The position numbers and the translations under genes were made by a program. A stretch of 64,000 nucleotides of DNA. Origin: Betaproteobacteria bacterium (GTDB taxonomy: Bacteria > Pseudomonadota > Gammaproteobacteria > Burkholderiales > Burkholderiaceae_C). The DNA is taken from positions 1-64,000 of the forward strand of contig RFYV01000008.1 in NCBI GenBank assembly GCA_009921265.1, in the 5' to 3' direction. Below, in pieces: positions 1-64,000 of the stretch. Within the stretch, counting starts at the first letter, position 1. Each line of letters begins with the position of its first letter. Below the pieces are notes generated by a model. It was not told the origin of the DNA and did no database searches. It was given only the letters and a program-made list of their open reading frames with translations.

Positions 1-129
1 ATCCACTCCTGGAAATTCGACGGTTACCCGCCATTAGACCGTTTACACAAAATTCAGTACACCCCCACAACATGGCAACAGTTGAAGATGCTATTAAAGT
101 GGTGCAAGCAATCAATGCCACAAAACTAA
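1..129 (+). other. possible 3' end of an unidentified ORF at the window edge
   Basis: The first frame is open from the window edge to TAA at 127-129 (about 42 codons, rich in Trp, Lys and Gln). Another plus-strand frame is open to TAA at 171-173 and looks equally coding-like in its second half. I recognise neither. The two overlapping open frames could be a frameshifted remnant, for example of a mobile-element gene, or one real C-terminus plus a shadow. Only the sequence to the left can decide. Confidence 0.2.
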
Positions 130-380
130 GGAGACCACCAAGTTCTCAACCCAAACTCAAGTTGGCAGCCTAATGTGTTTGGCAAGCGTTACTTAAGTGA
201 CGCTTGCATTTAGTTAATATCGCTAAGACTTGTGCGACGAGTAGCAACTGAGTACTTGGTCATGGTTTAGTGGTGTTAATGTATGAAAGAGAATTTACAA
301 AAATATTTTAAAAACGTAAATTAAGATTATCAAAGACATTAGTAAAAATCACACAAATTTATTTCTCCAAGCACATTTGC

Positions 381-401
381 TTAGTCTTAAATTAAGACTA
401 A
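381..401. repeat. perfect 21-bp AT-rich palindrome
   Basis: Arms TTAGTCTTAA (381-390) and TTAAGACTAA (392-401) flank one central A at 391. It could be an operator, a recombinase site or a DNA-level terminator hairpin. No U-tract follows directly and no adjacent gene assigns a role. Confidence 0.5.
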
Positions 402-562
402 AATTGTGAGTGAATCAACGCAGTTTAGTGCTTGCAAAACAGCAGTGTGTACGCAAGCAAATTAGCACACAGTTGTACCCAATTCGTTGCACAAAACGTT
501 GCACAATAAATCTTGCCACGCTACAGCACACTGTTTATGGGCGTCTGCAGTGGGTGCGGCGT

Positions 563-625
563 ATTTAAAATCCGCCGCTTTCGTGAATAACGGGCGTACC
601 GGTTTGATTCCGGTCCCGGGCACCA
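563..625 (+). pseudogene. 3' fragment of tRNA-Leu(UAA), likely att scar
   Basis: Reading to the 3' end, the segment has anticodon loop TTTAAAA (anticodon TAA), the 3' side of the anticodon stem, a long class-II variable arm, a T-arm with stem ACCGG/CCGGT and loop TTTGATT, acceptor strand CCCGGGC, discriminator A and CCA (623-625). The matching 5' acceptor strand (GCCCGGG) and D-arm are absent from the ~90 bases upstream, and the 5' anticodon stem pairs imperfectly. The T-loop also has T for the invariant C56. This anticodon-loop-to-CCA extent is what tRNA-targeting integrases duplicate, so an attachment-site relic is the best reading. An intact tRNA-Leu elsewhere is expected. Confidence 0.7.
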
Positions 626-687
626 TTATTATATTATTTACCCCTTCATACTTGCTCATTCTTTTTACCTTGTTATCATCATGAACC

Positions 688-1332
688 ATGACCCGATACA
701 CACCACCTTTTGAGATTCACGTCCACGGCGAGGTTCCTTTGCGCGATGACGTCGATGAAGCTCAAATTTCTGAAGCTCTTAAGCCTTTGTGGGCTTATGC
801 AGGTGCGCGTTCAATGTCTGAAGGTGCTTCTAGTTTTTATGAAGAAGAACCAGGCATTCAAATCAAACACCAAGAAGGCGTTTTGCAATTGTGTTGGACG
901 GTACCTGGTGACGAAAATTTCCGACATGTGCTCGATGATGTGTGTATGGGTTTAAACGAAGTGGCCGCAGGAGGTGCTGCTTTAGAAATTACTTTTTACG
1001 ATACCGAGTTTGAGCAAAGCGAAGAGACCGAAGAGGACGAGTCCCGTGATGATTTTCTAATGGTGTTTGTTGGGCCTACACCTGCAGCCATTATGCAAGT
1101 GCAACGTGATTTGCTTATTGAAGATGTGGTGCATTTGATGGAGCGTCACTTTGACGGATCAGAGCTCAACGGCGTTGTTGATGAAATAGACAAACTCTTT
1201 GCGCAACGCTTTGATGATTTGGTTAATTCACTTGAATTGGGCAAGCCACCACGCGGTTCCGGTGGTGGCTCTAATGGCGGATCGGGTGGAGGTTCTCACG
1301 GTGGCGGGCGCAGACCGCGCCACTTGCATTGA
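688..1332 (+). CDS. conserved hypothetical protein with Gly/Ser-rich tail
   Basis: A 214-residue acidic cytoplasmic protein with no signal peptide or membrane segment. The first ~185 residues look like a folded alpha/beta domain. The tail (about 188-214) is a low-complexity Gly/Ser run ending in Arg/His residues. I do not recognise a function; it resembles small uncharacterised proteins that recur in Burkholderiales (DUF6806-like, from memory). The start at 688 has no clear ribosome-binding site. It converges on the fumarase gene with a 1-base gap, so any terminator must lie inside the coding ends. Composition looks chromosomal, unlike the AT-rich sequence upstream. Confidence 0.75.
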   Translation: MTRYTPPFEIHVHGEVPLRDDVDEAQISEALKPLWAYAGARSMSEGASSFYEEEPGIQIKHQEGVLQLCWTVPGDENFRHVLDDVCMGLNEVAAGGAALEITFYDTEFEQSEETEEDESRDDFLMVFVGPTPAAIMQVQRDLLIEDVVHLMERHFDGSELNGVVDEIDKLFAQRFDDLVNSLELGKPPRGSGGGSNGGSGGGSHGGGRRPRHLH

Positions 1333-1333
1333 T

Positions 1334-2884
1334 TTAAGCTGCACCCACCTTAATCCCTATAAATTCACCCGTTGCGATTCTTTTTCCCCATTCGGCAGGA
1401 CCTGTGATGTGTGCACTCGTTCCGCCCGCGTCAACGGCTACTGTTACCGGCATATCAACCACATCAAATTCATAGATGGCCTCCATGCCTAAGTCGGCAA
1501 AGCCCACAACTTTTGAATGCTTGATGGCTTTAGATACCAAATAAGCGGCACCACCGACAGCCATTAAATAGGCAGACTTGTGTTTTTGAATCGCAGCAAT
1601 CGCAGTGAGACCACGTTCTGCTTTACCCACCATCGCAATCAATCCAGTTTCAGCCAACATCATTTCGGTGAATTTATCCATGCGTGTGGAGGTGGTGGGG
1701 CCTGCAGGTCCAACGGCTTCATCGCGAACAGGATCAACGGGGCCGACGTAATAAATGATGCGATTGGTGAAGTCAACGGGTAACTTCTCGCCCTTGGCCA
1801 GCATGTCTTGAATGCGTTTGTGCGCAGCATCACGTCCTGTCAACATTTTTCCGTTTAACAGCAAAGTGTCGCCAGGTTTCCAACTCGCCACTTCTTGTTT
1901 CGTGAGTTTATTGAGATCAACGCGTTTGCTCTTTTGTGTATCGGGTGTCCAATTGACATTGGGCCATGTGTCGAGGCTGGGTGGATCTAAATAAACAGGA
2001 CCCGAGCCATCCATCACAAAATGTGCGTGACGCGTTGCCGCGCAATTGGGAATCATTGCCACGGGTTTGCTGGCTGCATGGGTCGGGTACATTTTAATTT
2101 TGATATCGAGCACCGTGGTGAGTCCACCTAAACCTTGTGCGCCAATTCCTAATGCGTTGACTTTGTCATAAATTTCTAAACGTAATTCTTCGGTCTGTGT
2201 GAGTTTTTCGTCTTTGGATGATTTGATTTGTAGTTTATACATATCCAAATCGTCCATCAAACTTTCCTTGGCCATCAGCATGGCTTTTTCTGCTGTGCCA
2301 CCAATACCAATTCCGAGCATGCCAGGTGGACACCATCCCGCGCCCATGGTAGGCACTGTTTTTAAAACCCAATCCACAATGCTGTCGCTGGGGTTGAGCA
2401 TGATCATTTTGGATTTGTTTTCTGAGCCACCGCCTTTGGCTGCAACTGTTACTTCTAATTGATTGCCAGGAACCAATTCTGTAAAAATCACAGCAGGAGT
2501 GTTGTCTTTTGTATTTTTTCTTGCAAATTGTGGATCGGCCACAATTGATGCGCGCAAAGTATTGTCGGGATGGTTGTAGCCGCGACGCACGCCTTCGTTA
2601 ATGGCATCTTCTAAACTGCCGCTAAAGCCATCTAGACGCAATCCCATACCCACTTTTAAAAACACATTGACGATACCAGTGTCTTGACACATCGGTCTGT
2701 GACCCATCGCACTCATTTTGCTGTTGGTGAGAATTTGCGCAATGGCATCCTTGGCTGCGGATGATTGCTCTCGTTCGTAGGCGCGTGCCAAATGCGTGAT
2801 GTAGTCTGCGGGATGGTAATAGCTTATGTATTGTAATGCGGCGGCGATGGATTCGATTAAATCGTTTTCTTTGATGATGGTCAT
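1334..2884 (-). CDS. fumA: fumarate hydratase, class I (Fe-S)
   Basis: Interconverts fumarate and (S)-malate in the TCA cycle, in the cytoplasm. The 516-residue length fits single-chain class I fumarases, with an N-terminal Fe-S domain followed by the C-terminal swivelling domain. The HRPMCQDTGI block (about residues 62-71) carries the first cluster cysteine. Other recognisable blocks are AKGGGSENKS, GTAEKAMLMAKE and GPTTSTRMD. Class I enzymes are oxygen-sensitive, so a class II FumC may exist elsewhere. The gene is single, with an upstream gap of ~40 bases to the UPF0114 gene on the same strand. Confidence 0.95.
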   Translation of the reverse strand: MTIIKENDLIESIAAALQYISYYHPADYITHLARAYEREQSSAAKDAIAQILTNSKMSAMGHRPMCQDTGIVNVFLKVGMGLRLDGFSGSLEDAINEGVRRGYNHPDNTLRASIVADPQFARKNTKDNTPAVIFTELVPGNQLEVTVAAKGGGSENKSKMIMLNPSDSIVDWVLKTVPTMGAGWCPPGMLGIGIGGTAEKAMLMAKESLMDDLDMYKLQIKSSKDEKLTQTEELRLEIYDKVNALGIGAQGLGGLTTVLDIKIKMYPTHAASKPVAMIPNCAATRHAHFVMDGSGPVYLDPPSLDTWPNVNWTPDTQKSKRVDLNKLTKQEVASWKPGDTLLLNGKMLTGRDAAHKRIQDMLAKGEKLPVDFTNRIIYYVGPVDPVRDEAVGPAGPTTSTRMDKFTEMMLAETGLIAMVGKAERGLTAIAAIQKHKSAYLMAVGGAAYLVSKAIKHSKVVGFADLGMEAIYEFDVVDMPVTVAVDAGGTSAHITGPAEWGKRIATGEFIGIKVGAA

Positions 2885-2925
2885 GGTGTTGAAGTGTAAT
2901 GCACGGTTGAGGTGATGAAAATTTG

Positions 2926-3528
2926 TTAGTGCTGATTGTTATTTGTCATCAGGCGATCGGTGTAAGCAATGGCCATGGCGCTGAGCAAAAATGTGATGTG
3001 AATGATGGACTGCCACATCAACACCTTTACATCATAGTTGGCCGCGTTGATGAATGTTTTAAGCAGATGAATGGACGAAATGCCAATAATGGCAGTGGCT
3101 AATTTAACTTTTAAAACAGATGCATTGACATGATTGAGCCACTCGGGTTGATCGGGGTGATTTTCCAAATACATACGTGAGACAAATGTTTCATAGCCGC
3201 CGATGATGACCATGATGAGTAAATTAGAAATCATCACCACATCGATGAGTGCCAAAACCACCAGCATGATGATGGTTTCATTGAGGCCATTGATCGCAAT
3301 GTCGGATTTGTAGCCAATGCTACTGATGAGTTCTTGCAAAGCGTTTTGACTGCCAAATGCGGCTTCTAGCAAGTGGATTAATTCCACCCAAAAATGATAG
3401 ACGTACAAGCCTTGCGCCAAGATCAGGCCTAAATAAAGAGGCAGCTGCAACCAGCGGCTGGCAAAAATGAGTTGCGCCACAAAGTTGGGACGGAGGCCTG
3501 GAGGCGGGGATGGAGGAGGGTTAGACAT
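2926..3528 (-). CDS. UPF0114/YqhA family membrane protein
   Basis: A 200-residue inner-membrane protein of the TIGR00645/UPF0114 family, whose function is not established. Hydrophobic segments lie near residues 20-45 ([17 protein letters not shown]), 75-115 and 135-155, and the family block [17 protein letters not shown] is intact. I take ATG at 3526-3528 (MSNPPPSPP) as start because the N-terminal extension of the longer open frame (TTG at 3609) is basic and unlike the family. The gene diverges from acs, so 3529-3680 should hold both promoters. Confidence 0.85.
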
Positions 3529-3680
3529 TCTTGCAATCATTAGCACCAAACCCCCGATTCTAGGCAAACCCTGAGGTCCGCGCCACAGCCTTTGTGTAAG
3601 CTTAGGCAAAGTCAGTACCTTGTAAGAGCCGCGAGCGACATTTCAGCCCTGACAAAAAATATTTTCCGAGGAGACCCCCC

Positions 3681-5651
3681 ATGAGCACGACCGATACGCC
3701 CATTTATCAACCATCTGCGCAATTTGTCCAGCAGGCCACGATTTCGGGCATGCCTGCCTATCTGGCGCTTTGCAAAAAAGCCGAAGACGATTACGAAGGT
3801 TTTTGGGCCGATCAAGCGCGTCGTTTGATTTCTTGGAAAAAACCCTTCACCAAAATTTTGAACGAGAGCAATGCGCCATTTTTTAAATGGTTTGAAGATG
3901 GCACGCTCAACGCTTCATACAACTGTTTAGATCGACACATCGAAAAAGGTTTGGGTAATAAAACTGCGTTGATTTTTGAAGGCGATGGCGGTGAAGTGAC
4001 CAAGACCACTTACTCGCAATTGTTGGCGCGCACGTGTCAATACGCCAATGCGATGAAGTCTTTGGGTATTGTCAAAGGTGATCGCGTCATTATTTATATT
4101 TCCATGTCCATCGATGGTGTGGCTGCGATGCAAGCGTGCGCGCGCATTGGTGCAACGCATTCTGTGGTGTTTGGAGGATTTAGTGCGCAATCTTTGCGCG
4201 ATCGCATTGAAGACACCGGATCTAAGTTGGTCATCACGGCTGATCATCAGGTGCGCGGTGGAAAGCTATTGCCTCTTAAATCCATTGTGGATGAGGCTTT
4301 GAGTTTAGGCGGATGCGACAGCATCAAGCATGTGATGGTTGTGAAGCGTTCGGGCGCCACTGTCAATATGAAAGCTGAATTTGATGTGTGGACGCAAGAT
4401 GTGGTCGATCATCAAGCGACGACCTGCGAGCCTGAGTGGGTTGAAGCAGAACACCCATTGTTTTTGTTGTACACATCGGGATCAACAGGCAAGCCCAAAG
4501 GTGTTCAACACAGTACAGGTGGTTATTTGTTGCACGCGGCACTCACAACCCAATGGACATTTGATTTAAAAGACAACGATGTGTTTTGGTGTACCGCCGA
4601 TATCGGTTGGGTCACCGGTCACACTTACATCACTTATGGGCCTTTGGCTTTGGGCGGAACAGAAATTGTTTTTGAAGGTGTGCCTACATTTCCAGATGCA
4701 GGACGTTTTTGGAAAATGATTCAAGATCACAAGGTGAGTATTTTTTATACTGCACCTACTGCGATTCGCTCTTTGATTAAGGCGGCTGAAGCCAACGATG
4801 CTGTGCACCCAAAGAGTTACAACTTGTCGAGTTTGCGATTGCTCGGTTCGGTGGGTGAGCCGATCAACCCTGCTGCATGGGAGTGGTATCACAAGCATGT
4901 AGGCGGTGGTCGTTGTCCAATTGTGGATACATTTTGGCAAACGGAAACAGGCGGTCACATGATCACGCCTTTGCCTGGTGTAACGCCAATGGTGCCTGGT
5001 TCTTGCACATTGCCTTTCCCCGGAATTGCTACTGCAATCGTTGATGAAACAGGCAAAGATGTACCTTGGGGTCAAGGTGGTATTTTGGTGGTCAAGCGTC
5101 CATGGCCTTCAATGATTCGGAATATTTGGGGAGATCCCGAGCGTTTCAAAAAGAGTTATTACCCCGAAGATTTCAAAGGCAAATATTATTTGGCGGGTGA
5201 TGGCGCCATTCGTGATAAAAGAACAGGTTACTTCACGATCACGGGCCGCATTGACGATGTACTCAATGTGTCGGGTCACCGCATGGGCACAATGGAAATT
5301 GAATCTGCACTGGTGAGTTGCACCGAGCTGGTAGCTGAAGCGGCGGTTGTAGGCAGACCCGACGACACAACGGGTGAGGCTATTTGTGCGTTTGTGGTTT
5401 TAAAGCGCTCACGCCCTGTGGGTGAAGAAGCCAAACAAATTGCAAAAATTTTGCGCGATCATGTCGCTAAAGAAATTGGGCCGATTGCAAAACCCAAGGA
5501 CATTCGATTTGGTGATAATTTACCCAAAACACGTTCGGGAAAAATCATGCGTCGACTGTTGCGATCGGTTGCCAAAGGTGAGGCGATCACACAAGACACT
5601 TCTACTTTAGAAAACCCTGCAATTCTCGATCAGTTGTCTGAAAACAATTGA
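3681..5651 (+). CDS. acs: acetyl-CoA synthetase (AMP-forming)
   Basis: Activates acetate to acetyl-CoA via acetyl-AMP. At 656 residues it is full length. The ANL-superfamily P-loop [11 protein letters not shown] is near residue 264, the adenylate-binding [10 protein letters not shown] block near 416, and the [13 protein letters not shown] hinge near 526. The catalytic lysine, normally regulated by acetylation, sits in TRSGKIMRR near 618. GAGGAG lies 7-8 bases before ATG 3681. It converges with the cytochrome c gene at 5652 with no gap. Acetate assimilation suits a photoheterotroph living on small organic acids. Confidence 0.97.
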
Positions 5652-5960
5652 TTATTTAAGACTCAAAACCCAAGCAGCCAATTTTTTAGATTCAGCTTCG
5701 CTGACTTGAGGATTGGCTGGCATGGGTACAGGTCCCCATGCACCAGACCCACCCTGTATGATTTTTTTGGCGAGATTGTCAGGGGCTGCTTTGTCGGCTG
5801 CGTATTTTTTTGCAATATCTTTGTAAGAGGGGCCAACAATTTTTTTATCAACATTGTGACAAGCCATGCAATTTTTGCTGGTGGCCAATGCTTGATCAGC
5901 AAATGATGGCGTAATGGCGCAAAAACTTAATGCAGCTGTCAAAAACAATTTCATTTTCAA
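5652..5960 (-). CDS. small class I cytochrome c (c551/c552-like)
   Basis: A 102-residue periplasmic monohaem cytochrome. A signal peptide ends near residue 21 (…TPSFA|DQAL), followed by the haem motif CMACH (31-35) and a distal-methionine loop GPVPMPANPQV near residues 77-87. This is the layout of cytochromes c-551/c-552, which carry electrons to terminal oxidases or reductases and in some purple bacteria to the reaction centre. It stands alone between acs (convergent) and ilvD (6 bases upstream, same strand), so its partner is not shown by context. Confidence 0.9.
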   Translation of the reverse strand: MKMKLFLTAALSFCAITPSFADQALATSKNCMACHNVDKKIVGPSYKDIAKKYAADKAAPDNLAKKIIQGGSGAWGPVPMPANPQVSEAESKKLAAWVLSLK

Positions 5961-5966
5961 TTCCTT

Positions 5967-7661
5967 TTAGTAGTTATCTAAAACTGCACCTTTGCTCGCG
6001 CTGGATGCATTGAATGCAAATTTGGCCTGAACGCCACGTGTGTAACGAGGTGCAGGAGGAGTCCAGCCTTTTTTGCGATTTGCAATTTCTGATTCTGGCA
6101 CGTTAAGTTGCAATAACAGTTGATGTGAATCAATAGTAATGGAGTCGCCTTCATGAATAAAAGCAATCGTGCCACCCGCTGCAGCCTCAGGCGCTACGTG
6201 ACCGACGACCATGCCCCATGTGCCGCCAGAGAATCGACCATCAGTGATGAGACCTACGCTTTCGCCCAGTCCTGCACCAATGAGAGCGCCAGTGGGTGCC
6301 AACATCTCTGGCATGCCCGGTCCGCCTTTGGGTCCCAAATAACGCAATACCATCACGTCACCCGCTTTGATTTTGCCGTCCAAAATGGCTTGCAATGCAG
6401 ATTGCTCATCGTCAAACACGCGTGCGGGTCCAGTCATTACAGGCATCTTAAGACCTGTGATTTTTGCAACTGCTCCTTCGGGTGATAAATTGCCTTTGAG
6501 AATGGCCAAATGGCCTTCCTTGTAAAGCGCTTTATCAATGGTGCGAATAACATCTTGATCCGCGCGTGGCACGTCTGGAATATCTTTGAGTGTTTCTGCA
6601 ATGGTTTGACCGCTGATGGTGAGGCAGTCGCCATGTAACAAGCCAGCGTTGAGCAACACTTTCATGACTTGTGGAATGCCACCTGCTTTGTGTAAATCAA
6701 CGGCTAAATATTTTCCGCTGGGTTTTAAATCACAAATGACGGGAACTTTTTTGCGCATGCGCTCAAAGTCATCAATGGTCCAATCCACTTGTGCTGAATG
6801 TGCTATCGCTAAAAAATGCAACACAGCATTGGTGGATCCACCTGTGGCCATGATGACAGCCACCGCATTCTCTAAAGATTTTTTGGTGACGATGTCACGC
6901 GGCTTGATATCTTTTTTAATCGCTTCAATTAAAACTTTAGCCGACTCTTTGGCCGAGTTTTGTTTCTCATCGTGTGGGTTGGCCATGGTGGAAGAAAAGG
7001 GCAATGACATCCCTAATGCTTCAAATGCAGACGACATGGTGTTGGCAGTGTACATGCCGCCGCAAGAACCTGTTCCAGGAATAGCGCGCATTTCAATTTC
7101 GCGCAAATCGGCATCACTCATTTTGCCCGCAGAATTTTGTCCAACGGCTTCAAACACGCTCACGATATTGAGGTCTTGTCCTTTGTAATGACCCGGTAAA
7201 ATTGTTCCGCCATAAACATAAATAGCCGGAACGTTGGCGCGCAAGATGCCCATCATGCCGCCGGGCATATTTTTGTCGCAACCGCCCACCACCAACACGC
7301 CATCCATCCATTGACCTTGCACGCATGTTTCGATGCAATCGGAAATCACTTCTCGACTGATCAAACTGTATTTCATGCCTTCAGTACCCATGGCCATGCC
7401 GTCTGAAATAGTGGGTGTTCCAAATACTTGTGCGTTGCCGCCTGCTTCTTCGATACCTTCAATCGCAGCATCGGCTAATTTTTGTAAACCGCTGTTGCAA
7501 GGAGTGATGGTGCTGTGACCATTGGCAACGCCCACCATGGGTTTGCCGAAATCACTTTCTGTGTAACCCATGGCGTAGTACATGGATCGGTTGGGAGCGC
7601 GTGATTTGCCTTCGGTGATATTGGCTGAGCGTCGATTGATAGGAATGATTTTTGTCGCCAT
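5967..7661 (-). CDS. ilvD: dihydroxy-acid dehydratase
   Basis: Catalyses the penultimate step of valine and isoleucine synthesis (2,3-dihydroxy-3-methylbutanoate to 2-oxoisovalerate) with an Fe-S cluster and Mg2+. From ATG at 7661 the protein has 564 residues, the usual length. Cluster cysteines lie in [10 protein letters not shown] (near 126) and [14 protein letters not shown] (near 195). The catalytic C-terminal block [14 protein letters not shown] is intact. The open frame extends to an ATG at 7730, but that adds 23 residues foreign to the family and overlaps the divergent lgt start, so 7661 is preferred. The 68-bp gap to lgt should hold divergent promoters. Confidence 0.95.
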
Positions 7662-7729
7662 GATGTGTTTCGTCTGGGATGTTGGAAAAAAACAAGAGTT
7701 TAACGCTATGGCACCAGGATGCAGGCACA

Positions 7730-8557
7730 ATGCGAGTCATGCTGACTCATCCTCAATTTAATCCTGTTGCCCTGTCCGTGGGTCCATTGTCCATCCATTG
7801 GTATGGCATTACTTACATGGTGGCTTTTTTACTCTTTATGTTGCTGGCTCGTTTGCGTTTGCGTCACCTACCGTGGGCCGATTTGCAAATTCAGGGAAAG
7901 TGGGGCGTTCAACAGGCAGAAGATCTCTTGTTTTACGGGGTTTTAGGCGTGGTGTTGGGTGGCCGCGTGGGCTATTGTTTGTTTTATAAATTCGGTTATT
8001 ACGCAGGCAATCCGATTGAGATTTTTTATGTTTGGCAAGGCGGCATGAGTTTTCATGGCGGTATGTTAGGCGTTATTTTGGCAATGTTTTTTTATGCTTA
8101 TCGTCAAGGCTTGCCTTGGCTGCAAGTCACCGACTTTATTGCGCCGTGTGTACCCACAGGATTGGCGGCTGGGCGGGTGGGTAATTTTATTAATGGTGAA
8201 TTGTGGGGGCGCGAGGCCGATCCTTCGTTGCCGTGGGCAATGATTTTTCCGCAAAGCGGATCGATGATCTCAAGGCATCCGTCACAGATTTACCAATTTT
8301 TATTAGAAGGCTTGTTGTTGTTTGTTGTGTTGTGGTTCATTGCTCGCAAACCCAAGCCCACTGGATTTGTTTCGGGTGTGTTTTTATTGGGATATGGATG
8401 CTTGCGTTTTCTCTCCGAATATTTTCGCGAACCTGATGCACATCTTGGATTGCTCGGTGCGGGTTTGAGCATGGGGCAGTGGTTGTGCGTGCCCATGATT
8501 TTGATAGGCGTGGCAATGACCTGGAAATCGCTCAATCCAACAAGGGTTTACCATTAA
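7730..8557 (+). CDS. lgt: prolipoprotein diacylglyceryl transferase
   Basis: Transfers diacylglycerol from phosphatidylglycerol to the lipobox cysteine of prolipoproteins in the inner membrane. The 275-residue polytopic protein carries the Lgt signature [14 protein letters not shown] near residue 147, the essential YGxxY-like N-terminal block ([10 protein letters not shown]) and HPSQIYQ. The start at 7730 has AGGA about 10 bases upstream. ATG 7739 (MLTHPQF) is equally family-like, and the longer frame from 7679 is unlikely. PufC in this window has a lipobox and is a likely substrate. Confidence 0.95.
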
Positions 8558-8579
8558 TATTCAAGACGCAGTTGATAGG

Positions 8580-8627
8580 CAGATAATCAAGCAATGTTAG
8601 ATTAATTGTTAATTTAATTGTTATCTG
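8580..8627. promoter_or_regulatory. AT-rich interrupted inverted repeat upstream of tctC
   Basis: CAGATAA (8580-8586) and TTATCTG (8621-8627) bracket a very AT-rich core with internal ATTAATT/AATTTAATT symmetry, ending 25 bases before the tctC start. It could be the lgt terminator region or an operator for the binding-protein gene. The sequence alone does not decide. Confidence 0.3.
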
Positions 8628-8651
8628 ACCTCAATTTAAAAGGAGACGAGT

Positions 8652-9629
8652 ATGAGCGGTTTTTTTAGTCGTCGAAATATGTTGCAGTTTGCTGCTGGCG
8701 CAATGGCTGTTGGTTCTGCATGGTCTCAAGGCTCATGGCCTAACAAGCCTGTAACGGTTGTAGTTCCATTTCCAGCGGGTGGCGGGACTGATACCTTCGC
8801 GCGTCCCATGTCGGCTTCGTTTTCTAAGCTCACGGGCAAGCAACTAATTATTGATAACCGCGGTGGTGCGGGCGGTAATTTGGGTGCGGGTGTTGCTGCC
8901 AAAGCCGCCCCTGATGGATACACTGTTTTTATGGGTGCTGTGCATCACTCGATTGCACCATCGATGTATCCCAAACTCGATTACGAACTCGAAAAAGATT
9001 TTGTACCGATTGCATTGGTGGCCAGTGTGCCTCAAGTTTTGGTGGTCAATCCAAAAAGTTTTTCTGGTGACTTCAAAGCGTTTTTAGAGACCGTTAAAAA
9101 GAGTCCTGGTAAATTCAATTATGGATCCGCAGGTGGTGGTACTTCGCATCATTTAGCGGGTGAATTATTTAAAATTCAAAGCAAAACTTTTATCACGCAC
9201 ATTCCTTATCGTGGTGCAGGTCCTGCATTGCAAGATTTGATTGCAGGCAATGTGGATATGATGTTTGATGGATTAGGTTCATCTGCCGGACACATCAAAG
9301 GCGGTCGTATCAAAGCATTGATGGTCTCAGGTAACAAACGCAGTCCAGCTTTCCCCGATGTACCTTGTTCGGCAGAATTGGGTTTCCCCGATTACAACGT
9401 GACGACTTGGTATGGTTTGTGGACTCCCAAGGGAACTCCGGCAGATGTGCAAGCGCGCATGATTGAAGAGGTGAAAAAAATTCAAGCCGCTGACGAGATT
9501 AAAGCAATTTGGTCCAGCAACGGCGCTGAATTTCCAAGCGTGACGGGCCCGCAATTTGGCACTTTTGTTTCATCTGAAATAAAAAAATGGACAGAAGTGG
9601 TCAAAGTTTCTGGCGCTAAACTAGACTGA
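8652..9629 (+). CDS. Bug/TctC-type periplasmic substrate-binding protein
   Basis: A 325-residue tripartite tricarboxylate transporter (TTT) receptor-like protein. The N-terminus has a twin-Arg-like start (SRRNMLQFAAGAMAVGSAWS) and a signal peptide ending near residue 25. The TctC signature VVPFPAGGGTDTFARP follows near residues 36-51, and GYTVFMGAVHHSIAPS contacts the ligand carboxylate in the family. Such proteins bind small carboxylates. AAAAGGAG precedes the start. No TctA/TctB membrane genes are adjacent, so it is an orphan receptor, common in Burkholderiales. The neighbouring acyl-CoA synthetase hints at a dicarboxylate such as malonate. Confidence 0.9.
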   Translation: MSGFFSRRNMLQFAAGAMAVGSAWSQGSWPNKPVTVVVPFPAGGGTDTFARPMSASFSKLTGKQLIIDNRGGAGGNLGAGVAAKAAPDGYTVFMGAVHHSIAPSMYPKLDYELEKDFVPIALVASVPQVLVVNPKSFSGDFKAFLETVKKSPGKFNYGSAGGGTSHHLAGELFKIQSKTFITHIPYRGAGPALQDLIAGNVDMMFDGLGSSAGHIKGGRIKALMVSGNKRSPAFPDVPCSAELGFPDYNVTTWYGLWTPKGTPADVQARMIEEVKKIQAADEIKAIWSSNGAEFPSVTGPQFGTFVSSEIKKWTEVVKVSGAKLD

Positions 9630-9641
9630 TATTCCAAATAT

Positions 9642-9660
9642 AGAGCGCATCAGGCGCTCT
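9642..9660 (+). terminator. short GC hairpin after the binding-protein gene
   Basis: AGAGCGC (9642-9648) pairs with GCGCTCT (9654-9660) over a 5-base loop, 12 bases after the tctC stop. The downstream T-tract is poor (TGTGTTG), so it may only attenuate transcription into the following synthetase gene. Confidence 0.4.
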
Positions 9661-9681
9661 TGTGTTGATACCCTACAAACC

Positions 9682-11223
9682 ATGAACCACAATCTTTTCG
9701 TGGCTTTGAGAGCCGCATTCCCCCATGACTTGAAATCAGTCGCCGTCGTAACCGACAACGACCTCAAATACATTTGGCAAGATTTAGAACGCGCTACGGC
9801 CATGTTGGCTAATTTGATTGAGCATCTTCAGTTACCAGCGCGTTCGCGCATTGCTGTTCAAGTGGATAAATCGGTTGAAGCCATGATGTTGTATTTGGCC
9901 GTGTTGCGAGCAGGCCATGTTTTTTTACCCCTCAATACCGCCTATCAAAGCGCAGAAATCCAATACTTCATTGATAACGCGCAACCTGCTGTTGTGGTGT
10001 GTTCAGGAAAAAATTTCAGTTGGGTAAGTAAGATTGCTTTTCAATTGGGCACGCAACACGTGTTCACGCTCAACGATGATCGAACAGGCACGCTACTAGA
10101 GCGCGCAGCGCATCACAGCGATCAGCACAAACCCGCAATGTGCGCTGCTGACGATTTGGCTGCGATTTTGTACACCAGCGGTACCACGGGCAGAAGCAAA
10201 GGCGCGATGCTCACGCATGATAATTTATTGAGCAATGCAAAAACGCTCAAAGATTATTGGGGTTGGGTACCTGGTGACGTGTTGATTCATGTGTTGCCTA
10301 TTTTTCATGTGCATGGTTTGTTTGTGGCTTTGCATGGCGCATTGCTCAATGGCTCCAAAATGTTGTGGCACAGCAAATTTGATCCGCAACGCGCTATTGC
10401 AGACATGAAACGCGCCACTGTATTTATGGGTGTACCTACTTTGTATGTGCGCATGCTGACTGAAAAAACGTTAACGCGCGAACAACTCAGCCACATGCGT
10501 TTGTTTGTTGCAGGATCTGCACCTTTGTTAATTGAAACATTCAAAGAGTGGCAAGACAAAACTGGTCATACCATCTTGGAGCGCTACGGTATGAGTGAGA
10601 CGGTGATGCTCACATCCAATCCTTATCGTGCCGATGCAAGATACAACAATCAAGAAGAGCGTCGTGGATCAACTGTAGGTTTTCCTTTGCCAGGGGTGAG
10701 TCTGCGTGTGCAAGACGACTCAGGCAATCGTTTGGGCGTGGATGAGGTGGGCGGCATTCAAGTCAAGGGCCCTAATATTTTTAAAGGCTATTGGCGTATG
10801 TCCGAAAAAACGGCCGAAGAATTTACCACCGACGGTTATTTTAAAACAGGCGATGTGGGTGCTACCGATGCGCGCGGTTATGTGCGCATTGTGGGTCGCA
10901 GCAAAGACCTCATCATCAGCGGTGGTTACAACGTTTACCCTGCGGAAATTGAAGGCTGTATCAATGAGATGTCAGGTGTTGCAGAAAGCGCATTGATTGG
11001 CGTTGCGCATCCTGATTTTGGTGAAGTGGGTGTGGCGGTGATAATTGCAAAGCCTAAGGCACAGGTTTCTGCCGACGCAGTCATTGCAGACCTTAAATCT
11101 AAATTGGCCAATTTTAAAATTCCCAAAAAATGTTTTGTGGTTGATGAGTTGCCCCGCAACACCATGGGCAAAGTGCAAAAGAATTTATTGCGCGATCAAT
11201 ACAAAGATTTGTTTAAAGTTTGA
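9682..11223 (+). CDS. matB: malonyl-CoA synthetase-like acyl-CoA ligase
   Basis: An AMP-forming acyl-CoA synthetase of 513 residues. It has the P-loop YTSGTTGRSKG near residue 162, ERYGMSET near 302, the hinge/core GRSKDLIISGGYNVYPAEIE near 403-422, and the catalytic lysine in PRNTMGKVQKN near 495. Length and motifs fit malonate–CoA ligases (MatB) better than long-chain or acetyl enzymes, but specificity is inferred. It follows the TctC-type gene by 52 bases, suggesting uptake and activation of one substrate. Its 3' end is overlapped from the opposite strand by the decayed reading frame of the PIN-toxin gene. Confidence 0.8.
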   Translation: MNHNLFVALRAAFPHDLKSVAVVTDNDLKYIWQDLERATAMLANLIEHLQLPARSRIAVQVDKSVEAMMLYLAVLRAGHVFLPLNTAYQSAEIQYFIDNAQPAVVVCSGKNFSWVSKIAFQLGTQHVFTLNDDRTGTLLERAAHHSDQHKPAMCAADDLAAILYTSGTTGRSKGAMLTHDNLLSNAKTLKDYWGWVPGDVLIHVLPIFHVHGLFVALHGALLNGSKMLWHSKFDPQRAIADMKRATVFMGVPTLYVRMLTEKTLTREQLSHMRLFVAGSAPLLIETFKEWQDKTGHTILERYGMSETVMLTSNPYRADARYNNQEERRGSTVGFPLPGVSLRVQDDSGNRLGVDEVGGIQVKGPNIFKGYWRMSEKTAEEFTTDGYFKTGDVGATDARGYVRIVGRSKDLIISGGYNVYPAEIEGCINEMSGVAESALIGVAHPDFGEVGVAVIIAKPKAQVSADAVIADLKSKLANFKIPKKCFVVDELPRNTMGKVQKNLLRDQYKDLFKV

Positions 11224-11253
11224 TGCTTTGATATCGAAGGTTGCAGTTGACCT

Positions 11254-11589
11254 TCATCCGAGTCGTCTGTTTCTGGCACCAATTAAACAGTCCGCAAAAT
11301 CGGCCTTGGCATCGCGCCAAATAAAAAGTGCTTCTTCTACATCAGACTCATCTTCGAGTTGAACGTCAATTGCGTCTAGTAAGCCTGAAATCGTCTGCAG
11401 CAGTTGTATTTTTGTTAAGCCATATAGACTGCGTAATACCCACTCTGTTTCCAGTAAAACCAATTGGTTGATAAAAACACTTTTGCCGTTTGCGAGTTCA
11501 CGCTTTATTAGTTTGCGAGCTTTGTTAAATTGTTCTTTTCCATCTCGTATTAAAAAGCGAACGAGGACGTTAGTGACAATACCTAGCAT
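11254..11589 (-). pseudogene. decayed VapC-type PIN-domain toxin
   Basis: The frame encodes 111 residues of a PIN RNase toxin but is damaged twice. The conserved N-terminal block, normally IDTNVLVRFL, reads IVTNVLVRFL: codon GTC replaces the GAC of the first metal-binding aspartate. At RRLG the frame stops with TGA, where homologues have Cys. In-frame continuation past that stop reads RSTATFDIKAS, a clear match to the missing TFDxKA ending with the last acidic residue. The start overlaps the antitoxin stop (TAATG), the normal operon layout. Both lesions predict loss of RNase activity. Confidence 0.8.
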
Positions 11590-11807
11590 TAGCGTGACAA
11601 TTGTTTCACTGAAAGAGATTTTCTCCCCATTTTATGACGAGAGCCCGCAAGGTTCAACACACTCTTGGTTTTAAGTCGCATGACAACTGTGTGATCGGGC
11701 ATTAATGTAAAAGTCATGCGGTCTCCTGCGTTTATAGAAAAACTGTCTCGAATGTTTTTTGGAATAGTCGTTTGACCTTTGCTCGTGATGGAGGCTTCGT
11801 TTGACAT
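11589..11807 (-). CDS. AbrB/VapB-type antitoxin
   Basis: A 72-residue protein with a swapped-hairpin AbrB/SpoVT DNA-binding domain (SITSKGQTTIPKNIRDSFSINAGD, residues 6-29) and a basic C-terminal toxin-binding tail. It looks intact and overlaps the toxin start by one base. Antitoxins of this class repress their own operon and neutralise a PIN toxin. With the toxin apparently dead, it may survive only as a repressor or as an anti-addiction factor against related toxins. Confidence 0.85.
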   Translation of the reverse strand: MSNEASITSKGQTTIPKNIRDSFSINAGDRMTFTLMPDHTVVMRLKTKSVLNLAGSRHKMGRKSLSVKQLSR

Positions 11808-11859
11808 GCGATTTCTCTATTTCCTAAGGGATTGGCAAATCGTTGAATGGTGCCAAAGA

Positions 11860-12942
11860 TTATGGCGTTTTTTTGATTTCTCGTGCAAGCGTTTCGCTCA
11901 ACTCAATCACCGCCATCGCGTAATAACTGCTCCAGTTGTAGCGCGTGATCACATAAAAATTGTCGGTACCAATCACATAACTGGGCGTTGCGCCACCATT
12001 GTGTAATTCCACTAATGCCAGAGGCCCCACATGTTGTTGTCCTCTTTCTTCAATCAACGCGCCTTTGGTTTTTAAATCGGCCACAGAAAAACTCGGCAAA
12101 ATATCGGGCACCAACAAATCATCCAAATCTTTTTCTTTGGATTGCAAGTCAACGGCGTAATGAGTAGGCATGCCTGTTTTCCAGCCAAAAGATCGAAAAT
12201 AATGAGCGACTGAACCAATCGCATCAGTGGTGTTTTTAATCAAGTCAATATGACCGTCGCCGTCAAAGTCCACTGCAAATTGCGCCCAACTCGATGGCAT
12301 GAATTGTGGCAAGCCCATAGCGCCTGCATAGCTACCTAAAATTGGTTTTTTGGTGAGCTCTTTGCGCATCTGTATTAAAAAATAACCCAACTCTTTTTGA
12401 AAAAATTCACGCCGCTCTTGCGCGCGTGGATGCGCTTCAGGAAAATGCAAACTCAATGTGGTGAGTGCATCAATTACGCGATACGCGCCCATGTGTTGGC
12501 CATATAAAGTTTCAACACCCAAGATGGCAACAATCAAACTCGCAGGCACACCATAAGTGGCTTGTGCTTTGTCAAGTGTGGATTGATGGGAATTCCAAAA
12601 CGCAACACCTGCGGCAATGCGTTTGGGTTCAATAAACCGTTCGCGGTACGCTGCCCAGTTTTTGGCTTGCGCAACGGCAGGGGGCAGTACCAACTGAGGA
12701 ATCGCTGGCGCAAAACGAGCGTGTGCGATTTGGTATTGAGTCCAAACCAGCGGCAATTGATGTTTATCCGCCAGTTGTTTGGCTAAAGCCATCGCGTCTT
12801 CTCGTTGACCAAATGCCTTGCCCATGATGACGCGATGCGCCTTGGCCTTGGCGCGGTGTTTGTCACTTGCTACTGCGCCCGCCGTCGTGGCGTGTAACAA
12901 GCCCAAGGCGATTAAAAAAAATAAGCGGATCAAATACTGCAT
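11860..12942 (-). CDS. mltB: lytic murein transglycosylase B
   Basis: Cleaves the MurNAc-GlcNAc bond of peptidoglycan, leaving 1,6-anhydro-MurNAc, in the periplasm. The 360 residues begin with a signal peptide (to about residue 24) without an obvious lipobox, so a soluble form is likely. The catalytic glutamate lies in ILGVETLYGQ near residue 143. YAGAMGLPQFMPSSW and the DFDGDGHIDL loop, a Ca2+-site-like motif of MltB/Slt35, are present. It stands alone; mscS diverges from it across 63 bases. Confidence 0.93.
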   Translation of the reverse strand: MQYLIRLFFLIALGLLHATTAGAVASDKHRAKAKAHRVIMGKAFGQREDAMALAKQLADKHQLPLVWTQYQIAHARFAPAIPQLVLPPAVAQAKNWAAYRERFIEPKRIAAGVAFWNSHQSTLDKAQATYGVPASLIVAILGVETLYGQHMGAYRVIDALTTLSLHFPEAHPRAQERREFFQKELGYFLIQMRKELTKKPILGSYAGAMGLPQFMPSSWAQFAVDFDGDGHIDLIKNTTDAIGSVAHYFRSFGWKTGMPTHYAVDLQSKEKDLDDLLVPDILPSFSVADLKTKGALIEERGQQHVGPLALVELHNGGATPSYVIGTDNFYVITRYNWSSYYAMAVIELSETLAREIKKTP

Positions 12943-13005
12943 AGATGCTTAAGTGTAATCAATTGAAAGTTGGATGTCACACGCAAGCCATGGTAAGCTA
13001 AAAGC

Positions 13006-14040
13006 ATGAGTGAATTGGAAGAATTATTAAGCCAATTGTTTGGGCCCTCGCCAGTGGCGAGATGGATTTTATTTACCATTGTTTTTTTACGCATCGGTGC
13101 GAAAATTTTCGTTTGGATCAAACCACGCCATCAAAAAATTCACCATGCTGAAAAAACATTGTCCTGGTTAGTGTGGTTGTTGGTTTTTTTGTGGATTATT
13201 TATTTGGCGCAACCCTTGTTGATCGAACTCGAGCGCATTCAAATTCACTTTGGCAAATTGCGCATTGACATGAGAACCATCATCGAAGCCTTGATTGCGT
13301 CTGGCTTGGTGATGGGCTTGAGTTTGTGGTTGGCTTCTGCCATTGAGACCCGATTGCTCGCTCGTGTGTTTGATGATTTATCCATTCGCCAAGTGGCGGC
13401 CAATGTGCTACGCACGGCTTTATTGGCGATGGGTTTTTTTATTTCGTTGTCGCTGGTGGGTGTTGATCAAACTGCTTTGTCGGTGCTCGGTGGAGCGCTG
13501 GGTGTGGGCTTAGGTTTGGGTTTGCAAAAACTCGCCGCCAACTATGTGAGTGGCTTTGTGATTTTGTTAGAACGATCGGTACGTATTGGTGACCACGTCA
13601 AGGTTGATCACTTCGAAGGTTGTGTCACTGATATCAAAACTCGATTCACAGTAATTCGAGACGCAGGTGGCAAAGAGTCGATTGTGCCCAATGAATTTTT
13701 ACTTACTAATCGAATTGAAAATTTCACATTGCATTCATCCAATGTGGTGATTAATGCCAAATACATGGTGTCGCATCAACAAGATGCGCATCGCGTACAA
13801 GCTTTGTTAATCAATGCCGCTTTATCTGTTGATGATGTTTTAAAAACGCCATTGCCTGCTGCGCATCTAACGCAGGTGGCGCTCGAAGGGCTCGAGTTCC
13901 AATTGTCTTTTTGGACCGATGAGCCCGAGCGCGGTAACACCACTTTGCGCTCTAAGGTTAATTTGGCAGTTTTGGACGCTTTGCGCCTGGCCAAGATCCC
14001 CTTGGCCGTTCACCACCGCGACATCCAAATGGGCAGCTAG
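13006..14040 (+). CDS. mechanosensitive ion channel of the MscS family
   Basis: A 344-residue inner-membrane channel releasing solutes on hypo-osmotic shock. Hydrophobic segments lie near residues 18-38, 52-72, 92-112 and 130-155. The pore-lining helix (GGALGVGLGLGLQKLAANYVSG) is followed by the beta domain (RIGDHVKVDHFEGCVTDIKTRFTVIRDAGG…IVPNEFL). The extra N-terminal helices make it longer than E. coli MscS (286 aa). The start has only a weak ribosome-binding site. Confidence 0.92.
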   Translation: MSELEELLSQLFGPSPVARWILFTIVFLRIGAKIFVWIKPRHQKIHHAEKTLSWLVWLLVFLWIIYLAQPLLIELERIQIHFGKLRIDMRTIIEALIASGLVMGLSLWLASAIETRLLARVFDDLSIRQVAANVLRTALLAMGFFISLSLVGVDQTALSVLGGALGVGLGLGLQKLAANYVSGFVILLERSVRIGDHVKVDHFEGCVTDIKTRFTVIRDAGGKESIVPNEFLLTNRIENFTLHSSNVVINAKYMVSHQQDAHRVQALLINAALSVDDVLKTPLPAAHLTQVALEGLEFQLSFWTDEPERGNTTLRSKVNLAVLDALRLAKIPLAVHHRDIQMGS

Positions 14041-14046
14041 GGTCTC

Positions 14047-14066
14047 AGGGCGCAGGATGTAGCCCT
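14047..14066 (+). terminator. weak hairpin after mscS
   Basis: AGGGC (14047-14051) pairs with GCCCT (14062-14066) around a 10-base loop, 7 bases after the mscS stop. A T-run (ACTTTTT) follows only after about 9 bases, so intrinsic termination would be weak. Confidence 0.3.
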
Positions 14067-14162
14067 TTGAATTACTTTTTCTCTGGTGCTCTCTATTAAG
14101 ATTGTGATTGCAAAAAAGAACGACCATTCGAATATCGACTGTGTTCGTTCTACAATATGACG

Positions 14163-14178
14163 TTTACGTTAACGTCAA
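14163..14178. promoter_or_regulatory. LiuR-like palindromic operator upstream of etfB
   Basis: TTTACGTTAACGTCAA is a near-perfect 16-bp palindrome 25 bases before the etfB start. It resembles the operator of LiuR, the MerR-family regulator of branched-chain amino-acid and acyl-CoA catabolism genes in proteobacteria (consensus recalled, not checked). An etf–acyl-CoA dehydrogenase operon is a logical target. The regulator gene is not in the window. Confidence 0.45.
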
Positions 14179-14203
14179 TCCATTTCCATCAGGAGTTAAT
14201 TCC

Positions 14204-14953
14204 ATGAAGGTCCTTGTGCCTGTCAAACGCGTTGTGGACTACAACGTCAAAGTGCGCGTCAAATCCGATCAAACGGGTGTTGATATTGCCAACGTCAAAA
14301 TGAGCATGAATCCATTTGATGAAATCGCTGTTGAAGAAGCGGTTCGTTTAAAAGAAAAAGGTTTGGTCACCGAAGTGATCGCCGTATCTTGCGGTGTTGC
14401 GCAATGCCAAGAAACTTTGCGCACAGCGATGGCGATTGGCGCAGACCGTGGCATCTTGGTTGAAACCACAGAAGAACTTCAACCCTTGGCTGTTGCCAAA
14501 TTACTCAAAGCATTGATTGACAAAGAACAACCCAGCTTGGTCATTTTGGGCAAGCAAGCCATCGACGATGATTGCAATCAAACGGGTCAAATGCTTGCCG
14601 CATTGGCCGATTGGCCGCAAGCCACATTTGCATCCAAGGTTGAGCTCACAGCAACGAGCGTTAACGTGACACGCGAAGTCGATGGTGGATTAGAAACATT
14701 GGCGCTGACATTGCCCGCTATCATCACCACCGACTTGCGATTGAATGAACCTCGCTACGTGACTTTGCCCAACATCATGAAGGCCAAGAAAAAACAACTC
14801 GACAACTACAAGCCCGAAGACTTGGGTGTGAATGTCGCGCCTCGCATCAAAACACTCAAAGTCACAGAGCCACCCAAGCGCAGTGCAGGTATCAAGGTTG
14901 CCGATGTCGATGCATTGGTCCATCAACTCAAAAATGTTGCAAAGGTGATTTGA
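14204..14953 (+). CDS. etfB: electron transfer flavoprotein, beta subunit
   Basis: With EtfA it forms the cytoplasmic flavoprotein that takes electrons from acyl-CoA dehydrogenases to ETF:quinone oxidoreductase. From ATG 14204 ([20 protein letters not shown]), preceded by AGGAG, the protein is 249 residues, the family length. The longer frame from 14108 has no ribosome-binding site. The AMP-binding region and the DIA-like C-terminal recognition stretch near 185-205 are in place. etfA follows after one base, then the dehydrogenase it probably serves. Confidence 0.96.
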
Positions 14954-14954
14954 A

Positions 14955-15887
14955 ATGACAACATTGGTTATTGCTGAACACGACAACGATTCGATCAAGC
15001 CCTCCACACTTAACACCATTACAGCCGCTTTGGCGTGTGGTGGAGGCCTTCATGTATTGGTTGCAGGCCATCAAGCAGAGGGTGCAGCCAAAGCTGCTGC
15101 ATCCATTGTAGGTGTCTCTAAGGTATTGCATGCAGATTCAATTGCGTTGGAGCATGCATTAGCAGAAAACATCGCATCTCAAGTGGTGGCGATTGCAAAC
15201 AACTACACGCACATTTTGTTTCCATCCACTGCAGGCGGTAAAAACGTGTCACCACGCGTTGCAGCCAAATTGGATGTGGCACAAATTTCTGACATCACAA
15301 AAGTTGAATCGCCAGACACTTTCGAGCGTCCCATCTATGCAGGTAATGCGATCGCAACTGTGCAATCAAGTGACGCGATCAAAGTCATCACTGTTCGTAC
15401 CACAGGTTTTGATGCGGCGGCAATAACCGGTGGTTCTGCGTCGATTGAATCAATTACTGCCACTGCTGACAGCGGTAAAAGTAAATACATGGGTAGTGAG
15501 ATTGCAAAAAATGACAGACCCGAACTCACGGCTGCAAAAATCATCGTCTCTGGTGGTCGCGCATTAGGCAGTGCAGAAAAGTTTTCAGAAGTGATCACGC
15601 CCTTGGCCGACAAACTCGGCGCAGCGATGGGTGCGAGTCGTGCAGCGGTGGATGCAGGTTATGCACCCAACGATTGGCAAGTGGGTCAAACCGGAAAAAT
15701 CGTTGCACCACAGTTGTATGTGGCGTGCGGCATTAGCGGTGCAATTCAACACTTGGCGGGTATGAAAGACAGCAAGGTCATTGTTGCTATTAACAAAGAT
15801 CCTGAAGCGCCTATTTTTAGCGTTGCTGATTTTGGTTTGGAAGCAGACTTGTTTCAAGCCGTTCCAGAATTGGTATCCAAACTTTGA
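14955..15887 (+). CDS. etfA: electron transfer flavoprotein, alpha subunit
   Basis: The FAD-binding partner of EtfB, 310 residues, full length. The N-terminal domain (about 1-190) is followed by the FAD domain with IVSGGRALGSAEKF, TGKIVAPQLYVACGISGAIQH and the C-terminal INKDPEAPIFSVADFGL. The start lies one base after etfB, indicating translational coupling, and the acyl-CoA dehydrogenase begins 15 bases after its stop. Confidence 0.97.
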   Translation: MTTLVIAEHDNDSIKPSTLNTITAALACGGGLHVLVAGHQAEGAAKAAASIVGVSKVLHADSIALEHALAENIASQVVAIANNYTHILFPSTAGGKNVSPRVAAKLDVAQISDITKVESPDTFERPIYAGNAIATVQSSDAIKVITVRTTGFDAAAITGGSASIESITATADSGKSKYMGSEIAKNDRPELTAAKIIVSGGRALGSAEKFSEVITPLADKLGAAMGASRAAVDAGYAPNDWQVGQTGKIVAPQLYVACGISGAIQHLAGMKDSKVIVAINKDPEAPIFSVADFGLEADLFQAVPELVSKL

Positions 15888-15902
15888 TCAAGTAAGGCTG
15901 TT

Positions 15903-17693
15903 ATGAGTTACATCGCGCCCGTTAAAGATATGATATTTAACATGGTGCATCTGGCCAATTTAGAGCAGATAGCACAATTGCCTGCGTTTGCAGATGCGGG
16001 TGTAGATACAGCTCAAGCTGTTTTAGAAGAGTGTGCAAGGTTTAATCAAGACGTGGTGGCACCTCTCAATTGGGCGGGCGACACCAAACCATCTTTTTTT
16101 AAAGATGGACATGTCACCACATCGCAAGGTTTTAAAGCGGCGTATCAACAATATTCAGAAGGTGGATGGCAAGGCTTGCAACACCCCGTTGACTTTGGTG
16201 GACAAGGTTTACCCAAAACAATTGGTGCGGCGTGTGTAGAAATTCTTAACTCTGCCAATCTGAGTTTTGCATTGTGTCCATTGCTCACCGATGGTGCGAT
16301 CGAAGCCTTGATCACTGCAGGTAGTGATGATCTCAAATCCATTTATCTAGAAAATTTGGTGAGTGGCAAATGGACAGGCACGATGAACCTCACTGAGCCA
16401 CAAGCGGGCTCTGATTTGTCGATGGTGCGTTCGCATGCAGAACCTCAAGTCGATGGTACTTACAAAGTATTTGGCACCAAAATTTTTATCACCTATGGTG
16501 AGCACGACATGGCAGAAAACATCGTGCATTTGGTGTTGGCACGTGTCACAGGGGCACCCGATGGTGTCAAAGGCATTAGCTTATTTGTAGTCCCCAAATT
16601 TTTAGTTAAGTCCGATGGATCGGTAGGTGCGCGCAACGATGTGCATTGCGTCAGCATCGAACACAAGATGGGTATCAAAGCCAGCCCCACAGCTGTCTTG
16701 CAATATGGCGATCACGGCGGTGCTGTGGGTTATTTGGTGGGACAAGAAAATCGTGGACTCGAATACATGTTTATCATGATGAATGCCGCGCGTTATGCAG
16801 TCGGTGTGCAAGGTATTGCTGTGGCCGAACGGGCCTATCAAAAAGCCACGCAATATGCGCGTGATCGTGTGCAATCAAGACCCGTTGATGGATCGATTAA
16901 AGATGCGGCGCCCATCATTCATCACCCCGATGTGCGACGCATGCTGATGACTATGCGTGCTTACACCGAAGGTTGTCGTGCCATGGCCAGTGTGGCTGCA
17001 TCGGCCTATGACGCCTCGCATCACCACCCCGACGCAAGCACGCGTCAACAAAATTTGGCCTTCTATGAATTTTTAGTGCCCTTGGTGAAAGGTTTTAGCA
17101 CCGAGATGAGTTTGGAGGTCACATCATTGGGCGTGCAAGTGCACGGTGGTATGGGCTTCATTGAAGAAACAGGTGCCGCGCAGTATTACCGTGATGCAAA
17201 AATATTAACCATCTATGAAGGTACAACTGCGATTCAGGCCAATGATTTGGTGGGGCGTAAAACCTCGCGTGATGGTGGCAACACAGCCAAAGCCATCGCC
17301 GCGCAAATTGCCAATACAGAATCTGAATTAAAAAAACAAAACAGCGCGCATGCGCTTGCTGTTGCAAAAAAATTAGGTGCAGCATGCCAAGCGTTTGAAG
17401 AAGTGGTTGATTTTATTGTTGCTAATACAAGTTCTAACCCCAATGCGGCATTTGCAGGCAGCGTTCCTTATTTGATGTTGGCTGGCAACTTGATGTCGGG
17501 ATGGCAATTGGCGCGCGCATTGTTGGTGGCAGAAGAAGCTGTTGCAAAAGGCGAGGACGTACCTTTTATGCAAGCCAAAATTTGTACAGCTCGTTTTTAT
17601 GCAGATCACATCTTGAGTAAAGTCCCAGGTATGCGAGACGCCATTGTTGACGGCGCTGATAGTGTTACATCCATGGCTCTCGAATCTTTTTAA
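15903..17693 (+). CDS. acyl-CoA dehydrogenase (long form, DmdC/FadE-like)
   Basis: A 596-residue FAD enzyme oxidising acyl-CoA to trans-2-enoyl-CoA and passing electrons to the adjacent EtfBA. It has the ~600-residue architecture with an extra C-terminal domain typical of 3-methylmercaptopropionyl-CoA-dehydrogenase-like enzymes. Visible blocks are MNLTEPQAGSDLSMVRSHA (FAD and substrate binding), VQVHGGMGFIEETGAAQYYRD and the catalytic-base-like ILTIYEGTTAIQANDLVGRK near 430. Chain-length specificity cannot be read from sequence. It is the third gene of the etf operon. Confidence 0.9.
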   Translation: MSYIAPVKDMIFNMVHLANLEQIAQLPAFADAGVDTAQAVLEECARFNQDVVAPLNWAGDTKPSFFKDGHVTTSQGFKAAYQQYSEGGWQGLQHPVDFGGQGLPKTIGAACVEILNSANLSFALCPLLTDGAIEALITAGSDDLKSIYLENLVSGKWTGTMNLTEPQAGSDLSMVRSHAEPQVDGTYKVFGTKIFITYGEHDMAENIVHLVLARVTGAPDGVKGISLFVVPKFLVKSDGSVGARNDVHCVSIEHKMGIKASPTAVLQYGDHGGAVGYLVGQENRGLEYMFIMMNAARYAVGVQGIAVAERAYQKATQYARDRVQSRPVDGSIKDAAPIIHHPDVRRMLMTMRAYTEGCRAMASVAASAYDASHHHPDASTRQQNLAFYEFLVPLVKGFSTEMSLEVTSLGVQVHGGMGFIEETGAAQYYRDAKILTIYEGTTAIQANDLVGRKTSRDGGNTAKAIAAQIANTESELKKQNSAHALAVAKKLGAACQAFEEVVDFIVANTSSNPNAAFAGSVPYLMLAGNLMSGWQLARALLVAEEAVAKGEDVPFMQAKICTARFYADHILSKVPGMRDAIVDGADSVTSMALESF

Positions 17694-17699
17694 TTCATC

Positions 17700-18659
17700 A
17701 TGTCTAAACTTCCAGCTGTTTTACAAAACCTATCTTTTCCCGTTATTGGGTCGCCCCTTTTTATTATTAGCAATCCCAAATTGGTGATTGCGCAATGCAA
17801 AGCAGGTGTGATAGGTTCTATGCCCTCGCTCAATTCGCGTCCTGCGTCTCAGTTGGATGAATGGTTGGCAGAGATCACAGAAACTTTGGCAGCGCACAAC
17901 AAAGCGCATCCCGAGCAAACTGCAGCGCCATTTGCCGTCAATCAAATTGTTCACAAAAGCAATGATCGACTCGAGCACGACATGGCGATGTGCGTGAAGT
18001 ACAAAGTTCCTGTGATCATCACATCATTGGGTGCACGAGAAGAAGTCAATCAAGCCGCGCACAGTTATGGAGGTGTTGTATTGCACGACATCATCAACAA
18101 CAAGTTTGCACACAAAGCGATTGAAAAAGGTGCCGATGGTTTGATTGCGGTGGCCGCAGGAGCGGGTGGGCACGCAGGCGTTAAAAGCCCGTTTGCATTG
18201 ATTCAAGAATTGCGCGAATGGTTTGACGGCCCGATTGCATTAAGCGGATCGATTTCAACGGGCGGTGCTATTTTGGCGGCTCGTGCGATGGGATCTGATT
18301 TTGCATATATCGGTTCTGCTTTTATTGCTACCGATGAAGCGCGTGCACAACCCGAATACAAGCAATGCATTGTTGACTCCACATCAGACGATATTGTTTA
18401 CAGTAATTTATTTACAGGTGTGCATGGTAATTATTTGGCCCAATCGATTCGCAATGCAGGATTAGATCCTGAGCATTTACCCGAGAGTGATCCGAGTGCA
18501 ATGAATTTTGGTGGCGACGCCAAAAAAGCATGGAAAGATATTTGGGGTTGTGGTCAAGGCATTAGCGCCGTTAAATCGGTGATGCCTGCCGCAAAATTGA
18601 TTGCGCGACTCAAGCAAGAATATGAACTTGCTTTGAAGCGCGTGAATACAAAAAATTAA
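17700..18659 (+). CDS. nitronate monooxygenase / NPD-like FMN enzyme
   Basis: A 319-residue TIM-barrel flavoprotein of the 2-nitropropane dioxygenase family, which oxidises propionate 3-nitronate and other nitronates. PVIGSPLFIISNPKLVIAQ near the N-terminus and the FMN phosphate loop VAAGAGGHAG near 150-160 with ALSGSISTGGAILAARAMGSDF (about 180-201) are clear. The position 7 bases after the dehydrogenase, in the etf operon, suggests a detoxifying or reductase side role in acyl-CoA catabolism. Some relatives act as enoyl reductases, so the substrate is open. Confidence 0.87.
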   Translation: MSKLPAVLQNLSFPVIGSPLFIISNPKLVIAQCKAGVIGSMPSLNSRPASQLDEWLAEITETLAAHNKAHPEQTAAPFAVNQIVHKSNDRLEHDMAMCVKYKVPVIITSLGAREEVNQAAHSYGGVVLHDIINNKFAHKAIEKGADGLIAVAAGAGGHAGVKSPFALIQELREWFDGPIALSGSISTGGAILAARAMGSDFAYIGSAFIATDEARAQPEYKQCIVDSTSDDIVYSNLFTGVHGNYLAQSIRNAGLDPEHLPESDPSAMNFGGDAKKAWKDIWGCGQGISAVKSVMPAAKLIARLKQEYELALKRVNTKN

Positions 18660-18668
18660 TCTAAAAAA

Positions 18669-19220
18669 TTAACGATAAATACCAGGTGGCGTACCGTACA
18701 CCGAGCTATTGGCGGGTGGTGTTGGATAGCCAGAATAATTGGATGGCATCACAGGCGTTACATTGACTCTTAAATTAGGTCCAGGGTCTTGTGGCATTTG
18801 TGCAGAATATTGTTTACCCGCGTACTCATAAACCACTTGATAGCCCGCTGTGCGGGGCTCATACACCATTTGATTAGAGCAACTTTGAACGTTGTGAACT
18901 TCGGGAGGAGATGCGCCTTCTACTTTGTCACCCAAAATGGCGCCGCCAAAAATACCCAGAATGGTGGCCGCTGTACGACCGTCACCTTTGCCGATGTTGT
19001 TACCCACTGCGCCACCTGCAATAGCGCCCATGAGGGCGCCTGCGCCTGATTTTTGAGTGCGAGCTTCGACTTGCGTGGTGTTGCACACTTGTTTGTTAAC
19101 CGCGACTTGTTGAATGATGGCTGTAGAGGAGATGACACGCGCCAAATCTTCTGCAAAAGCATTGTGACAAACCAGTAAAAGAGCAGATGTGCCCCAAAAA
19201 GATAAACGAGTATGTTTCAT
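18669..19220 (-). CDS. glycine-zipper 2TM (SlyB/PCP-like) envelope protein
   Basis: 183 residues with a signal peptide ending near residue 23 (HNAFA|EDLA), a glycine-zipper domain GALMGAIAGGAVGNNIGKG…ILGIFGGAILGDKVEG (about 57-100), and a Pro/Tyr/Ser-rich C-terminal third. Glycine-zipper 2TM proteins such as SlyB and PCP insert in the outer membrane and affect envelope stability. There is no lipobox cysteine at the signal-peptide cut, so this is not a typical lipoprotein. It converges with the NPD gene across 9 bases and diverges from folC. Confidence 0.8.
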   Translation of the reverse strand: MKHTRLSFWGTSALLLVCHNAFAEDLARVISSTAIIQQVAVNKQVCNTTQVEARTQKSGAGALMGAIAGGAVGNNIGKGDGRTAATILGIFGGAILGDKVEGASPPEVHNVQSCSNQMVYEPRTAGYQVVYEYAGKQYSAQMPQDPGPNLRVNVTPVMPSNYSGYPTPPANSSVYGTPPGIYR

Positions 19221-19367
19221 TGGATGACCCTTATAAAATAAATAAACAATGAGTGCTCAACGTTGTGAGTGGCTACCTGGTTGACAATAGAGTCCGCTTT
19301 CAACTTTTTGCTTCAGCCGCTATTTTGCACTGATTAAGGCCTTTCGTCTAACAGGAATATTTAATTA

Positions 19368-20657
19368 ATGAATTTGTCTAAATGGCTCGAACACTGCGAG
19401 CGTAACCATCCTGTCACCATTGATATGGGGCTCGAGCGTGTGAGCACTGTTGCCCAGCGCATGGGCCTCCAATTTCAATGCCCTGTTTTTACAGTGGCTG
19501 GTACCAATGGAAAAGGCTCGACATGCGCGATGCTCGAAGCCATTTTGCAAGAGTCGGGTTATCGAACAGGCGTTTACACATCACCACACCTGGTTCATTT
19601 TGAAGAACGTTGTCGCATTCGTGGAGAGATTGTCCATCAAAAAATTTTGTTGCCGCATTTTCAAAAAGTTGAAGACGCCAGACAAGATACAACGCTTTCT
19701 TATTTTGAATTTACAACATTGGTGATGTTGAGTGTGTTATCGCTCAGTGAGTTAGATGTGGTGATTTTAGAAGTTGGTCTCGGTGGGCGTTTGGACGCGG
19801 TCAATATCATCGATACCGATTGCGCCATCATCACCAGTATTGATATCGATCATGTGGAATATTTGGGCCCTAATCGCGAATTGATTGGCAAAGAAAAAGC
19901 GCACATCATGCGTGCAAATAAGCCCGCGATTGTGAGCGACCCCGTGCCGCCAGAAAGCATCGTGAATTACGCACAATACATTCAAGCCGATGTCTGGTTG
20001 GTGGGGCGCGACTTTAATGTGTCGGGCGATCAACAACAATGGGCCTGGACAGGGCGGGGTAGACGTTATGGAGGCATGGCGTACCCCGCATTAAGAGGTG
20101 CCAATCAACTCATCAATGCATCAGGTGTATTGGCCGCATTAACAGCGATGCGAGATGTGTTGCCTGTGTCTGCGCAAGCGATTCGCAATGGATTGGCCTT
20201 GGTGCAATTGCCTGGACGTTTTCAAATCATTCCCGGTCAACCCACTTTGGTATTGGACGTGGCACATAACCCGCACGCGGTTGCAACGCTCACTGAGAAT
20301 TTGGATGCGATGGGTTTCTTTCCAACCACTCATGTGGTGATGGGTGCGATGGCCGACAAAGACGTAGGCGTGATGTTGCAACGCTTGTCGCCCTTGGTGC
20401 AGCATTGGTATTTTTGTGATTTGCCAACGCCCAGAGCCTTGAGCGCGGATCAATTGCTCGCGCATTGGCAAAATCTGCCGCGTCGAGCCCCCGATCAAAA
20501 GGCAAGCACCTACGCCAATCCCCAAATCGCGCTAGACGCCGCTGTGGCAGCTAGCGACCCCGCTGATAGAATCGTTGTGTTTGGCTCCTTCTTCACCGTA
20601 GGGGGCGTGCTCGGTCAAGGTGTACCTCGACTGAATGCGCCCCATCTGCGAACTTGA
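19368..20657 (+). CDS. folC: dihydrofolate synthase / folylpolyglutamate synthase
   Basis: ATP-dependent ligase adding glutamate to dihydropteroate and to folates, in the cytoplasm. 429 residues. The P-loop VAGTNGKGSTCAMLEAIL is near residues 42-59, YTSPHLVHFEER near 69, and DIDHVEYLGPNRELIGKEKAHIM near 163-185 holds the Mg2+ site. LVLDVAHNPHA marks the C-terminal Mur-ligase domain. It heads folC–SPOR–cvpA–purF–metZ–gltX, a typical Burkholderiales arrangement in which tiny gaps suggest one long transcript. Confidence 0.96.
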   Translation: MNLSKWLEHCERNHPVTIDMGLERVSTVAQRMGLQFQCPVFTVAGTNGKGSTCAMLEAILQESGYRTGVYTSPHLVHFEERCRIRGEIVHQKILLPHFQKVEDARQDTTLSYFEFTTLVMLSVLSLSELDVVILEVGLGGRLDAVNIIDTDCAIITSIDIDHVEYLGPNRELIGKEKAHIMRANKPAIVSDPVPPESIVNYAQYIQADVWLVGRDFNVSGDQQQWAWTGRGRRYGGMAYPALRGANQLINASGVLAALTAMRDVLPVSAQAIRNGLALVQLPGRFQIIPGQPTLVLDVAHNPHAVATLTENLDAMGFFPTTHVVMGAMADKDVGVMLQRLSPLVQHWYFCDLPTPRALSADQLLAHWQNLPRRAPDQKASTYANPQIALDAAVAASDPADRIVVFGSFFTVGGVLGQGVPRLNAPHLRT

Positions 20658-20680
20658 GTCCCGTTTGATTGATTCATCGC

Positions 20681-21313
20681 ATGGCTTTTTTTAAACCCCG
20701 CAAAAATTCACAGTCCGAAGACAACGCATCCGAATTAACGGAGACTCCCACTATCGCTGCCTTGCGTTTGCGCGCACGACAACGACTCATTGGTGCGTCT
20801 ATCTTAGTGCTTATTGCCATCATTGGTTTTCCTTTGTTGTTTGATACGCAACCCCGACAGGTTGCGTTGGATATCAAAATCAATATACCCGACAAAGATA
20901 AAGTCAAAGCCGATACACCCGTTCAAGCCGTTCCACCTTCTACGCCTATTGCACCTTTATCTCCAAGTGTTGCAGATACGCCTCTTGCAAGCACAGAAAA
21001 GGCAACACTCAAGCCCGAACCGATCGAGGAAATATTGCCCCCGCGCAAAGAAGAAAAACCTGCAGCCGATAGCAAAGATTCTGCACCACGATTTATTGTT
21101 CAAGTGGGTGCGTATGCAGATGAGAGCAAAGTGAGAGACGTGCGAGGCAAATTAGAAAAAGCAGGTTTTAAAACTTATACGCATGTTGCAGAAACAAAAG
21201 AAGGAAAACGAACGCGTGTTCGCATCGGGCCTTTTGACAACAAAGATGAGGCGCAAAAAACCATTGACAAAATAAAAGGCCTGCAATTGCAAGCCGTTAT
21301 TTTGACACTCTGA
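20681..21313 (+). CDS. SPOR-domain septal peptidoglycan-binding protein
   Basis: 210 residues from ATG 20681 (MAFFKPRKN); the longer frame begins with TTG and adds four residues. A basic cytoplasmic head is followed by one membrane helix (about 40-60, ASILVLIAIIGFPLLF), a Pro/Ser/Lys-rich linker, and a C-terminal SPOR domain (about 135-210, RFIVQVGAYADESKVRDVRG…TRVRIGPFDNKDEAQ). SPOR domains bind glycan strands lacking stem peptides at the division septum, as in DedD/FtsN. It lies 23 bases after folC and 2 bases before cvpA, the usual dedD–cvpA–purF order. Confidence 0.92.
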   Translation: MAFFKPRKNSQSEDNASELTETPTIAALRLRARQRLIGASILVLIAIIGFPLLFDTQPRQVALDIKINIPDKDKVKADTPVQAVPPSTPIAPLSPSVADTPLASTEKATLKPEPIEEILPPRKEEKPAADSKDSAPRFIVQVGAYADESKVRDVRGKLEKAGFKTYTHVAETKEGKRTRVRIGPFDNKDEAQKTIDKIKGLQLQAVILTL

Positions 21314-21315
21314 CA

Positions 21316-21822
21316 ATGAATCCACTCGATTGGTTTTTATTGGTTGTGGTGGGCGTCACTGTTTTGATGGGATTGATGCGCGGACTCATCAAAGAAGTAA
21401 TCTCACTCTTGGGTTGGTTTGCAGCGTTTATTGTTTCGCCCATGTATGCACACCCACTGGGTATGTGGTTGCCCATGCAAGGCGCGAGCGAACAATTGAG
21501 AGAGTGCGTCGGGTTTTTGTTGATTTTTGTGGGCGTGTTAATCGTTGCTTCTTTTTTAGCAATGGTGATTAAAAAAATGGTTTCAGTAGTTGGTTTGGGT
21601 TTGGTCGATCGTTTGTTTGGCGCTGTTTTTGGATTGTTGCGTGGCGCACTCATCATTGCAGTGGCGATGGTCGTCATCAAACTCACACCCTTGCAAAACA
21701 TGAAAATGTTGCAAGAGTCCAAAGGCATTCAACTCGCAGCTCAGGTCATGGCATGGATTAAGCCCTGGGTTCCCTCCGATTTAGGAAAGTTTGTGGTCTT
21801 ATGTGTGGAATCGTCGGCATAG
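21316..21822 (+). CDS. cvpA: CvpA family membrane protein
   Basis: A 168-residue inner-membrane protein with four predicted helices (about 4-22, 28-48, 62-85 and 100-120), required for colicin V export in E. coli but of more general, poorly defined envelope function. The N-terminal [19 protein letters not shown] and [16 protein letters not shown] are family blocks. Its last 22 bases overlap purF, as commonly seen, so the two are probably co-translated. Confidence 0.93.
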
Positions 21823-23315
21823 TCAGTCAATCGCAAATTAATCAACTCATCTATGACGCGTTGTTGCTCTTGCAACATCGTGGACAAGATGCGGCAGGTA
21901 TCGTCACGCAACTTGATCAAAAGTTTTTTATGCACAAAGCCAAAGGTATGGTGCGTGATGTGTTTAGAACGCGCAATATGCGTGCATTGCCAGGCAACAT
22001 TGGTTTGGGTCAAGTGCGTTATCCCACAGCGGGCAATGCCTTTAGCGAAGATGAAGCGCAACCTTTTTATGTCAATGCGCCGTTTGGTTTGGTATTGGTT
22101 CACAACGGCAATCTTACCAACGCGCATTTACTTAAAAAAGAATTATTCAACACCGATCACCGTCATATCAACACCGATAGCGATTCAGAAGTGTTGCTCA
22201 ATATTTTGGCGCATGAACTAGAGCGCACCACGCGTGGACTTCCACTGTCCTCCAAAGATGTGTTTGCAGCCGTTCAAGGCGTTCACAAACGTATCAAAGG
22301 TTCTTATGCGGTGATTTCATTGATCGCGGGACATGGTTTGTTGGCCTTTCGCGATCCCTTTGGAATTCGGCCTTTGTGCCTTGGTCAAGGTGCTGATGGC
22401 ACTTGGATGTTGGCCAGTGAGTCGGTTGCATTAGAAGGAACGGGTCATCGATTTGTACGCGATGTGGTGCCAGGTGAGACCATCTACATCGATGAATCGG
22501 GTCAACTACATGCCATGCAATGCGCACAGAACCCATCGCTTAATCCTTGCATTTTTGAATTTGTTTATTTGGCCAGACCCGATTCCACCATGGACGGTAT
22601 TTCTGTTTATCAAGCGCGTCTCAACTTGGGTGAAACATTAGCCAAGCGCGTTGTGTCTACGGTTCCTCCGCAAGACATTGATGTGGTGATTCCGATTCCA
22701 GAATCTAGCAGACCCAGTGCAACGCAACTCGCGCATTTGTTAGGTAAACCCTATCGCGAAGGCTTTGTTAAAAATCGATACGTAGGTCGCACCTTCATCA
22801 TGCCAGGTCAAGCGGTCAGAAAAAAATCCGTTAGACAAAAACTCAATGTGATTGCGAGTGAATTCAAAGATCGCAATGTGTTGTTGGTTGATGATTCGAT
22901 TGTTCGTGGCACAACAAGCCATGAAATTGTTCAAATGGCACGCGATGCAGGCGCCAAAAAAGTATATCTAGCCAGTGCGGCACCGCCCGTGCGTTTTCCT
23001 AATGTGTATGGCATTGATATGCCAACGCCCGAAGAATTGGTCGCATTCAATCGCTCGGTTGAAGAGGTGAGGCAAATCATTGGATGCGATGCGCTCATCT
23101 ATCAAGATGTGGATCAAATGAAAGACGCTGTGAAGCGCGCAACCTGCAGTGCTTCACCTCAACTCAATGGATTTGATGCCTCTTGTTTTGACGGTGTTTA
23201 CATCACTGGCGATGTGACTCAACAAGATATTTTTCGTATGAACGAGCAGCGCGTGAATGTTGAAGAAGCAGACACAGACAACTCGCGCTTGGCATTGCCC
23301 AATGCGAGCGAATGA
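21801..23315 (+). CDS. purF: amidophosphoribosyltransferase
   Basis: First committed step of purine synthesis: PRPP plus glutamine to 5-phosphoribosylamine. The 504-residue protein starts MCGIVGIV, with Cys2 as the N-terminal glutaminase nucleophile exposed after Met removal. HRGQDAAGI and HNGNLTN follow. The phosphoribosyltransferase PRPP loop is [14 protein letters not shown] near residue 354-367. The start overlaps cvpA by 22 bases. Length and motifs are complete. Confidence 0.97.
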
Positions 23316-23325
23316 AAGTAAAGAG

Positions 23326-24528
23326 ATGACTCAAAAACCTTTGCCACCCCATTTACACATTGATACCCTGGCTGTTCGCGCAGCAGTGGATAAATCACAG
23401 TATGGTGAAAATTCCGAAGCCATATTTATCACATCAAGCTTCACGCAGCCCGATTGTGAAACGGCGGCCAGACGTTTTGCGGGCGAAGAAGACGGTTACA
23501 TCTACTCTCGCTTTACCAATCCCACCGTTGCATCCATGGAAAAAAGATTGGCCGCACTCGAAGGCACAGAAGACTGCATCGGTACATCAAGTGGCATGGC
23601 TGCTGTTTTGCTTTTGTGCATGGGCCTGCTTAAAAGCGGCGATCACGTGGTGTGTTCGCAATCGGTGTTTGGCTCCACCATCAAACTCATTGCTTCCGAG
23701 TTTGGAAAATTTGGCGTGCAAAGCACTTTTGTTTCGCAAACCGATTTATCTGCTTGGAAAAAAGCCATTCAACCTAACACGCGTTTGTTCTTTGCAGAAA
23801 CACCCACCAATCCACTGACTGAGGTGTGCGACATCGCTGAATTGGCTGCAATTGCGCACGACGCCAAAGCATATCTAGCTGTCGACAATTGTTTTTGTAC
23901 GCCTGCATTGCAAAGGCCTGCACAAATGGGCGCCGACATCATTGTGCATTCAGGTACCAAGTATTTAGATGGACAAGGTCGCGTGGTGGCTGGCGCGTTG
24001 TGCGCATCGCACGACATGATCAAAAATAAATTTATTCCTGTGATGCGCAGTGCAGGTATGAGCTTGTCGCCATTCAATGCATGGGTTGTTTTAAAAGGTT
24101 TAGAGACGCTCAGCATTCGCATGCAAGCGCAGTCTGCCAATGCATTGCAGTTGGCTACATGGTTAGAGACTCATCCACAGGTCAAGCGTGTGTATTACCC
24201 AGGCCTAGCCAGTCACCCCCAACACGCATTGGCCATGCAACAACAATCAGGTGTGGGTGGTGCTGTGGTGTCATTTGATGTGACAGGACAAGACTCACGT
24301 GCCCATGCGTTTCATCTGATTGATAGCACGCAACTCATGTCAGTCACTGCCAATTTGGGCGATGTTAAAACCATCATCACGCATCCTGCAAGTACTTCGC
24401 ACGGTCGACTCACCGAGGAACAGCGATTGGCTGCGGGCATTAAACAAAGTTTGGTTCGTGTGGCGGTTGGTTTAGAGCACATCGAAGATTTAAAAACAGA
24501 TTTATTGCGCGGCCTCGAAACTTTATGA
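23326..24528 (+). CDS. metZ: O-succinylhomoserine sulfhydrylase
   Basis: PLP enzyme making homocysteine from O-succinylhomoserine and sulfide (direct sulfhydrylation route of methionine synthesis). 400 residues from ATG 23326, preceded by AAAGAG; the longer frame starting at 23257 lies inside purF. The PLP lysine is in [16 protein letters not shown] near residue 208, and [21 protein letters not shown] marks the Cys/Met-metabolism family. It lies 10 bases after purF, and its stop overlaps the gltX start (ATGA). Confidence 0.93.
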
Positions 24529-25913
24529 CAACCCCTGTTCGTACGCGCTTTGCGCCATCCCCAACGGGATTTATTCACTTGGGCAATATTCGCTCGGCTC
24601 TTTACCCATGGGCTTTTGCAAAATCGCAAGGTGGCGTTTTTATTTTGCGCATCGAAGATACCGATTTAGATCGATCTTCACAAGAGGCCGTGGATGTGAT
24701 TTTGCAAGGCATGACTTGGTTGGGACTCAATCCCGATGAAGGTCCGTTTTATCAAATGCAACGCATGGATCGTTACCGCGAAGTGCTGGCGCAAATGCGT
24801 GAAGCAGGGCATGTGTACCCTTGTTATGTGAGCGTGCAAGAACTTGACGTTTTGCGCGAACAACAAATGGCCGCCAAAGAAAAGCCGCGTTACAACGGCG
24901 TGTGGCGCCCCGAGCCAGGGAAAACGCTGCCACCAATTCCTGAAGGTGTGAAACCCGTTTGGCGTTTTAAAAATCCCATCGGTGGTGTGGTTGCATGGGA
25001 CGACAAGGTCAAAGGTTTGATCGAAATTGCCAATGCGGAACTTGATGACTTGGTGATTGCAAGACCCGACGGCACGCCCACCTATAATTTTTGTGTCGTA
25101 GTGGATGACATCGATATGGCCATTACGCATGTGATTCGTGGCGATGATCATGTTAATAACACGCCTAGACAAATTAATATTTTTAAAGCATTGGGCAAAG
25201 AGCCCCCTGTATATGCGCATTTGCCAACCGTGCTCAATGAGCAGGGCGAAAAAATGAGCAAACGCAACGGCGCAAAACCTGTTACGCAATATGAAATAGA
25301 AGGTTATTTGCCTGACGCAATGGTGAATTATTTGGCGCGACTCGGTTGGAGCCATGGCGACGATGAAATTTTTTCTCGTGAACAATTTTTGAATTGGTTC
25401 AACTTGGATCATTTAGGGAAAAGCGCTGCACAATTTGATGAAGCCAAGTTGCGTTGGGTCAATGCACAACACATCAAAGCAATGCCCGATGCGCAATTGG
25501 CGTCCTTAGTAGATGCGATATTGAAACAACATGGCATCAACACGGATCAACGTTTGCGAGGCATTTGTGGTTTATTTAAAGATCGATGCGACACCACCAT
25601 TGCATTGGCCGATTGGGTGCAATGTTTTTATACCGACGTGAAACCTGATGTGCAAGAGTTCAATAAACACATAACGGATGCGGTAAAACCCGCCATTGCA
25701 ACGCTTCAACATAAATTAAATGATTGCGAATGGACTGCGGCGGCGATAGCTGTTGTGATCAAGGAAGTGCTTGAAATGCACTCGCTCAAAATGCCGCAAT
25801 TGGCCATGCCCGTTCGAGTTTTGGTGCTCGGAACGCCCCAAACACCATCGCTCGATGCCGTGTTGGCCTTGTCAGATCGCGCAATGGTGATCGCGCGGCT
25901 TCAAATCGCCTAA
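24525..25913 (+). CDS. gltX: glutamyl-tRNA synthetase
   Basis: Charges tRNA-Glu. 462 residues, class I. The HIGH-like motif reads [11 protein letters not shown] (about 17-27), and the KMSKS-like motif [10 protein letters not shown] lies near residue 242. The C-terminal anticodon-binding part is complete. It overlaps metZ by four bases and is followed 38 bases later by a tRNA cluster that includes tRNA-Glu. Charged tRNA-Glu is also the substrate of HemA encoded further along, so this enzyme feeds both translation and bacteriochlorophyll synthesis. Confidence 0.97.
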
Positions 25914-25928
25914 AAAGTTGGTTATAAT
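25900..25928 (+). promoter_or_regulatory. sigma70-type promoter of the tRNA cluster
   Basis: TTCAAA (25900-25905) and a perfect TATAAT (25923-25928) are separated by 17 bases, 22 bases before tRNA-Ala. The -35 element lies inside the last codons of gltX. A short GC-rich discriminator region follows, as usual for stable-RNA promoters. Confidence 0.6.
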
Positions 25929-25950
25929 CTTCTGTTCGACACCCTCTTTG

Positions 25951-26026
<76 letters not shown>

Positions 26027-26050
26027 CAAGTGTCGAAACGTCCAGGATAT

Positions 26051-26126
26051 GACCCTATCGTCTAGAGGCCTAGGACATCACCCTTTCACGGTGAGTACCG
26101 GGGTTCGAATCCCCGTAGGGTCGCCA
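26051..26126 (+). tRNA. tRNA-Glu(TTC)
   Basis: 76 bases with encoded CCA. Acceptor GACCCTA/TAGGGTC, anticodon loop CTTTCAC with anticodon TTC, and T-arm GGGGTTCGAATCCCC. Besides translation, its charged form supplies 5-aminolevulinate through HemA. Confidence 0.96.
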
Positions 26127-26181
26127 AGTTGCTTGCACTTGGTTGTCTTTCGAAAGAAATGCAGCAAAAGCAGCACCACGC

Positions 26182-26258
26182 GGAGTGGTAGTTCAGTTGG
26201 TTAGAATACCGGCCTGTCACGCCGGGGGTCGCGGGTTCGAGTCCCGTCCACTCCGCCA
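26182..26258 (+). tRNA. tRNA-Asp(GTC)
   Basis: 77 bases with encoded CCA. Acceptor GGAGTGG/CCACTCC, anticodon stem CCGGC/GCCGG with loop CTGTCAC (GTC), and T-arm CGGGTTCGAGTCCCG. Last of the cluster, followed 14 bases later by a strong terminator. Confidence 0.96.
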
Positions 26259-26272
26259 TGTTACGCAAAATG

Positions 26273-26312
26273 AAAGGGTTACAAGCCTCGGTTTGCAACC
26301 CTTTTCGTTTTT
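26273..26312 (+). terminator. intrinsic terminator of the tRNA cluster
   Basis: AAAGGGTT (26273-26280) pairs with AACCCTTT (26297-26304), extended by CAA/TTG after one mismatch, and is followed by TCGTTTTTT. It could act in the other direction for the hydrolase gene ending at 26315. Confidence 0.75.
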
Positions 26313-26314
26313 TA

Positions 26315-26974
26315 TCACGGATAGATCTTCAATAAAAACCCATCAATCGCCTTGGAAGCCTCCAACGATGCATGACTTTGTGTATGCGAGCAGCCATCCT
26401 TTTCATGATGAATAAACAGCATGGGAAAATTGATAGGCGCTTCAAAATAAGATTCATTGCGAATGCCGCTTGCAATCATTCCTGAAATTAAATCTGTTTT
26501 GTTATTTTTCTTTGAGTATTTAAAAAATTCAGTCAAGCTGATGCCGCCATTGCTGTGTCCCATTAACCAAATGGGAAGACCAGTTTTTTCTTTGTAGTAA
26601 CGAATCGTGCTTTCAATGCGAATCAAATGGTCTGAAGCGGCGCGTGCAGAAGGGTAATATTGATTGGGTGAGAGCTCGGTTGGGCTGTCTAACAATACCA
26701 CGTCATATTTACCACTTGTGAGGCTTGGGTTGGTGAGTCTTTTTAGCATTTGAAAGAAATAATAGGGATGATCGATTTGATCCTCTTTAAAACCAATGCG
26801 CCCTTCGCCGCCCGGTATAAAAATAATAAGAGCTTTGGAGTCTTTTCCTTGCCAATACATTGTGAGGGATGGACTTGAGTTGCACAAGAAGCATTTTTCA
26901 ATCGGTTGTATAGGAATGATTTGCGCTTGTATGTGTGTTGCAATAAGCAAAAGCAGAATAAAAATTTTTTTCAT
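26315..26974 (-). CDS. secreted alpha/beta-hydrolase-fold protein
   Basis: 219 residues from ATG 26974 (MKKIFILLLLIATHIQAQ), preceded by GAGG at good spacing. The longer frame to 27184 would run through the divergent ykgJ-like gene and lacks support. A signal peptide to about residue 18 points to the periplasm. The nucleophile elbow is IWLMGHSNGG near residue 137, and a strand-turn with FIPGGEGRIG resembles an oxyanion region. A candidate His sits in FIHHEKDGCSHT. The substrate is unknown. Two early cysteines (CFLC) may form a disulfide. Confidence 0.75.
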   Translation of the reverse strand: MKKIFILLLLIATHIQAQIIPIQPIEKCFLCNSSPSLTMYWQGKDSKALIIFIPGGEGRIGFKEDQIDHPYYFFQMLKRLTNPSLTSGKYDVVLLDSPTELSPNQYYPSARAASDHLIRIESTIRYYKEKTGLPIWLMGHSNGGISLTEFFKYSKKNNKTDLISGMIASGIRNESYFEAPINFPMLFIHHEKDGCSHTQSHASLEASKAIDGFLLKIYP

Positions 26975-27073
26975 GATTGGCCTCGTTACTTCAATTAGGT
27001 CATTTATTTCGGTAATTTCAATTGGGGTGGTCGAGCTAAAATTGTGTTTCCCGTTATGTTTCATAATACTAGC

Positions 27074-27808
27074 ATGACCCAACCATTCAATTGCACAGCC
27101 TGTGGCAAATGCTGTCATAACCTCAAAATTGCTTTGAGTGTTCAAGAAAGCATCGACTGGATCGAGCGGAGTAATCAAATTCAAATCATTTGCGAGGCGA
27201 TTCCGTGGTTGAATGAGCCAAACCCTTTAGACGAAGTCGTAAGGTATAAAAAAAATATTTCAGTTGCTGCAATAAGTGGTTCCTTACCCATTCGGGTTCT
27301 CATTTATTTCGTTGGATTTTTTGAGGGTGCGTGTCCCAATCTTCAAAAAAACAATCAGTGTGGTGTTTACAGCGACCGACCGCTTACTTGTCGAATTTAT
27401 CCAGCCGAAATCAATCCATTTATTGAGATGAACCCTTTGCAAAAAGCGTGTCCCGATGAAGCATGGATTGCATCCGATGATTTATTAACTCCTGTGATGC
27501 AATCCGATATTCTTCAATACCGACAATCCGCGATTGAAGAGATTGAGTCGAAGGCTCATGTTTGTGATGATCTAAAAATTGACGTCGCATCGATTGCCAA
27601 TCAAGCTTATGTGATTCACACGCCTGATCAAAAAAAATTAATGCAATCACTTAAAAACTGCAAAACAAAAAGAGATGCAGATATACACAATTCGTGGAAA
27701 ATTAAAACGCATGTATTGGAGAGCCAGCAAACATTGCAAGCCATGGGCGCAGTCTGTCAATCTTTCGATGTCGATGTAGACTCTGATGTGCAGTACGTTC
27801 GTTTTTAA
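27074..27808 (+). CDS. YkgJ-type cysteine-cluster protein
   Basis: A 244-residue protein of the YkgJ/UPF0153 family, proposed zinc- or iron-binding. The N-terminal CTACGKCCHN (residues 7-16) and central CGVYSDRPLTCRIYP (near 95-110) are the family's metal-ligand cysteines. The long helical C-terminal part is less conserved. Start at 27074 gives the family N-terminus; the ten extra codons upstream are unlikely. The gene may be co-transcribed with the hydrolase 26 bases downstream. No specific role can be assigned. Confidence 0.8.
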   Translation: MTQPFNCTACGKCCHNLKIALSVQESIDWIERSNQIQIICEAIPWLNEPNPLDEVVRYKKNISVAAISGSLPIRVLIYFVGFFEGACPNLQKNNQCGVYSDRPLTCRIYPAEINPFIEMNPLQKACPDEAWIASDDLLTPVMQSDILQYRQSAIEEIESKAHVCDDLKIDVASIANQAYVIHTPDQKKLMQSLKNCKTKRDADIHNSWKIKTHVLESQQTLQAMGAVCQSFDVDVDSDVQYVRF

Positions 27809-27834
27809 ATAATAAAATACCCAAGGAGACAGTC

Positions 27835-28749
27835 ATGCCCAAAATAGCCACAGACGACGGTGTTCATTTGTATTACGAAGAAGCGGGTCAGGGCACTTCC
27901 ATTTTGTTTGTTCATGAGTTTGCAGGCGACTACAGAAGTTGGGAGCCTCAAATGCGTTTTTTTGCAAGACGTTATCGGTGTATTGCTTATTCTGCGCGAG
28001 GTTATTGGCCGTCTGATGTGCCTGCCGATGTGAGCAAGTATTCGCAAGAGCGGGTTCGTAAAGATATAGTTTGTATGCTGGATGGTTTGGGCATTGAAAA
28101 AGCGCATGTGGTTGGTTTATCGATGGGCGCATTTGCCACGTTGCATTTTGGAATGCACCATGCATCTGTTGGTGTCAAAACCAGAGCCTTGTCACTCACT
28201 GTCGCGGGATGTGGATCAGGTGCTTTTCCAACCGAACACGATGCGTTCAAAGCGCAATCCAAAATTCTTGGCGCCGATATCGACGCCAAAGGCATGTCAT
28301 TTGCGGCGGCTACTTACGGACATGGTCCTGCGCGTGTGCAATTTCAAGCCAAAGACCCGCGGGGTTTTGCACAGTTCGTTCAACAATTTAGCGAGCACGA
28401 CGCCGTGGGTTCGGCCAACACCATGCGTGGTTATCAAGGCGAACGCCCCAGTCTTTATTCACTCACAGATTCAATCGCAAAAATCCAGGTGCCAACCTTG
28501 GTGATGACGGGTGACGAAGATGAGCCCTGTCTAGAAACTTCCGTTATGCTCAAGCGTGCCATTACTCAATCGCATTTAGCGGTATTGCCAGGCAGCGGTC
28601 ACGCCATCAACATTGAGGAGCCCGCTTTGTTCAATCAATTGTTGTCCGAATTTTTGGCGCAGGTTGAAGAGGGGCGTCTCATGAAGCGACTTGATAGCGC
28701 CAAGCCCGCATCCATATGGGGGCCTGTAGGTGACCCTAGCTTGCTTTAA
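27835..28749 (+). CDS. alpha/beta hydrolase
   Basis: A 304-residue cytoplasmic hydrolase of the haloperoxidase/3-oxoadipate-enol-lactonase-like group. It has the strand DDGVHLYYEEAG, oxyanion-side HEFAGDYRSWEPQ, nucleophile elbow VVGLSMGAFATLH (Ser near 95), acid in MTGDEDEPC near 225 and His in LPGSGHAINIEEP near 255. The C-terminal ~25 residues (MKRLDSAKPASIWG) extend beyond the usual fold. AAGGAGA precedes the start. The substrate is unknown. It is the last general gene before the photosynthesis region. Confidence 0.82.
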   Translation: MPKIATDDGVHLYYEEAGQGTSILFVHEFAGDYRSWEPQMRFFARRYRCIAYSARGYWPSDVPADVSKYSQERVRKDIVCMLDGLGIEKAHVVGLSMGAFATLHFGMHHASVGVKTRALSLTVAGCGSGAFPTEHDAFKAQSKILGADIDAKGMSFAAATYGHGPARVQFQAKDPRGFAQFVQQFSEHDAVGSANTMRGYQGERPSLYSLTDSIAKIQVPTLVMTGDEDEPCLETSVMLKRAITQSHLAVLPGSGHAINIEEPALFNQLLSEFLAQVEEGRLMKRLDSAKPASIWGPVGDPSLL

Positions 28750-28839
28750 AAAAATAATGTGAAATAAACAGTACTTGTCAATCAAGGGATGACGATTTAG
28801 ACTCTGATCAAAGTTTTTAAAATAGTCGAAAGGTCAGAT

Positions 28840-29229
28840 ATGAGTTCTGCTCTCCCAAGTACGCTTCAACAACTCGATGCAAATCATGAGATTTTAAAAA
28901 TTCTCATTGAAAATAGTTTTGATTCCATCTTAATTACAGATGCGACTCTTGAGGGCAAAATTATTTATGCCAATGATGCATTTACCAAGCTCACGGGTTA
29001 TGAAATCGATGAAGTGATTGGGAAAACACCACGCATTTTGCAAGGTAAGGCAACTGAAAAAAAAGTGATTGATCGTTTGACCGGTTCACTGAAAGAAGGT
29101 GGAAGTTTTGAAGGTAAAACCATTAATTACCGAAAAGATGGATCGCCTTTTATTATGTATTGGCGCGTCCTTCCTATCAAAAAAGGACAAACGGTTTTCG
29201 CTTGGATTGCCATTCAAAACGGTCTGTAA
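28840..29229 (+). CDS. short stand-alone PAS-domain protein
   Basis: 129 residues, essentially one PAS domain (about 20-125) after a short helix. It has the PAS core ILITDATLEGKIIYANDAFTKLTGY and EVIGKTPRILQG. The last block aligns with the LOV photoreceptor motif GxNCRFLQG, but Pro-Arg replaces the photoactive Cys-Arg, so flavin-cysteinyl photochemistry is not expected. There is no output domain, so it would act by protein contact. Its location at the photosynthesis-cluster border suggests light, redox or oxygen sensing, but this is inference. Confidence 0.75.
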   Translation: MSSALPSTLQQLDANHEILKILIENSFDSILITDATLEGKIIYANDAFTKLTGYEIDEVIGKTPRILQGKATEKKVIDRLTGSLKEGGSFEGKTINYRKDGSPFIMYWRVLPIKKGQTVFAWIAIQNGL

Positions 29230-29326
29230 TCTGCGTCATTGATGCTTGAGTTTTGTATTAGGGTATTGGCAGGCTATGAATTGCGGGCTCGTATTTGATT
29301 AATAATAGTGCGTTCAGTCATCAATA

Positions 29327-29665
29327 ATGGAGTTTCAATTGCAAGACAACAAAAACACACCCAATCAACGCAGAACTTTTATTTTGCATTCGGTCGTTGG
29401 CATCGGCGCACTCACTTTGGCAAATCAAGCTAGTGCACAGGCATTAGTCGCTGAAAATGATCCCCAGGCCACTGCCTTGGGTTACAAAGCCGACGCAAGC
29501 AAGGTAGACAAAGCCAAGCAACCCAAATTTGCAGCAGGTCAAAATTGCGGCAATTGCGCGCTGTTTCAGGGCAAAGCATCGGATGCGGCGGGTGGATGCC
29601 CCTTGTTTGCAGGCAAAAAAGTAGCAACCAAAGGTTGGTGCTCGGCCTATAACAAAAGGGCTTAA
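29327..29665 (+). CDS. high-potential iron-sulfur protein (HiPIP)
   Basis: A periplasmic [4Fe-4S]3+/2+ carrier. In several purple bacteria, including Rubrivivax-type betaproteobacteria, HiPIP is the soluble donor to the reaction-centre cytochrome. A Tat-like signal (NQRRTFILHSVVGIGALTLANQ) precedes the mature domain with cluster ligands in NCGNCALFQ, GGCPLF and KGWCSAY. The ATG at 29327 gives 112 residues but lacks a ribosome-binding site. TTG at 29339 has GGAG six bases upstream and may be the true start (108 residues). It converges with bciB. Confidence 0.92.
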   Translation: MEFQLQDNKNTPNQRRTFILHSVVGIGALTLANQASAQALVAENDPQATALGYKADASKVDKAKQPKFAAGQNCGNCALFQGKASDAAGGCPLFAGKKVATKGWCSAYNKRA

Positions 29666-29688
29666 TCGCCCCTCTTTTTAAGCGATTA
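29663..29688. terminator. possible bidirectional terminator between HiPIP and bciB
   Basis: TAATCGC (29663-29669) and GCGATTA (29682-29688) form a 7-bp stem enclosing a T-rich loop, overlapping both convergent stop codons. The trailing T-run is poor on the plus strand. Confidence 0.35.
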
Positions 29689-30888
29689 TTCTTGGGGGTT
29701 GCGGTTGAGCCCGTAACGCCCCACTATTTTCCAGACGTGCTCAGGCGCCATATTTTTAATACGCGCAGGTGCTTCGCGTCTCAGATGAAGAATCGTTTCT
29801 ATCGCTTTCATCTCCACGCGAGCTCTGGCAAATTCAAGTCCTCGGGGGCCCACGCGAGGCATTAGCCAATTGACGATCGGGCGCAACCATTGGGGCATTC
29901 TTCGCAAAGGCAACCCCCCCGCTGCTCTTTCTGTGTTGGCCATAAAGCCGCGGACCGCACCCTCGCGTTTTCCTTTGCTAATAGGAGTGTGAGTAAGCAC
30001 ATCGTCGCTCACTCCGTTGAGGAGAGCTTGTCCACGCTCGTTGCGCACCAACAACCATTGCTCACCGTGTCCGCCCATGTAGCCCACCGTGATGTCTGAC
30101 AAAACATTGGTGTAGTCCACGCAAGTGCGACACGTGAGTGGAAAAAAATCGGGTTTCAGATTGGACAGGGGAAGATTGAGAAACGGAATTAAGCGATGTT
30201 CCCCTTGATCTGTGCGAATTTCTACTTTGTAGTCGGCTCTAAATTCTAGGTAGCCAATGTCTTGGGGGCGGTCTGACAACAGGCTCAAAAAGTGGTGAAA
30301 ATTTTCTGTGGTGGTGTTGTCCGAACAAGGCGTTCCAATCACAAATAATTCTTTCAATCCGTGTTCTTGTTCGAGTTGCGGCTGTATCGCTCGCAACGCG
30401 TAAATTTGGCAAGGAATACCAATCACAGCTAATCGTTTGTGGCCCTGCGCTAATGCCGGTTCAACCAAAGAAATCAGGGGGGCGTAGCCCATTCGCATGC
30501 CTTTGCAGCGCGCCATGTCTTGAGCCTGAGTAATCACAACGGGCATGGGCCGCCATCTGTCTTCTGGATGCGGTGCCATGGCAATCACGGCATCTACTTG
30601 GTTGAGTTCGAGCAGGCGTTGTGCAATGCGCGTGGTGATGCCCGTCCATTGCGCGCCTTCAAGGGGTTGGCGAAGGCTGGCCGTCAGTAGTTGTTGATAG
30701 GGACCAAAAAATAACTCGTCTGGGTCGTTTTTGTTGGATTCAAGCCGAACTCGGCCGTGCACCTTTTTCTCTAAACCGGGGTAGTCGGGTTGGATAAATT
30801 GGCAGGCTTGACCGCATCGCTGGGGCTGGGCGGTGCGTGACAGACCACAATCTGTGCAAAGTCGGCGGTGAGGGCTAGGTGAATTCAT
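29686..30888 (-). CDS. bciB: 8-vinyl reductase BciB (F420 hydrogenase beta-like)
   Basis: A 400-residue ferredoxin-dependent Fe-S flavoprotein that reduces the 8-vinyl group of 3,8-divinyl (proto)chlorophyllide, needed for bacteriochlorophyll a. N-terminal cysteines C11, C14, C25 and C29 form a 4Fe-4S motif. GTPCSDNTTTENFHHF and CRTCVDYTNVLSDITVGYMGG (near 251) are blocks of the FrhB/BciB family. It diverges from hemA across 121 bases holding two PpsR-type operators. A related FrhB-family activity is possible, but the photosynthetic context favours BciB. Confidence 0.85.
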   Translation of the reverse strand: MNSPSPHRRLCTDCGLSRTAQPQRCGQACQFIQPDYPGLEKKVHGRVRLESNKNDPDELFFGPYQQLLTASLRQPLEGAQWTGITTRIAQRLLELNQVDAVIAMAPHPEDRWRPMPVVITQAQDMARCKGMRMGYAPLISLVEPALAQGHKRLAVIGIPCQIYALRAIQPQLEQEHGLKELFVIGTPCSDNTTTENFHHFLSLLSDRPQDIGYLEFRADYKVEIRTDQGEHRLIPFLNLPLSNLKPDFFPLTCRTCVDYTNVLSDITVGYMGGHGEQWLLVRNERGQALLNGVSDDVLTHTPISKGKREGAVRGFMANTERAAGGLPLRRMPQWLRPIVNWLMPRVGPRGLEFARARVEMKAIETILHLRREAPARIKNMAPEHVWKIVGRYGLNRNPQE

Positions 30889-30951
30889 GGATTGGCTTGA
30901 GCAGTTTTAAAAATTTGTGGGCCGACATTGGAGTTTTAGTTGTTTTTACTA

Positions 30952-30979
30952 TTGTCAACTTAAATTGACATGTGATAAT
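30952..30979 (+). promoter_or_regulatory. putative hemA promoter (extended -10)
   Basis: TTGTCA (30952-30957) and GATAAT (30974-30979) are 16 bases apart, with TG one base before the -10 hexamer (extended -10). The elements overlap the first PpsR-type operator, so repressor and RNA polymerase would compete. A leader of about 25 bases to ATG 31010 is implied. Confidence 0.5.
30953..30970. promoter_or_regulatory. PpsR/CrtJ operator 1 (hemA)
   Basis: TGTCAACTTAAATTGACA matches TGT-N12-ACA exactly and is nearly fully palindromic. It overlaps the putative hemA promoter. Its partner lies exactly 8 bp downstream, the spacing known for cooperative PpsR/CrtJ binding. Confidence 0.8.
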
Positions 30980-30996
30980 GTACCAATAAATGGACA
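30979..30996. promoter_or_regulatory. PpsR/CrtJ operator 2 (hemA)
   Basis: TGTACCAATAAATGGACA is a second exact TGT-N12-ACA site, 8 bp after the first and 13 bp before the hemA start. Together the pair could also repress the divergent bciB gene. Confidence 0.8.
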
Positions 30997-31009
30997 ACTG
31001 TTGTTAATC

Positions 31010-32263
31010 ATGGCTGTTTGGGCACTGGGTTTAAATCACACCACGGCTCCTTTGGATCTAAGGGGACGTTTTGCTTTCGCTGTCGATCAGATGGGCGGCG
31101 CATTGTCGACCCTGCGCTCCACTTTGTCTGGCGAAAATGAAGCGACGATTTTGTCGACTTGTAATCGTACCGAGGTTTATTGTTCAGGCCAGGAAGGGCA
31201 GATTTCGCAGACTTTGAGTTGGCTTGCCGATCAGGGGCAAGTCTCGTCGGACGCCTTAAAAAGGCACACTTATCAATTACAAGATCAAGACGTGACGCGT
31301 CACGCTTTTAGGGTCGCCAGTGGTTTGGATTCCATGGTGTTGGGCGAACCTCAGATATTAGGTCAAATGAAGGATGCTGTTCGTATCGCATCGACTTCGG
31401 GTGCGTTGGGTACAACGCTTAATCAATTGTTTCAAAGGTCTTTTTCGGTTGCCAAGGAAGTGCGTTCCACAACTGAGATCGGTGCGCATTCCATCAGCAT
31501 GGCTGCTGCTGCTGTGCGTTTAGCCAGTCAGTTGTTTGAAGACTTCAGCCAAACGCGTGTGTTGTTTGTGGGTGCTGGTGAGATGATTGAATTGTGTGCT
31601 AATCATTTTCGATCAAAAAAACCTTTCTCGATCACCATTGCCAATAGAACCATGAGTAACGGCAGCAGATTGGCGCAAGAAATGGACGGGGAGGTGATGC
31701 AATTGTCGGAGTTACCTGATCGATTGCATGAATTTGATATTGTGGTGAGTTGTACGGCGAGTACCTTACCATTGATTGGTTTGGGTGCAGTTGACCGAGC
31801 CATCAAACGGCGGAAAAAGAAGCCCATGTTTATGTTGGATTTGGCCGTTCCTCGCGATATTGAATTGGAAGTTAAAAATTTGAATGATATTTATCTCTAT
31901 ACCGTCGACGATTTATCAAGCGTAGTTCAGACGGGACAAGCGAATCGCCAGGCCGCTGTGTGTCAAGCTGAAACCATTATTGAAACAGGCGTACAAAACT
32001 TTCATCGCTGGATGGAGCAACGCAACAGCGTTCCATTGATCCGACAGTTACATACCAAGACCGATGCATGGCGAGAAGCTGAAATTTTAAAAGCAAAAAA
32101 GATGTTTGCTAAGGGAGAAAGTATCGATTGTGTATTGGATGTATTTTCACGTAGCCTAGTGAAAAAGATGATGCACGGTACTATGACAGAATTACACGCT
32201 GCAAAATCACAGGATTTGGATCAAATGCACGACGCAATCGAAAAATTATTTCTTAATCGTTAG
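31010..32263 (+). CDS. hemA: glutamyl-tRNA reductase
   Basis: NADPH-dependent reduction of glutamyl-tRNA to glutamate-1-semialdehyde, first step of the C5 route to 5-aminolevulinate, haem and bacteriochlorophyll. ATG 31010 (MAVWALGLNHTTAPLDLRG) is the family N-terminus and gives 417 residues. The catalytic cysteine is in LSTCNRTEVY near residue 50. The Rossmann-like VLFVGAGEMIEL is near 187, and a C-terminal dimerisation helix domain is present. The double PpsR-type operator upstream implies co-regulation with pigment genes. Its stop overlaps ppaA by 11 bases from the opposite strand. Confidence 0.95.
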   Translation: MAVWALGLNHTTAPLDLRGRFAFAVDQMGGALSTLRSTLSGENEATILSTCNRTEVYCSGQEGQISQTLSWLADQGQVSSDALKRHTYQLQDQDVTRHAFRVASGLDSMVLGEPQILGQMKDAVRIASTSGALGTTLNQLFQRSFSVAKEVRSTTEIGAHSISMAAAAVRLASQLFEDFSQTRVLFVGAGEMIELCANHFRSKKPFSITIANRTMSNGSRLAQEMDGEVMQLSELPDRLHEFDIVVSCTASTLPLIGLGAVDRAIKRRKKKPMFMLDLAVPRDIELEVKNLNDIYLYTVDDLSSVVQTGQANRQAAVCQAETIIETGVQNFHRWMEQRNSVPLIRQLHTKTDAWREAEILKAKKMFAKGESIDCVLDVFSRSLVKKMMHGTMTELHAAKSQDLDQMHDAIEKLFLNR

Positions 32264-33170
32264 GTTGTAAAGAGCGCGCCAATTCAACGGCTTGTTTGGC
32301 ATCGGTGCAGATGCCGCCCGCTCCAAAGTCGCTCGCTTTTAAGTCTTGAATCATAAAAATGGGACCGCCCAGCAGTACAGCCACACGAGGGTTGCGCGAC
32401 TGTTTTTTGATCTGTTGAATCAACTCAGATAAATCTTCAAGTTGTTGTTCAATACTGACGGAAAGTCCCACGGTATCAAACCACTCGTTGCTGACCGCAT
32501 GCACCAACTCTTTGATGGAGGGAGAAATCTCAACGACGACTTGCCAGCCTTCTTTTTTAAAAAACTCGGCAACGATGGTGGGGCCCAATATGTGTTCGGA
32601 ACCAGGCGCAGAGGCAATCATGGCGCGTTTGACGTCGCCTTGAATCAAAGGTCCATTTTTGTATTCAAAACCGATTTGATGGGCGATGGAGTGTAGTCTT
32701 ACAAGTCCGTGAGTCACTTGAGTGAAATCCATATGATCTAATTCCCATTGCGTGCCTAAGTAGCGCGCTGCAGGTGTGATTAATTCTAAAAATATATCTT
32801 CTGTTGAGAGGCCCTCTTCGATAAGGCGATCAACAAAGTTTTGTGATTCTTGCGGACTTAGAGAGATGCACAGATGAACAAATTTTTCTATTTCTTCTTC
32901 AGTGGGCAGCGCGCGTGTTGAAGCAACTAGGCTTAAGTGTGAAGGCGTTACTTTTTCGGATTTAAGCAGTCGCGGAATAATTTCGCTTTCAATAATCGAC
33001 TGTATGGAAAACTGACAATCTGATGCGCTGCCTTTTTTATATTGGCTAAATTGGTCGTTGGATGCGGCAGAGTTTTTTGAAAAAAGTGACATTGCCATCC
33101 ACGTCATTTTTTCAATCGGGGCCATCGGGGCCAATCGATTGAGTTTTTGCAATACAGCAGCAGGATTCAT
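32253..33170 (-). CDS. ppaA: PpaA/AerR-type B12-binding photosynthesis regulator
   Basis: A 305-residue regulator that in purple bacteria antagonises PpsR/CrtJ in response to cobalamin and light. A helical domain with WELDHMDFTQVTHGLVRLH (near 142-160) resembles the four-helix cobalamin cap. The Rossmann-like B12 domain follows, with APGSEHILG (His near 193, the lower-ligand position of DxHxxG), GLSVS and VLLGGPIF. Start ATG 33170 is chosen; the longer frame begins with TTG at 33203 and has no ribosome-binding site. It is divergent from pucB. ppsR is not adjacent, unlike in many clusters. Confidence 0.8.
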   Translation of the reverse strand: MNPAAVLQKLNRLAPMAPIEKMTWMAMSLFSKNSAASNDQFSQYKKGSASDCQFSIQSIIESEIIPRLLKSEKVTPSHLSLVASTRALPTEEEIEKFVHLCISLSPQESQNFVDRLIEEGLSTEDIFLELITPAARYLGTQWELDHMDFTQVTHGLVRLHSIAHQIGFEYKNGPLIQGDVKRAMIASAPGSEHILGPTIVAEFFKKEGWQVVVEISPSIKELVHAVSNEWFDTVGLSVSIEQQLEDLSELIQQIKKQSRNPRVAVLLGGPIFMIQDLKASDFGAGGICTDAKQAVELARSLQPND

Positions 33171-33455
33171 AATTTGATGCTCTGTGAGACTAAGCAAGAG
33201 CAAGATGACTTTTGAGATTTCAATTTAAACCTTTCTTTTATTTTTTTGCAAGCATATAAGCTATTTCAAGGGAATACCCTGAAAAATAATGTATCAATTT
33301 GGGTTTTTAGGGTGCGAGTGAAACTCGTCGTGCAAAACCTGTCTCCAAGCTTGACCTTTAATCGGCTTTCTTGGTTTGGATAACCCCCAAGTTGCGTTGC
33401 TACCTTTTTTATTGAATGGGGTGGATAGACGGTATTGACAATATGTGGGAAACTG

Positions 33456-33473
33456 TGTTAACTTGCGTTTACA
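33456..33473. promoter_or_regulatory. PpsR/CrtJ operator 1 (pucB)
   Basis: TGTTAACTTGCGTTTACA is an exact TGT-N12-ACA site. It starts 15 bp after a TTGACA hexamer (33435-33440), so it would cover the -10 region of a pucB promoter. Confidence 0.75.
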
Positions 33474-33481
33474 CATCAAAG

Positions 33482-33499
33482 TGTCAATTTAAATAAACA
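33482..33499. promoter_or_regulatory. PpsR/CrtJ operator 2 (pucB)
   Basis: TGTCAATTTAAATAAACA is an exact TGT-N12-ACA site, again 8 bp downstream of operator 1, reproducing the hemA geometry. Confidence 0.75.
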
Positions 33500-33586
33500 T
33501 TTAGATGAAAAGAATTTATGCCCATGGGGGGCGTAAATACCTCGTGCGGTTTGAGCACGTTTTGGAGTAATACAAGGAGTCATTCC

Positions 33587-33739
33587 ATGTCTGACCACCA
33601 GAAAGTATGGCCTACGGGATTAACTGAGGCCGAATCGGAGGAAATACATAGACAGCTTATACAGGGGACGCAAATTTTCGGCATGATTGCCGCCTTTGCC
33701 CATCTGTTGGCCTATATCTATTCCCCTTGGTTGAAGTAA
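33587..33739 (+). CDS. pucB: peripheral antenna (LH2/LH3) beta polypeptide
   Basis: 50 residues from ATG 33587, preceded by AAGGAG; the upstream ATG at 33518 has no ribosome-binding site. A cytoplasmic N-terminus (VWPTGLTEAESEEIH) is followed by one membrane helix with the B850-type ligand His in IAAFAHLLAYIYSPWLK. The N-terminal His21 matches the LH2 beta-His12 position. However, Gln29 occupies the place of beta-Arg20 (GTR in Rhodoblastus acidophilus), which hydrogen-bonds the B800 acetyl group, so the B800 site may be altered. Confidence 0.93.
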   Translation: MSDHQKVWPTGLTEAESEEIHRQLIQGTQIFGMIAAFAHLLAYIYSPWLK

Positions 33740-33755
33740 CAGAAGGAGGTAAATC

Positions 33756-33953
33756 ATGATTTACGGAAAAATGTGGTGTGTTGTCAAACCTTCGGTTGGC
33801 ATCCCTTTATTTATCTCTGCAGTTGCAGTTGCTTCGTTTAGTGTGCATCTCGCAATCGTGTCCAACACGACTTGGGTGAAGGCATTTTTAAACGGTAAAG
33901 CACCAGCTCCCGCAGTAACTGCGTCGGCAGAAGTGCCGGCGGGAAAAAAATAA
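33756..33953 (+). CDS. pucA: peripheral antenna alpha polypeptide, LH3-like
   Basis: 65 residues with AAGGAGG before the ATG. Met1, the N-terminal WCVVKPSVGIP segment, one helix with ligand His31 (SFSVHLAIV), and a C-terminal Ala/Pro/Lys tail mark an LH2-type alpha chain. After TTW the sequence is VKAFLNG: Phe44-Leu45 replace the Tyr-Trp/Tyr-Tyr pair that hydrogen-bonds B850 in LH2. The same Phe-Leu pair characterises B800-820 (LH3) alpha chains, so a blue-shifted antenna is predicted. A strong hairpin follows the stop. Confidence 0.93.
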   Translation: MIYGKMWCVVKPSVGIPLFISAVAVASFSVHLAIVSNTTWVKAFLNGKAPAPAVTASAEVPAGKK

Positions 33954-33963
33954 TTTTCCCTTC

Positions 33964-34002
33964 GCAGACCGGGTGAATGCCTCACCCGGTCTGCATTTCT
34001 TT
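33964..34002 (+). terminator. strong pucA–pucC intercistronic hairpin
   Basis: GCAGACCGGGTGA (33964-33976) pairs perfectly with TCACCCGGTCTGC (33982-33994) over a 5-base loop, followed by ATTTCTTTT. It should end most transcripts after pucA or protect their 3' ends, giving more antenna than assembly factor. The T-run directly abuts the likely pucC start at 34004. Confidence 0.85.
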
Positions 34003-34003
34003 T

Positions 34004-35416
34004 ATGGAAAGTAACTATCAAAAACTGGTGCACTTTTGGGGCGGATTAGCTCCAAAGTTTTTGCCATTTGCAGATGCGGCATCTGAAGATTTGCCGTTGT
34101 CTCGTTTATTGCGTTTGTCTTTATTTCAAGTCAGTGTCGGCATGGCCTTGGTGCTATTGGTCGGCACTTTGAATCGCGTGATGATTGTGGAATTAAAAGT
34201 CCCTGCATCGATTGTGTCGATCATGTTGGCAATTCCACTTTTATTTGCACCGTTTCGTGCACTGATCGGATTTAAGTCCGATAACCATCGCTCTGAATTA
34301 GGCTGGCGTCGAGTCCCTTATATGTGGTTGGGCTCGATGGTGCAATTTGGTGGATTGGCCATCATGCCTTTTGCGTTATTAGTTCTTGCTGGCGCAGGTC
34401 AATCCGCATCGGCACCTGCTTGGGTGGGATGGGGCGCAGCAGGCATTGCTTTTTTACTTGTGGGCGCAGGCCTTCACACCATTCAAACCGTCGGTTTGGC
34501 ACTGGCCAATGATTTAGCAGCAGAAGAATCGCGCCCCAAGGTGGTGGGTTTAATGTACGTCATGTTATTGGTTGGAATGATTGTGAGCTCGTTAATTTTT
34601 GGCGCACTTCTATCTGATTTTTCTCCTGGTGCTTTGATTCAAGTGATTCAAGGCAGTGCCGTGGTTACCTTGGTATTGAATGTGATTGCACTTTGGAAGC
34701 AAGAACCCAGGAGTCGCTTGCGTCGAGGAAAGCCAGCAGTGGACCCCTCATTCAATGAGGCATGGAGTACCTTAACGCGCGACGCCAGAGCATTACCTAC
34801 CTTGATGGCAATTGGTATGGGCACATTTGCTTTTAGCATGCAAGATATTTTGCTCGAACCCTACGGTGGTGAAATTTTGAATATGAGTGTGAGCGCAACG
34901 ACCTTGTTGAGTGCCACGCTTTCGGTAGGTGGATTGGCTGGTTTTGCATGGGCTTCAAAAATATTGTCGCAAGGCGCAGATCCTTATCGCATGGCATTTT
35001 CTGGTGTATTGGTTGGAGTTCCTGCATTGTTTTTGGTGATTGTGTCGGGCTATCTCAATGTCGAATGGTTGTTTTCATTGGGTGTTTTATTCATTGGTTT
35101 TAGTGGGGGATTATTCAGTCACGGAACGTTGACATCGTGCATGAATTTTGCCCCGAAAGATCAAAGTGGTTTGGCCTTGGGCGCCTGGGGCGCCATTCAA
35201 GCAACTGCTGCTGGTCTCGCCATGGCAGTAGGCGGCACTGCGCGTGATTTGATCGATTGGTTATGGGGCAAAGGTTCGGGTTATGTGATCGTTTATAGCT
35301 TCGAAGTGGTTCTGTTGGGTGTCACGGCTTTTGTGTTGTTGCCTTTGTTGAAATCAAATGAAGACAAAAAATTTTCAATCGATGGATGGTATTTATTTAA
35401 AAGGAGATCTTTATGA
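34004..35416 (+). CDS. pucC: PucC-type antenna assembly MFS protein
   Basis: A 470-residue, 12-helix major-facilitator protein of the BCH/PucC family, needed for light-harvesting complex assembly, possibly in bacteriochlorophyll delivery. Family blocks include LPFADAASEDLPLSRLLRLS, LVGTLNRVMIVEL and FSMQDILLEPYGGEIL. ATG 34004 places PFADAA at the same distance from the start as in the paralogue LhaA. The longer frame starts at 33977 inside the hairpin loop. No ribosome-binding site precedes 34004, so expression may depend on hairpin read-through or a non-standard start. Co-location with pucBA argues for a peripheral-antenna role. Confidence 0.9.
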   Translation: MESNYQKLVHFWGGLAPKFLPFADAASEDLPLSRLLRLSLFQVSVGMALVLLVGTLNRVMIVELKVPASIVSIMLAIPLLFAPFRALIGFKSDNHRSELGWRRVPYMWLGSMVQFGGLAIMPFALLVLAGAGQSASAPAWVGWGAAGIAFLLVGAGLHTIQTVGLALANDLAAEESRPKVVGLMYVMLLVGMIVSSLIFGALLSDFSPGALIQVIQGSAVVTLVLNVIALWKQEPRSRLRRGKPAVDPSFNEAWSTLTRDARALPTLMAIGMGTFAFSMQDILLEPYGGEILNMSVSATTLLSATLSVGGLAGFAWASKILSQGADPYRMAFSGVLVGVPALFLVIVSGYLNVEWLFSLGVLFIGFSGGLFSHGTLTSCMNFAPKDQSGLALGAWGAIQATAAGLAMAVGGTARDLIDWLWGKGSGYVIVYSFEVVLLGVTAFVLLPLLKSNEDKKFSIDGWYLFKRRSL

Positions 35417-35505
35417 AAACACATCATATTCTTTTGATGCTTTGGTTTATCGTGGTCATATTTTTTCTATTGAACTATTTCAGAGATAAACGCAACAGAC
35501 GTTGA
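35413..35505 (+). CDS. 30-residue single-span membrane protein coupled to pucC
   Basis: A short ORF encoding 30 residues: MKTHH, a hydrophobic helix (ILLMLWFIVVIFFLLNYF) and a basic end DKRNRR. AAAAGGAG lies at ideal spacing, and the ATG overlaps the pucC stop as ATGA, so translation is very probably coupled. crtE starts 40 bases later. The positive-inside rule places the C-terminus in the cytoplasm. I do not recognise it. Size and context recall small antenna or reaction-centre accessory peptides, but function is unknown. Confidence 0.65.
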   Translation: MKTHHILLMLWFIVVIFFLLNYFRDKRNRR

Positions 35506-35545
35506 TTAACTCTTTGGTTCATTGTCTAAACAAAAGGAGTTTCCC

Positions 35546-36433
35546 ATGAATCTTCATCAAATGGCCGAACAAGCATTGGCTACACATTTTGAAAAAGTGT
35601 TGGGTCCAACTGCGCCACCGCGTTTGATCGCAGCGATGAGACATGCGGTTTTTTCGGGCGGTGCTCGGATCAGGCCGCAACTGTGTACTGCAGTTGCGCA
35701 GGCCTGCGGTATGGATGCGCCGCAATTAACGCAAGCCGCTGGTGTGGCCATCGAGATGATGCATTGCGCGTCACTCGTGCACGACGACATGCCTGCATTT
35801 GATAACGCCGACATGCGCAGAGGTCGCCCCAGTGTGCATAAAGAGTTTGGTGAGGCTTTGGCTTTGTTAACGGGAGACGGCTTGATTGTGATGTCCTATC
35901 AAGTTTTATTGAAATCAGGTCAGTCACATCCGAGTCGTTTGATCGCATTGATACAAATACTGTCGGACGGAGTGGGTGTTCCTGACGGAATCATTGCAGG
36001 CCAAGCGTGGGAGTGTGAAACGCGTGCCGATTTGACTCAGTATCAACGAGCGAAAACAGGCGCCTTGTTTGTAGCCGCGACATGTGCCGGTGCTTTATCT
36101 GCAGGTGCAGACCCTCAACTATGGCGTGCATTGGGTGAATGCTTGGGTGAGGCGTATCAAGTGGCCGACGATATTCGAGATGTGATTGGTCAAGCGCAAG
36201 AGTTGGGTAAACCCACAGGACAAGATGCACAACATGGTCGCCCCAGCATGGCGCATGAACTTGGATTGGGGGGCGCGATCGAGTATTTTGAAAAATTAAT
36301 TGATCGCGCAGTCGATTCTGTTCCACTCGTTGAAAGTGGCGACACGTTGCGCAAGATCGTTCGAATGGAATCTGAGCGATTGGTGCCCAGCAGTGTTTGT
36401 AACTCTTATCGGTTTGTCAATGCGACACCTTGA
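35546..36433 (+). CDS. crtE: geranylgeranyl diphosphate synthase
   Basis: Makes C20-PP for carotenoids and for the phytyl/geranylgeranyl tail of bacteriochlorophyll. 295 residues from ATG 35546, with AAGGAG 6 bases upstream; the longer frame starts at a TTG. The first aspartate-rich motif reads DDMPAFDNADMRRGRPS near residue 80 and the second DDIRD near 207, as in CrtE/IspA-type synthases. crtF overlaps its last 14 bases. Confidence 0.93.
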   Translation: MNLHQMAEQALATHFEKVLGPTAPPRLIAAMRHAVFSGGARIRPQLCTAVAQACGMDAPQLTQAAGVAIEMMHCASLVHDDMPAFDNADMRRGRPSVHKEFGEALALLTGDGLIVMSYQVLLKSGQSHPSRLIALIQILSDGVGVPDGIIAGQAWECETRADLTQYQRAKTGALFVAATCAGALSAGADPQLWRALGECLGEAYQVADDIRDVIGQAQELGKPTGQDAQHGRPSMAHELGLGGAIEYFEKLIDRAVDSVPLVESGDTLRKIVRMESERLVPSSVCNSYRFVNATP

Positions 36434-37598
36434 TCTCTCCCGCGCCGATTTAACACACGGCGAAACATCCGCATTGCGCGATAAGTGGTCGGCATGGTTC
36501 GATCAATTGTTGACGCATCCCAAAATCTATCGCTGGGCATTGTCAAATCCTTTGACTCGGTGGTTGACTCAATACAGAACGCGACAAGTTTTTGATTTGA
36601 TGGCGGGATTTGTTCATACGCAAGTGTTGTTAGCCTGCGTGCGATTAAAAATATTCGAGATGGTGATGCAATCGCCCAAAACATTGCAAGAGTTGTCCGT
36701 GTTGACGCGTGTTCCTGCAGCTGGTTTGCAACGATTGATTCAGTCTGCCGTTACTTTGCGTTTACTAGAACATCGCGGCGAGTATCGGTTTGGATTGGGA
36801 TCCTTGGGCGCGCCCATTGTGAGCCATCCAGGAATACAAGCGATGATTGAGCATAACCATTTACTGTATCAAGATTTGTTAGACCCTGTTGCCATCTTGC
36901 ACGATCAATGGAATGGTGAGATGAGCGGGTACTGGCCTTATGCGCAAAATAAAAACTCGCCATCTGCTATGGATCACCAAGCGCAGGCCTTTGCACGCTA
37001 TTCAGAATTAATGGCGGCTTCACAAACATTTGTGATTGAAGAAATTCTTTCTTCCTATTCATTTAAAGATCACCGCGTGGTGCTTGATGTGGGCGGTGGT
37101 CAAGGTCGCTTCATGGGTGCGTTGGCCAAACGGTATTTGCATTTGCAGTTGAACTTATTTGATTTGCCTGATGTGTGCCGTGTGAGTACACAAATTGCTA
37201 ACAGTCAGGGACTCGCAAGCCGTATTCGTGTGTGTCCTGGTGACTTCACACGGGACGCATTGCCCCAAGGTGCAGATGTGGTGACGCTGGTTCGTATTGC
37301 GCACGATCATTGTGATGCGGTGGTGTTGTCCTTGCTCAAATCTATTTTTGAAAGTCTGCCCGCTGGAGGTACCTTGCTTCTTGCAGAGCCGATGGCTAAT
37401 GAACCCGGTGAAAAGCCCGAGGGTGACGCCTATTTTCATTTTTATCTCTTAGCCATGGGTTCAGGTCGTCTGCGTACCCCCATGGAGTTGATGCAATTGA
37501 TGAGCGAGGCGGGCTTCACTCATTTAGAGGCAGTCCCCAACGCCATGCCCGTGCACGCACGGATTTTGGTGGGACGCAAATCTAAGTATTTTCCCTAA
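36420..37598 (+). CDS. crtF: hydroxyneurosporene/demethylspheroidene O-methyltransferase
   Basis: SAM-dependent methylation of the 1-hydroxy carotenoid to the methoxy form in the spheroidene pathway. 392 residues from ATG 36420 (MRHLDLSRADLTHGETSALR), overlapping crtE; the ORF extends upstream to 36300 inside crtE without support. An N-terminal winged-helix dimerisation region (about 60-125) precedes the SAM fold with LDVGGGQGRFM near 222 and the plant-O-methyltransferase-like LVRIAHDHCD and LLLAEPM. It lies between crtE and the bchC promoter. Confidence 0.93.
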   Translation: MRHLDLSRADLTHGETSALRDKWSAWFDQLLTHPKIYRWALSNPLTRWLTQYRTRQVFDLMAGFVHTQVLLACVRLKIFEMVMQSPKTLQELSVLTRVPAAGLQRLIQSAVTLRLLEHRGEYRFGLGSLGAPIVSHPGIQAMIEHNHLLYQDLLDPVAILHDQWNGEMSGYWPYAQNKNSPSAMDHQAQAFARYSELMAASQTFVIEEILSSYSFKDHRVVLDVGGGQGRFMGALAKRYLHLQLNLFDLPDVCRVSTQIANSQGLASRIRVCPGDFTRDALPQGADVVTLVRIAHDHCDAVVLSLLKSIFESLPAGGTLLLAEPMANEPGEKPEGDAYFHFYLLAMGSGRLRTPMELMQLMSEAGFTHLEAVPNAMPVHARILVGRKSKYFP

Positions 37599-37613
37599 TT
37601 TTCGAAACGAATA

Positions 37614-37631
37614 TGTAAATATAAATTGACA
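37614..37631. promoter_or_regulatory. PpsR/CrtJ operator 1 (bchC)
   Basis: TGTAAATATAAATTGACA fits TGT-N12-ACA exactly, 16 bases after the crtF stop. It contains TTGACA, a possible -35 element. Confidence 0.8.
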
Positions 37632-37639
37632 CAATTGTT

Positions 37640-37657
37640 TGTAAGATAAAAAATACA
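37640..37657. promoter_or_regulatory. PpsR/CrtJ operator 2 (bchC)
   Basis: TGTAAGATAAAAAATACA is an exact TGT-N12-ACA site, 8 bp after operator 1 and only 4 bp before the bchC ATG. It displaces any Shine-Dalgarno sequence. The bchC promoter is a classical PpsR/CrtJ target in Rhodobacter. Confidence 0.8.
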
Positions 37658-37661
37658 CATC

Positions 37662-38615
37662 ATGAACGCACAAGCCATTGTTTTTAAAAGTCCCCAGCAA
37701 CTCGCCGTTGAGGAATTGAATTTGCCAAAGGTGGGTGATGAGGATATTCAGATCGAGGTGGAGTACAGCGGGATCAGCACAGGCACCGAGCGCTTGCTGT
37801 GGGATGGCAGTATGCCCCCTTTCCCTGGTATGGGCTATCCGCTAGTTCCTGGCTATGAAACCGTAGGACGTGTAGTGCAAGCGGGATCCAAATCAAAAAT
37901 AGACATCGGCCAGCGTGTTTTTGTACCTGGAGCCAATTGTTTTGAAGGTGTCCGCAGTTTGTTTGGTGCTTCAGCTTCACATTTGGTCACCAACCATTCG
38001 CGTGTGATGCCAGTGGACGAATCTTTGGGCGCACAAGCGGTGTTGTTGGCTTTAGCCGCGACGGCCTATCACGCGGTTTCAATGGGCGGCAAAAGAGAAA
38101 AAATCATTGCACCTGATTTAATCATTGGTCACGGCATCATGGGTCGTTTACTTGCGCGCATGACAGTGGTGGCAGGCGAACCTGCACCGACTGTTTGGGA
38201 AACGCAAGCCGCACGACGCACGGGTGCACAAGGCTATCAAGTGGTTCATCCCAATGAAGACAATCGCCGTGATTACCAAGCAATCTATGACGTCAGTGGC
38301 GATGCGAGTCTTTTGAATCAATTAATTTTGCGATTGAAACCAGGTGGCGAAATTGTGCTTGCTGGTTTTTATAAAGAAAAATTATCTTTTGACTATGCGC
38401 CCGCTTTTATGCGTGAAGCGCAAATACGCACCGCTGCCGAGTGGAAGAGGCCCGATTTGCTAGCGGTCACCGAATTGGTCAATACGGGAATGCTTTCATT
38501 GAATGATTTGATCACGCATCAAGAAAAACCTTCGCAAGCCAAATCGGCTTATGAAGTGGCTTTCGGTGATGCACTTTGTTTGAAGATGGTTTTGGATTGG
38601 AGTGCAAACGCATGA
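37662..38615 (+). CDS. bchC: bacteriochlorophyllide a dehydrogenase
   Basis: Oxidises 3-hydroxyethyl-bacteriochlorophyllide to the 3-acetyl form, late in bacteriochlorophyll a synthesis. 317 residues of the medium-chain dehydrogenase fold: catalytic-domain YSGISTGTERLLWDGSMPPFPGMGYPLVPGYETVG, nucleotide-binding LIIGHGIMGRLLAR near 160-175. There is no ribosome-binding site because an operator abuts the ATG. It heads bchCXYZ-puf; its stop overlaps bchX (ATGA). Confidence 0.95.
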   Translation: MNAQAIVFKSPQQLAVEELNLPKVGDEDIQIEVEYSGISTGTERLLWDGSMPPFPGMGYPLVPGYETVGRVVQAGSKSKIDIGQRVFVPGANCFEGVRSLFGASASHLVTNHSRVMPVDESLGAQAVLLALAATAYHAVSMGGKREKIIAPDLIIGHGIMGRLLARMTVVAGEPAPTVWETQAARRTGAQGYQVVHPNEDNRRDYQAIYDVSGDASLLNQLILRLKPGGEIVLAGFYKEKLSFDYAPAFMREAQIRTAAEWKRPDLLAVTELVNTGMLSLNDLITHQEKPSQAKSAYEVAFGDALCLKMVLDWSANA

Positions 38616-39622
38616 CGCAACTTAATGATGGAAAAAGTCAACCGATTCAATTTGTAGAGCGCCTTCGCAAAGAGGCTGCTGTGGAAAGCGATCCTGTTCA
38701 CACAGGTAAGCCAACCAAAGAAACGCAAATCATTGCGATTTACGGCAAAGGTGGAATTGGAAAAAGTTTTACGCTTGCAAACCTCAGTTACATGATGGCT
38801 CAACAAGGTAAAAAAGTTTTGTTGATTGGTTGTGATCCCAAGAGTGACACCACAAGTTTGTTGTTTGGCGGCAAAGCATGTCCAACAATTATTGAAACTT
38901 CTTCGCGCATGAAGTTGGCGGGGCAAGCCGTCAGTATCAGCGATGTGTGCTTCAAGCGTGATGGTGTTTATGCGATGGAGCTCGGTGGCCCCGAAGTGGG
39001 ACGCGGATGCGGCGGTCGAGGCATTATTCATGGGTTTGAAACGCTAGAGAAATTGGGCTTTCACGATTGGGGTTTTGATTTCGTGTTACTCGATTTTTTA
39101 GGCGATGTGGTGTGCGGTGGTTTTGGATTGCCGATTGCTCGCGACATGTGTCAAAAAGTGATTGTGGTGGCCAGTAACGATTTGCAATCACTGTATGTGG
39201 CCAACAATGTCTGTTCTGCGGTTGAATATTTCCGTAAACTCGGCGGCAATGTCGGTGTTGCTGGAATGGTGATTAATAAAGATGACGGCACGGGTGAAGC
39301 GAATGCGTTTGCAACCAATGCAGGTATTCCTGTTTTAGCTGCCATTCCTGCGGATGAAGATATTCGGCGCAAAAGTGCAAGCTATGAAATTATTGGAATT
39401 CCTGGAACCCAATGGGGACCGTTGTTTGAACAGTTGGCAACTAATGTGGGTATAGCGCCACCTGTGAGACCCAAGCCACAAACACAAGATGAGTTGCTTG
39501 GATTGTTCAGTGCCGATACGGTGGGACGCAATGTGGTGCTTGAGCCTGCAACGACCTTTGACATGATGGGTCGTCATGATTTGGTCAAGCCAAGTCTTGA
39601 AGTGATTTACGACGAGGCATAA
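38612..39622 (+). CDS. bchX: chlorophyllide a reductase, Fe protein subunit X
   Basis: The ATP-dependent, NifH-like electron donor of chlorophyllide reductase, reducing ring B. From ATG 38612 (ATGA overlap with bchC) 336 residues. P-loop [19 protein letters not shown] near 43, switch region [13 protein letters not shown] and cluster cysteine block GPEVGRGCGGRGII. The start at 38576 lies inside bchC and is not used. It acts with BchYZ. Confidence 0.96.
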   Translation: MTQLNDGKSQPIQFVERLRKEAAVESDPVHTGKPTKETQIIAIYGKGGIGKSFTLANLSYMMAQQGKKVLLIGCDPKSDTTSLLFGGKACPTIIETSSRMKLAGQAVSISDVCFKRDGVYAMELGGPEVGRGCGGRGIIHGFETLEKLGFHDWGFDFVLLDFLGDVVCGGFGLPIARDMCQKVIVVASNDLQSLYVANNVCSAVEYFRKLGGNVGVAGMVINKDDGTGEANAFATNAGIPVLAAIPADEDIRRKSASYEIIGIPGTQWGPLFEQLATNVGIAPPVRPKPQTQDELLGLFSADTVGRNVVLEPATTFDMMGRHDLVKPSLEVIYDEA

Positions 39623-39625
39623 AAA

Positions 39626-41179
39626 ATGGCTAAAACCATTCCAATTACACCCATTGCTAAAGAGGTTGTGCACACAACCGCTTTAGAGGGCGATGGCATG
39701 GGTTGTCATGCAGGTGGTGAAGCGATGATGGCCGCCGCCAAGCAGGCGGGGAAGTCAGAAATTTTGCAGCAATACTCACAAGACTATCCGCGTAACGAAT
39801 CTGCGGGTCCACATGATCAACCACAAAGTATGTGTCCTGCATTTGGATCCTTGCGTGTGGGTTTGCGCATGCGTCGCACATCAACGATTCTTTCAGGTTC
39901 TGCATGTTGTGTTTATGGTTTAACTTTTACATCGCATTTTTATGGCGCACGTCGAACTGTTGGTTATGTGCCTTTTAATTCTGAAACCTTAGTGACTGGT
40001 AAGCTATTTGAAGATATTCGCGAAGCTGTACACGAGCAAGCCGATCCTTCAAAATTAGACGCGATTGTGATTATCAATTTGTGTGTGCCCACTGCCAGTG
40101 GTGTGCCATTGCAATTGTTGCCCAAAGAAATCAATGGAGTGCGCATCATCGGTATTGATGTACCAGGCTTTGGTGTGCCAACTCACGCAGAAGCAAAAGA
40201 TGTTTTGTCTGGCGCCATGCTTCGTTATGCCAGACAAGAAATTCTTGCGGGTCCCGTGCAGGCGCCACGCGGTGGAAGAAATCAATTGCCCACTGTTGCG
40301 TTGTTAGGTGAAATGTTTCCTGCAGATCCCATGGGTATTGCGCAAATGTTGGCTCCGATGGGGCTTGCTGCTGGACCCGTTGTGCCCACACGCGAATGGC
40401 GTGAGTTGTATGCTGCATTAGACTGCATAACAGTCGCTGCAATTCATCCGTTTTATACAGCTACAGTGCGTGAATTTCAGGCCGCAGGTCGATCCATTGT
40501 GGGCTCCGCGCCAGTGGGTGTTGAAGGCACGAATGATTGGTTGCAAGCGATTGGTCAAGCAAGTGGTGTTGCACAAGAAAAAATTGATGCAGCTCGCAAT
40601 CAAACCTTGGGTGCGATGCGTGGCATTTTGAGTGCAAAGCCCATCAAAGGTCGCATCACATTAAGTGGTTACGAAGGTTCCGAGTTATTGGTGGGTCGCT
40701 TGTTGGTTGAATGTGGTGCCGACCTTCGCTATGTGGGTTCTGCATGTCCCGCAACGCCTTGGAATAAACACGACGCTGAGTGGTTGCAATCGAAAGGTGT
40801 ACAGGTGCAATTTCGTGCGTCTCTTGAGCAAGATTTGCAAGCGGTTCATGAATATAAACCACAGTTGGCGATTGGCACAACGCCCGTGGTTCAAAAAGCA
40901 AAAGAAGCGAGTATTCCGAGTTTGTACTTCACCAATTTAATTTCTGCTCGACCCTTGATGGGAATTGCAGGTGCGGGATCTTTGATTCAAGTGGTGCAAG
41001 CCGCCATTGGAAATCAAAGTCGCTTTAATCAAATGAAAGATTTTTTTGGTGAAACAGGAATGGGCTACGCCAGCGGTGTATGGCAAGGCGTACCGGTTGA
41101 TCGACCTGAATTCAAAGCAGAAACCAAGCGGCAACTCGAGCGTGCAAAAAAGAAACGCAAAGCAGAGGAGATGGGCTGA
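39626..41179 (+). CDS. bchY: chlorophyllide a reductase subunit Y
   Basis: NifD-like subunit of the chlorophyllide reductase catalytic component. 517 residues. Cluster-ligand cysteines lie in [25 protein letters not shown] and [10 protein letters not shown] near residues 25, 70 and 92. [16 protein letters not shown] and [18 protein letters not shown] are family blocks. The C-terminus is very basic. It sits 3 bases after bchX; its stop overlaps the bchZ start (TGATG). Confidence 0.96.
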
Positions 41180-42660
41180 TGCTAGTACTTGATCACGATC
41201 GTGCAGGCGGTTATTGGGGCGCTGTATATGTATTTACAGCGATTAAAGGTTTGCAAGTGGTTATTGATGGACCTGTGGGTTGTGAAAATTTACCCGTGAC
41301 ATCGGTGTTGCATTACACCGATGCATTGCCGCCTCATGAATTACCCATCGTGGTGACGGGCTTGGCGGAAGAGCAATTGGGGCGTGAAGGTACAGAGGGT
41401 GCTATGAAGCGTGCGCATGCAACCTTGGATCCTGATTTGCCTTCAGTGGTGGTTACTGGATCGATTGCTGAAATGATCGGTGGTGGCGTGACGCCTGAAG
41501 GAACAGGCATTCAACGATTTTTACCACGCACGATTGATGAAGACCAATGGCAATGCGCCAATCGTGCCATGTATTGGTTGTGGTCTGAATATGGCTTGAA
41601 GAAAGTGCCTGCACGCAAACCGTTTAGCGAGAGACCTGCGGTCGAGCGACCACGCGTGAACATCATTGGTCCTTGTTATGGCACCTTCAATTCACCCAGT
41701 GATCTTGCAGAAATCAAACGATTGGTGCAGGGCATTGGCGCTGAAGTGAATATGACGTTTCCACTTGGCAGTCATTTGGCCGACGTGTCGCGTTTGGTAG
41801 AAGCAGATGTGAATATTTGTATGTATCGTGAATTTGGTCGTATGTTGTGCGAAGCACTGGAGAGACCTTATTTGCAAGCTCCGATTGGTTTGCATAGCAC
41901 TACGATTTTTTTGAGAAAACTCGGCGAGTTGTTGAACTTGGATCCCGAGCCATTCATTGAAAGAGAAAGACACACCACACTTAAACCTTTATGGGATTTG
42001 TGGCGCTCGGTGACGCAAGACTTTTTTTCAACCGCAAGTTTTGCCGTGGTGGCAGGCGAAACCTATGCGCGTGGTTTAAAACATTTTTTAGAAACAGAAA
42101 TGGGTTTGCCATGTAAGTTTAGTGTGTCGCGAACAGCGGGCACCAAAACAGACAATCAAGCGGTGCGGACGATGTGTCATCAGCAAACGCCATTGATTAT
42201 GTTTGGTAGTTATAACGAACGCATGTATCTTGCTGAAATGAGTGGTGGCTCGCCGATGAGAGCTACTTTTATTCCTGCATCATTTCCTGGAGCTGTGATT
42301 CGTCGCCACACAGGTACGCCATTCATGGGTTACAGCGGTGCAACATATCTCATTCAAGAAGTCTGCAATGCATTGTTTGACGCCTTGTTTCATATTCTTC
42401 CCTTGGGTACGGATATGGATAAGGTTGAGGCCACACACGCGCGAGGTGTTGTAACGCCCAATGCATCGTGGCATGACGATGCGCAGAGTTTGTTGCGGGA
42501 TTTAGTTCAGAACCAGCCTGTGTTGGTTCAAATATCAGCGGCCAAACGTTTGCGTGATTTGTCTGAAAAATTAATGCGCGAATCAGGGCAACATTTGGTT
42601 CAAGTCGATCATGTTCAAGTCGCGGCCAAAGAGTTGGCGATGGGAGCCGTAACCGCATGA
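41179..42660 (+). CDS. bchZ: chlorophyllide a reductase subunit Z
   Basis: NifK-like partner of BchY. 493 residues. The N-terminal [35 protein letters not shown] supplies a cluster cysteine, and [20 protein letters not shown] and [14 protein letters not shown]-type blocks are clear. The C-terminal ~60 residues are helical. It is the last of bchCXYZ and is followed by a 133-base structured spacer and the puf genes, so puf transcription may partly come from the bchC promoter, the Rhodobacter-type superoperon. Confidence 0.96.
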
Positions 42661-42674
42661 AAGCAAACCCTATC

Positions 42675-42700
42675 TTTGCAAAAAAATGTTTTTTTGCAAA
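42675..42700. repeat. perfect 12-bp inverted repeat upstream of pufB
   Basis: The left arm TTTGCAAAAAAA (42675-42686) and right arm TTTTTTTGCAAA (42689-42700) are separated by only TG. As RNA it would form a weak A/U hairpin. As DNA it is a symmetrical site that could bind a dimeric regulator. It lies 15 bases after the bchZ stop and is not of the PpsR type. Confidence 0.6.
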
Positions 42701-42720
42701 TCAAGAATGTCGTGGCGAAG

Positions 42721-42773
42721 TGCTGCGGCTACTCAAGTTGCGCGGGTTGGGCGCAGCAATGGCCGAAAGGCCA
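42721..42773 (+). promoter_or_regulatory. structured puf leader (two hairpins)
   Basis: TGCTGCG (42721-42727) pairs with CGCAGCA (42752-42758). Next, TGGCC-GAAA-GGCCA (42760-42773) forms a GNRA-capped hairpin just 7 bases before the pufB Shine-Dalgarno AAGGAG (42780-42785). Such hairpins can set mRNA stability or ribosome access. No pufQ gene occupies this place, where many alphaproteobacteria have one. Confidence 0.55.
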
Positions 42774-42793
42774 ATTTGTAAAGGAGCAGTCTT

Positions 42794-42937
42794 ATGTCAC
42801 AGCGGACATCTATATCCGGTTTGACGGACGAAGAGGCTCAGGAATTCCATGCGTTCTGGATTCAAGGAACTGTGGCTTTCACGGCAGTAGCCGTGATAGC
42901 ACACGTCTTGGTCTGGGCCTGGCGTCCCTGGTTTTAA
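42794..42937 (+). CDS. pufB: LH1 antenna beta polypeptide
   Basis: 47 residues, found by reading the sequence directly. AAGGAG precedes the ATG by 8 bases. The N-terminal [18 protein letters not shown] is the typical cytoplasmic segment, and one helix ends [13 protein letters not shown], with the bacteriochlorophyll-ligand His and the WxWRPW motif diagnostic of LH1 beta chains. It pairs with PufA in the ring around the reaction centre. A 74-codon ORF separates it from pufA instead of the usual direct pufBA order. Confidence 0.95.
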
Positions 42938-42970
42938 TTCCGTTTTCTTTCATTTGATGGAGTAACAACC

Positions 42971-43195
42971 ATGTCTAATGCCAGTGAATACGATCATCAC
43001 ACTCAAATAGTTGATGAATCCCAAACTTTTGGAATTATTTTTGCACTCGGTTTTATGGTTTTTTTCTTATTTGCCTTCATTGCATCAATGCTAGGTATTA
43101 ATTGGAGAAACTATTTGCCAGGTGCCGAAAGTGCCAAAGGTTTAATTGCTGGCGTGAATGCAGCTGTTTACACCTTCATGTCACACATCACTTAG
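42971..43195 (+). CDS. unassigned single-span membrane protein between pufB and pufA
   Basis: 74 residues, with GGAG 8 bases before the ATG and a 10-base gap to pufA, so it is almost surely translated. An acidic/His-rich N-terminus (MSNASEYDHHTQIVDESQTF) precedes one helix (about 21-42, GIIFALGFMVFFLFAFIASMLG) and a C-terminal amphipathic part (NWRNYLPGAESAKGLIAGVNAAVYTFMSHIT). It is not PufB, PufA, PufQ or PufX by sequence: there is no AH-x-L-x-W antenna motif. Position and topology suggest an LH1-reaction centre accessory or assembly subunit; this is inference. Confidence 0.8.
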   Translation: MSNASEYDHHTQIVDESQTFGIIFALGFMVFFLFAFIASMLGINWRNYLPGAESAKGLIAGVNAAVYTFMSHIT

Positions 43196-43205
43196 GAGAA
43201 AAAAT

Positions 43206-43406
43206 ATGTGGCGCATTTGGAAACTGTACGACCCTTTGAGGGCGATGGTCGTTCAAGGCATTTTCTTGTTCGGGCTGGCTGCAATGATTCATCTGATCTT
43301 GCTCAGCACCAACAAGTTCAATTGGCTCGACGGCGCGAAAAAATCAGGTGCAACATCGGCGCAAAACGCACCGATGCCATCACCTGTACCTCAAGTCAAG
43401 TCTTAA
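43206..43406 (+). CDS. pufA: LH1 antenna alpha polypeptide
   Basis: 66 residues from ATG 43206 (MWRIWKLYDPLRAMVVQG), with AGGAG upstream. The helix contains the ligand His in AAMIHLILLSTNKFNWLDG, the hallmark of LH1 alpha chains. A Ser/Pro/Ala-rich C-terminal tail follows. A stable hairpin with T-run lies between it and pufL, as expected for higher expression of antenna than reaction centre. Confidence 0.95.
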   Translation: MWRIWKLYDPLRAMVVQGIFLFGLAAMIHLILLSTNKFNWLDGAKKSGATSAQNAPMPSPVPQVKS

Positions 43407-43423
43407 AAACTTTTCTTTGGTAT

Positions 43424-43465
43424 CAGATGGAGGTTCATGCCATGCAAGAGCTTCCATCTGTTTTT
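43424..43465 (+). terminator. pufA–pufL intercistronic hairpin
   Basis: CAGATGGAGGTTC (43424-43436) pairs with GAGCTTCCATCTG (43448-43460) over an 11-base loop, with two G·U pairs, followed by TTTTT. It is the position where puf operons set antenna-to-reaction-centre stoichiometry by partial termination or mRNA protection. Confidence 0.8.
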
Positions 43466-43502
43466 AGTTATTTATGAATCCAAGTAAGTAGGGGACACGA
43501 TC

Positions 43503-44327
43503 ATGGCCATGCTCAGTTTTGAAAAGAAATACCGAGTCCGAGGTGGGACATTGGTGGGTGGTGATTTATTCGATTTTTGGGTTGGCCCATTCTTTGTTGG
43601 ATTTTTTGGTGTAACGACAATCTTTTTTTCATTTCTAGGTACAGCATTGATTTTGTGGGGAGCCTCACAAGGCCCAACCTGGAATGTTTGGCAAATCAGT
43701 ATTGCGCCGCCTGATTTATCCTACGGTTTGCGTATGGCACCGTTGCTTGAAGGCGGGTTGTGGCAATTGATTACTGTTTGTGCCTTAGGCGCTTTTGTCT
43801 CATGGATGATGCGCGAGATTGAAATTTGTAGAAAACTTGGCATGGGATACCACGTTCCATTTGCGTTTGGTGTGGCGATCTTTGCTTATTTCACATTAGT
43901 GGTGATTCGTCCTGTTTTATTAGGTGCATGGGGACATGGTTTCCCATACGGTATTTTTAGTCACTTGGATTGGGTATCGAATGTGGGATACCAATATTTA
44001 CATTTTCATTACAACCCAGCGCACATGATTGCGGTGAGTTTTTTCTTTGCTACGGTGTTTGCATTGTCCTTGCATGGTGGACTTGTTTTATCAGCGACTA
44101 ATCCGCCTGCGGGTGAAGTGGTGAAAACACCTGAACACGAAGATACATTTTTTAGAGATTCAATTGGCTACTCTATTGGAACATTGGGCATTCATCGACT
44201 CGGTTTGTTTTTAGCTCTTGCTGCTGTTTTATTCAGTGCCCTGTGCATTGTGATCAGTGGTCCATTTTGGACGCGCGGTTGGCCCGAATGGTGGGGTTGG
44301 TGGCTCAACATGCCTATTTGGAAATAA
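43503..44327 (+). CDS. pufL: photosynthetic reaction centre L subunit
   Basis: 274 residues with five transmembrane helices. The L subunit binds the active cofactor branch and Q_A-side partners. The N-terminus [25 protein letters not shown] is strongly conserved. [15 protein letters not shown] carries the special-pair His region, and [16 protein letters not shown] the non-haem Fe ligand region. AGGGG precedes the ATG. pufM begins 15 bases after. Confidence 0.97.
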
Positions 44328-44342
44328 AGCGGGAGAATAACA

Positions 44343-45317
44343 ATGCAATATCAAAATATCTTCACAACGGTTCAAGCAGTTGGCCCTGTTCATCATGGGA
44401 TTGAACTCGGACACGGCAACAGTCCTCGCACTGGCGAGCCTTTGATTCAGTATTGGCTGGGTCGCATCGGTAATGCACAACTCGGACCGATTTATTTGGG
44501 CGGGTTGGGCATTGCATCGATCATGTGCTTTGTCATTGCCTTTGTCACCATTGGTATGAATATGCTGGCGTCGGTCAATTGGGATCCCATTCAATTTGTG
44601 AGACAACTTTTTTGGTTGGCATTGGAGCCGCCTGCGCCTGGATATGGCCTTAGTCTTCCACCCATGAATCAAGGGGGATGGTGGTTATTTACTGGTTTCT
44701 TTTTAACTGCATCATTATTTTTGTGGTGGGCTCGCATGTATCGACGTGCGCGTGAACTCGGACTTGGAACGCACATACCATGGGCTTTTGCTGCTGCTAT
44801 TTGGTTGTATTTGGTATTGGGTTTGTTTCGCCCGATATTAATGGGTTCATGGGGTGAGGCTGTTCCTTTTGGAATTTTCCCTCACTTGGATTGGACGGCT
44901 GCGTTTTCATTGCGTTACGGCAATCTTTTTTATAACCCGTTCCATGCCTTGTCGATTGCGTTCTTGTATGGAGCCACTTTGTTGTTTGCGATGCACGGTG
45001 CTACGATTTTGGCGGTGGGTCGTTACGGTGGCGAAAGAGAGATTGAACAAATTATCGATCGCGGAACTGCGTCAGAGCGCGCGGCCTTATTTTGGAGATG
45101 GACCATGGGCTTTAATGCAACGATGGAGTCGATTCATCGCTGGGCTTGGTGGTTTGCTGTGTTGTGTCCATTGGTGGGCGGCATCGGAATTTTATTAACA
45201 GGTACTGTGGTTGATAACTGGTATTTGTGGGCAGTCAAGCACGGTGTTGCACCGCCTTATCCAACTGTATTCCCTGAGGTCATCGATCCTGCAACATTGA
45301 CAGGAGCAAAGCCATGA
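44343..45317 (+). CDS. pufM: photosynthetic reaction centre M subunit
   Basis: 324 residues, five helices. [61 protein letters not shown] and [28 protein letters not shown] are the M-chain blocks, with the special-pair His in NPFHALS and Fe ligands toward [19 protein letters not shown] precedes the start. Its stop overlaps pufC (ATGA). Confidence 0.97.
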
Positions 45318-46351
45318 AAATTTCAAATTTACTCCTTCCTGCATTTTTAGGCGCCTTATTTTTATTAACTGGATGCGAGCGTCCACCAACTGATACCGTA
45401 CAACACGGTTTTCGTGGCACGGGTATGGTTCAAGTTTATAACCCCCGATTGCTTGCAATCAAGACTGAAGAAAACGAGGTGCCTGCATCTTTGCCCGCAG
45501 TGCCTACCGATGGACCTAAAGCAGGACAGGTTTATAAAAATGTCAAAGTATTGGGCAATTTGAGTGTGAATGAATTCACACGATTGATGTTGTCGATGAC
45601 GACATGGGTTGCGCCCAATGAAGGTTGTGCTTATTGTCACAATCTAGCTAATTTGGCAGAAGACACCAAATACACCAAAGTGGTGGCTCGTCGCATGATT
45701 GAGATGACGCGTCACATCAATGCCGATTGGAAAACGCATGTGGCTGAGACAGGTGTTACTTGTTACACCTGCCATCGCGGAAATCCTGTTCCCAATTATG
45801 TTTGGTTTAAAGAGCCCGAGCAAGACAAAGGCGCGGATTTCATTGGAGACCGCGCAGGGCAAAATTTGGCAGCGACCAGTGTTGGACTCTCATCCTTGCC
45901 AAGCGACCCCTTCACGCCATTTTTATTGGGTGAGTTGGATATTCGAGTCAATGGAAGCACCGCATTACCCAGTGGAAATCGCCATTCAATCAAACAAGCT
46001 GAGTGGACGTATGGCTTGATGACGCATATGTCATCTTCACTTGGTGTCAATTGTACGTATTGTCATAACACGCAATCTTTTTCAAGTTGGAAAGGCAGTC
46101 CACCACAACGTGCAACTGCTTGGCACGGTATTCGAATGGCGCGTGATTTAAATACCGCATATTTAGAACCATTGGCGCCTGTATTCCCACAGCACCGACT
46201 CGGTGAATTAGGTGATGCTGCAAAGGCTAATTGCGCAACCTGTCATCAAGGCGCATACAAACCACTCAACGGTCAATCGATGTTGAAAGATCACCCGCAA
46301 CTCGCAGGTCCCGGTGTGCAAACCCAAGTGGCATCTGCAAATAAAAAATAA
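45314..46351 (+). CDS. pufC: reaction-centre tetrahaem cytochrome c subunit
   Basis: A 345-residue periplasmic cytochrome that rereduces the photo-oxidised special pair. The signal sequence ends with lipobox LLTGC (Cys21), so the mature protein is a lipoprotein made by Lgt. Four CxxCH motifs are present: CAYCH, CYTCH, CTYCH and CATCH, with axial methionines in the preceding helices (for example [13 protein letters not shown]). It is coupled to pufM. Likely soluble donors are the HiPIP and the small cytochrome c encoded in this window. Confidence 0.96.
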
Positions 46352-46361
46352 AAAATGAAAT

Positions 46362-47120
46362 ATGCAAACCCCTGTATCCACCATTTCAGGGGTTGTTGTT
46401 GTCATACTGGTTGACCTCTTAAAAAAATATCGCAGCTGGGGTTGGATCAAACTCGCCCAAGGGGCCGCTGGTTTTCGCCAAACACCGGGCTTGCTTTTCA
46501 TGAAAGTAATGGGCAGCGGCCATGAGGGTGGTTTTGGTTTGCGACCCAGCGCCAGTCATCAAGGATTGGTGTGTATGTTTGAAACACTTGAAACTGCGCA
46601 AGCATTTTTAGAAAGTGAATCGCTGTTTCAATACAAAGAAAATTCCAAAGAATATTGGGCTGGTTTACTGACGGTGGATTCGAGTCGCGGTCAGTGGAGC
46701 GGTCAAACATGGGCGGCGACACCGCAGGACATGGTTGAAAATTTTAAATCATTAGCATTAAATCAACAGCAAAACAATTGGTTGGTCACACTAACAAGAG
46801 CTAGTATCAAACCCACCAGCACGATAGCGTTTTGGCGTTATGCACCTGCAGCACAAGCCGATCTCCATCAAGCAGCAGGCTGTTTGTTGGCAATGGGTTT
46901 GGGTGAAGCGCCTTTGGTGCGGCAATGCACGTTTAGTATTTGGAAAGATACGGAATCGATGTTGAACTACGCCAAGCGGGGCGCGCATCAACAAGCCATT
47001 CAAGCCGCCTATAAGAATGAATTTTTTTCTGAATCGATGTTTGCGCGTATGCGTGTTCTTGTATCGTCTGGCGTTTGGGCGGGCGTTGAATATGGACAAG
47101 AGAAGTTAAGTCATGTCTGA
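46362..47120 (+). CDS. crtA: spheroidene monooxygenase
   Basis: Oxygen-dependent C2 ketolation of spheroidene to spheroidenone. 252 residues. FRQTPGLLFMKVMGSGHEGGFGLRPSASHQGLVCMFET and RGQWSGQTWAATP are family blocks, and no haem-binding Cys motif stands out. ATG 46362 has no ribosome-binding site, and its first codons lie in a hairpin (46367-46394), so translation may be reduced. There is no alternative ATG, GTG or TTG nearby. Its stop overlaps crtD by 8 bases. Confidence 0.88.
   Translation: MQTPVSTISGVVVVILVDLLKKYRSWGWIKLAQGAAGFRQTPGLLFMKVMGSGHEGGFGLRPSASHQGLVCMFETLETAQAFLESESLFQYKENSKEYWAGLLTVDSSRGQWSGQTWAATPQDMVENFKSLALNQQQNNWLVTLTRASIKPTSTIAFWRYAPAAQADLHQAAGCLLAMGLGEAPLVRQCTFSIWKDTESMLNYAKRGAHQQAIQAAYKNEFFSESMFARMRVLVSSGVWAGVEYGQEKLSHV
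46367..46394 (+). terminator. hairpin after pufC, inside the crtA start
   Basis: AACCCCTG (46367-46374) pairs with CAGGGGTT (46387-46394) around a 12-base loop and is followed by GTTGTTGTC rather than a pure T-run. It could act as a pufC attenuator or mask crtA initiation. Confidence 0.5.
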
Positions 47121-48645
47121 TGCACGCGTGATCGTGATTGGTTCGGGTATCGCGGGATTGGTGAGTGCGACGCAACTTGCGCACCAAGGTTATGCGGTGA
47201 CATTGATTGAGGCCGCTGATTCACCAGGCGGAAAAATACGCACGGTTGTGGTCGATGGCGCGCCGATTGACAGTGGACCGACGGTTTTTACGATGCGTTG
47301 GATTTTTGATCAAATTTTTGATTCAATTGGAACGCAATTAGAGAGCGAAGTAAAAATTGATGCCTTAGAAGTGATTGCAAGACATGCATGGGGTGATGGT
47401 GCACGTCTTGATTTGTATTCAGAGTACGAGCGATCGTTAGATGCTGTGGCTCAATTTGCAGGATTAGAAGAAGCACAAAACTTTAAACGGTTTTGCGAAA
47501 AAATTCGAAATTTATACGATGTGTTGCAGCAACCTTTTATTCAATCGGCATCACCCACCATGTTAAAGATGGTGACTGGGCTGGGTTTGAATGGTTTAAC
47601 TCAGTTGGCATCGATTGGTGCAATGTCCAATTTATGGAACAGCTTGGGTCGCTATTTTAAAAATCCAAGATTACTCCAACTCTTTGCACGTTACTCCACT
47701 TACTGTGGATCGTCGCCTTGGCAAGCGCCCGCTACATTGATGATGATTGCGCAAGTGGAGATGGACGGCGTGTGGTCGGTGTTAGGCGGCATGCATGCCT
47801 TGGCGCGTGCCTTTGAGCGTTTGGCTTTGGCACGTGGTGTGAATTTTCGTTACAACACACGTGTAGAAAAAATATTAACAAAGGATGGTCGTGTGCTGGG
47901 TGTGCAGTTGTCGGGCGGTGAAGTGTTGACTGCCGATGCTGTTATTTTTAATGGGGACCACGCCGCATTGAGCGAAGGTCTTTTAAGCCCACATGACAAT
48001 CAATCAAATCAATATAAAACACCTGAGCGGTCTTTGTCTGCATTAACATGGTCTATCAATGCCAAAACATCTGGCTTTGATTTATCGAGGCACAATATTT
48101 TTTTTCAAAACCATTATCAGCAAGAGTTTGACGATATTTTTAAACATCAGCGTTTGCCACAAACGCCAACTGTTTATGTATGCGCGCAAGACCGTGGAAC
48201 ATCTGTGCCAGTCGAAGGTACGGAAAAATTATTATGTTTAGTCAATGCACCAGCCATTGGCGACACCCATCAACTCACTCAAGAGGCGATTGAATCATGC
48301 GAGAAGAAAAGCTTTGCTTTGCTCAGTCAGTGTGGATTGGAGATCGATCGAACAAGCCGCAACACAGTGCGAACCACGCCCGTGGATTTCCATCGGCTAT
48401 TCCCAGCGACGGGAGGGGCGCTGTATGGTCAAGCAACGCACGGATGGATAGTGCCACTGACGCGTCAAAAAGCCAACAGTCACATCAAAGGATTGATGCT
48501 GGCAGGTGGGAGTGTTCACCCGGGTCCGGGGGTTCCTATGGCCGCTATGTCGGGTCAGCTGGCGGCCGCAGCAGTCAAGGCGCACCTGTCTTCAACCAAA
48601 AAGTTCCACCCGGTGGCTACTTATGGTGGTATGTCGATGCGTTGA
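47113..48645 (+). CDS. crtD: hydroxyneurosporene/methoxyneurosporene desaturase (C-3,4)
   Basis: FAD-dependent C-3,4 desaturation in the spheroidene pathway. 510 residues of the CrtI-type amine-oxidase fold: dinucleotide site VIGSGIAGLVSATQLAHQG (about 8-26), second FAD block SPGGKIRTVVVDGAPIDSGPTVF, and the C-terminal signature GGSVHPGPGVPMAAMSGQLAA. The last ~200 bases overlap the reading frame of crtC. It overlaps crtA by 8 bases. Confidence 0.92.
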   Translation: MSDARVIVIGSGIAGLVSATQLAHQGYAVTLIEAADSPGGKIRTVVVDGAPIDSGPTVFTMRWIFDQIFDSIGTQLESEVKIDALEVIARHAWGDGARLDLYSEYERSLDAVAQFAGLEEAQNFKRFCEKIRNLYDVLQQPFIQSASPTMLKMVTGLGLNGLTQLASIGAMSNLWNSLGRYFKNPRLLQLFARYSTYCGSSPWQAPATLMMIAQVEMDGVWSVLGGMHALARAFERLALARGVNFRYNTRVEKILTKDGRVLGVQLSGGEVLTADAVIFNGDHAALSEGLLSPHDNQSNQYKTPERSLSALTWSINAKTSGFDLSRHNIFFQNHYQQEFDDIFKHQRLPQTPTVYVCAQDRGTSVPVEGTEKLLCLVNAPAIGDTHQLTQEAIESCEKKSFALLSQCGLEIDRTSRNTVRTTPVDFHRLFPATGGALYGQATHGWIVPLTRQKANSHIKGLMLAGGSVHPGPGVPMAAMSGQLAAAAVKAHLSSTKKFHPVATYGGMSMR

Positions 48646-49475
48646 GTGATTGTGGTCAATTTGGAATCACACTCATTGCTTTTGTAGGAAGTGTTTTTTC
48701 TCCCTACTATGCATGGGCAAGAAATAAAAAAAGTAAGCCAAACGACGTCGACCCCGAAAATTATTGCGCACTCAATGTGGCGCTCTATCACCCCACATCC
48801 TCAAGATGGGCGATGACTGAACGCGGAGCGCGTCATGTGTCGCGTGGCAGCGATTTTTTTAAAGTTGGACCTAGTGAAATTCAATGGGATGGAACACATC
48901 GCATTCGAGGAACTGTTCGTGTGCACGCTGAGCAACTCTTTACCTTTGCAGCGCCCCTGGATTCAAACTGTCAACACATGTGGGGTCCGATTGCACCCAG
49001 TGCGCGCGTTGAAGTTCAATTGAATCAACCCGCGCAGTCTTGGTCGGGACACGGTTATTTAGACTCCAATGAAGGCTTGGAACCTATTGATGGCGCATTT
49101 CAGAAATGGAATTGGTCGCGTTGTCGTTTGTCAAATGGCGATACCGCTGTTTTATATGACGTGTATTCCAAGCAAGGAGTCAACAAGGTACTGGCATTGA
49201 TATTTAGCCAGGCGGGGGATGTTAAAACCTTTGCGGTGCCGTCTGATTTTGCGATGTCACCTACTTTTTGGCGGCTCAATCGATCGATGCGAGCCGATGG
49301 TCCATCAAAGGTATTGCAACAACTGGAAGACACGCCTTTTTATCAACGCGCATTGCTTCAAACGCAACTTATGGGTGAGACGGCCGTTGCTTTTCACGAA
49401 AGTTTATCGATTCCGAGATTGGTGTCGCCGATCGTGCAAGCGATGCTGCCTTTTCGAATGCCGCGTATTTCGTAA
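48444..49475 (+). CDS. crtC: carotenoid 1,2-hydratase
   Basis: Adds water across the C-1,2 double bond of neurosporene or lycopene-type ends. The recognisable domain begins PVFNQKVPPGGYLWWYVDALSD and continues with ITLIAFVGSVFSPYYAWA, YCALNVALYH and HVSRGSDFFKVGPS. In this frame the nearest canonical start is ATG 48444, giving 343 residues whose first ~45 are a Ser/Gly-rich by-product of the overlapping crtD gene. No ATG, GTG or TTG occurs between 48447 and the conserved domain. A non-AUG start is the alternative. The open frame extends further up to 48297. Confidence 0.85.
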   Translation: MDSATDASKSQQSHQRIDAGRWECSPGSGGSYGRYVGSAGGRSSQGAPVFNQKVPPGGYLWWYVDALSDCGQFGITLIAFVGSVFSPYYAWARNKKSKPNDVDPENYCALNVALYHPTSSRWAMTERGARHVSRGSDFFKVGPSEIQWDGTHRIRGTVRVHAEQLFTFAAPLDSNCQHMWGPIAPSARVEVQLNQPAQSWSGHGYLDSNEGLEPIDGAFQKWNWSRCRLSNGDTAVLYDVYSKQGVNKVLALIFSQAGDVKTFAVPSDFAMSPTFWRLNRSMRADGPSKVLQQLEDTPFYQRALLQTQLMGETAVAFHESLSIPRLVSPIVQAMLPFRMPRIS

Positions 49476-49500
49476 AAGTCGAGGGTATGGTTTTTAATTT

Positions 49501-50559
49501 TTAATGAAAACCAATGCCTTTGCGCTGAGACTCGATTCTTTCAAACATCTCAAACATCCAATCGATGCGCTGTCCCACTGTGCGGTTGGGAAATCCATCG
49601 GGCAAATAAGGCAATGGGCGCTCTGATTTTTGACAATCGCCGACTAAATATTTAATTGCTTCTAAAGGCTCAGAGGGTGTAGCTGAAGACTTGATCCATG
49701 TCGCTTGAATTTGTGATTGACCAACCAAGGCGAGTTTGCGTGCTTTGCTCACCACGGTTCGATGGTTGATGGAGTCATAGCCATCGCGACGCAGTTGATG
49801 ACCAATCTCTGCATAGATCAAGCGCGCGGCCAAAATGGCCGATCGACAATCGCGTGGAAGTTGTGCAATGCCATCGGTGGCTTTTTTATAGAGTTGGTCT
49901 GCTTCGTTTAAAAGACGCGCAATGACTTTTTGAATGGCCTCAGAAAAATGGGGTTGTTTCAACCACGCATCAGGATCGATTCCTTCTTCACGCATCCACG
50001 CCAGTGGCAAATATAAACGACCGTTGCGTGCATCTTCGCCCACATCGCGAGCGATATTGGTCAATTGCATCGCAACACCCAACTCACACGCGCGTGCCAG
50101 CGTGGTTTCGTTTTTGGGTCCCATCATCCAACACATCAATGCGCCCACCGTACCTGCAACACGTGCACCATATCCATGGAGATCTTCAATGGTTTCATAG
50201 CGTTTGCCATTCGCATCCCATTCAAATCCATCAATTAATGCATCCAACATGGTGCGTGGCAATTCATATTGATGAACCAAGAGGGCGAGCGCTTGGTCTT
50301 CAACCATTGATTGGGGGCGTCCCTTATAAATCAAATCGATTCTGTATTTGAGTTCTTGTAGTGCAAGCTCTGAGGATTCACCGTTATCGACTAAATCATC
50401 TGCAACGCGACAAAATGCGTACAAGGCAATCGCTGCTGCACGCATGCGTGAAGGCAATAGTTTGGATGCAGCAAAAAAACTTTTAGAGCCACCCCGCATC
50501 ATTTCGACACAGGCTTGCAAATCGTATTCGGGTTGAATTTCAGACGAACGCATTAACAT
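49501..50559 (-). CDS. crtB: phytoene synthase
   Basis: Head-to-head condensation of two GGPP to phytoene. 352 residues from ATG 50559, chosen for GGTGG six bases upstream; ATG 50553 is close behind. The first Asp-rich motif is VADDLVDNG near residue 54, the second NIARDVGEDARNGRLYLPLAWM near 170. YGARVAGTVGALMCWMMG is also conserved. It overlaps the end of crtI by 20 bases and ends 25 bases from crtC on the other strand. Confidence 0.94.
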   Translation of the reverse strand: MLMRSSEIQPEYDLQACVEMMRGGSKSFFAASKLLPSRMRAAAIALYAFCRVADDLVDNGESSELALQELKYRIDLIYKGRPQSMVEDQALALLVHQYELPRTMLDALIDGFEWDANGKRYETIEDLHGYGARVAGTVGALMCWMMGPKNETTLARACELGVAMQLTNIARDVGEDARNGRLYLPLAWMREEGIDPDAWLKQPHFSEAIQKVIARLLNEADQLYKKATDGIAQLPRDCRSAILAARLIYAEIGHQLRRDGYDSINHRTVVSKARKLALVGQSQIQATWIKSSATPSEPLEAIKYLVGDCQKSERPLPYLPDGFPNRTVGQRIDWMFEMFERIESQRKGIGFH

Positions 50560-52084
50560 GAGGAACCACCGTTTCAAGTGCTTTGGCTGACATCAACACA
50601 CCAGGAACACCTGCACCTGGATGGGTGCCAGCTCCAACAACAAACAAACCTTTCACATCCTCACTGCGGTTGTGCGGTCTGAACCAAGCGCTTTGCAAAA
50701 GTAAGGGTTCAAGACCAAAGCCCGCGCCTTTGAATGACCACAAACGATCTTTGAAATCTTGCGGCGTCATCATTTTGGACGTGACGATGTGTTTGGATAG
50801 ACCAGGTAAAACGTTAGCTTCGAGCGCTGCTTCAATCGTCGATCGATATTTCTCGGCTTCAACCGCCCAATCTGTGCCACTGTCTAAATGCGGCACAGGC
50901 GAAAGTGCATAAAAGGTATCGCATCCTGCAGGCGCCAACGAAGGATCGGTCGCGGTGGGCCTGTGCAAATACAAACTGAAATCTTTTGACAAATGGTGAC
51001 GTTTAAAAATATCGTTGAGCAACTCTTTGTAGCGAGGACCTAAAACCATCATGTGGTGAGGCACATCAGGGTATTGTTGATTGGTTCCAAAATACCAAAC
51101 AAACAATCCCATGGAGTAGCGTCCGTTGTCAATCTTGCGATCGCTCCAGTGGCGGCGATGTTGGGGTGCTACCAAGTATTTATAGGTCCATGCCGTGTCG
51201 GCATTGCTGACAACAATATCAGCGGGTATGAATTCACCACTCTCTAATTCGACACCAACAGCTCGATCATTTTCAACTCTAATTTGTACAACGGGTGCGT
51301 TGTATTGAATAAAAATACCGCGATTACTTAAAAGTTTTACAAGCCCTTGCACAATGGCGCCTGTTCCACCCATTGCAGAATGAACGCCCCATGTCCTTTC
51401 CAAAGAATTAATCAATGCATAGGCACTGGTAACTGAAAATGGATTGCCACCAATGAGCAAGGGATGAAAACTCAAAACAATGCGCAACTTGTCGTTCTTG
51501 ATATGCTTGGCCACCAAACTGTAAATACTGCGCCAAGCCCCCATGCGAGCAAAAGAAGGAATCGCTTTCAATAGATCGCCAAAGGTATCAAATGCAACCG
51601 AGCCCAATCCTTCAAAGCCCAGTGTTTTGCAAAGTTCAGCGTCTGCTAAAAACCGCTCGTAACCCGCAAGATCATCAACTGAAAAACGTGCAATCTCTTT
51701 GCGCATAGCCACTTCGTCACCGCTATAGTCAAACCAAGTGCCATCACTGAAACGAATTCGGTAGAAGGGATCCATTGCGCGCAAATCAATGTCATCACTG
51801 AATTTTTTTCCACACAAGTTCCAAAGCTCTTCTAGTAAAAAAGGTGCGGTGATGATGGTGGGGCCTGCATCAAACGTAAAACCATCTTGTTTAAAAACAG
51901 AAGCGCGACCCCCTGCATTGCCGAGTTTTTCAACAATTTTGACGTCATAACCACGAACACTCAATCGAATGGCAGCAGCCAATCCACCAAAGCCACTGCC
52001 AACAACAACGGCAACGGGTTTTTTCTTGCCTTGCGCAAACATAGTATTGATCGCATTCAAGTCGTTATGGTTGATGGCGTTCAT
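50540..52084 (-). CDS. crtI: phytoene desaturase
   Basis: FAD-dependent desaturation of phytoene, to neurosporene in the spheroidene pathway (step number inferred). 514 residues: VVVGSGFGGLAAAIRLSVRGYDVKIVEKLGNAGGRASVF near 27-65, DAGPTIITAPFLLEELW, and C-terminal GLFVVGAGTHPGAGVPGVLMSAK. AAGAG precedes the ATG. It starts 11 bases after puhE on the same strand and overlaps crtB. Confidence 0.95.
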   Translation of the reverse strand: MNAINHNDLNAINTMFAQGKKKPVAVVVGSGFGGLAAAIRLSVRGYDVKIVEKLGNAGGRASVFKQDGFTFDAGPTIITAPFLLEELWNLCGKKFSDDIDLRAMDPFYRIRFSDGTWFDYSGDEVAMRKEIARFSVDDLAGYERFLADAELCKTLGFEGLGSVAFDTFGDLLKAIPSFARMGAWRSIYSLVAKHIKNDKLRIVLSFHPLLIGGNPFSVTSAYALINSLERTWGVHSAMGGTGAIVQGLVKLLSNRGIFIQYNAPVVQIRVENDRAVGVELESGEFIPADIVVSNADTAWTYKYLVAPQHRRHWSDRKIDNGRYSMGLFVWYFGTNQQYPDVPHHMMVLGPRYKELLNDIFKRHHLSKDFSLYLHRPTATDPSLAPAGCDTFYALSPVPHLDSGTDWAVEAEKYRSTIEAALEANVLPGLSKHIVTSKMMTPQDFKDRLWSFKGAGFGLEPLLLQSAWFRPHNRSEDVKGLFVVGAGTHPGAGVPGVLMSAKALETVVPHVNAFV

Positions 52085-52095
52085 AAGCGACTCTT

Positions 52096-52866
52096 TTAGG
52101 CAGAACTTACAGAAGTTTTAGACATGGCCCAACCCCAGATTCGTTGCATGGGCAAGGGAAAAATCATCAATGCATGTTCGACAATTGCCAGCGCAAGCAA
52201 ACTCGCCAACAACACCCAGCCTGTTGTAATCTCAACGGCGCCACTTTGAGTTTGCCAAACCAACCAAATCCATGTGCAAATCGACAAACTCACCGATATC
52301 AAAAACCACAAAGTAATTTTTCTTTTTCGAAAATAAGATGATAAATATTTCAAGTGTTGTGGCAAATAAGCTTCACCGTTTTCTGCAACTCCAAAAAATA
52401 AATTGAGTTTGGCACTCACGCGCATACACCACAGCAATGCAAAGGTACACAAGGCTACATGGTTGGAGTTGTCAAGTTGCATGACGCATAAAAAAATAAA
52501 ATTAAGCACCAAAGCGATTTCGTGGTGAATAACCACTTGCACGGATTGACTGAATCGTCTCCATCCCGTGGCTCCCTCGTCCATTGCAATTTTGCGAGGG
52601 CCTGTGATGGTTCCTGTTAAAAAAGCCAATTCGTGCCATCCCCACATCACGATCACGCTTCCAAAGCCAAGGTAAGCATTGAATTCGCTAAAACTTTTCA
52701 TACTGACCGAGACACCCCAAAAACTCAGACCCAAAAGAAATGTCCAAGCCAACATGCTCCAACGAAAACTCGTAGGGGGTAGGCGATCTAGCCACAAAAT
52801 CACACCTGTGCCTATCCACCAGCACATCACCGCATAAATAGCAGCAAATGCAACATCACTCACCAT
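52096..52866 (-). CDS. puhE: PuhE-type photosynthetic complex assembly protein
   Basis: A 256-residue polytopic membrane protein of the DUF3623/PuhE family, always found with acsF and puh genes and implicated in reaction-centre or bacteriochlorophyll assembly. Six to eight helices are visible. [29 protein letters not shown] and [19 protein letters not shown] are family blocks. ATG 52866 ([19 protein letters not shown]) overlaps acsF by 7 bases; the longer frame lies in acsF. Confidence 0.9.
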
Positions 52867-53939
52867 GATGGAACCACGCGTGTGCTTGCTGGCAATTCGT
52901 GCTCCAGTGTGTCCATCATGTAGAGGCGAGCGAAAGTCCAAAATGCTTGAACAGCGCAGACCGCTTGGGTTAAGCGTCCTGCAATACCACCTTTGAGTTT
53001 GGCTGCATCATTGGCTTTTGATATTTCAAATAAGCGTGCCAAACCCGCTCTGAATTGAGGATTATCGGTATCAAGCGACAACGGAAATACTTGTTTGGAA
53101 ATTTCTGTTGTGATTCTAAATACGGTGTAGTCGTACTCATCGGTGTTGAGACCCATGGCCTCGTGCAACATCGGGCGTGTATGGTCACGCACATACATCG
53201 TGGCATAAACCGCAAGCAAGAAAAATTTAATCCACAACAGATTACCACCACGCAACAAATGTGGATTGGCGCGCATGATCAATGCAAACGATTCACCATG
53301 TCTAAACTCGTCGTTACACCATCTCTCAAACCAACGAAAGATCGGATGAAAACGTTTGTCTGGGTTTTTTTCTAGATGTCTAAAGATGGTAATGTAGCGT
53401 GCATAACCAATTTTTTCAGAAAGATAGGTTGCATAAAAAATATACTTGGGCTTAAAGAACGTGTAAGCCTTGGTTCGTTTGAGATCGCCCAAATCGATAC
53501 CTAAGCCAAAATCACGCAAGGACTGATTGATAAAACCTGCATGACGCGATTCATCGCGTGCCATATAGGTCATCAATTGTTTGATATCGGGATTGTTGAC
53601 GTGTTTTCGAATTTCGTTGTACAAAATACAACCCGAAAATTCGGAGGTGAGTGAACTGATCAGGAAGTCTAAAAACTCTTGACGCATTTCGGGTGAGAGT
53701 TGTGGCATATGGAGCGCCACCTCATCGGCAAACTGAGCGTCACGCTGGAAGTGATCGTGGTTATTATCGCCTTCGTACTCTTTCATCATCTGATCCCATT
53801 CTTGTCGCACCGATGAAACATTGATGCGATCCATGGCGTCAAAATCAGTTGTGTAAAAGCGGGGATTGAGCATTGAACTTTGTACGGCCTTCTCGTTGGC
53901 GTCGGTGGCCGATTCAATGGACGATATAACAGTTGACAT
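52860..53939 (-). CDS. acsF: Mg-protoporphyrin IX monomethyl ester oxidative cyclase
   Basis: Di-iron, oxygen-requiring enzyme forming ring E of protochlorophyllide. 359 residues. Iron ligands fall in the ferritin-like pairs [27 protein letters not shown] and [11 protein letters not shown]. Its presence, with no bchE in view, indicates aerobic bacteriochlorophyll synthesis. A second subunit (BciE) used by some proteobacteria is not in the window. puhE overlaps its stop; puhC is 18 bases upstream. Confidence 0.96.
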
Positions 53940-53957
53940 CCGTGTTCTCCTGAGTTT

Positions 53958-54410
53958 TTATTTCAATTTTCGGTAAATCTGTGAGTTGTCTGGTCCAAAC
54001 GACACCAAATGTATAGCTTCGCCTGTTGCGGGATCACTCAAAATCATTTGTCCATCGCTGTGTCCTGAAAGTTCAAAAGCGGTTTCAGAACCAATAGATC
54101 TTTTTTTACGCTCGCGCACTAGTGCACGCAAGGTGCCTCTTAAAAATCCTTGTTCACCTTCAAACGTTGCAATTTTTTGTTCTGTGGTTGTATCAAATAC
54201 AAAAATCTCACCCTGACTGCCATCTTCAAAGCGCAATGATTTTTTCCAAATCACCGGCGCATCGATCTCTCGCACATCAACGCCAGATTGGCGCAGGGTA
54301 AAAACACTGAGCATGAGCAGTGCCAATCCCATCAAAATCCAACGCGCGATAACAGGTACGGCAGGTTGTGCGTTGATTGATGAATGATGCGCGGCAAAAT
54401 TTTTATTCAT
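53958..54410 (-). CDS. puhC: photosynthetic complex assembly protein PuhC
   Basis: 150 residues with one N-terminal membrane helix (about 20-42) and a periplasmic domain ending in GFLRGTLRALVRERKKRSIG…GQMILSDPATGEAIHLVSFGPDN, the PuhC signature. PuhC influences reaction-centre and LH1 organisation in Rhodobacter. Its ATG overlaps the puhB stop by four bases. Confidence 0.92.
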   Translation of the reverse strand: MNKNFAAHHSSINAQPAVPVIARWILMGLALLMLSVFTLRQSGVDVREIDAPVIWKKSLRFEDGSQGEIFVFDTTTEQKIATFEGEQGFLRGTLRALVRERKKRSIGSETAFELSGHSDGQMILSDPATGEAIHLVSFGPDNSQIYRKLK

Positions 54411-55063
54411 GCTTGCACCAAAGATTGTGGATTGCCATGACTTTGATCATTACCCAAAGCCATCAACTGCTCGTTGGGACATTCTTTGCGCCAAGCTTGC
54501 AACACACGCTGCGCCACTTGTTCGGCTTGGGGGACGCAACGAAGTGTGGGTTGCGGATCGTTGATGCGCCAAGCGCGCACGTGGGGCCACAGATTGAGCC
54601 AGCCAACTGGGCTAGAAGTAGAAATGCCTAAAGCAATATTGCCAGTTTGATTTTTAAAAAGTAACAAATCAGAAGAAACTATTTTTTTGAGCGGCAGGTT
54701 AAATGTTAATGACAACACAATACCAATTCGCATCACGATGCGGCGATTGGTGAGTGTGTACATAGTGGCCTTGCTTGAAAGGTGCGCACTACATGCCAAC
54801 AATCCCAACGCCACTGAAGCCAAAAAGACACTGGTTCCGATTTGCTTGAGCAAGTCCAGTGTGGGTGTGCTGTTATCTAACAAATGAACCAACTGAAACG
54901 CAATCATCAAAGCAAAATAAATTAAAATTTTGCGCAAGTGAAATGCGTCAACGGCCAATTGTTTCCAATCGGGGTGTCCCTGCCAAATAATGAATTCATT
55001 GCGCGGCAAATTCTCGGGCAAGCCTAAAGACGCTTCAAACTCATGTTCGTGATGCGCCTTCAT
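54407..55063 (-). CDS. puhB: photosynthetic complex assembly protein PuhB
   Basis: 218 residues, with helices near 45-65 and 75-97 followed by a PH-like/bPH domain (TMYTLTNRRIVMRIGIVLSLTFNLPLKKI). PuhB assists reaction-centre assembly. The N-terminal GLPENLPRNEFIIWQGHPDWKQLAVDAFHLRK is typical. It overlaps puhA and puhC by four bases each. Confidence 0.92.
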   Translation of the reverse strand: MKAHHEHEFEASLGLPENLPRNEFIIWQGHPDWKQLAVDAFHLRKILIYFALMIAFQLVHLLDNSTPTLDLLKQIGTSVFLASVALGLLACSAHLSSKATMYTLTNRRIVMRIGIVLSLTFNLPLKKIVSSDLLLFKNQTGNIALGISTSSPVGWLNLWPHVRAWRINDPQPTLRCVPQAEQVAQRVLQAWRKECPNEQLMALGNDQSHGNPQSLVQA

Positions 55064-55824
55064 AACAGTGGCTCCTGGCGATTGGGTTCAGCATACAAAA
55101 GACCCGCGCCAAAATAAGCCATGATTTTCTCTTCTTCTAACATGGTGACTTGATCGGGTGATTTTGTTGACGGCACTTTGGCAAATTGATGTGCCATGAG
55201 TGCATGCACTTCAATTGCATCCTCATGAATGCGGGCAAAGTTAATCGGGATCAAAATGCTTTTATCTGATCCAGCAACTGTCATCTCAATGTATCTAAAG
55301 ATCATTTCTGATCGATCAACCCAAAAATCTTTGACAACACCTGCGGCTTGGTCATCATCACCATAAACCGTGTGGCCGCGTGAATCGGTATCTTGTGTTG
55401 CGACGCTGTGATCTTTAGCAACACGCAAAGGAACAATTTTGACCTCACCTTCGTGTGTCATCTCAGGAACATCGGCTCGATTAGCCCAAGCCCCTGGGCC
55501 TAAACCTGCAAGAAGGGGGTCTCCCACGGGTTCGAGTGGTGCACCGTTCCAAGGATGTGAGGGCTTGCCTTGGTATTGACCGTCTTGTCGATTCAGGTCG
55601 GGACTCAATACTTCATGCCCATTGGGCAATTTGTATGTTTTAGGAGAGGGGACGGCTGGCCACCCTTCCATTTTGGGACCATTTTCCCGACCGCTGTCCA
55701 TGGGATAGCCTTCGCGATGGTTTTCGCGCAAAAGATAATAGATAAGCCCAGCAAAGAATATCCAAAAAATGTATAAAACAATTTGGGCTACATCAACGTA
55801 CTGAGTAATTGCACCTTTTTCCAT
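55060..55824 (-). CDS. puhA: photosynthetic reaction centre H subunit
   Basis: 254 residues. The ATG at 55824 (MEKGAITQYVDVAQIVLY) is chosen because GGAGAG lies 6 bases upstream; the ATG two codons earlier is too close to that site. One N-terminal helix (about 12-32) is followed by YYLLRENHREGYPMDSGRENG and a cytoplasmic beta domain (PLRVAKDHSVATQDTDSRGHTVYGDDDQAAG) that caps Q_B and guides protons. It lies 31 bases after lhaA. Confidence 0.95.
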   Translation of the reverse strand: MEKGAITQYVDVAQIVLYIFWIFFAGLIYYLLRENHREGYPMDSGRENGPKMEGWPAVPSPKTYKLPNGHEVLSPDLNRQDGQYQGKPSHPWNGAPLEPVGDPLLAGLGPGAWANRADVPEMTHEGEVKIVPLRVAKDHSVATQDTDSRGHTVYGDDDQAAGVVKDFWVDRSEMIFRYIEMTVAGSDKSILIPINFARIHEDAIEVHALMAHQFAKVPSTKSPDQVTMLEEEKIMAYFGAGLLYAEPNRQEPLL

Positions 55825-55855
55825 GGTCATCTCTCCATAACAAAATGAGTCGTTC

Positions 55856-57276
55856 TTAACTCGGGAATTCAGCCAAGCCAAAATGGTTGGCCTCATTTTT
55901 TTCGCTTTGTCGATTGTTTCGAACCAAAGGTCCTAAAGCAATCAACACCACAAACAACATGTAGATTTCGATGTGATACACAAAACTGTAGGCTGTTGCA
56001 GGTGAATCCAAGCTACTGCCTAAGGCACCACTGGTGGCGAGACCTGCAATCAAGTCACGCAAAAAGCCACCTGCAGCCATTGCCAAACCGCTGGCGGTGG
56101 CTTGTACAGCTCCCCATGCGCCCATCACCATACCGGCATATTTTTCGTTATTGAACGACATCGCAGTGACTAACATACCCACCGAGAACAAGCCGCCAGA
56201 AAATCCAATTAAAAAAGTACCGATGCGAAATAAAAGCGCTGAATCCAAAGGTGCAGAGAAAATCACACACGCAAACGCTGGGAGTCCCAGCAACACGCCT
56301 GCACTTGCAAGGCGATAGGCATCGACTGATTTTCCAAGCCAAACAGAAGAAAGAAAAAACGCCAATAAAGAACCGCCAGCGCTCAGTGCAGTGAGTGAAC
56401 TGGTCGTGCTCACATTAAGACCTAAAACTTCTGCGCCAAACGGTTCCAAAATAATATCTTGCATACTGAAGGCTGCTGTGCCGAGTGCAACCGTCCATAA
56501 AAAACGACGCATACTGGCTTGTTGCATGAGGCGATACCAATTTTTTTGAAATCCCTTGTCTTCACGCGGCCCACGTCTGTGCGATCTCGCTTCTTGTTTC
56601 CAAAGCGACATCAGATTGAAAACAACAACAACAACGGCCGAGCCTTGAATGACTTGAATCAAATGCGTGGGAGTGAAGTCGCTCAAAAACACACCGTACA
56701 AAATACTGCTACCTATCATGCCGATCAGCAGCATGCTGTAAAGCAATGCAACAACGCGAGGTCTTTTTTCGTGGGTTGACAAATCGCTCGCTAATGCAAG
56801 ACCTGCTGTTTGCGTCACTTGCATACCAAAACCCACTAATATAAATGCCAGTGTCACGCCAAAACGTCCTAGCCATTCGGTGTTGGGTGGTGGATCTGAA
56901 AGCAATAACAATGCAAAAGGCATGATTGATAGGCCACCAAATAACAAAAGAGTACCGATCCATAAATAAGGAATGCGCTTTAAACCCAATGCAGAAGGAT
57001 GTGTATCGCTGCGGTATCCAATTAAAGCGCGCAACGGTGCAAATACCAACGGAATTGCAAAGGCCAAAGCGACCCAAAATGCAGGCATCGAGAGTTCAAC
57101 AATCATCACGCGATTTAATGTTCCCACCAAAAGCGAAGTGATCATGCCAATGACGGCTTGAAAAAGAGAAAGACGCAAGAGTTTGCCAATGGGTAAATCA
57201 TGCGACGCCGCATCCGCAAAGGGCACATACTTGAGACTTTGCGTTTTTAATTGATTGATGAGCGTGCGTGCAAACA

Positions 57277-57277
<1 letters not shown>
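55856..57277 (-). CDS. lhaA: LhaA-type LH1 assembly MFS protein
   Basis: 473 residues, 12 helices, a BCH/PucC-family protein and paralogue of the pucC product in this window (shared PFADAASHDLPIGKLLRLS, LVGTLNRVMIVEL, FSMQDIILEPFGAEVL). The location between bchM and puhA is the conserved place of lhaA, needed for LH1 assembly. ATG 57277 overlaps the bchM stop (TAATG); a longer frame to 57298 is inside bchM. Confidence 0.92.
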
Positions 57278-62675
<5,398 letters not shown>

Positions 62676-62701
<26 letters not shown>

Positions 62702-64000
62702 CGTAAAGTGTCTCCACAGTGATGGTTAATACGCCTTGTTCGGTTGCATATCGTTCTGTATTACGTCTTGCTTTTCCGCGAACAAAGAAGGGTATTTTTT
62801 GCAATTCTTGAGAGGCTTCTTGAGTCCATTGCGCTTGAGCGTTTTCCGTGGATTTTTGAGCAACAACGATTTGTACAGGATCTTCTTTCTTCACTTCATT
62901 TTTTGAGTGAGCTGAACCCAAGTGCGAAGGGACTGCTTGATCATTAAATTCAAAGTCTTCTCTAAACATGCCCAACAAATGCTCTTCTAATCCCATCATC
63001 AAGGGATGAACCCACGTGTCAAACAAAACATTGGCACCTTCAAACCCCATTTGAGGTGCATAACGGGCTGGAAAATCTTGCACATGCACGGGTGCGGAAA
63101 TCACTGCACAAGGAATGCTGTGGCGTTTTGCAATATGACGCTCCATCTGTGTGCCTAAAATTAATTCGGGATGCAACAGCTCAACTTGTTTTTCAACAGC
63201 CAAATAATCATCGGTGATTAACGCTTCAACGCCATACAGTTTGGCCGCATCGCGCACTTCTCTAGCAAATTCGCGGCTGTAAGTGCCCATTCCTACGACT
63301 TCAAAACCCATCTCTTGCGATGCAAATCGTGCAGCAGCAACCACGTGTGTTGCGTCACCAAAAATATAAACACGTTTACCCGTGAGATAAGTGGAGTCGA
63401 CTGAATGTGAATACCAAACCGAGCGAGATTCGTCTTCTAATTCGGGAGGAATTACGACCCCTGCCAATTGCGCCACTTCTTTGACAAAATCGCGTGTTGC
63501 ACCCACACCAATTGGAATTATTTTTGTATAGGGCTGATTGAATTGTCGCTCTAACCATTGCGCTGTTAGATTGGCAATTTCGGGATAAAGAATCACATTA
63601 AAAGTAGCCATTGGGATTTGTTTTAAATCTGCAACCGTTGCATCCATTGGAGCCACAACGCGCACTTCAATTCCTATGCTTTCTAGCAATCCTTTGATTT
63701 CTTTGATGTCGTCGCGATGGCGATATCCCAATGCAGTTGGGCCCAAAATATTGCAACTGGGTTTTTGTTCTTGACGCACAAAATCAGCGGGTGGCGCAAC
63801 AGCAATGCGACGAATCAACTGATAAAAAGTTTCGGACGCGCCCCAATTTTCTTTGCGTTGGTAAGCGGGTAATTCCAAGGCAATAACTGGGATCGACAAA
63901 TCCAAGGCTTGTGCGAGTCCACCTGGATCGTCTTGAATCAATTCGGCTGTGCACGAAGCACCTACCAGCATGGCTTGAGGTGCAAAGCGTTCATTGGCTT
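62676..64000 (-). CDS. bchB: light-independent protochlorophyllide reductase subunit B (5'-truncated by window)
   Basis: NifK-like subunit of dark protochlorophyllide reductase. About 440 C-terminal residues are visible; the frame runs open through base 64000, so the internal ATG at 63971 ([19 protein letters not shown]) is not the start. In [18 protein letters not shown] the cysteine is a cluster or substrate-side residue of the family. [20 protein letters not shown] and [18 protein letters not shown] (C-terminal) are typical. bchN is expected next on the same strand outside the window. Confidence 0.95.

Follow-up and report, generated by a model that had tools for sequence, protein, structure and literature searches.

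The puf cluster and its additional ORF

The window (the whole stretch of 64,000 nucleotides that was analysed) holds a pufBALMC cluster, and an additional ORF sits inside it. All features of the cluster described here lie on the forward (+) strand. The first gene, pufB (42794..42937), encodes a short LH1 beta of 47 aa that carries both bacteriochlorophyll (BChl) histidines and ends in WRPWF (Pfam LHC: 43.3 bits; NCBIfam pufB_517: 80.6 bits). The ORF (42971..43195) is followed by pufA (43206..43406), which encodes an LH1 alpha of 66 aa (Pfam LHC: 47 bits; NCBIfam pufA_517: 65 bits), and then by pufL (43503..44327; Pfam Photo_RC: 321.9 bits), pufM (44343..45317; Pfam Photo_RC: 356.9 bits) and pufC (45314..46351; Pfam CytoC_RC: 486.7 bits). 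The source genome is a Burkholderiales relative of Limnohabitans. Published work is cited here from excerpts of the respective sources; in these, Limnohabitans relatives are a prominent freshwater bacterial group.

The ORF begins with an ATG at 42971, 33 nt behind the stop of pufB (42937), with a GGAG upstream, and its stop at 43195 lies 10 nt before the ATG of pufA (43206). The 74-aa product has a single hydrophobic span at about residues 20–41 (the best 19-residue segment starts at residue 20, with a mean Kyte-Doolittle value of 2.71), followed by WRNYLPGAE (45–53) and a C-terminal helix (58–73). The predicted model consists of a helix (4–41), a loop and a second helix (58–73), with a mean pLDDT of 74.8; it was built on four sequences only and is therefore weak, with unreliable first 20 residues. 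A structure comparison of this model, limited to seven chains, gave no light-harvesting match, and no Pfam, NCBIfam or PHROGs entry matched the protein up to an E-value of 1. Based on profile comparisons with controls, phmmer against the PDB and the model, we list the ORF as an ORF74-type gene for a putative His-less LH1-beta-like protein.

The slot has been described before. In Roseateles depolymerans, ORF74 (RD2015_RS05155) lies between pufB and pufA, and the excerpt of PMC10037100 gives its function as unknown. The same is said in the excerpt of PMC12817894 about ORF2 of Rubrivivax gelatinosus, which occupies the same slot without the BChl histidine of alpha; there, ORF2 was aligned with alpha polypeptides and rejected as the source of pufA2. 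Neither excerpt compares its ORF with beta or PufQ. Equating the window ORF with these two is based on position, and for ORF74 also on size (the number fits the 74 aa), not on a sequence comparison. The initial annotation had called the protein unassigned, which stands for its function and no longer for its slot.

Two RNA features flank the pufB-ORF-pufA stretch. The pufB leader contains three covarying hairpins (42709..42773) before the ribosome site. Across 24 Burkholderiales leaders, 95.6% of the cells were paired, 10 of 18 pairs had changed on both sides, and the covariation score was reached by none of 500 shuffles. These 24 leaders were chosen from 29 listed (L067, L069, L078, L079 and L108 were left out by choice) and those of L064, L066, L081, L085, L101 and L107 are outside the alignment, so that the conservation is overstated for the order. 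No Rfam family matched the hairpins. ORF1 of Rvi. gelatinosus, reported directly upstream of pufB (PMC12817894), would fall near 42709–42773.

Between pufA and pufL, there is a 13-bp stem-loop with a U-rich tail (43424..43460; fold z –3.52), which a consensus terminator scan did not list. It probably ends or stabilises an mRNA of pufB, ORF74 and pufA; a strong stem-loop with a U-rich tail at this place fits an abundant short mRNA of these three genes.

Distribution across puf operons

A match was obtained in 45 of 101 genomes (the source genome and 100 relatives). One match (G089) was dropped, as it is a His-bearing long beta (locus L087), which left 44 genomes. The initial annotation had described a well-formed ORF with its own GGAG between pufB and pufA, and this arrangement was confirmed: in 43 of the 44, the genes follow each other as pufB-ORF-pufA, and in the last one (G022) the contig starts within the ORF, which is followed by pufA. 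The order was also kept in all 33 loci returned by the searches. The nearest named loci belong to a Comamonadaceae MAG (74% identity), Limnohabitans sp. 2KL-17 (48%) and Rubrivivax albus (61% over 51 residues). Within the genus of the source genome, the ORF is present in 41 of 61 genomes; of the other 20, a single genome carries reaction-centre genes, on a contig that starts within pufL and leaves the pufB-pufA stretch out of view.

A homology and context search in other puf operons, as the initial annotation had proposed, found the ORF in 37 of 45 readable Burkholderiales operons and in none of the 54 readable operons outside the order. The draw from the order comprised 399 genomes, 48 of them with reaction-centre genes. 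Loci whose contig ends before pufB were not counted (L068, L109 and L110 of the 48 Burkholderiales; L163 of 55 loci outside). G1164 was left out, as it has the same pufL and pufM scores as G1165. Among the eight Burkholderiales operons without the ORF, three had an ORF in the PufQ position (directly upstream of pufB) together with a short pufB, and five had neither ORF and a long-tailed pufB (tail of 27–28 residues). In all 37 ORF74 operons, pufB ends one to three residues after PW.

ORF74 was never seen together with a PufQ-position ORF or a long beta in these 37 operons, of which 33 were readable to bchZ. In the other four (L083, L086, L088, L099), the contig ends 16–352 nt upstream of pufB, where a PufQ-position ORF is possible. 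PufQ-position ORFs were sought only within about 900 nt upstream of pufB.

The 54 operons outside the order comprised 21 with a PufQ-position ORF of non-Rhodobacter type (L113 at only 21 bits), nine with one of Rhodobacter type and 24 with neither; near-identical operons were unthinned. According to these counts, not all operons there have a beta tail, nor do all have a PufQ-like ORF, and the two are often found together.

A single His-bearing beta with a tail of 27–28 residues was seen in L075, L076, L081, L085 and L087 (families f11, f30 and f43). The long beta of L075 ends in PYAFMG, which closely resembles how PufQ-position ORFs end. No such ORF was found upstream in any of the five, and in the stretch of L075 no bchZ was found.

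Relationship to LH1 beta

The initial annotation had presented the protein as standing alone. This was not supported: it is a recognisable relative of LH1 beta and, more weakly, of the PufQ-position ORFs. A phmmer search of the PDB with the window protein gave 13 matches up to an E-value of 10. The first nine (7.6e-6 to 0.081) were without exception LH1 chains, under the labels beta, antenna alpha/beta or light-harvesting. The best one, 8z81_B (7.6e-6), aligned over residues 15–65 including its WRPWIPGAEG.

The profile of the ORF74 family scored 96.8 bits against that of the long betas. In the control, in which columns were shuffled within the membrane block and the flanks (40 shuffles each), the mean was 13.3 ± 3.2 bits and the maximum 21.3 bits. 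With the ORF74 profile, the part behind the membrane span alone reached 57.0 bits against beta and the part before and in the span 33.4 bits. Judged by a profile score above this composition-matched control, ORF74 and LH1 beta share common descent. An origin from LH1 alpha was rejected: its 16.0 bits lie inside the range of the shuffled control. Two homologues were also scanned with Pfam, and one of them reached 11.8 bits for LHC (PF00556; cut-off: 23) and 19 bits for NCBIfam pufB_517 (cut-off: 61), both below the cut-off.

In a tree of 90 rows (42 ORF74, 20 PufQ-position ORFs, 28 long betas), the row nearest to ORF74 belonged in 132 of 150 bootstraps to the Burkholderiales long betas, which make up four distinct rows; a PufQ-position ORF was nearest in two. 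One-clade support was 127 of 150 for ORF74, 143 for the PufQ-position ORFs and 88 for beta. With the latter figure, ORF74 may branch inside or beside beta. When short betas were included, the three groups formed separate clades.

ORF74 shares with LH1 beta, and especially with the long betas of L075, L076, L081, L085 and L087, an acidic N-terminal side, the W-R-x-W edge and the C-terminal tail. Unlike beta, it lacks the BChl-binding His0 and is a separate gene beside a His-bearing short beta. It most likely arose as a copy of a long-tailed pufB in an ancestor shared by most of the phototrophs in Burkholderiales; the duplication itself we infer.

We checked which residues were lost and which were kept in a redundancy-reduced set (120 of 180 rows left after thinning). 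In LH1 beta, BChl is ligated by His0 and His-18. His0 was present in all 58 betas and in none of the 42 ORF74 representatives, which mostly had Gln (26), Ser (5) or Thr (4) there; among the 20 PufQ-position ORFs, one had His and 19 had Arg. His-18 was found in 57 of 58 betas, two of 42 ORF74 and none of the PufQ-position ORFs. The window protein has Ser aligned with His0 and Gly with His-18. Together with its one hydrophobic span, this agrees with the earlier description of a single helix without an antenna histidine. The edge of ORF74 was well kept (W in 41 of 42, followed by R or K in 41 of 42). The tail, with the near-invariant motif PGAE...GVKAAVYTFMSH, was the most constant part, and four residues (G51, V66, Y67 and S71 in the numbering of the window protein) were invariant in all 42.

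Expression and selection

In Roseateles depolymerans, a major 1-kb transcript is reported to carry ORF74 along with pufB and pufA, and ORF74 was among the three most affected loci in the delta-SP70 mutant, with 2.34% of the TPM left (excerpt of PMC10037100). In 69 loci (one genome is counted twice, as L021 and L095), the median energies of the ribosome sites were of the same order: –6.1 for the ORF, –8.0 for pufB and –7.3 for pufA. In 37 of the 69 loci, the site of the ORF was weaker than those of both pufB and pufA.

A translation site near that of pufA in strength and, in Roseateles, an abundant shared transcript are what would be expected of a repeated extra antenna polypeptide, present near 1:1:1 with alpha and beta like LH1-gamma, which might bind carotenoid or BChl via Gln or another ligand. 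Gln at the His0 position in 26 of 42 representatives fits this too, and there is a precedent in the 11-copy gamma-like polypeptides of Rhodopila globiformis LH1 (excerpt of PMC9640540). The window protein, however, has Ser and not Gln at this position, and the position varies. We regard such a role as improbable.

Median dN/dS values in three groups of close relatives were 0.15, 0.09 and 0.17 for the ORF, compared with 0.06, 0.04 and 0.10 for pufB and 0.05, 0.04 and 0.03 for pufA (pairs of unequal length were skipped). The window ORF is real, conserved and under purifying selection. A chance ORF was ruled out by synteny and purifying selection. A decaying pufB duplicate or a translational spacer without a function as a protein would evolve faster than its neighbours, as the ORF does, and could be missing here and there, as it is in eight of the 45 readable Burkholderiales operons. 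However, dN/dS values of 0.09–0.17, the four residues invariant in 42 of 42 representatives and the retention in 37 of the 45 operons speak against it, and we consider decay very improbable.

Relationship to PufQ and the PufQ-position ORFs

The initial annotation had called the protein unlike PufQ. This applies only to the Rhodobacter-type PufQ of Pfam, to which the protein has no match up to an E-value of 1, and not to the non-Rhodobacter PufQ-position ORFs: the ORF74 family scored 58.3 bits against the latter (shuffled control: 12.4 ± 2.7), with 39.9 bits in the part before and in the membrane and 15.7 bits in the part behind it. The PufQ-position ORFs also scored 59.9 bits against the long betas (shuffled: 11.8 ± 2.9). 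Towards Rhodobacter-type PufQ, the scores were lower: 22.1 bits (28%) for the PufQ-position ORFs, with 9.4 ± 1.6 and a maximum of 13.4 in a full shuffle, and 16.8 bits (4.4%) for ORF74, where the full-column shuffle is a weaker control than the within-block shuffle. The slot and the ORF are known (ORF74, ORF2); no paper linking either to beta or to the PufQ-position ORFs was found in the literature searched, and the original Rubrivivax gelatinosus and Roseateles puf papers were beyond the reach of this search.

PufQ-position ORFs occur in Alpha- and Gammaproteobacteria and in the three Burkholderiales operons. They share with ORF74 the single span, the puf linkage, the homologous profile and the missing BChl histidine (19 of 20 lack it). 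They differ in their place upstream of pufB, in a tail like SVFGEAKAxA..PFAFM as opposed to the GVKAAVYTFMSH of ORF74, and in the W-R edge, of which W and R are present in only eight of 20 each. Six non-Rhodobacter PufQ-position ORFs were scanned with Pfam (L066, L115, L117, L119, L121 and L129), and none reached the PufQ cut-off of 22.1 bits; L119 came to 15.4 bits, and the other five had no PufQ match. They are probably missed or unnamed pufQ-like genes. In the source genome, no PufQ (PF05398) exceeded this cut-off either, the best hit being 15.5 bits on another contig.

The main rival to a lasting ring subunit is a PufQ-type factor for assembly and pigment supply, in which ORF74 would aid BChl delivery and LH1 assembly. 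In Rhodobacter, normal BChl levels depend on PufQ, which associates with ferrochelatase (excerpt of PMC5725709). The homology to PufQ-position ORFs, the absence of BChl histidines from both and of a PufQ above the cut-off from the source genome, and the lack of joint occurrence in the 45 operons (37 with ORF74, three with a PufQ-position ORF, five with neither; 33 of the 37 readable to bchZ) point in this direction. In contrast, both the total score and the tree place ORF74 nearer to beta, its stretch behind the membrane reaches 57.0 bits against beta and only 15.7 against the PufQ-position ORFs, and the latter are weakly tied to the PufQ studied experimentally in Rhodobacter (22.1 bits, 28%). 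Moreover, the gene lies between pufB and pufA, i.e. on the opposite side of pufB. On balance, a PufQ-type role appears less likely than a ring subunit but is the strongest of the alternatives.

A possible role in the light-harvesting ring

ORF74, which many freshwater phototrophs encode in this slot, looks like an antenna protein minus its chlorophyll-holding residues and probably contributes to the structure or the assembly of the light-harvesting ring. The lost His ligands make an ordinary antenna unit unlikely. Our preferred reading is that the window ORF is a pufB duplicate turned into a pigment-free, beta-like accessory subunit of RC-LH1. We give this a probability of roughly 0.55; its place in the ring we infer. 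The step from a beta-like protein to a ring-associated accessory subunit is uncertain. The initial annotation had proposed an extra core-complex subunit or an assembly factor, which is a sensible class for a genuine one-span, His-less puf product between pufB and pufA.

The operons that do without ORF74 were counted against an accessory subunit: eight in Burkholderiales, of which five have a long beta and three a PufQ-position ORF, and all 54 readable ones outside the order. Neither proteomic nor structural evidence placing the protein in the complex turned up. The pattern of 37, 3 and 5 operons fits both a ring subunit and a PufQ-like factor, because the tail of a long beta may do the same job.

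LH1 beta has its N-terminus in the cytoplasm and its tail in the periplasm. As an accessory subunit, ORF74 would be made together with LH1 and, by homology, insert in the same way as beta. Its beta-like helix and edge could pack against LH1 alpha and beta, and the constant tail, which may bind the reaction centre or PufC, could anchor the protein at one position of the core complex. There, the non-pigmented subunit might seed, cap or open the ring.

Other one-span or non-pigmented puf and core-complex products were compared. PufX is a one-span puf product of about 80 aa, whose gene directly follows pufM (excerpt of PMC9640540). The window protein is likewise a one-span puf product, but here pufC and not pufX follows pufM; PufX (PF11511) did not match the protein up to an E-value of 1, and none was above the cut-off in the genome. 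Protein-W (PufW, gene rpa4402), a non-pigmented core-complex polypeptide, has three transmembrane helices (excerpt of PMC7806223), as opposed to the one span found here. As ORF74 departs in at least one tested feature from each of pigment-binding LH1 beta, PufQ (Pfam), PufX and protein-W, it was filed as a putative beta-derived, pigment-free variant.

A broader and tentative idea, which we hold to be possible rather than probable, is that LH1 beta, ORF74 and the PufQ-position proteins (perhaps also PufQ) form one superfamily, in which antenna copies minus their BChl ligands became non-pigmented builders or gatekeepers of the same complex. If true, phototrophic Burkholderiales would have a so-far-unseen ring subunit standing in for PufX, protein-W or gamma. 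To let quinones pass, different lineages hold the LH1 ring open with PufX, protein-W or a cytochrome helix, which are unrelated to one another (excerpts of PMC10214105 and PMC7806223), and a pufB-derived pigment-free candidate would be a further means. Should the relation between beta and the PufQ-position ORFs also include Rhodobacter PufQ, it would explain where PufQ came from.

As a separate observation, two gammaproteobacterial PufQ-position ORFs, L115:609–926 and L117:517–897 (oriented), scored 37 and 46 bits with the ORF74 profile and only 14 and 15 bits with a mostly short-beta profile. The ORF of L115 has an intermediate look, with His at the His0 position of beta and WRGW.
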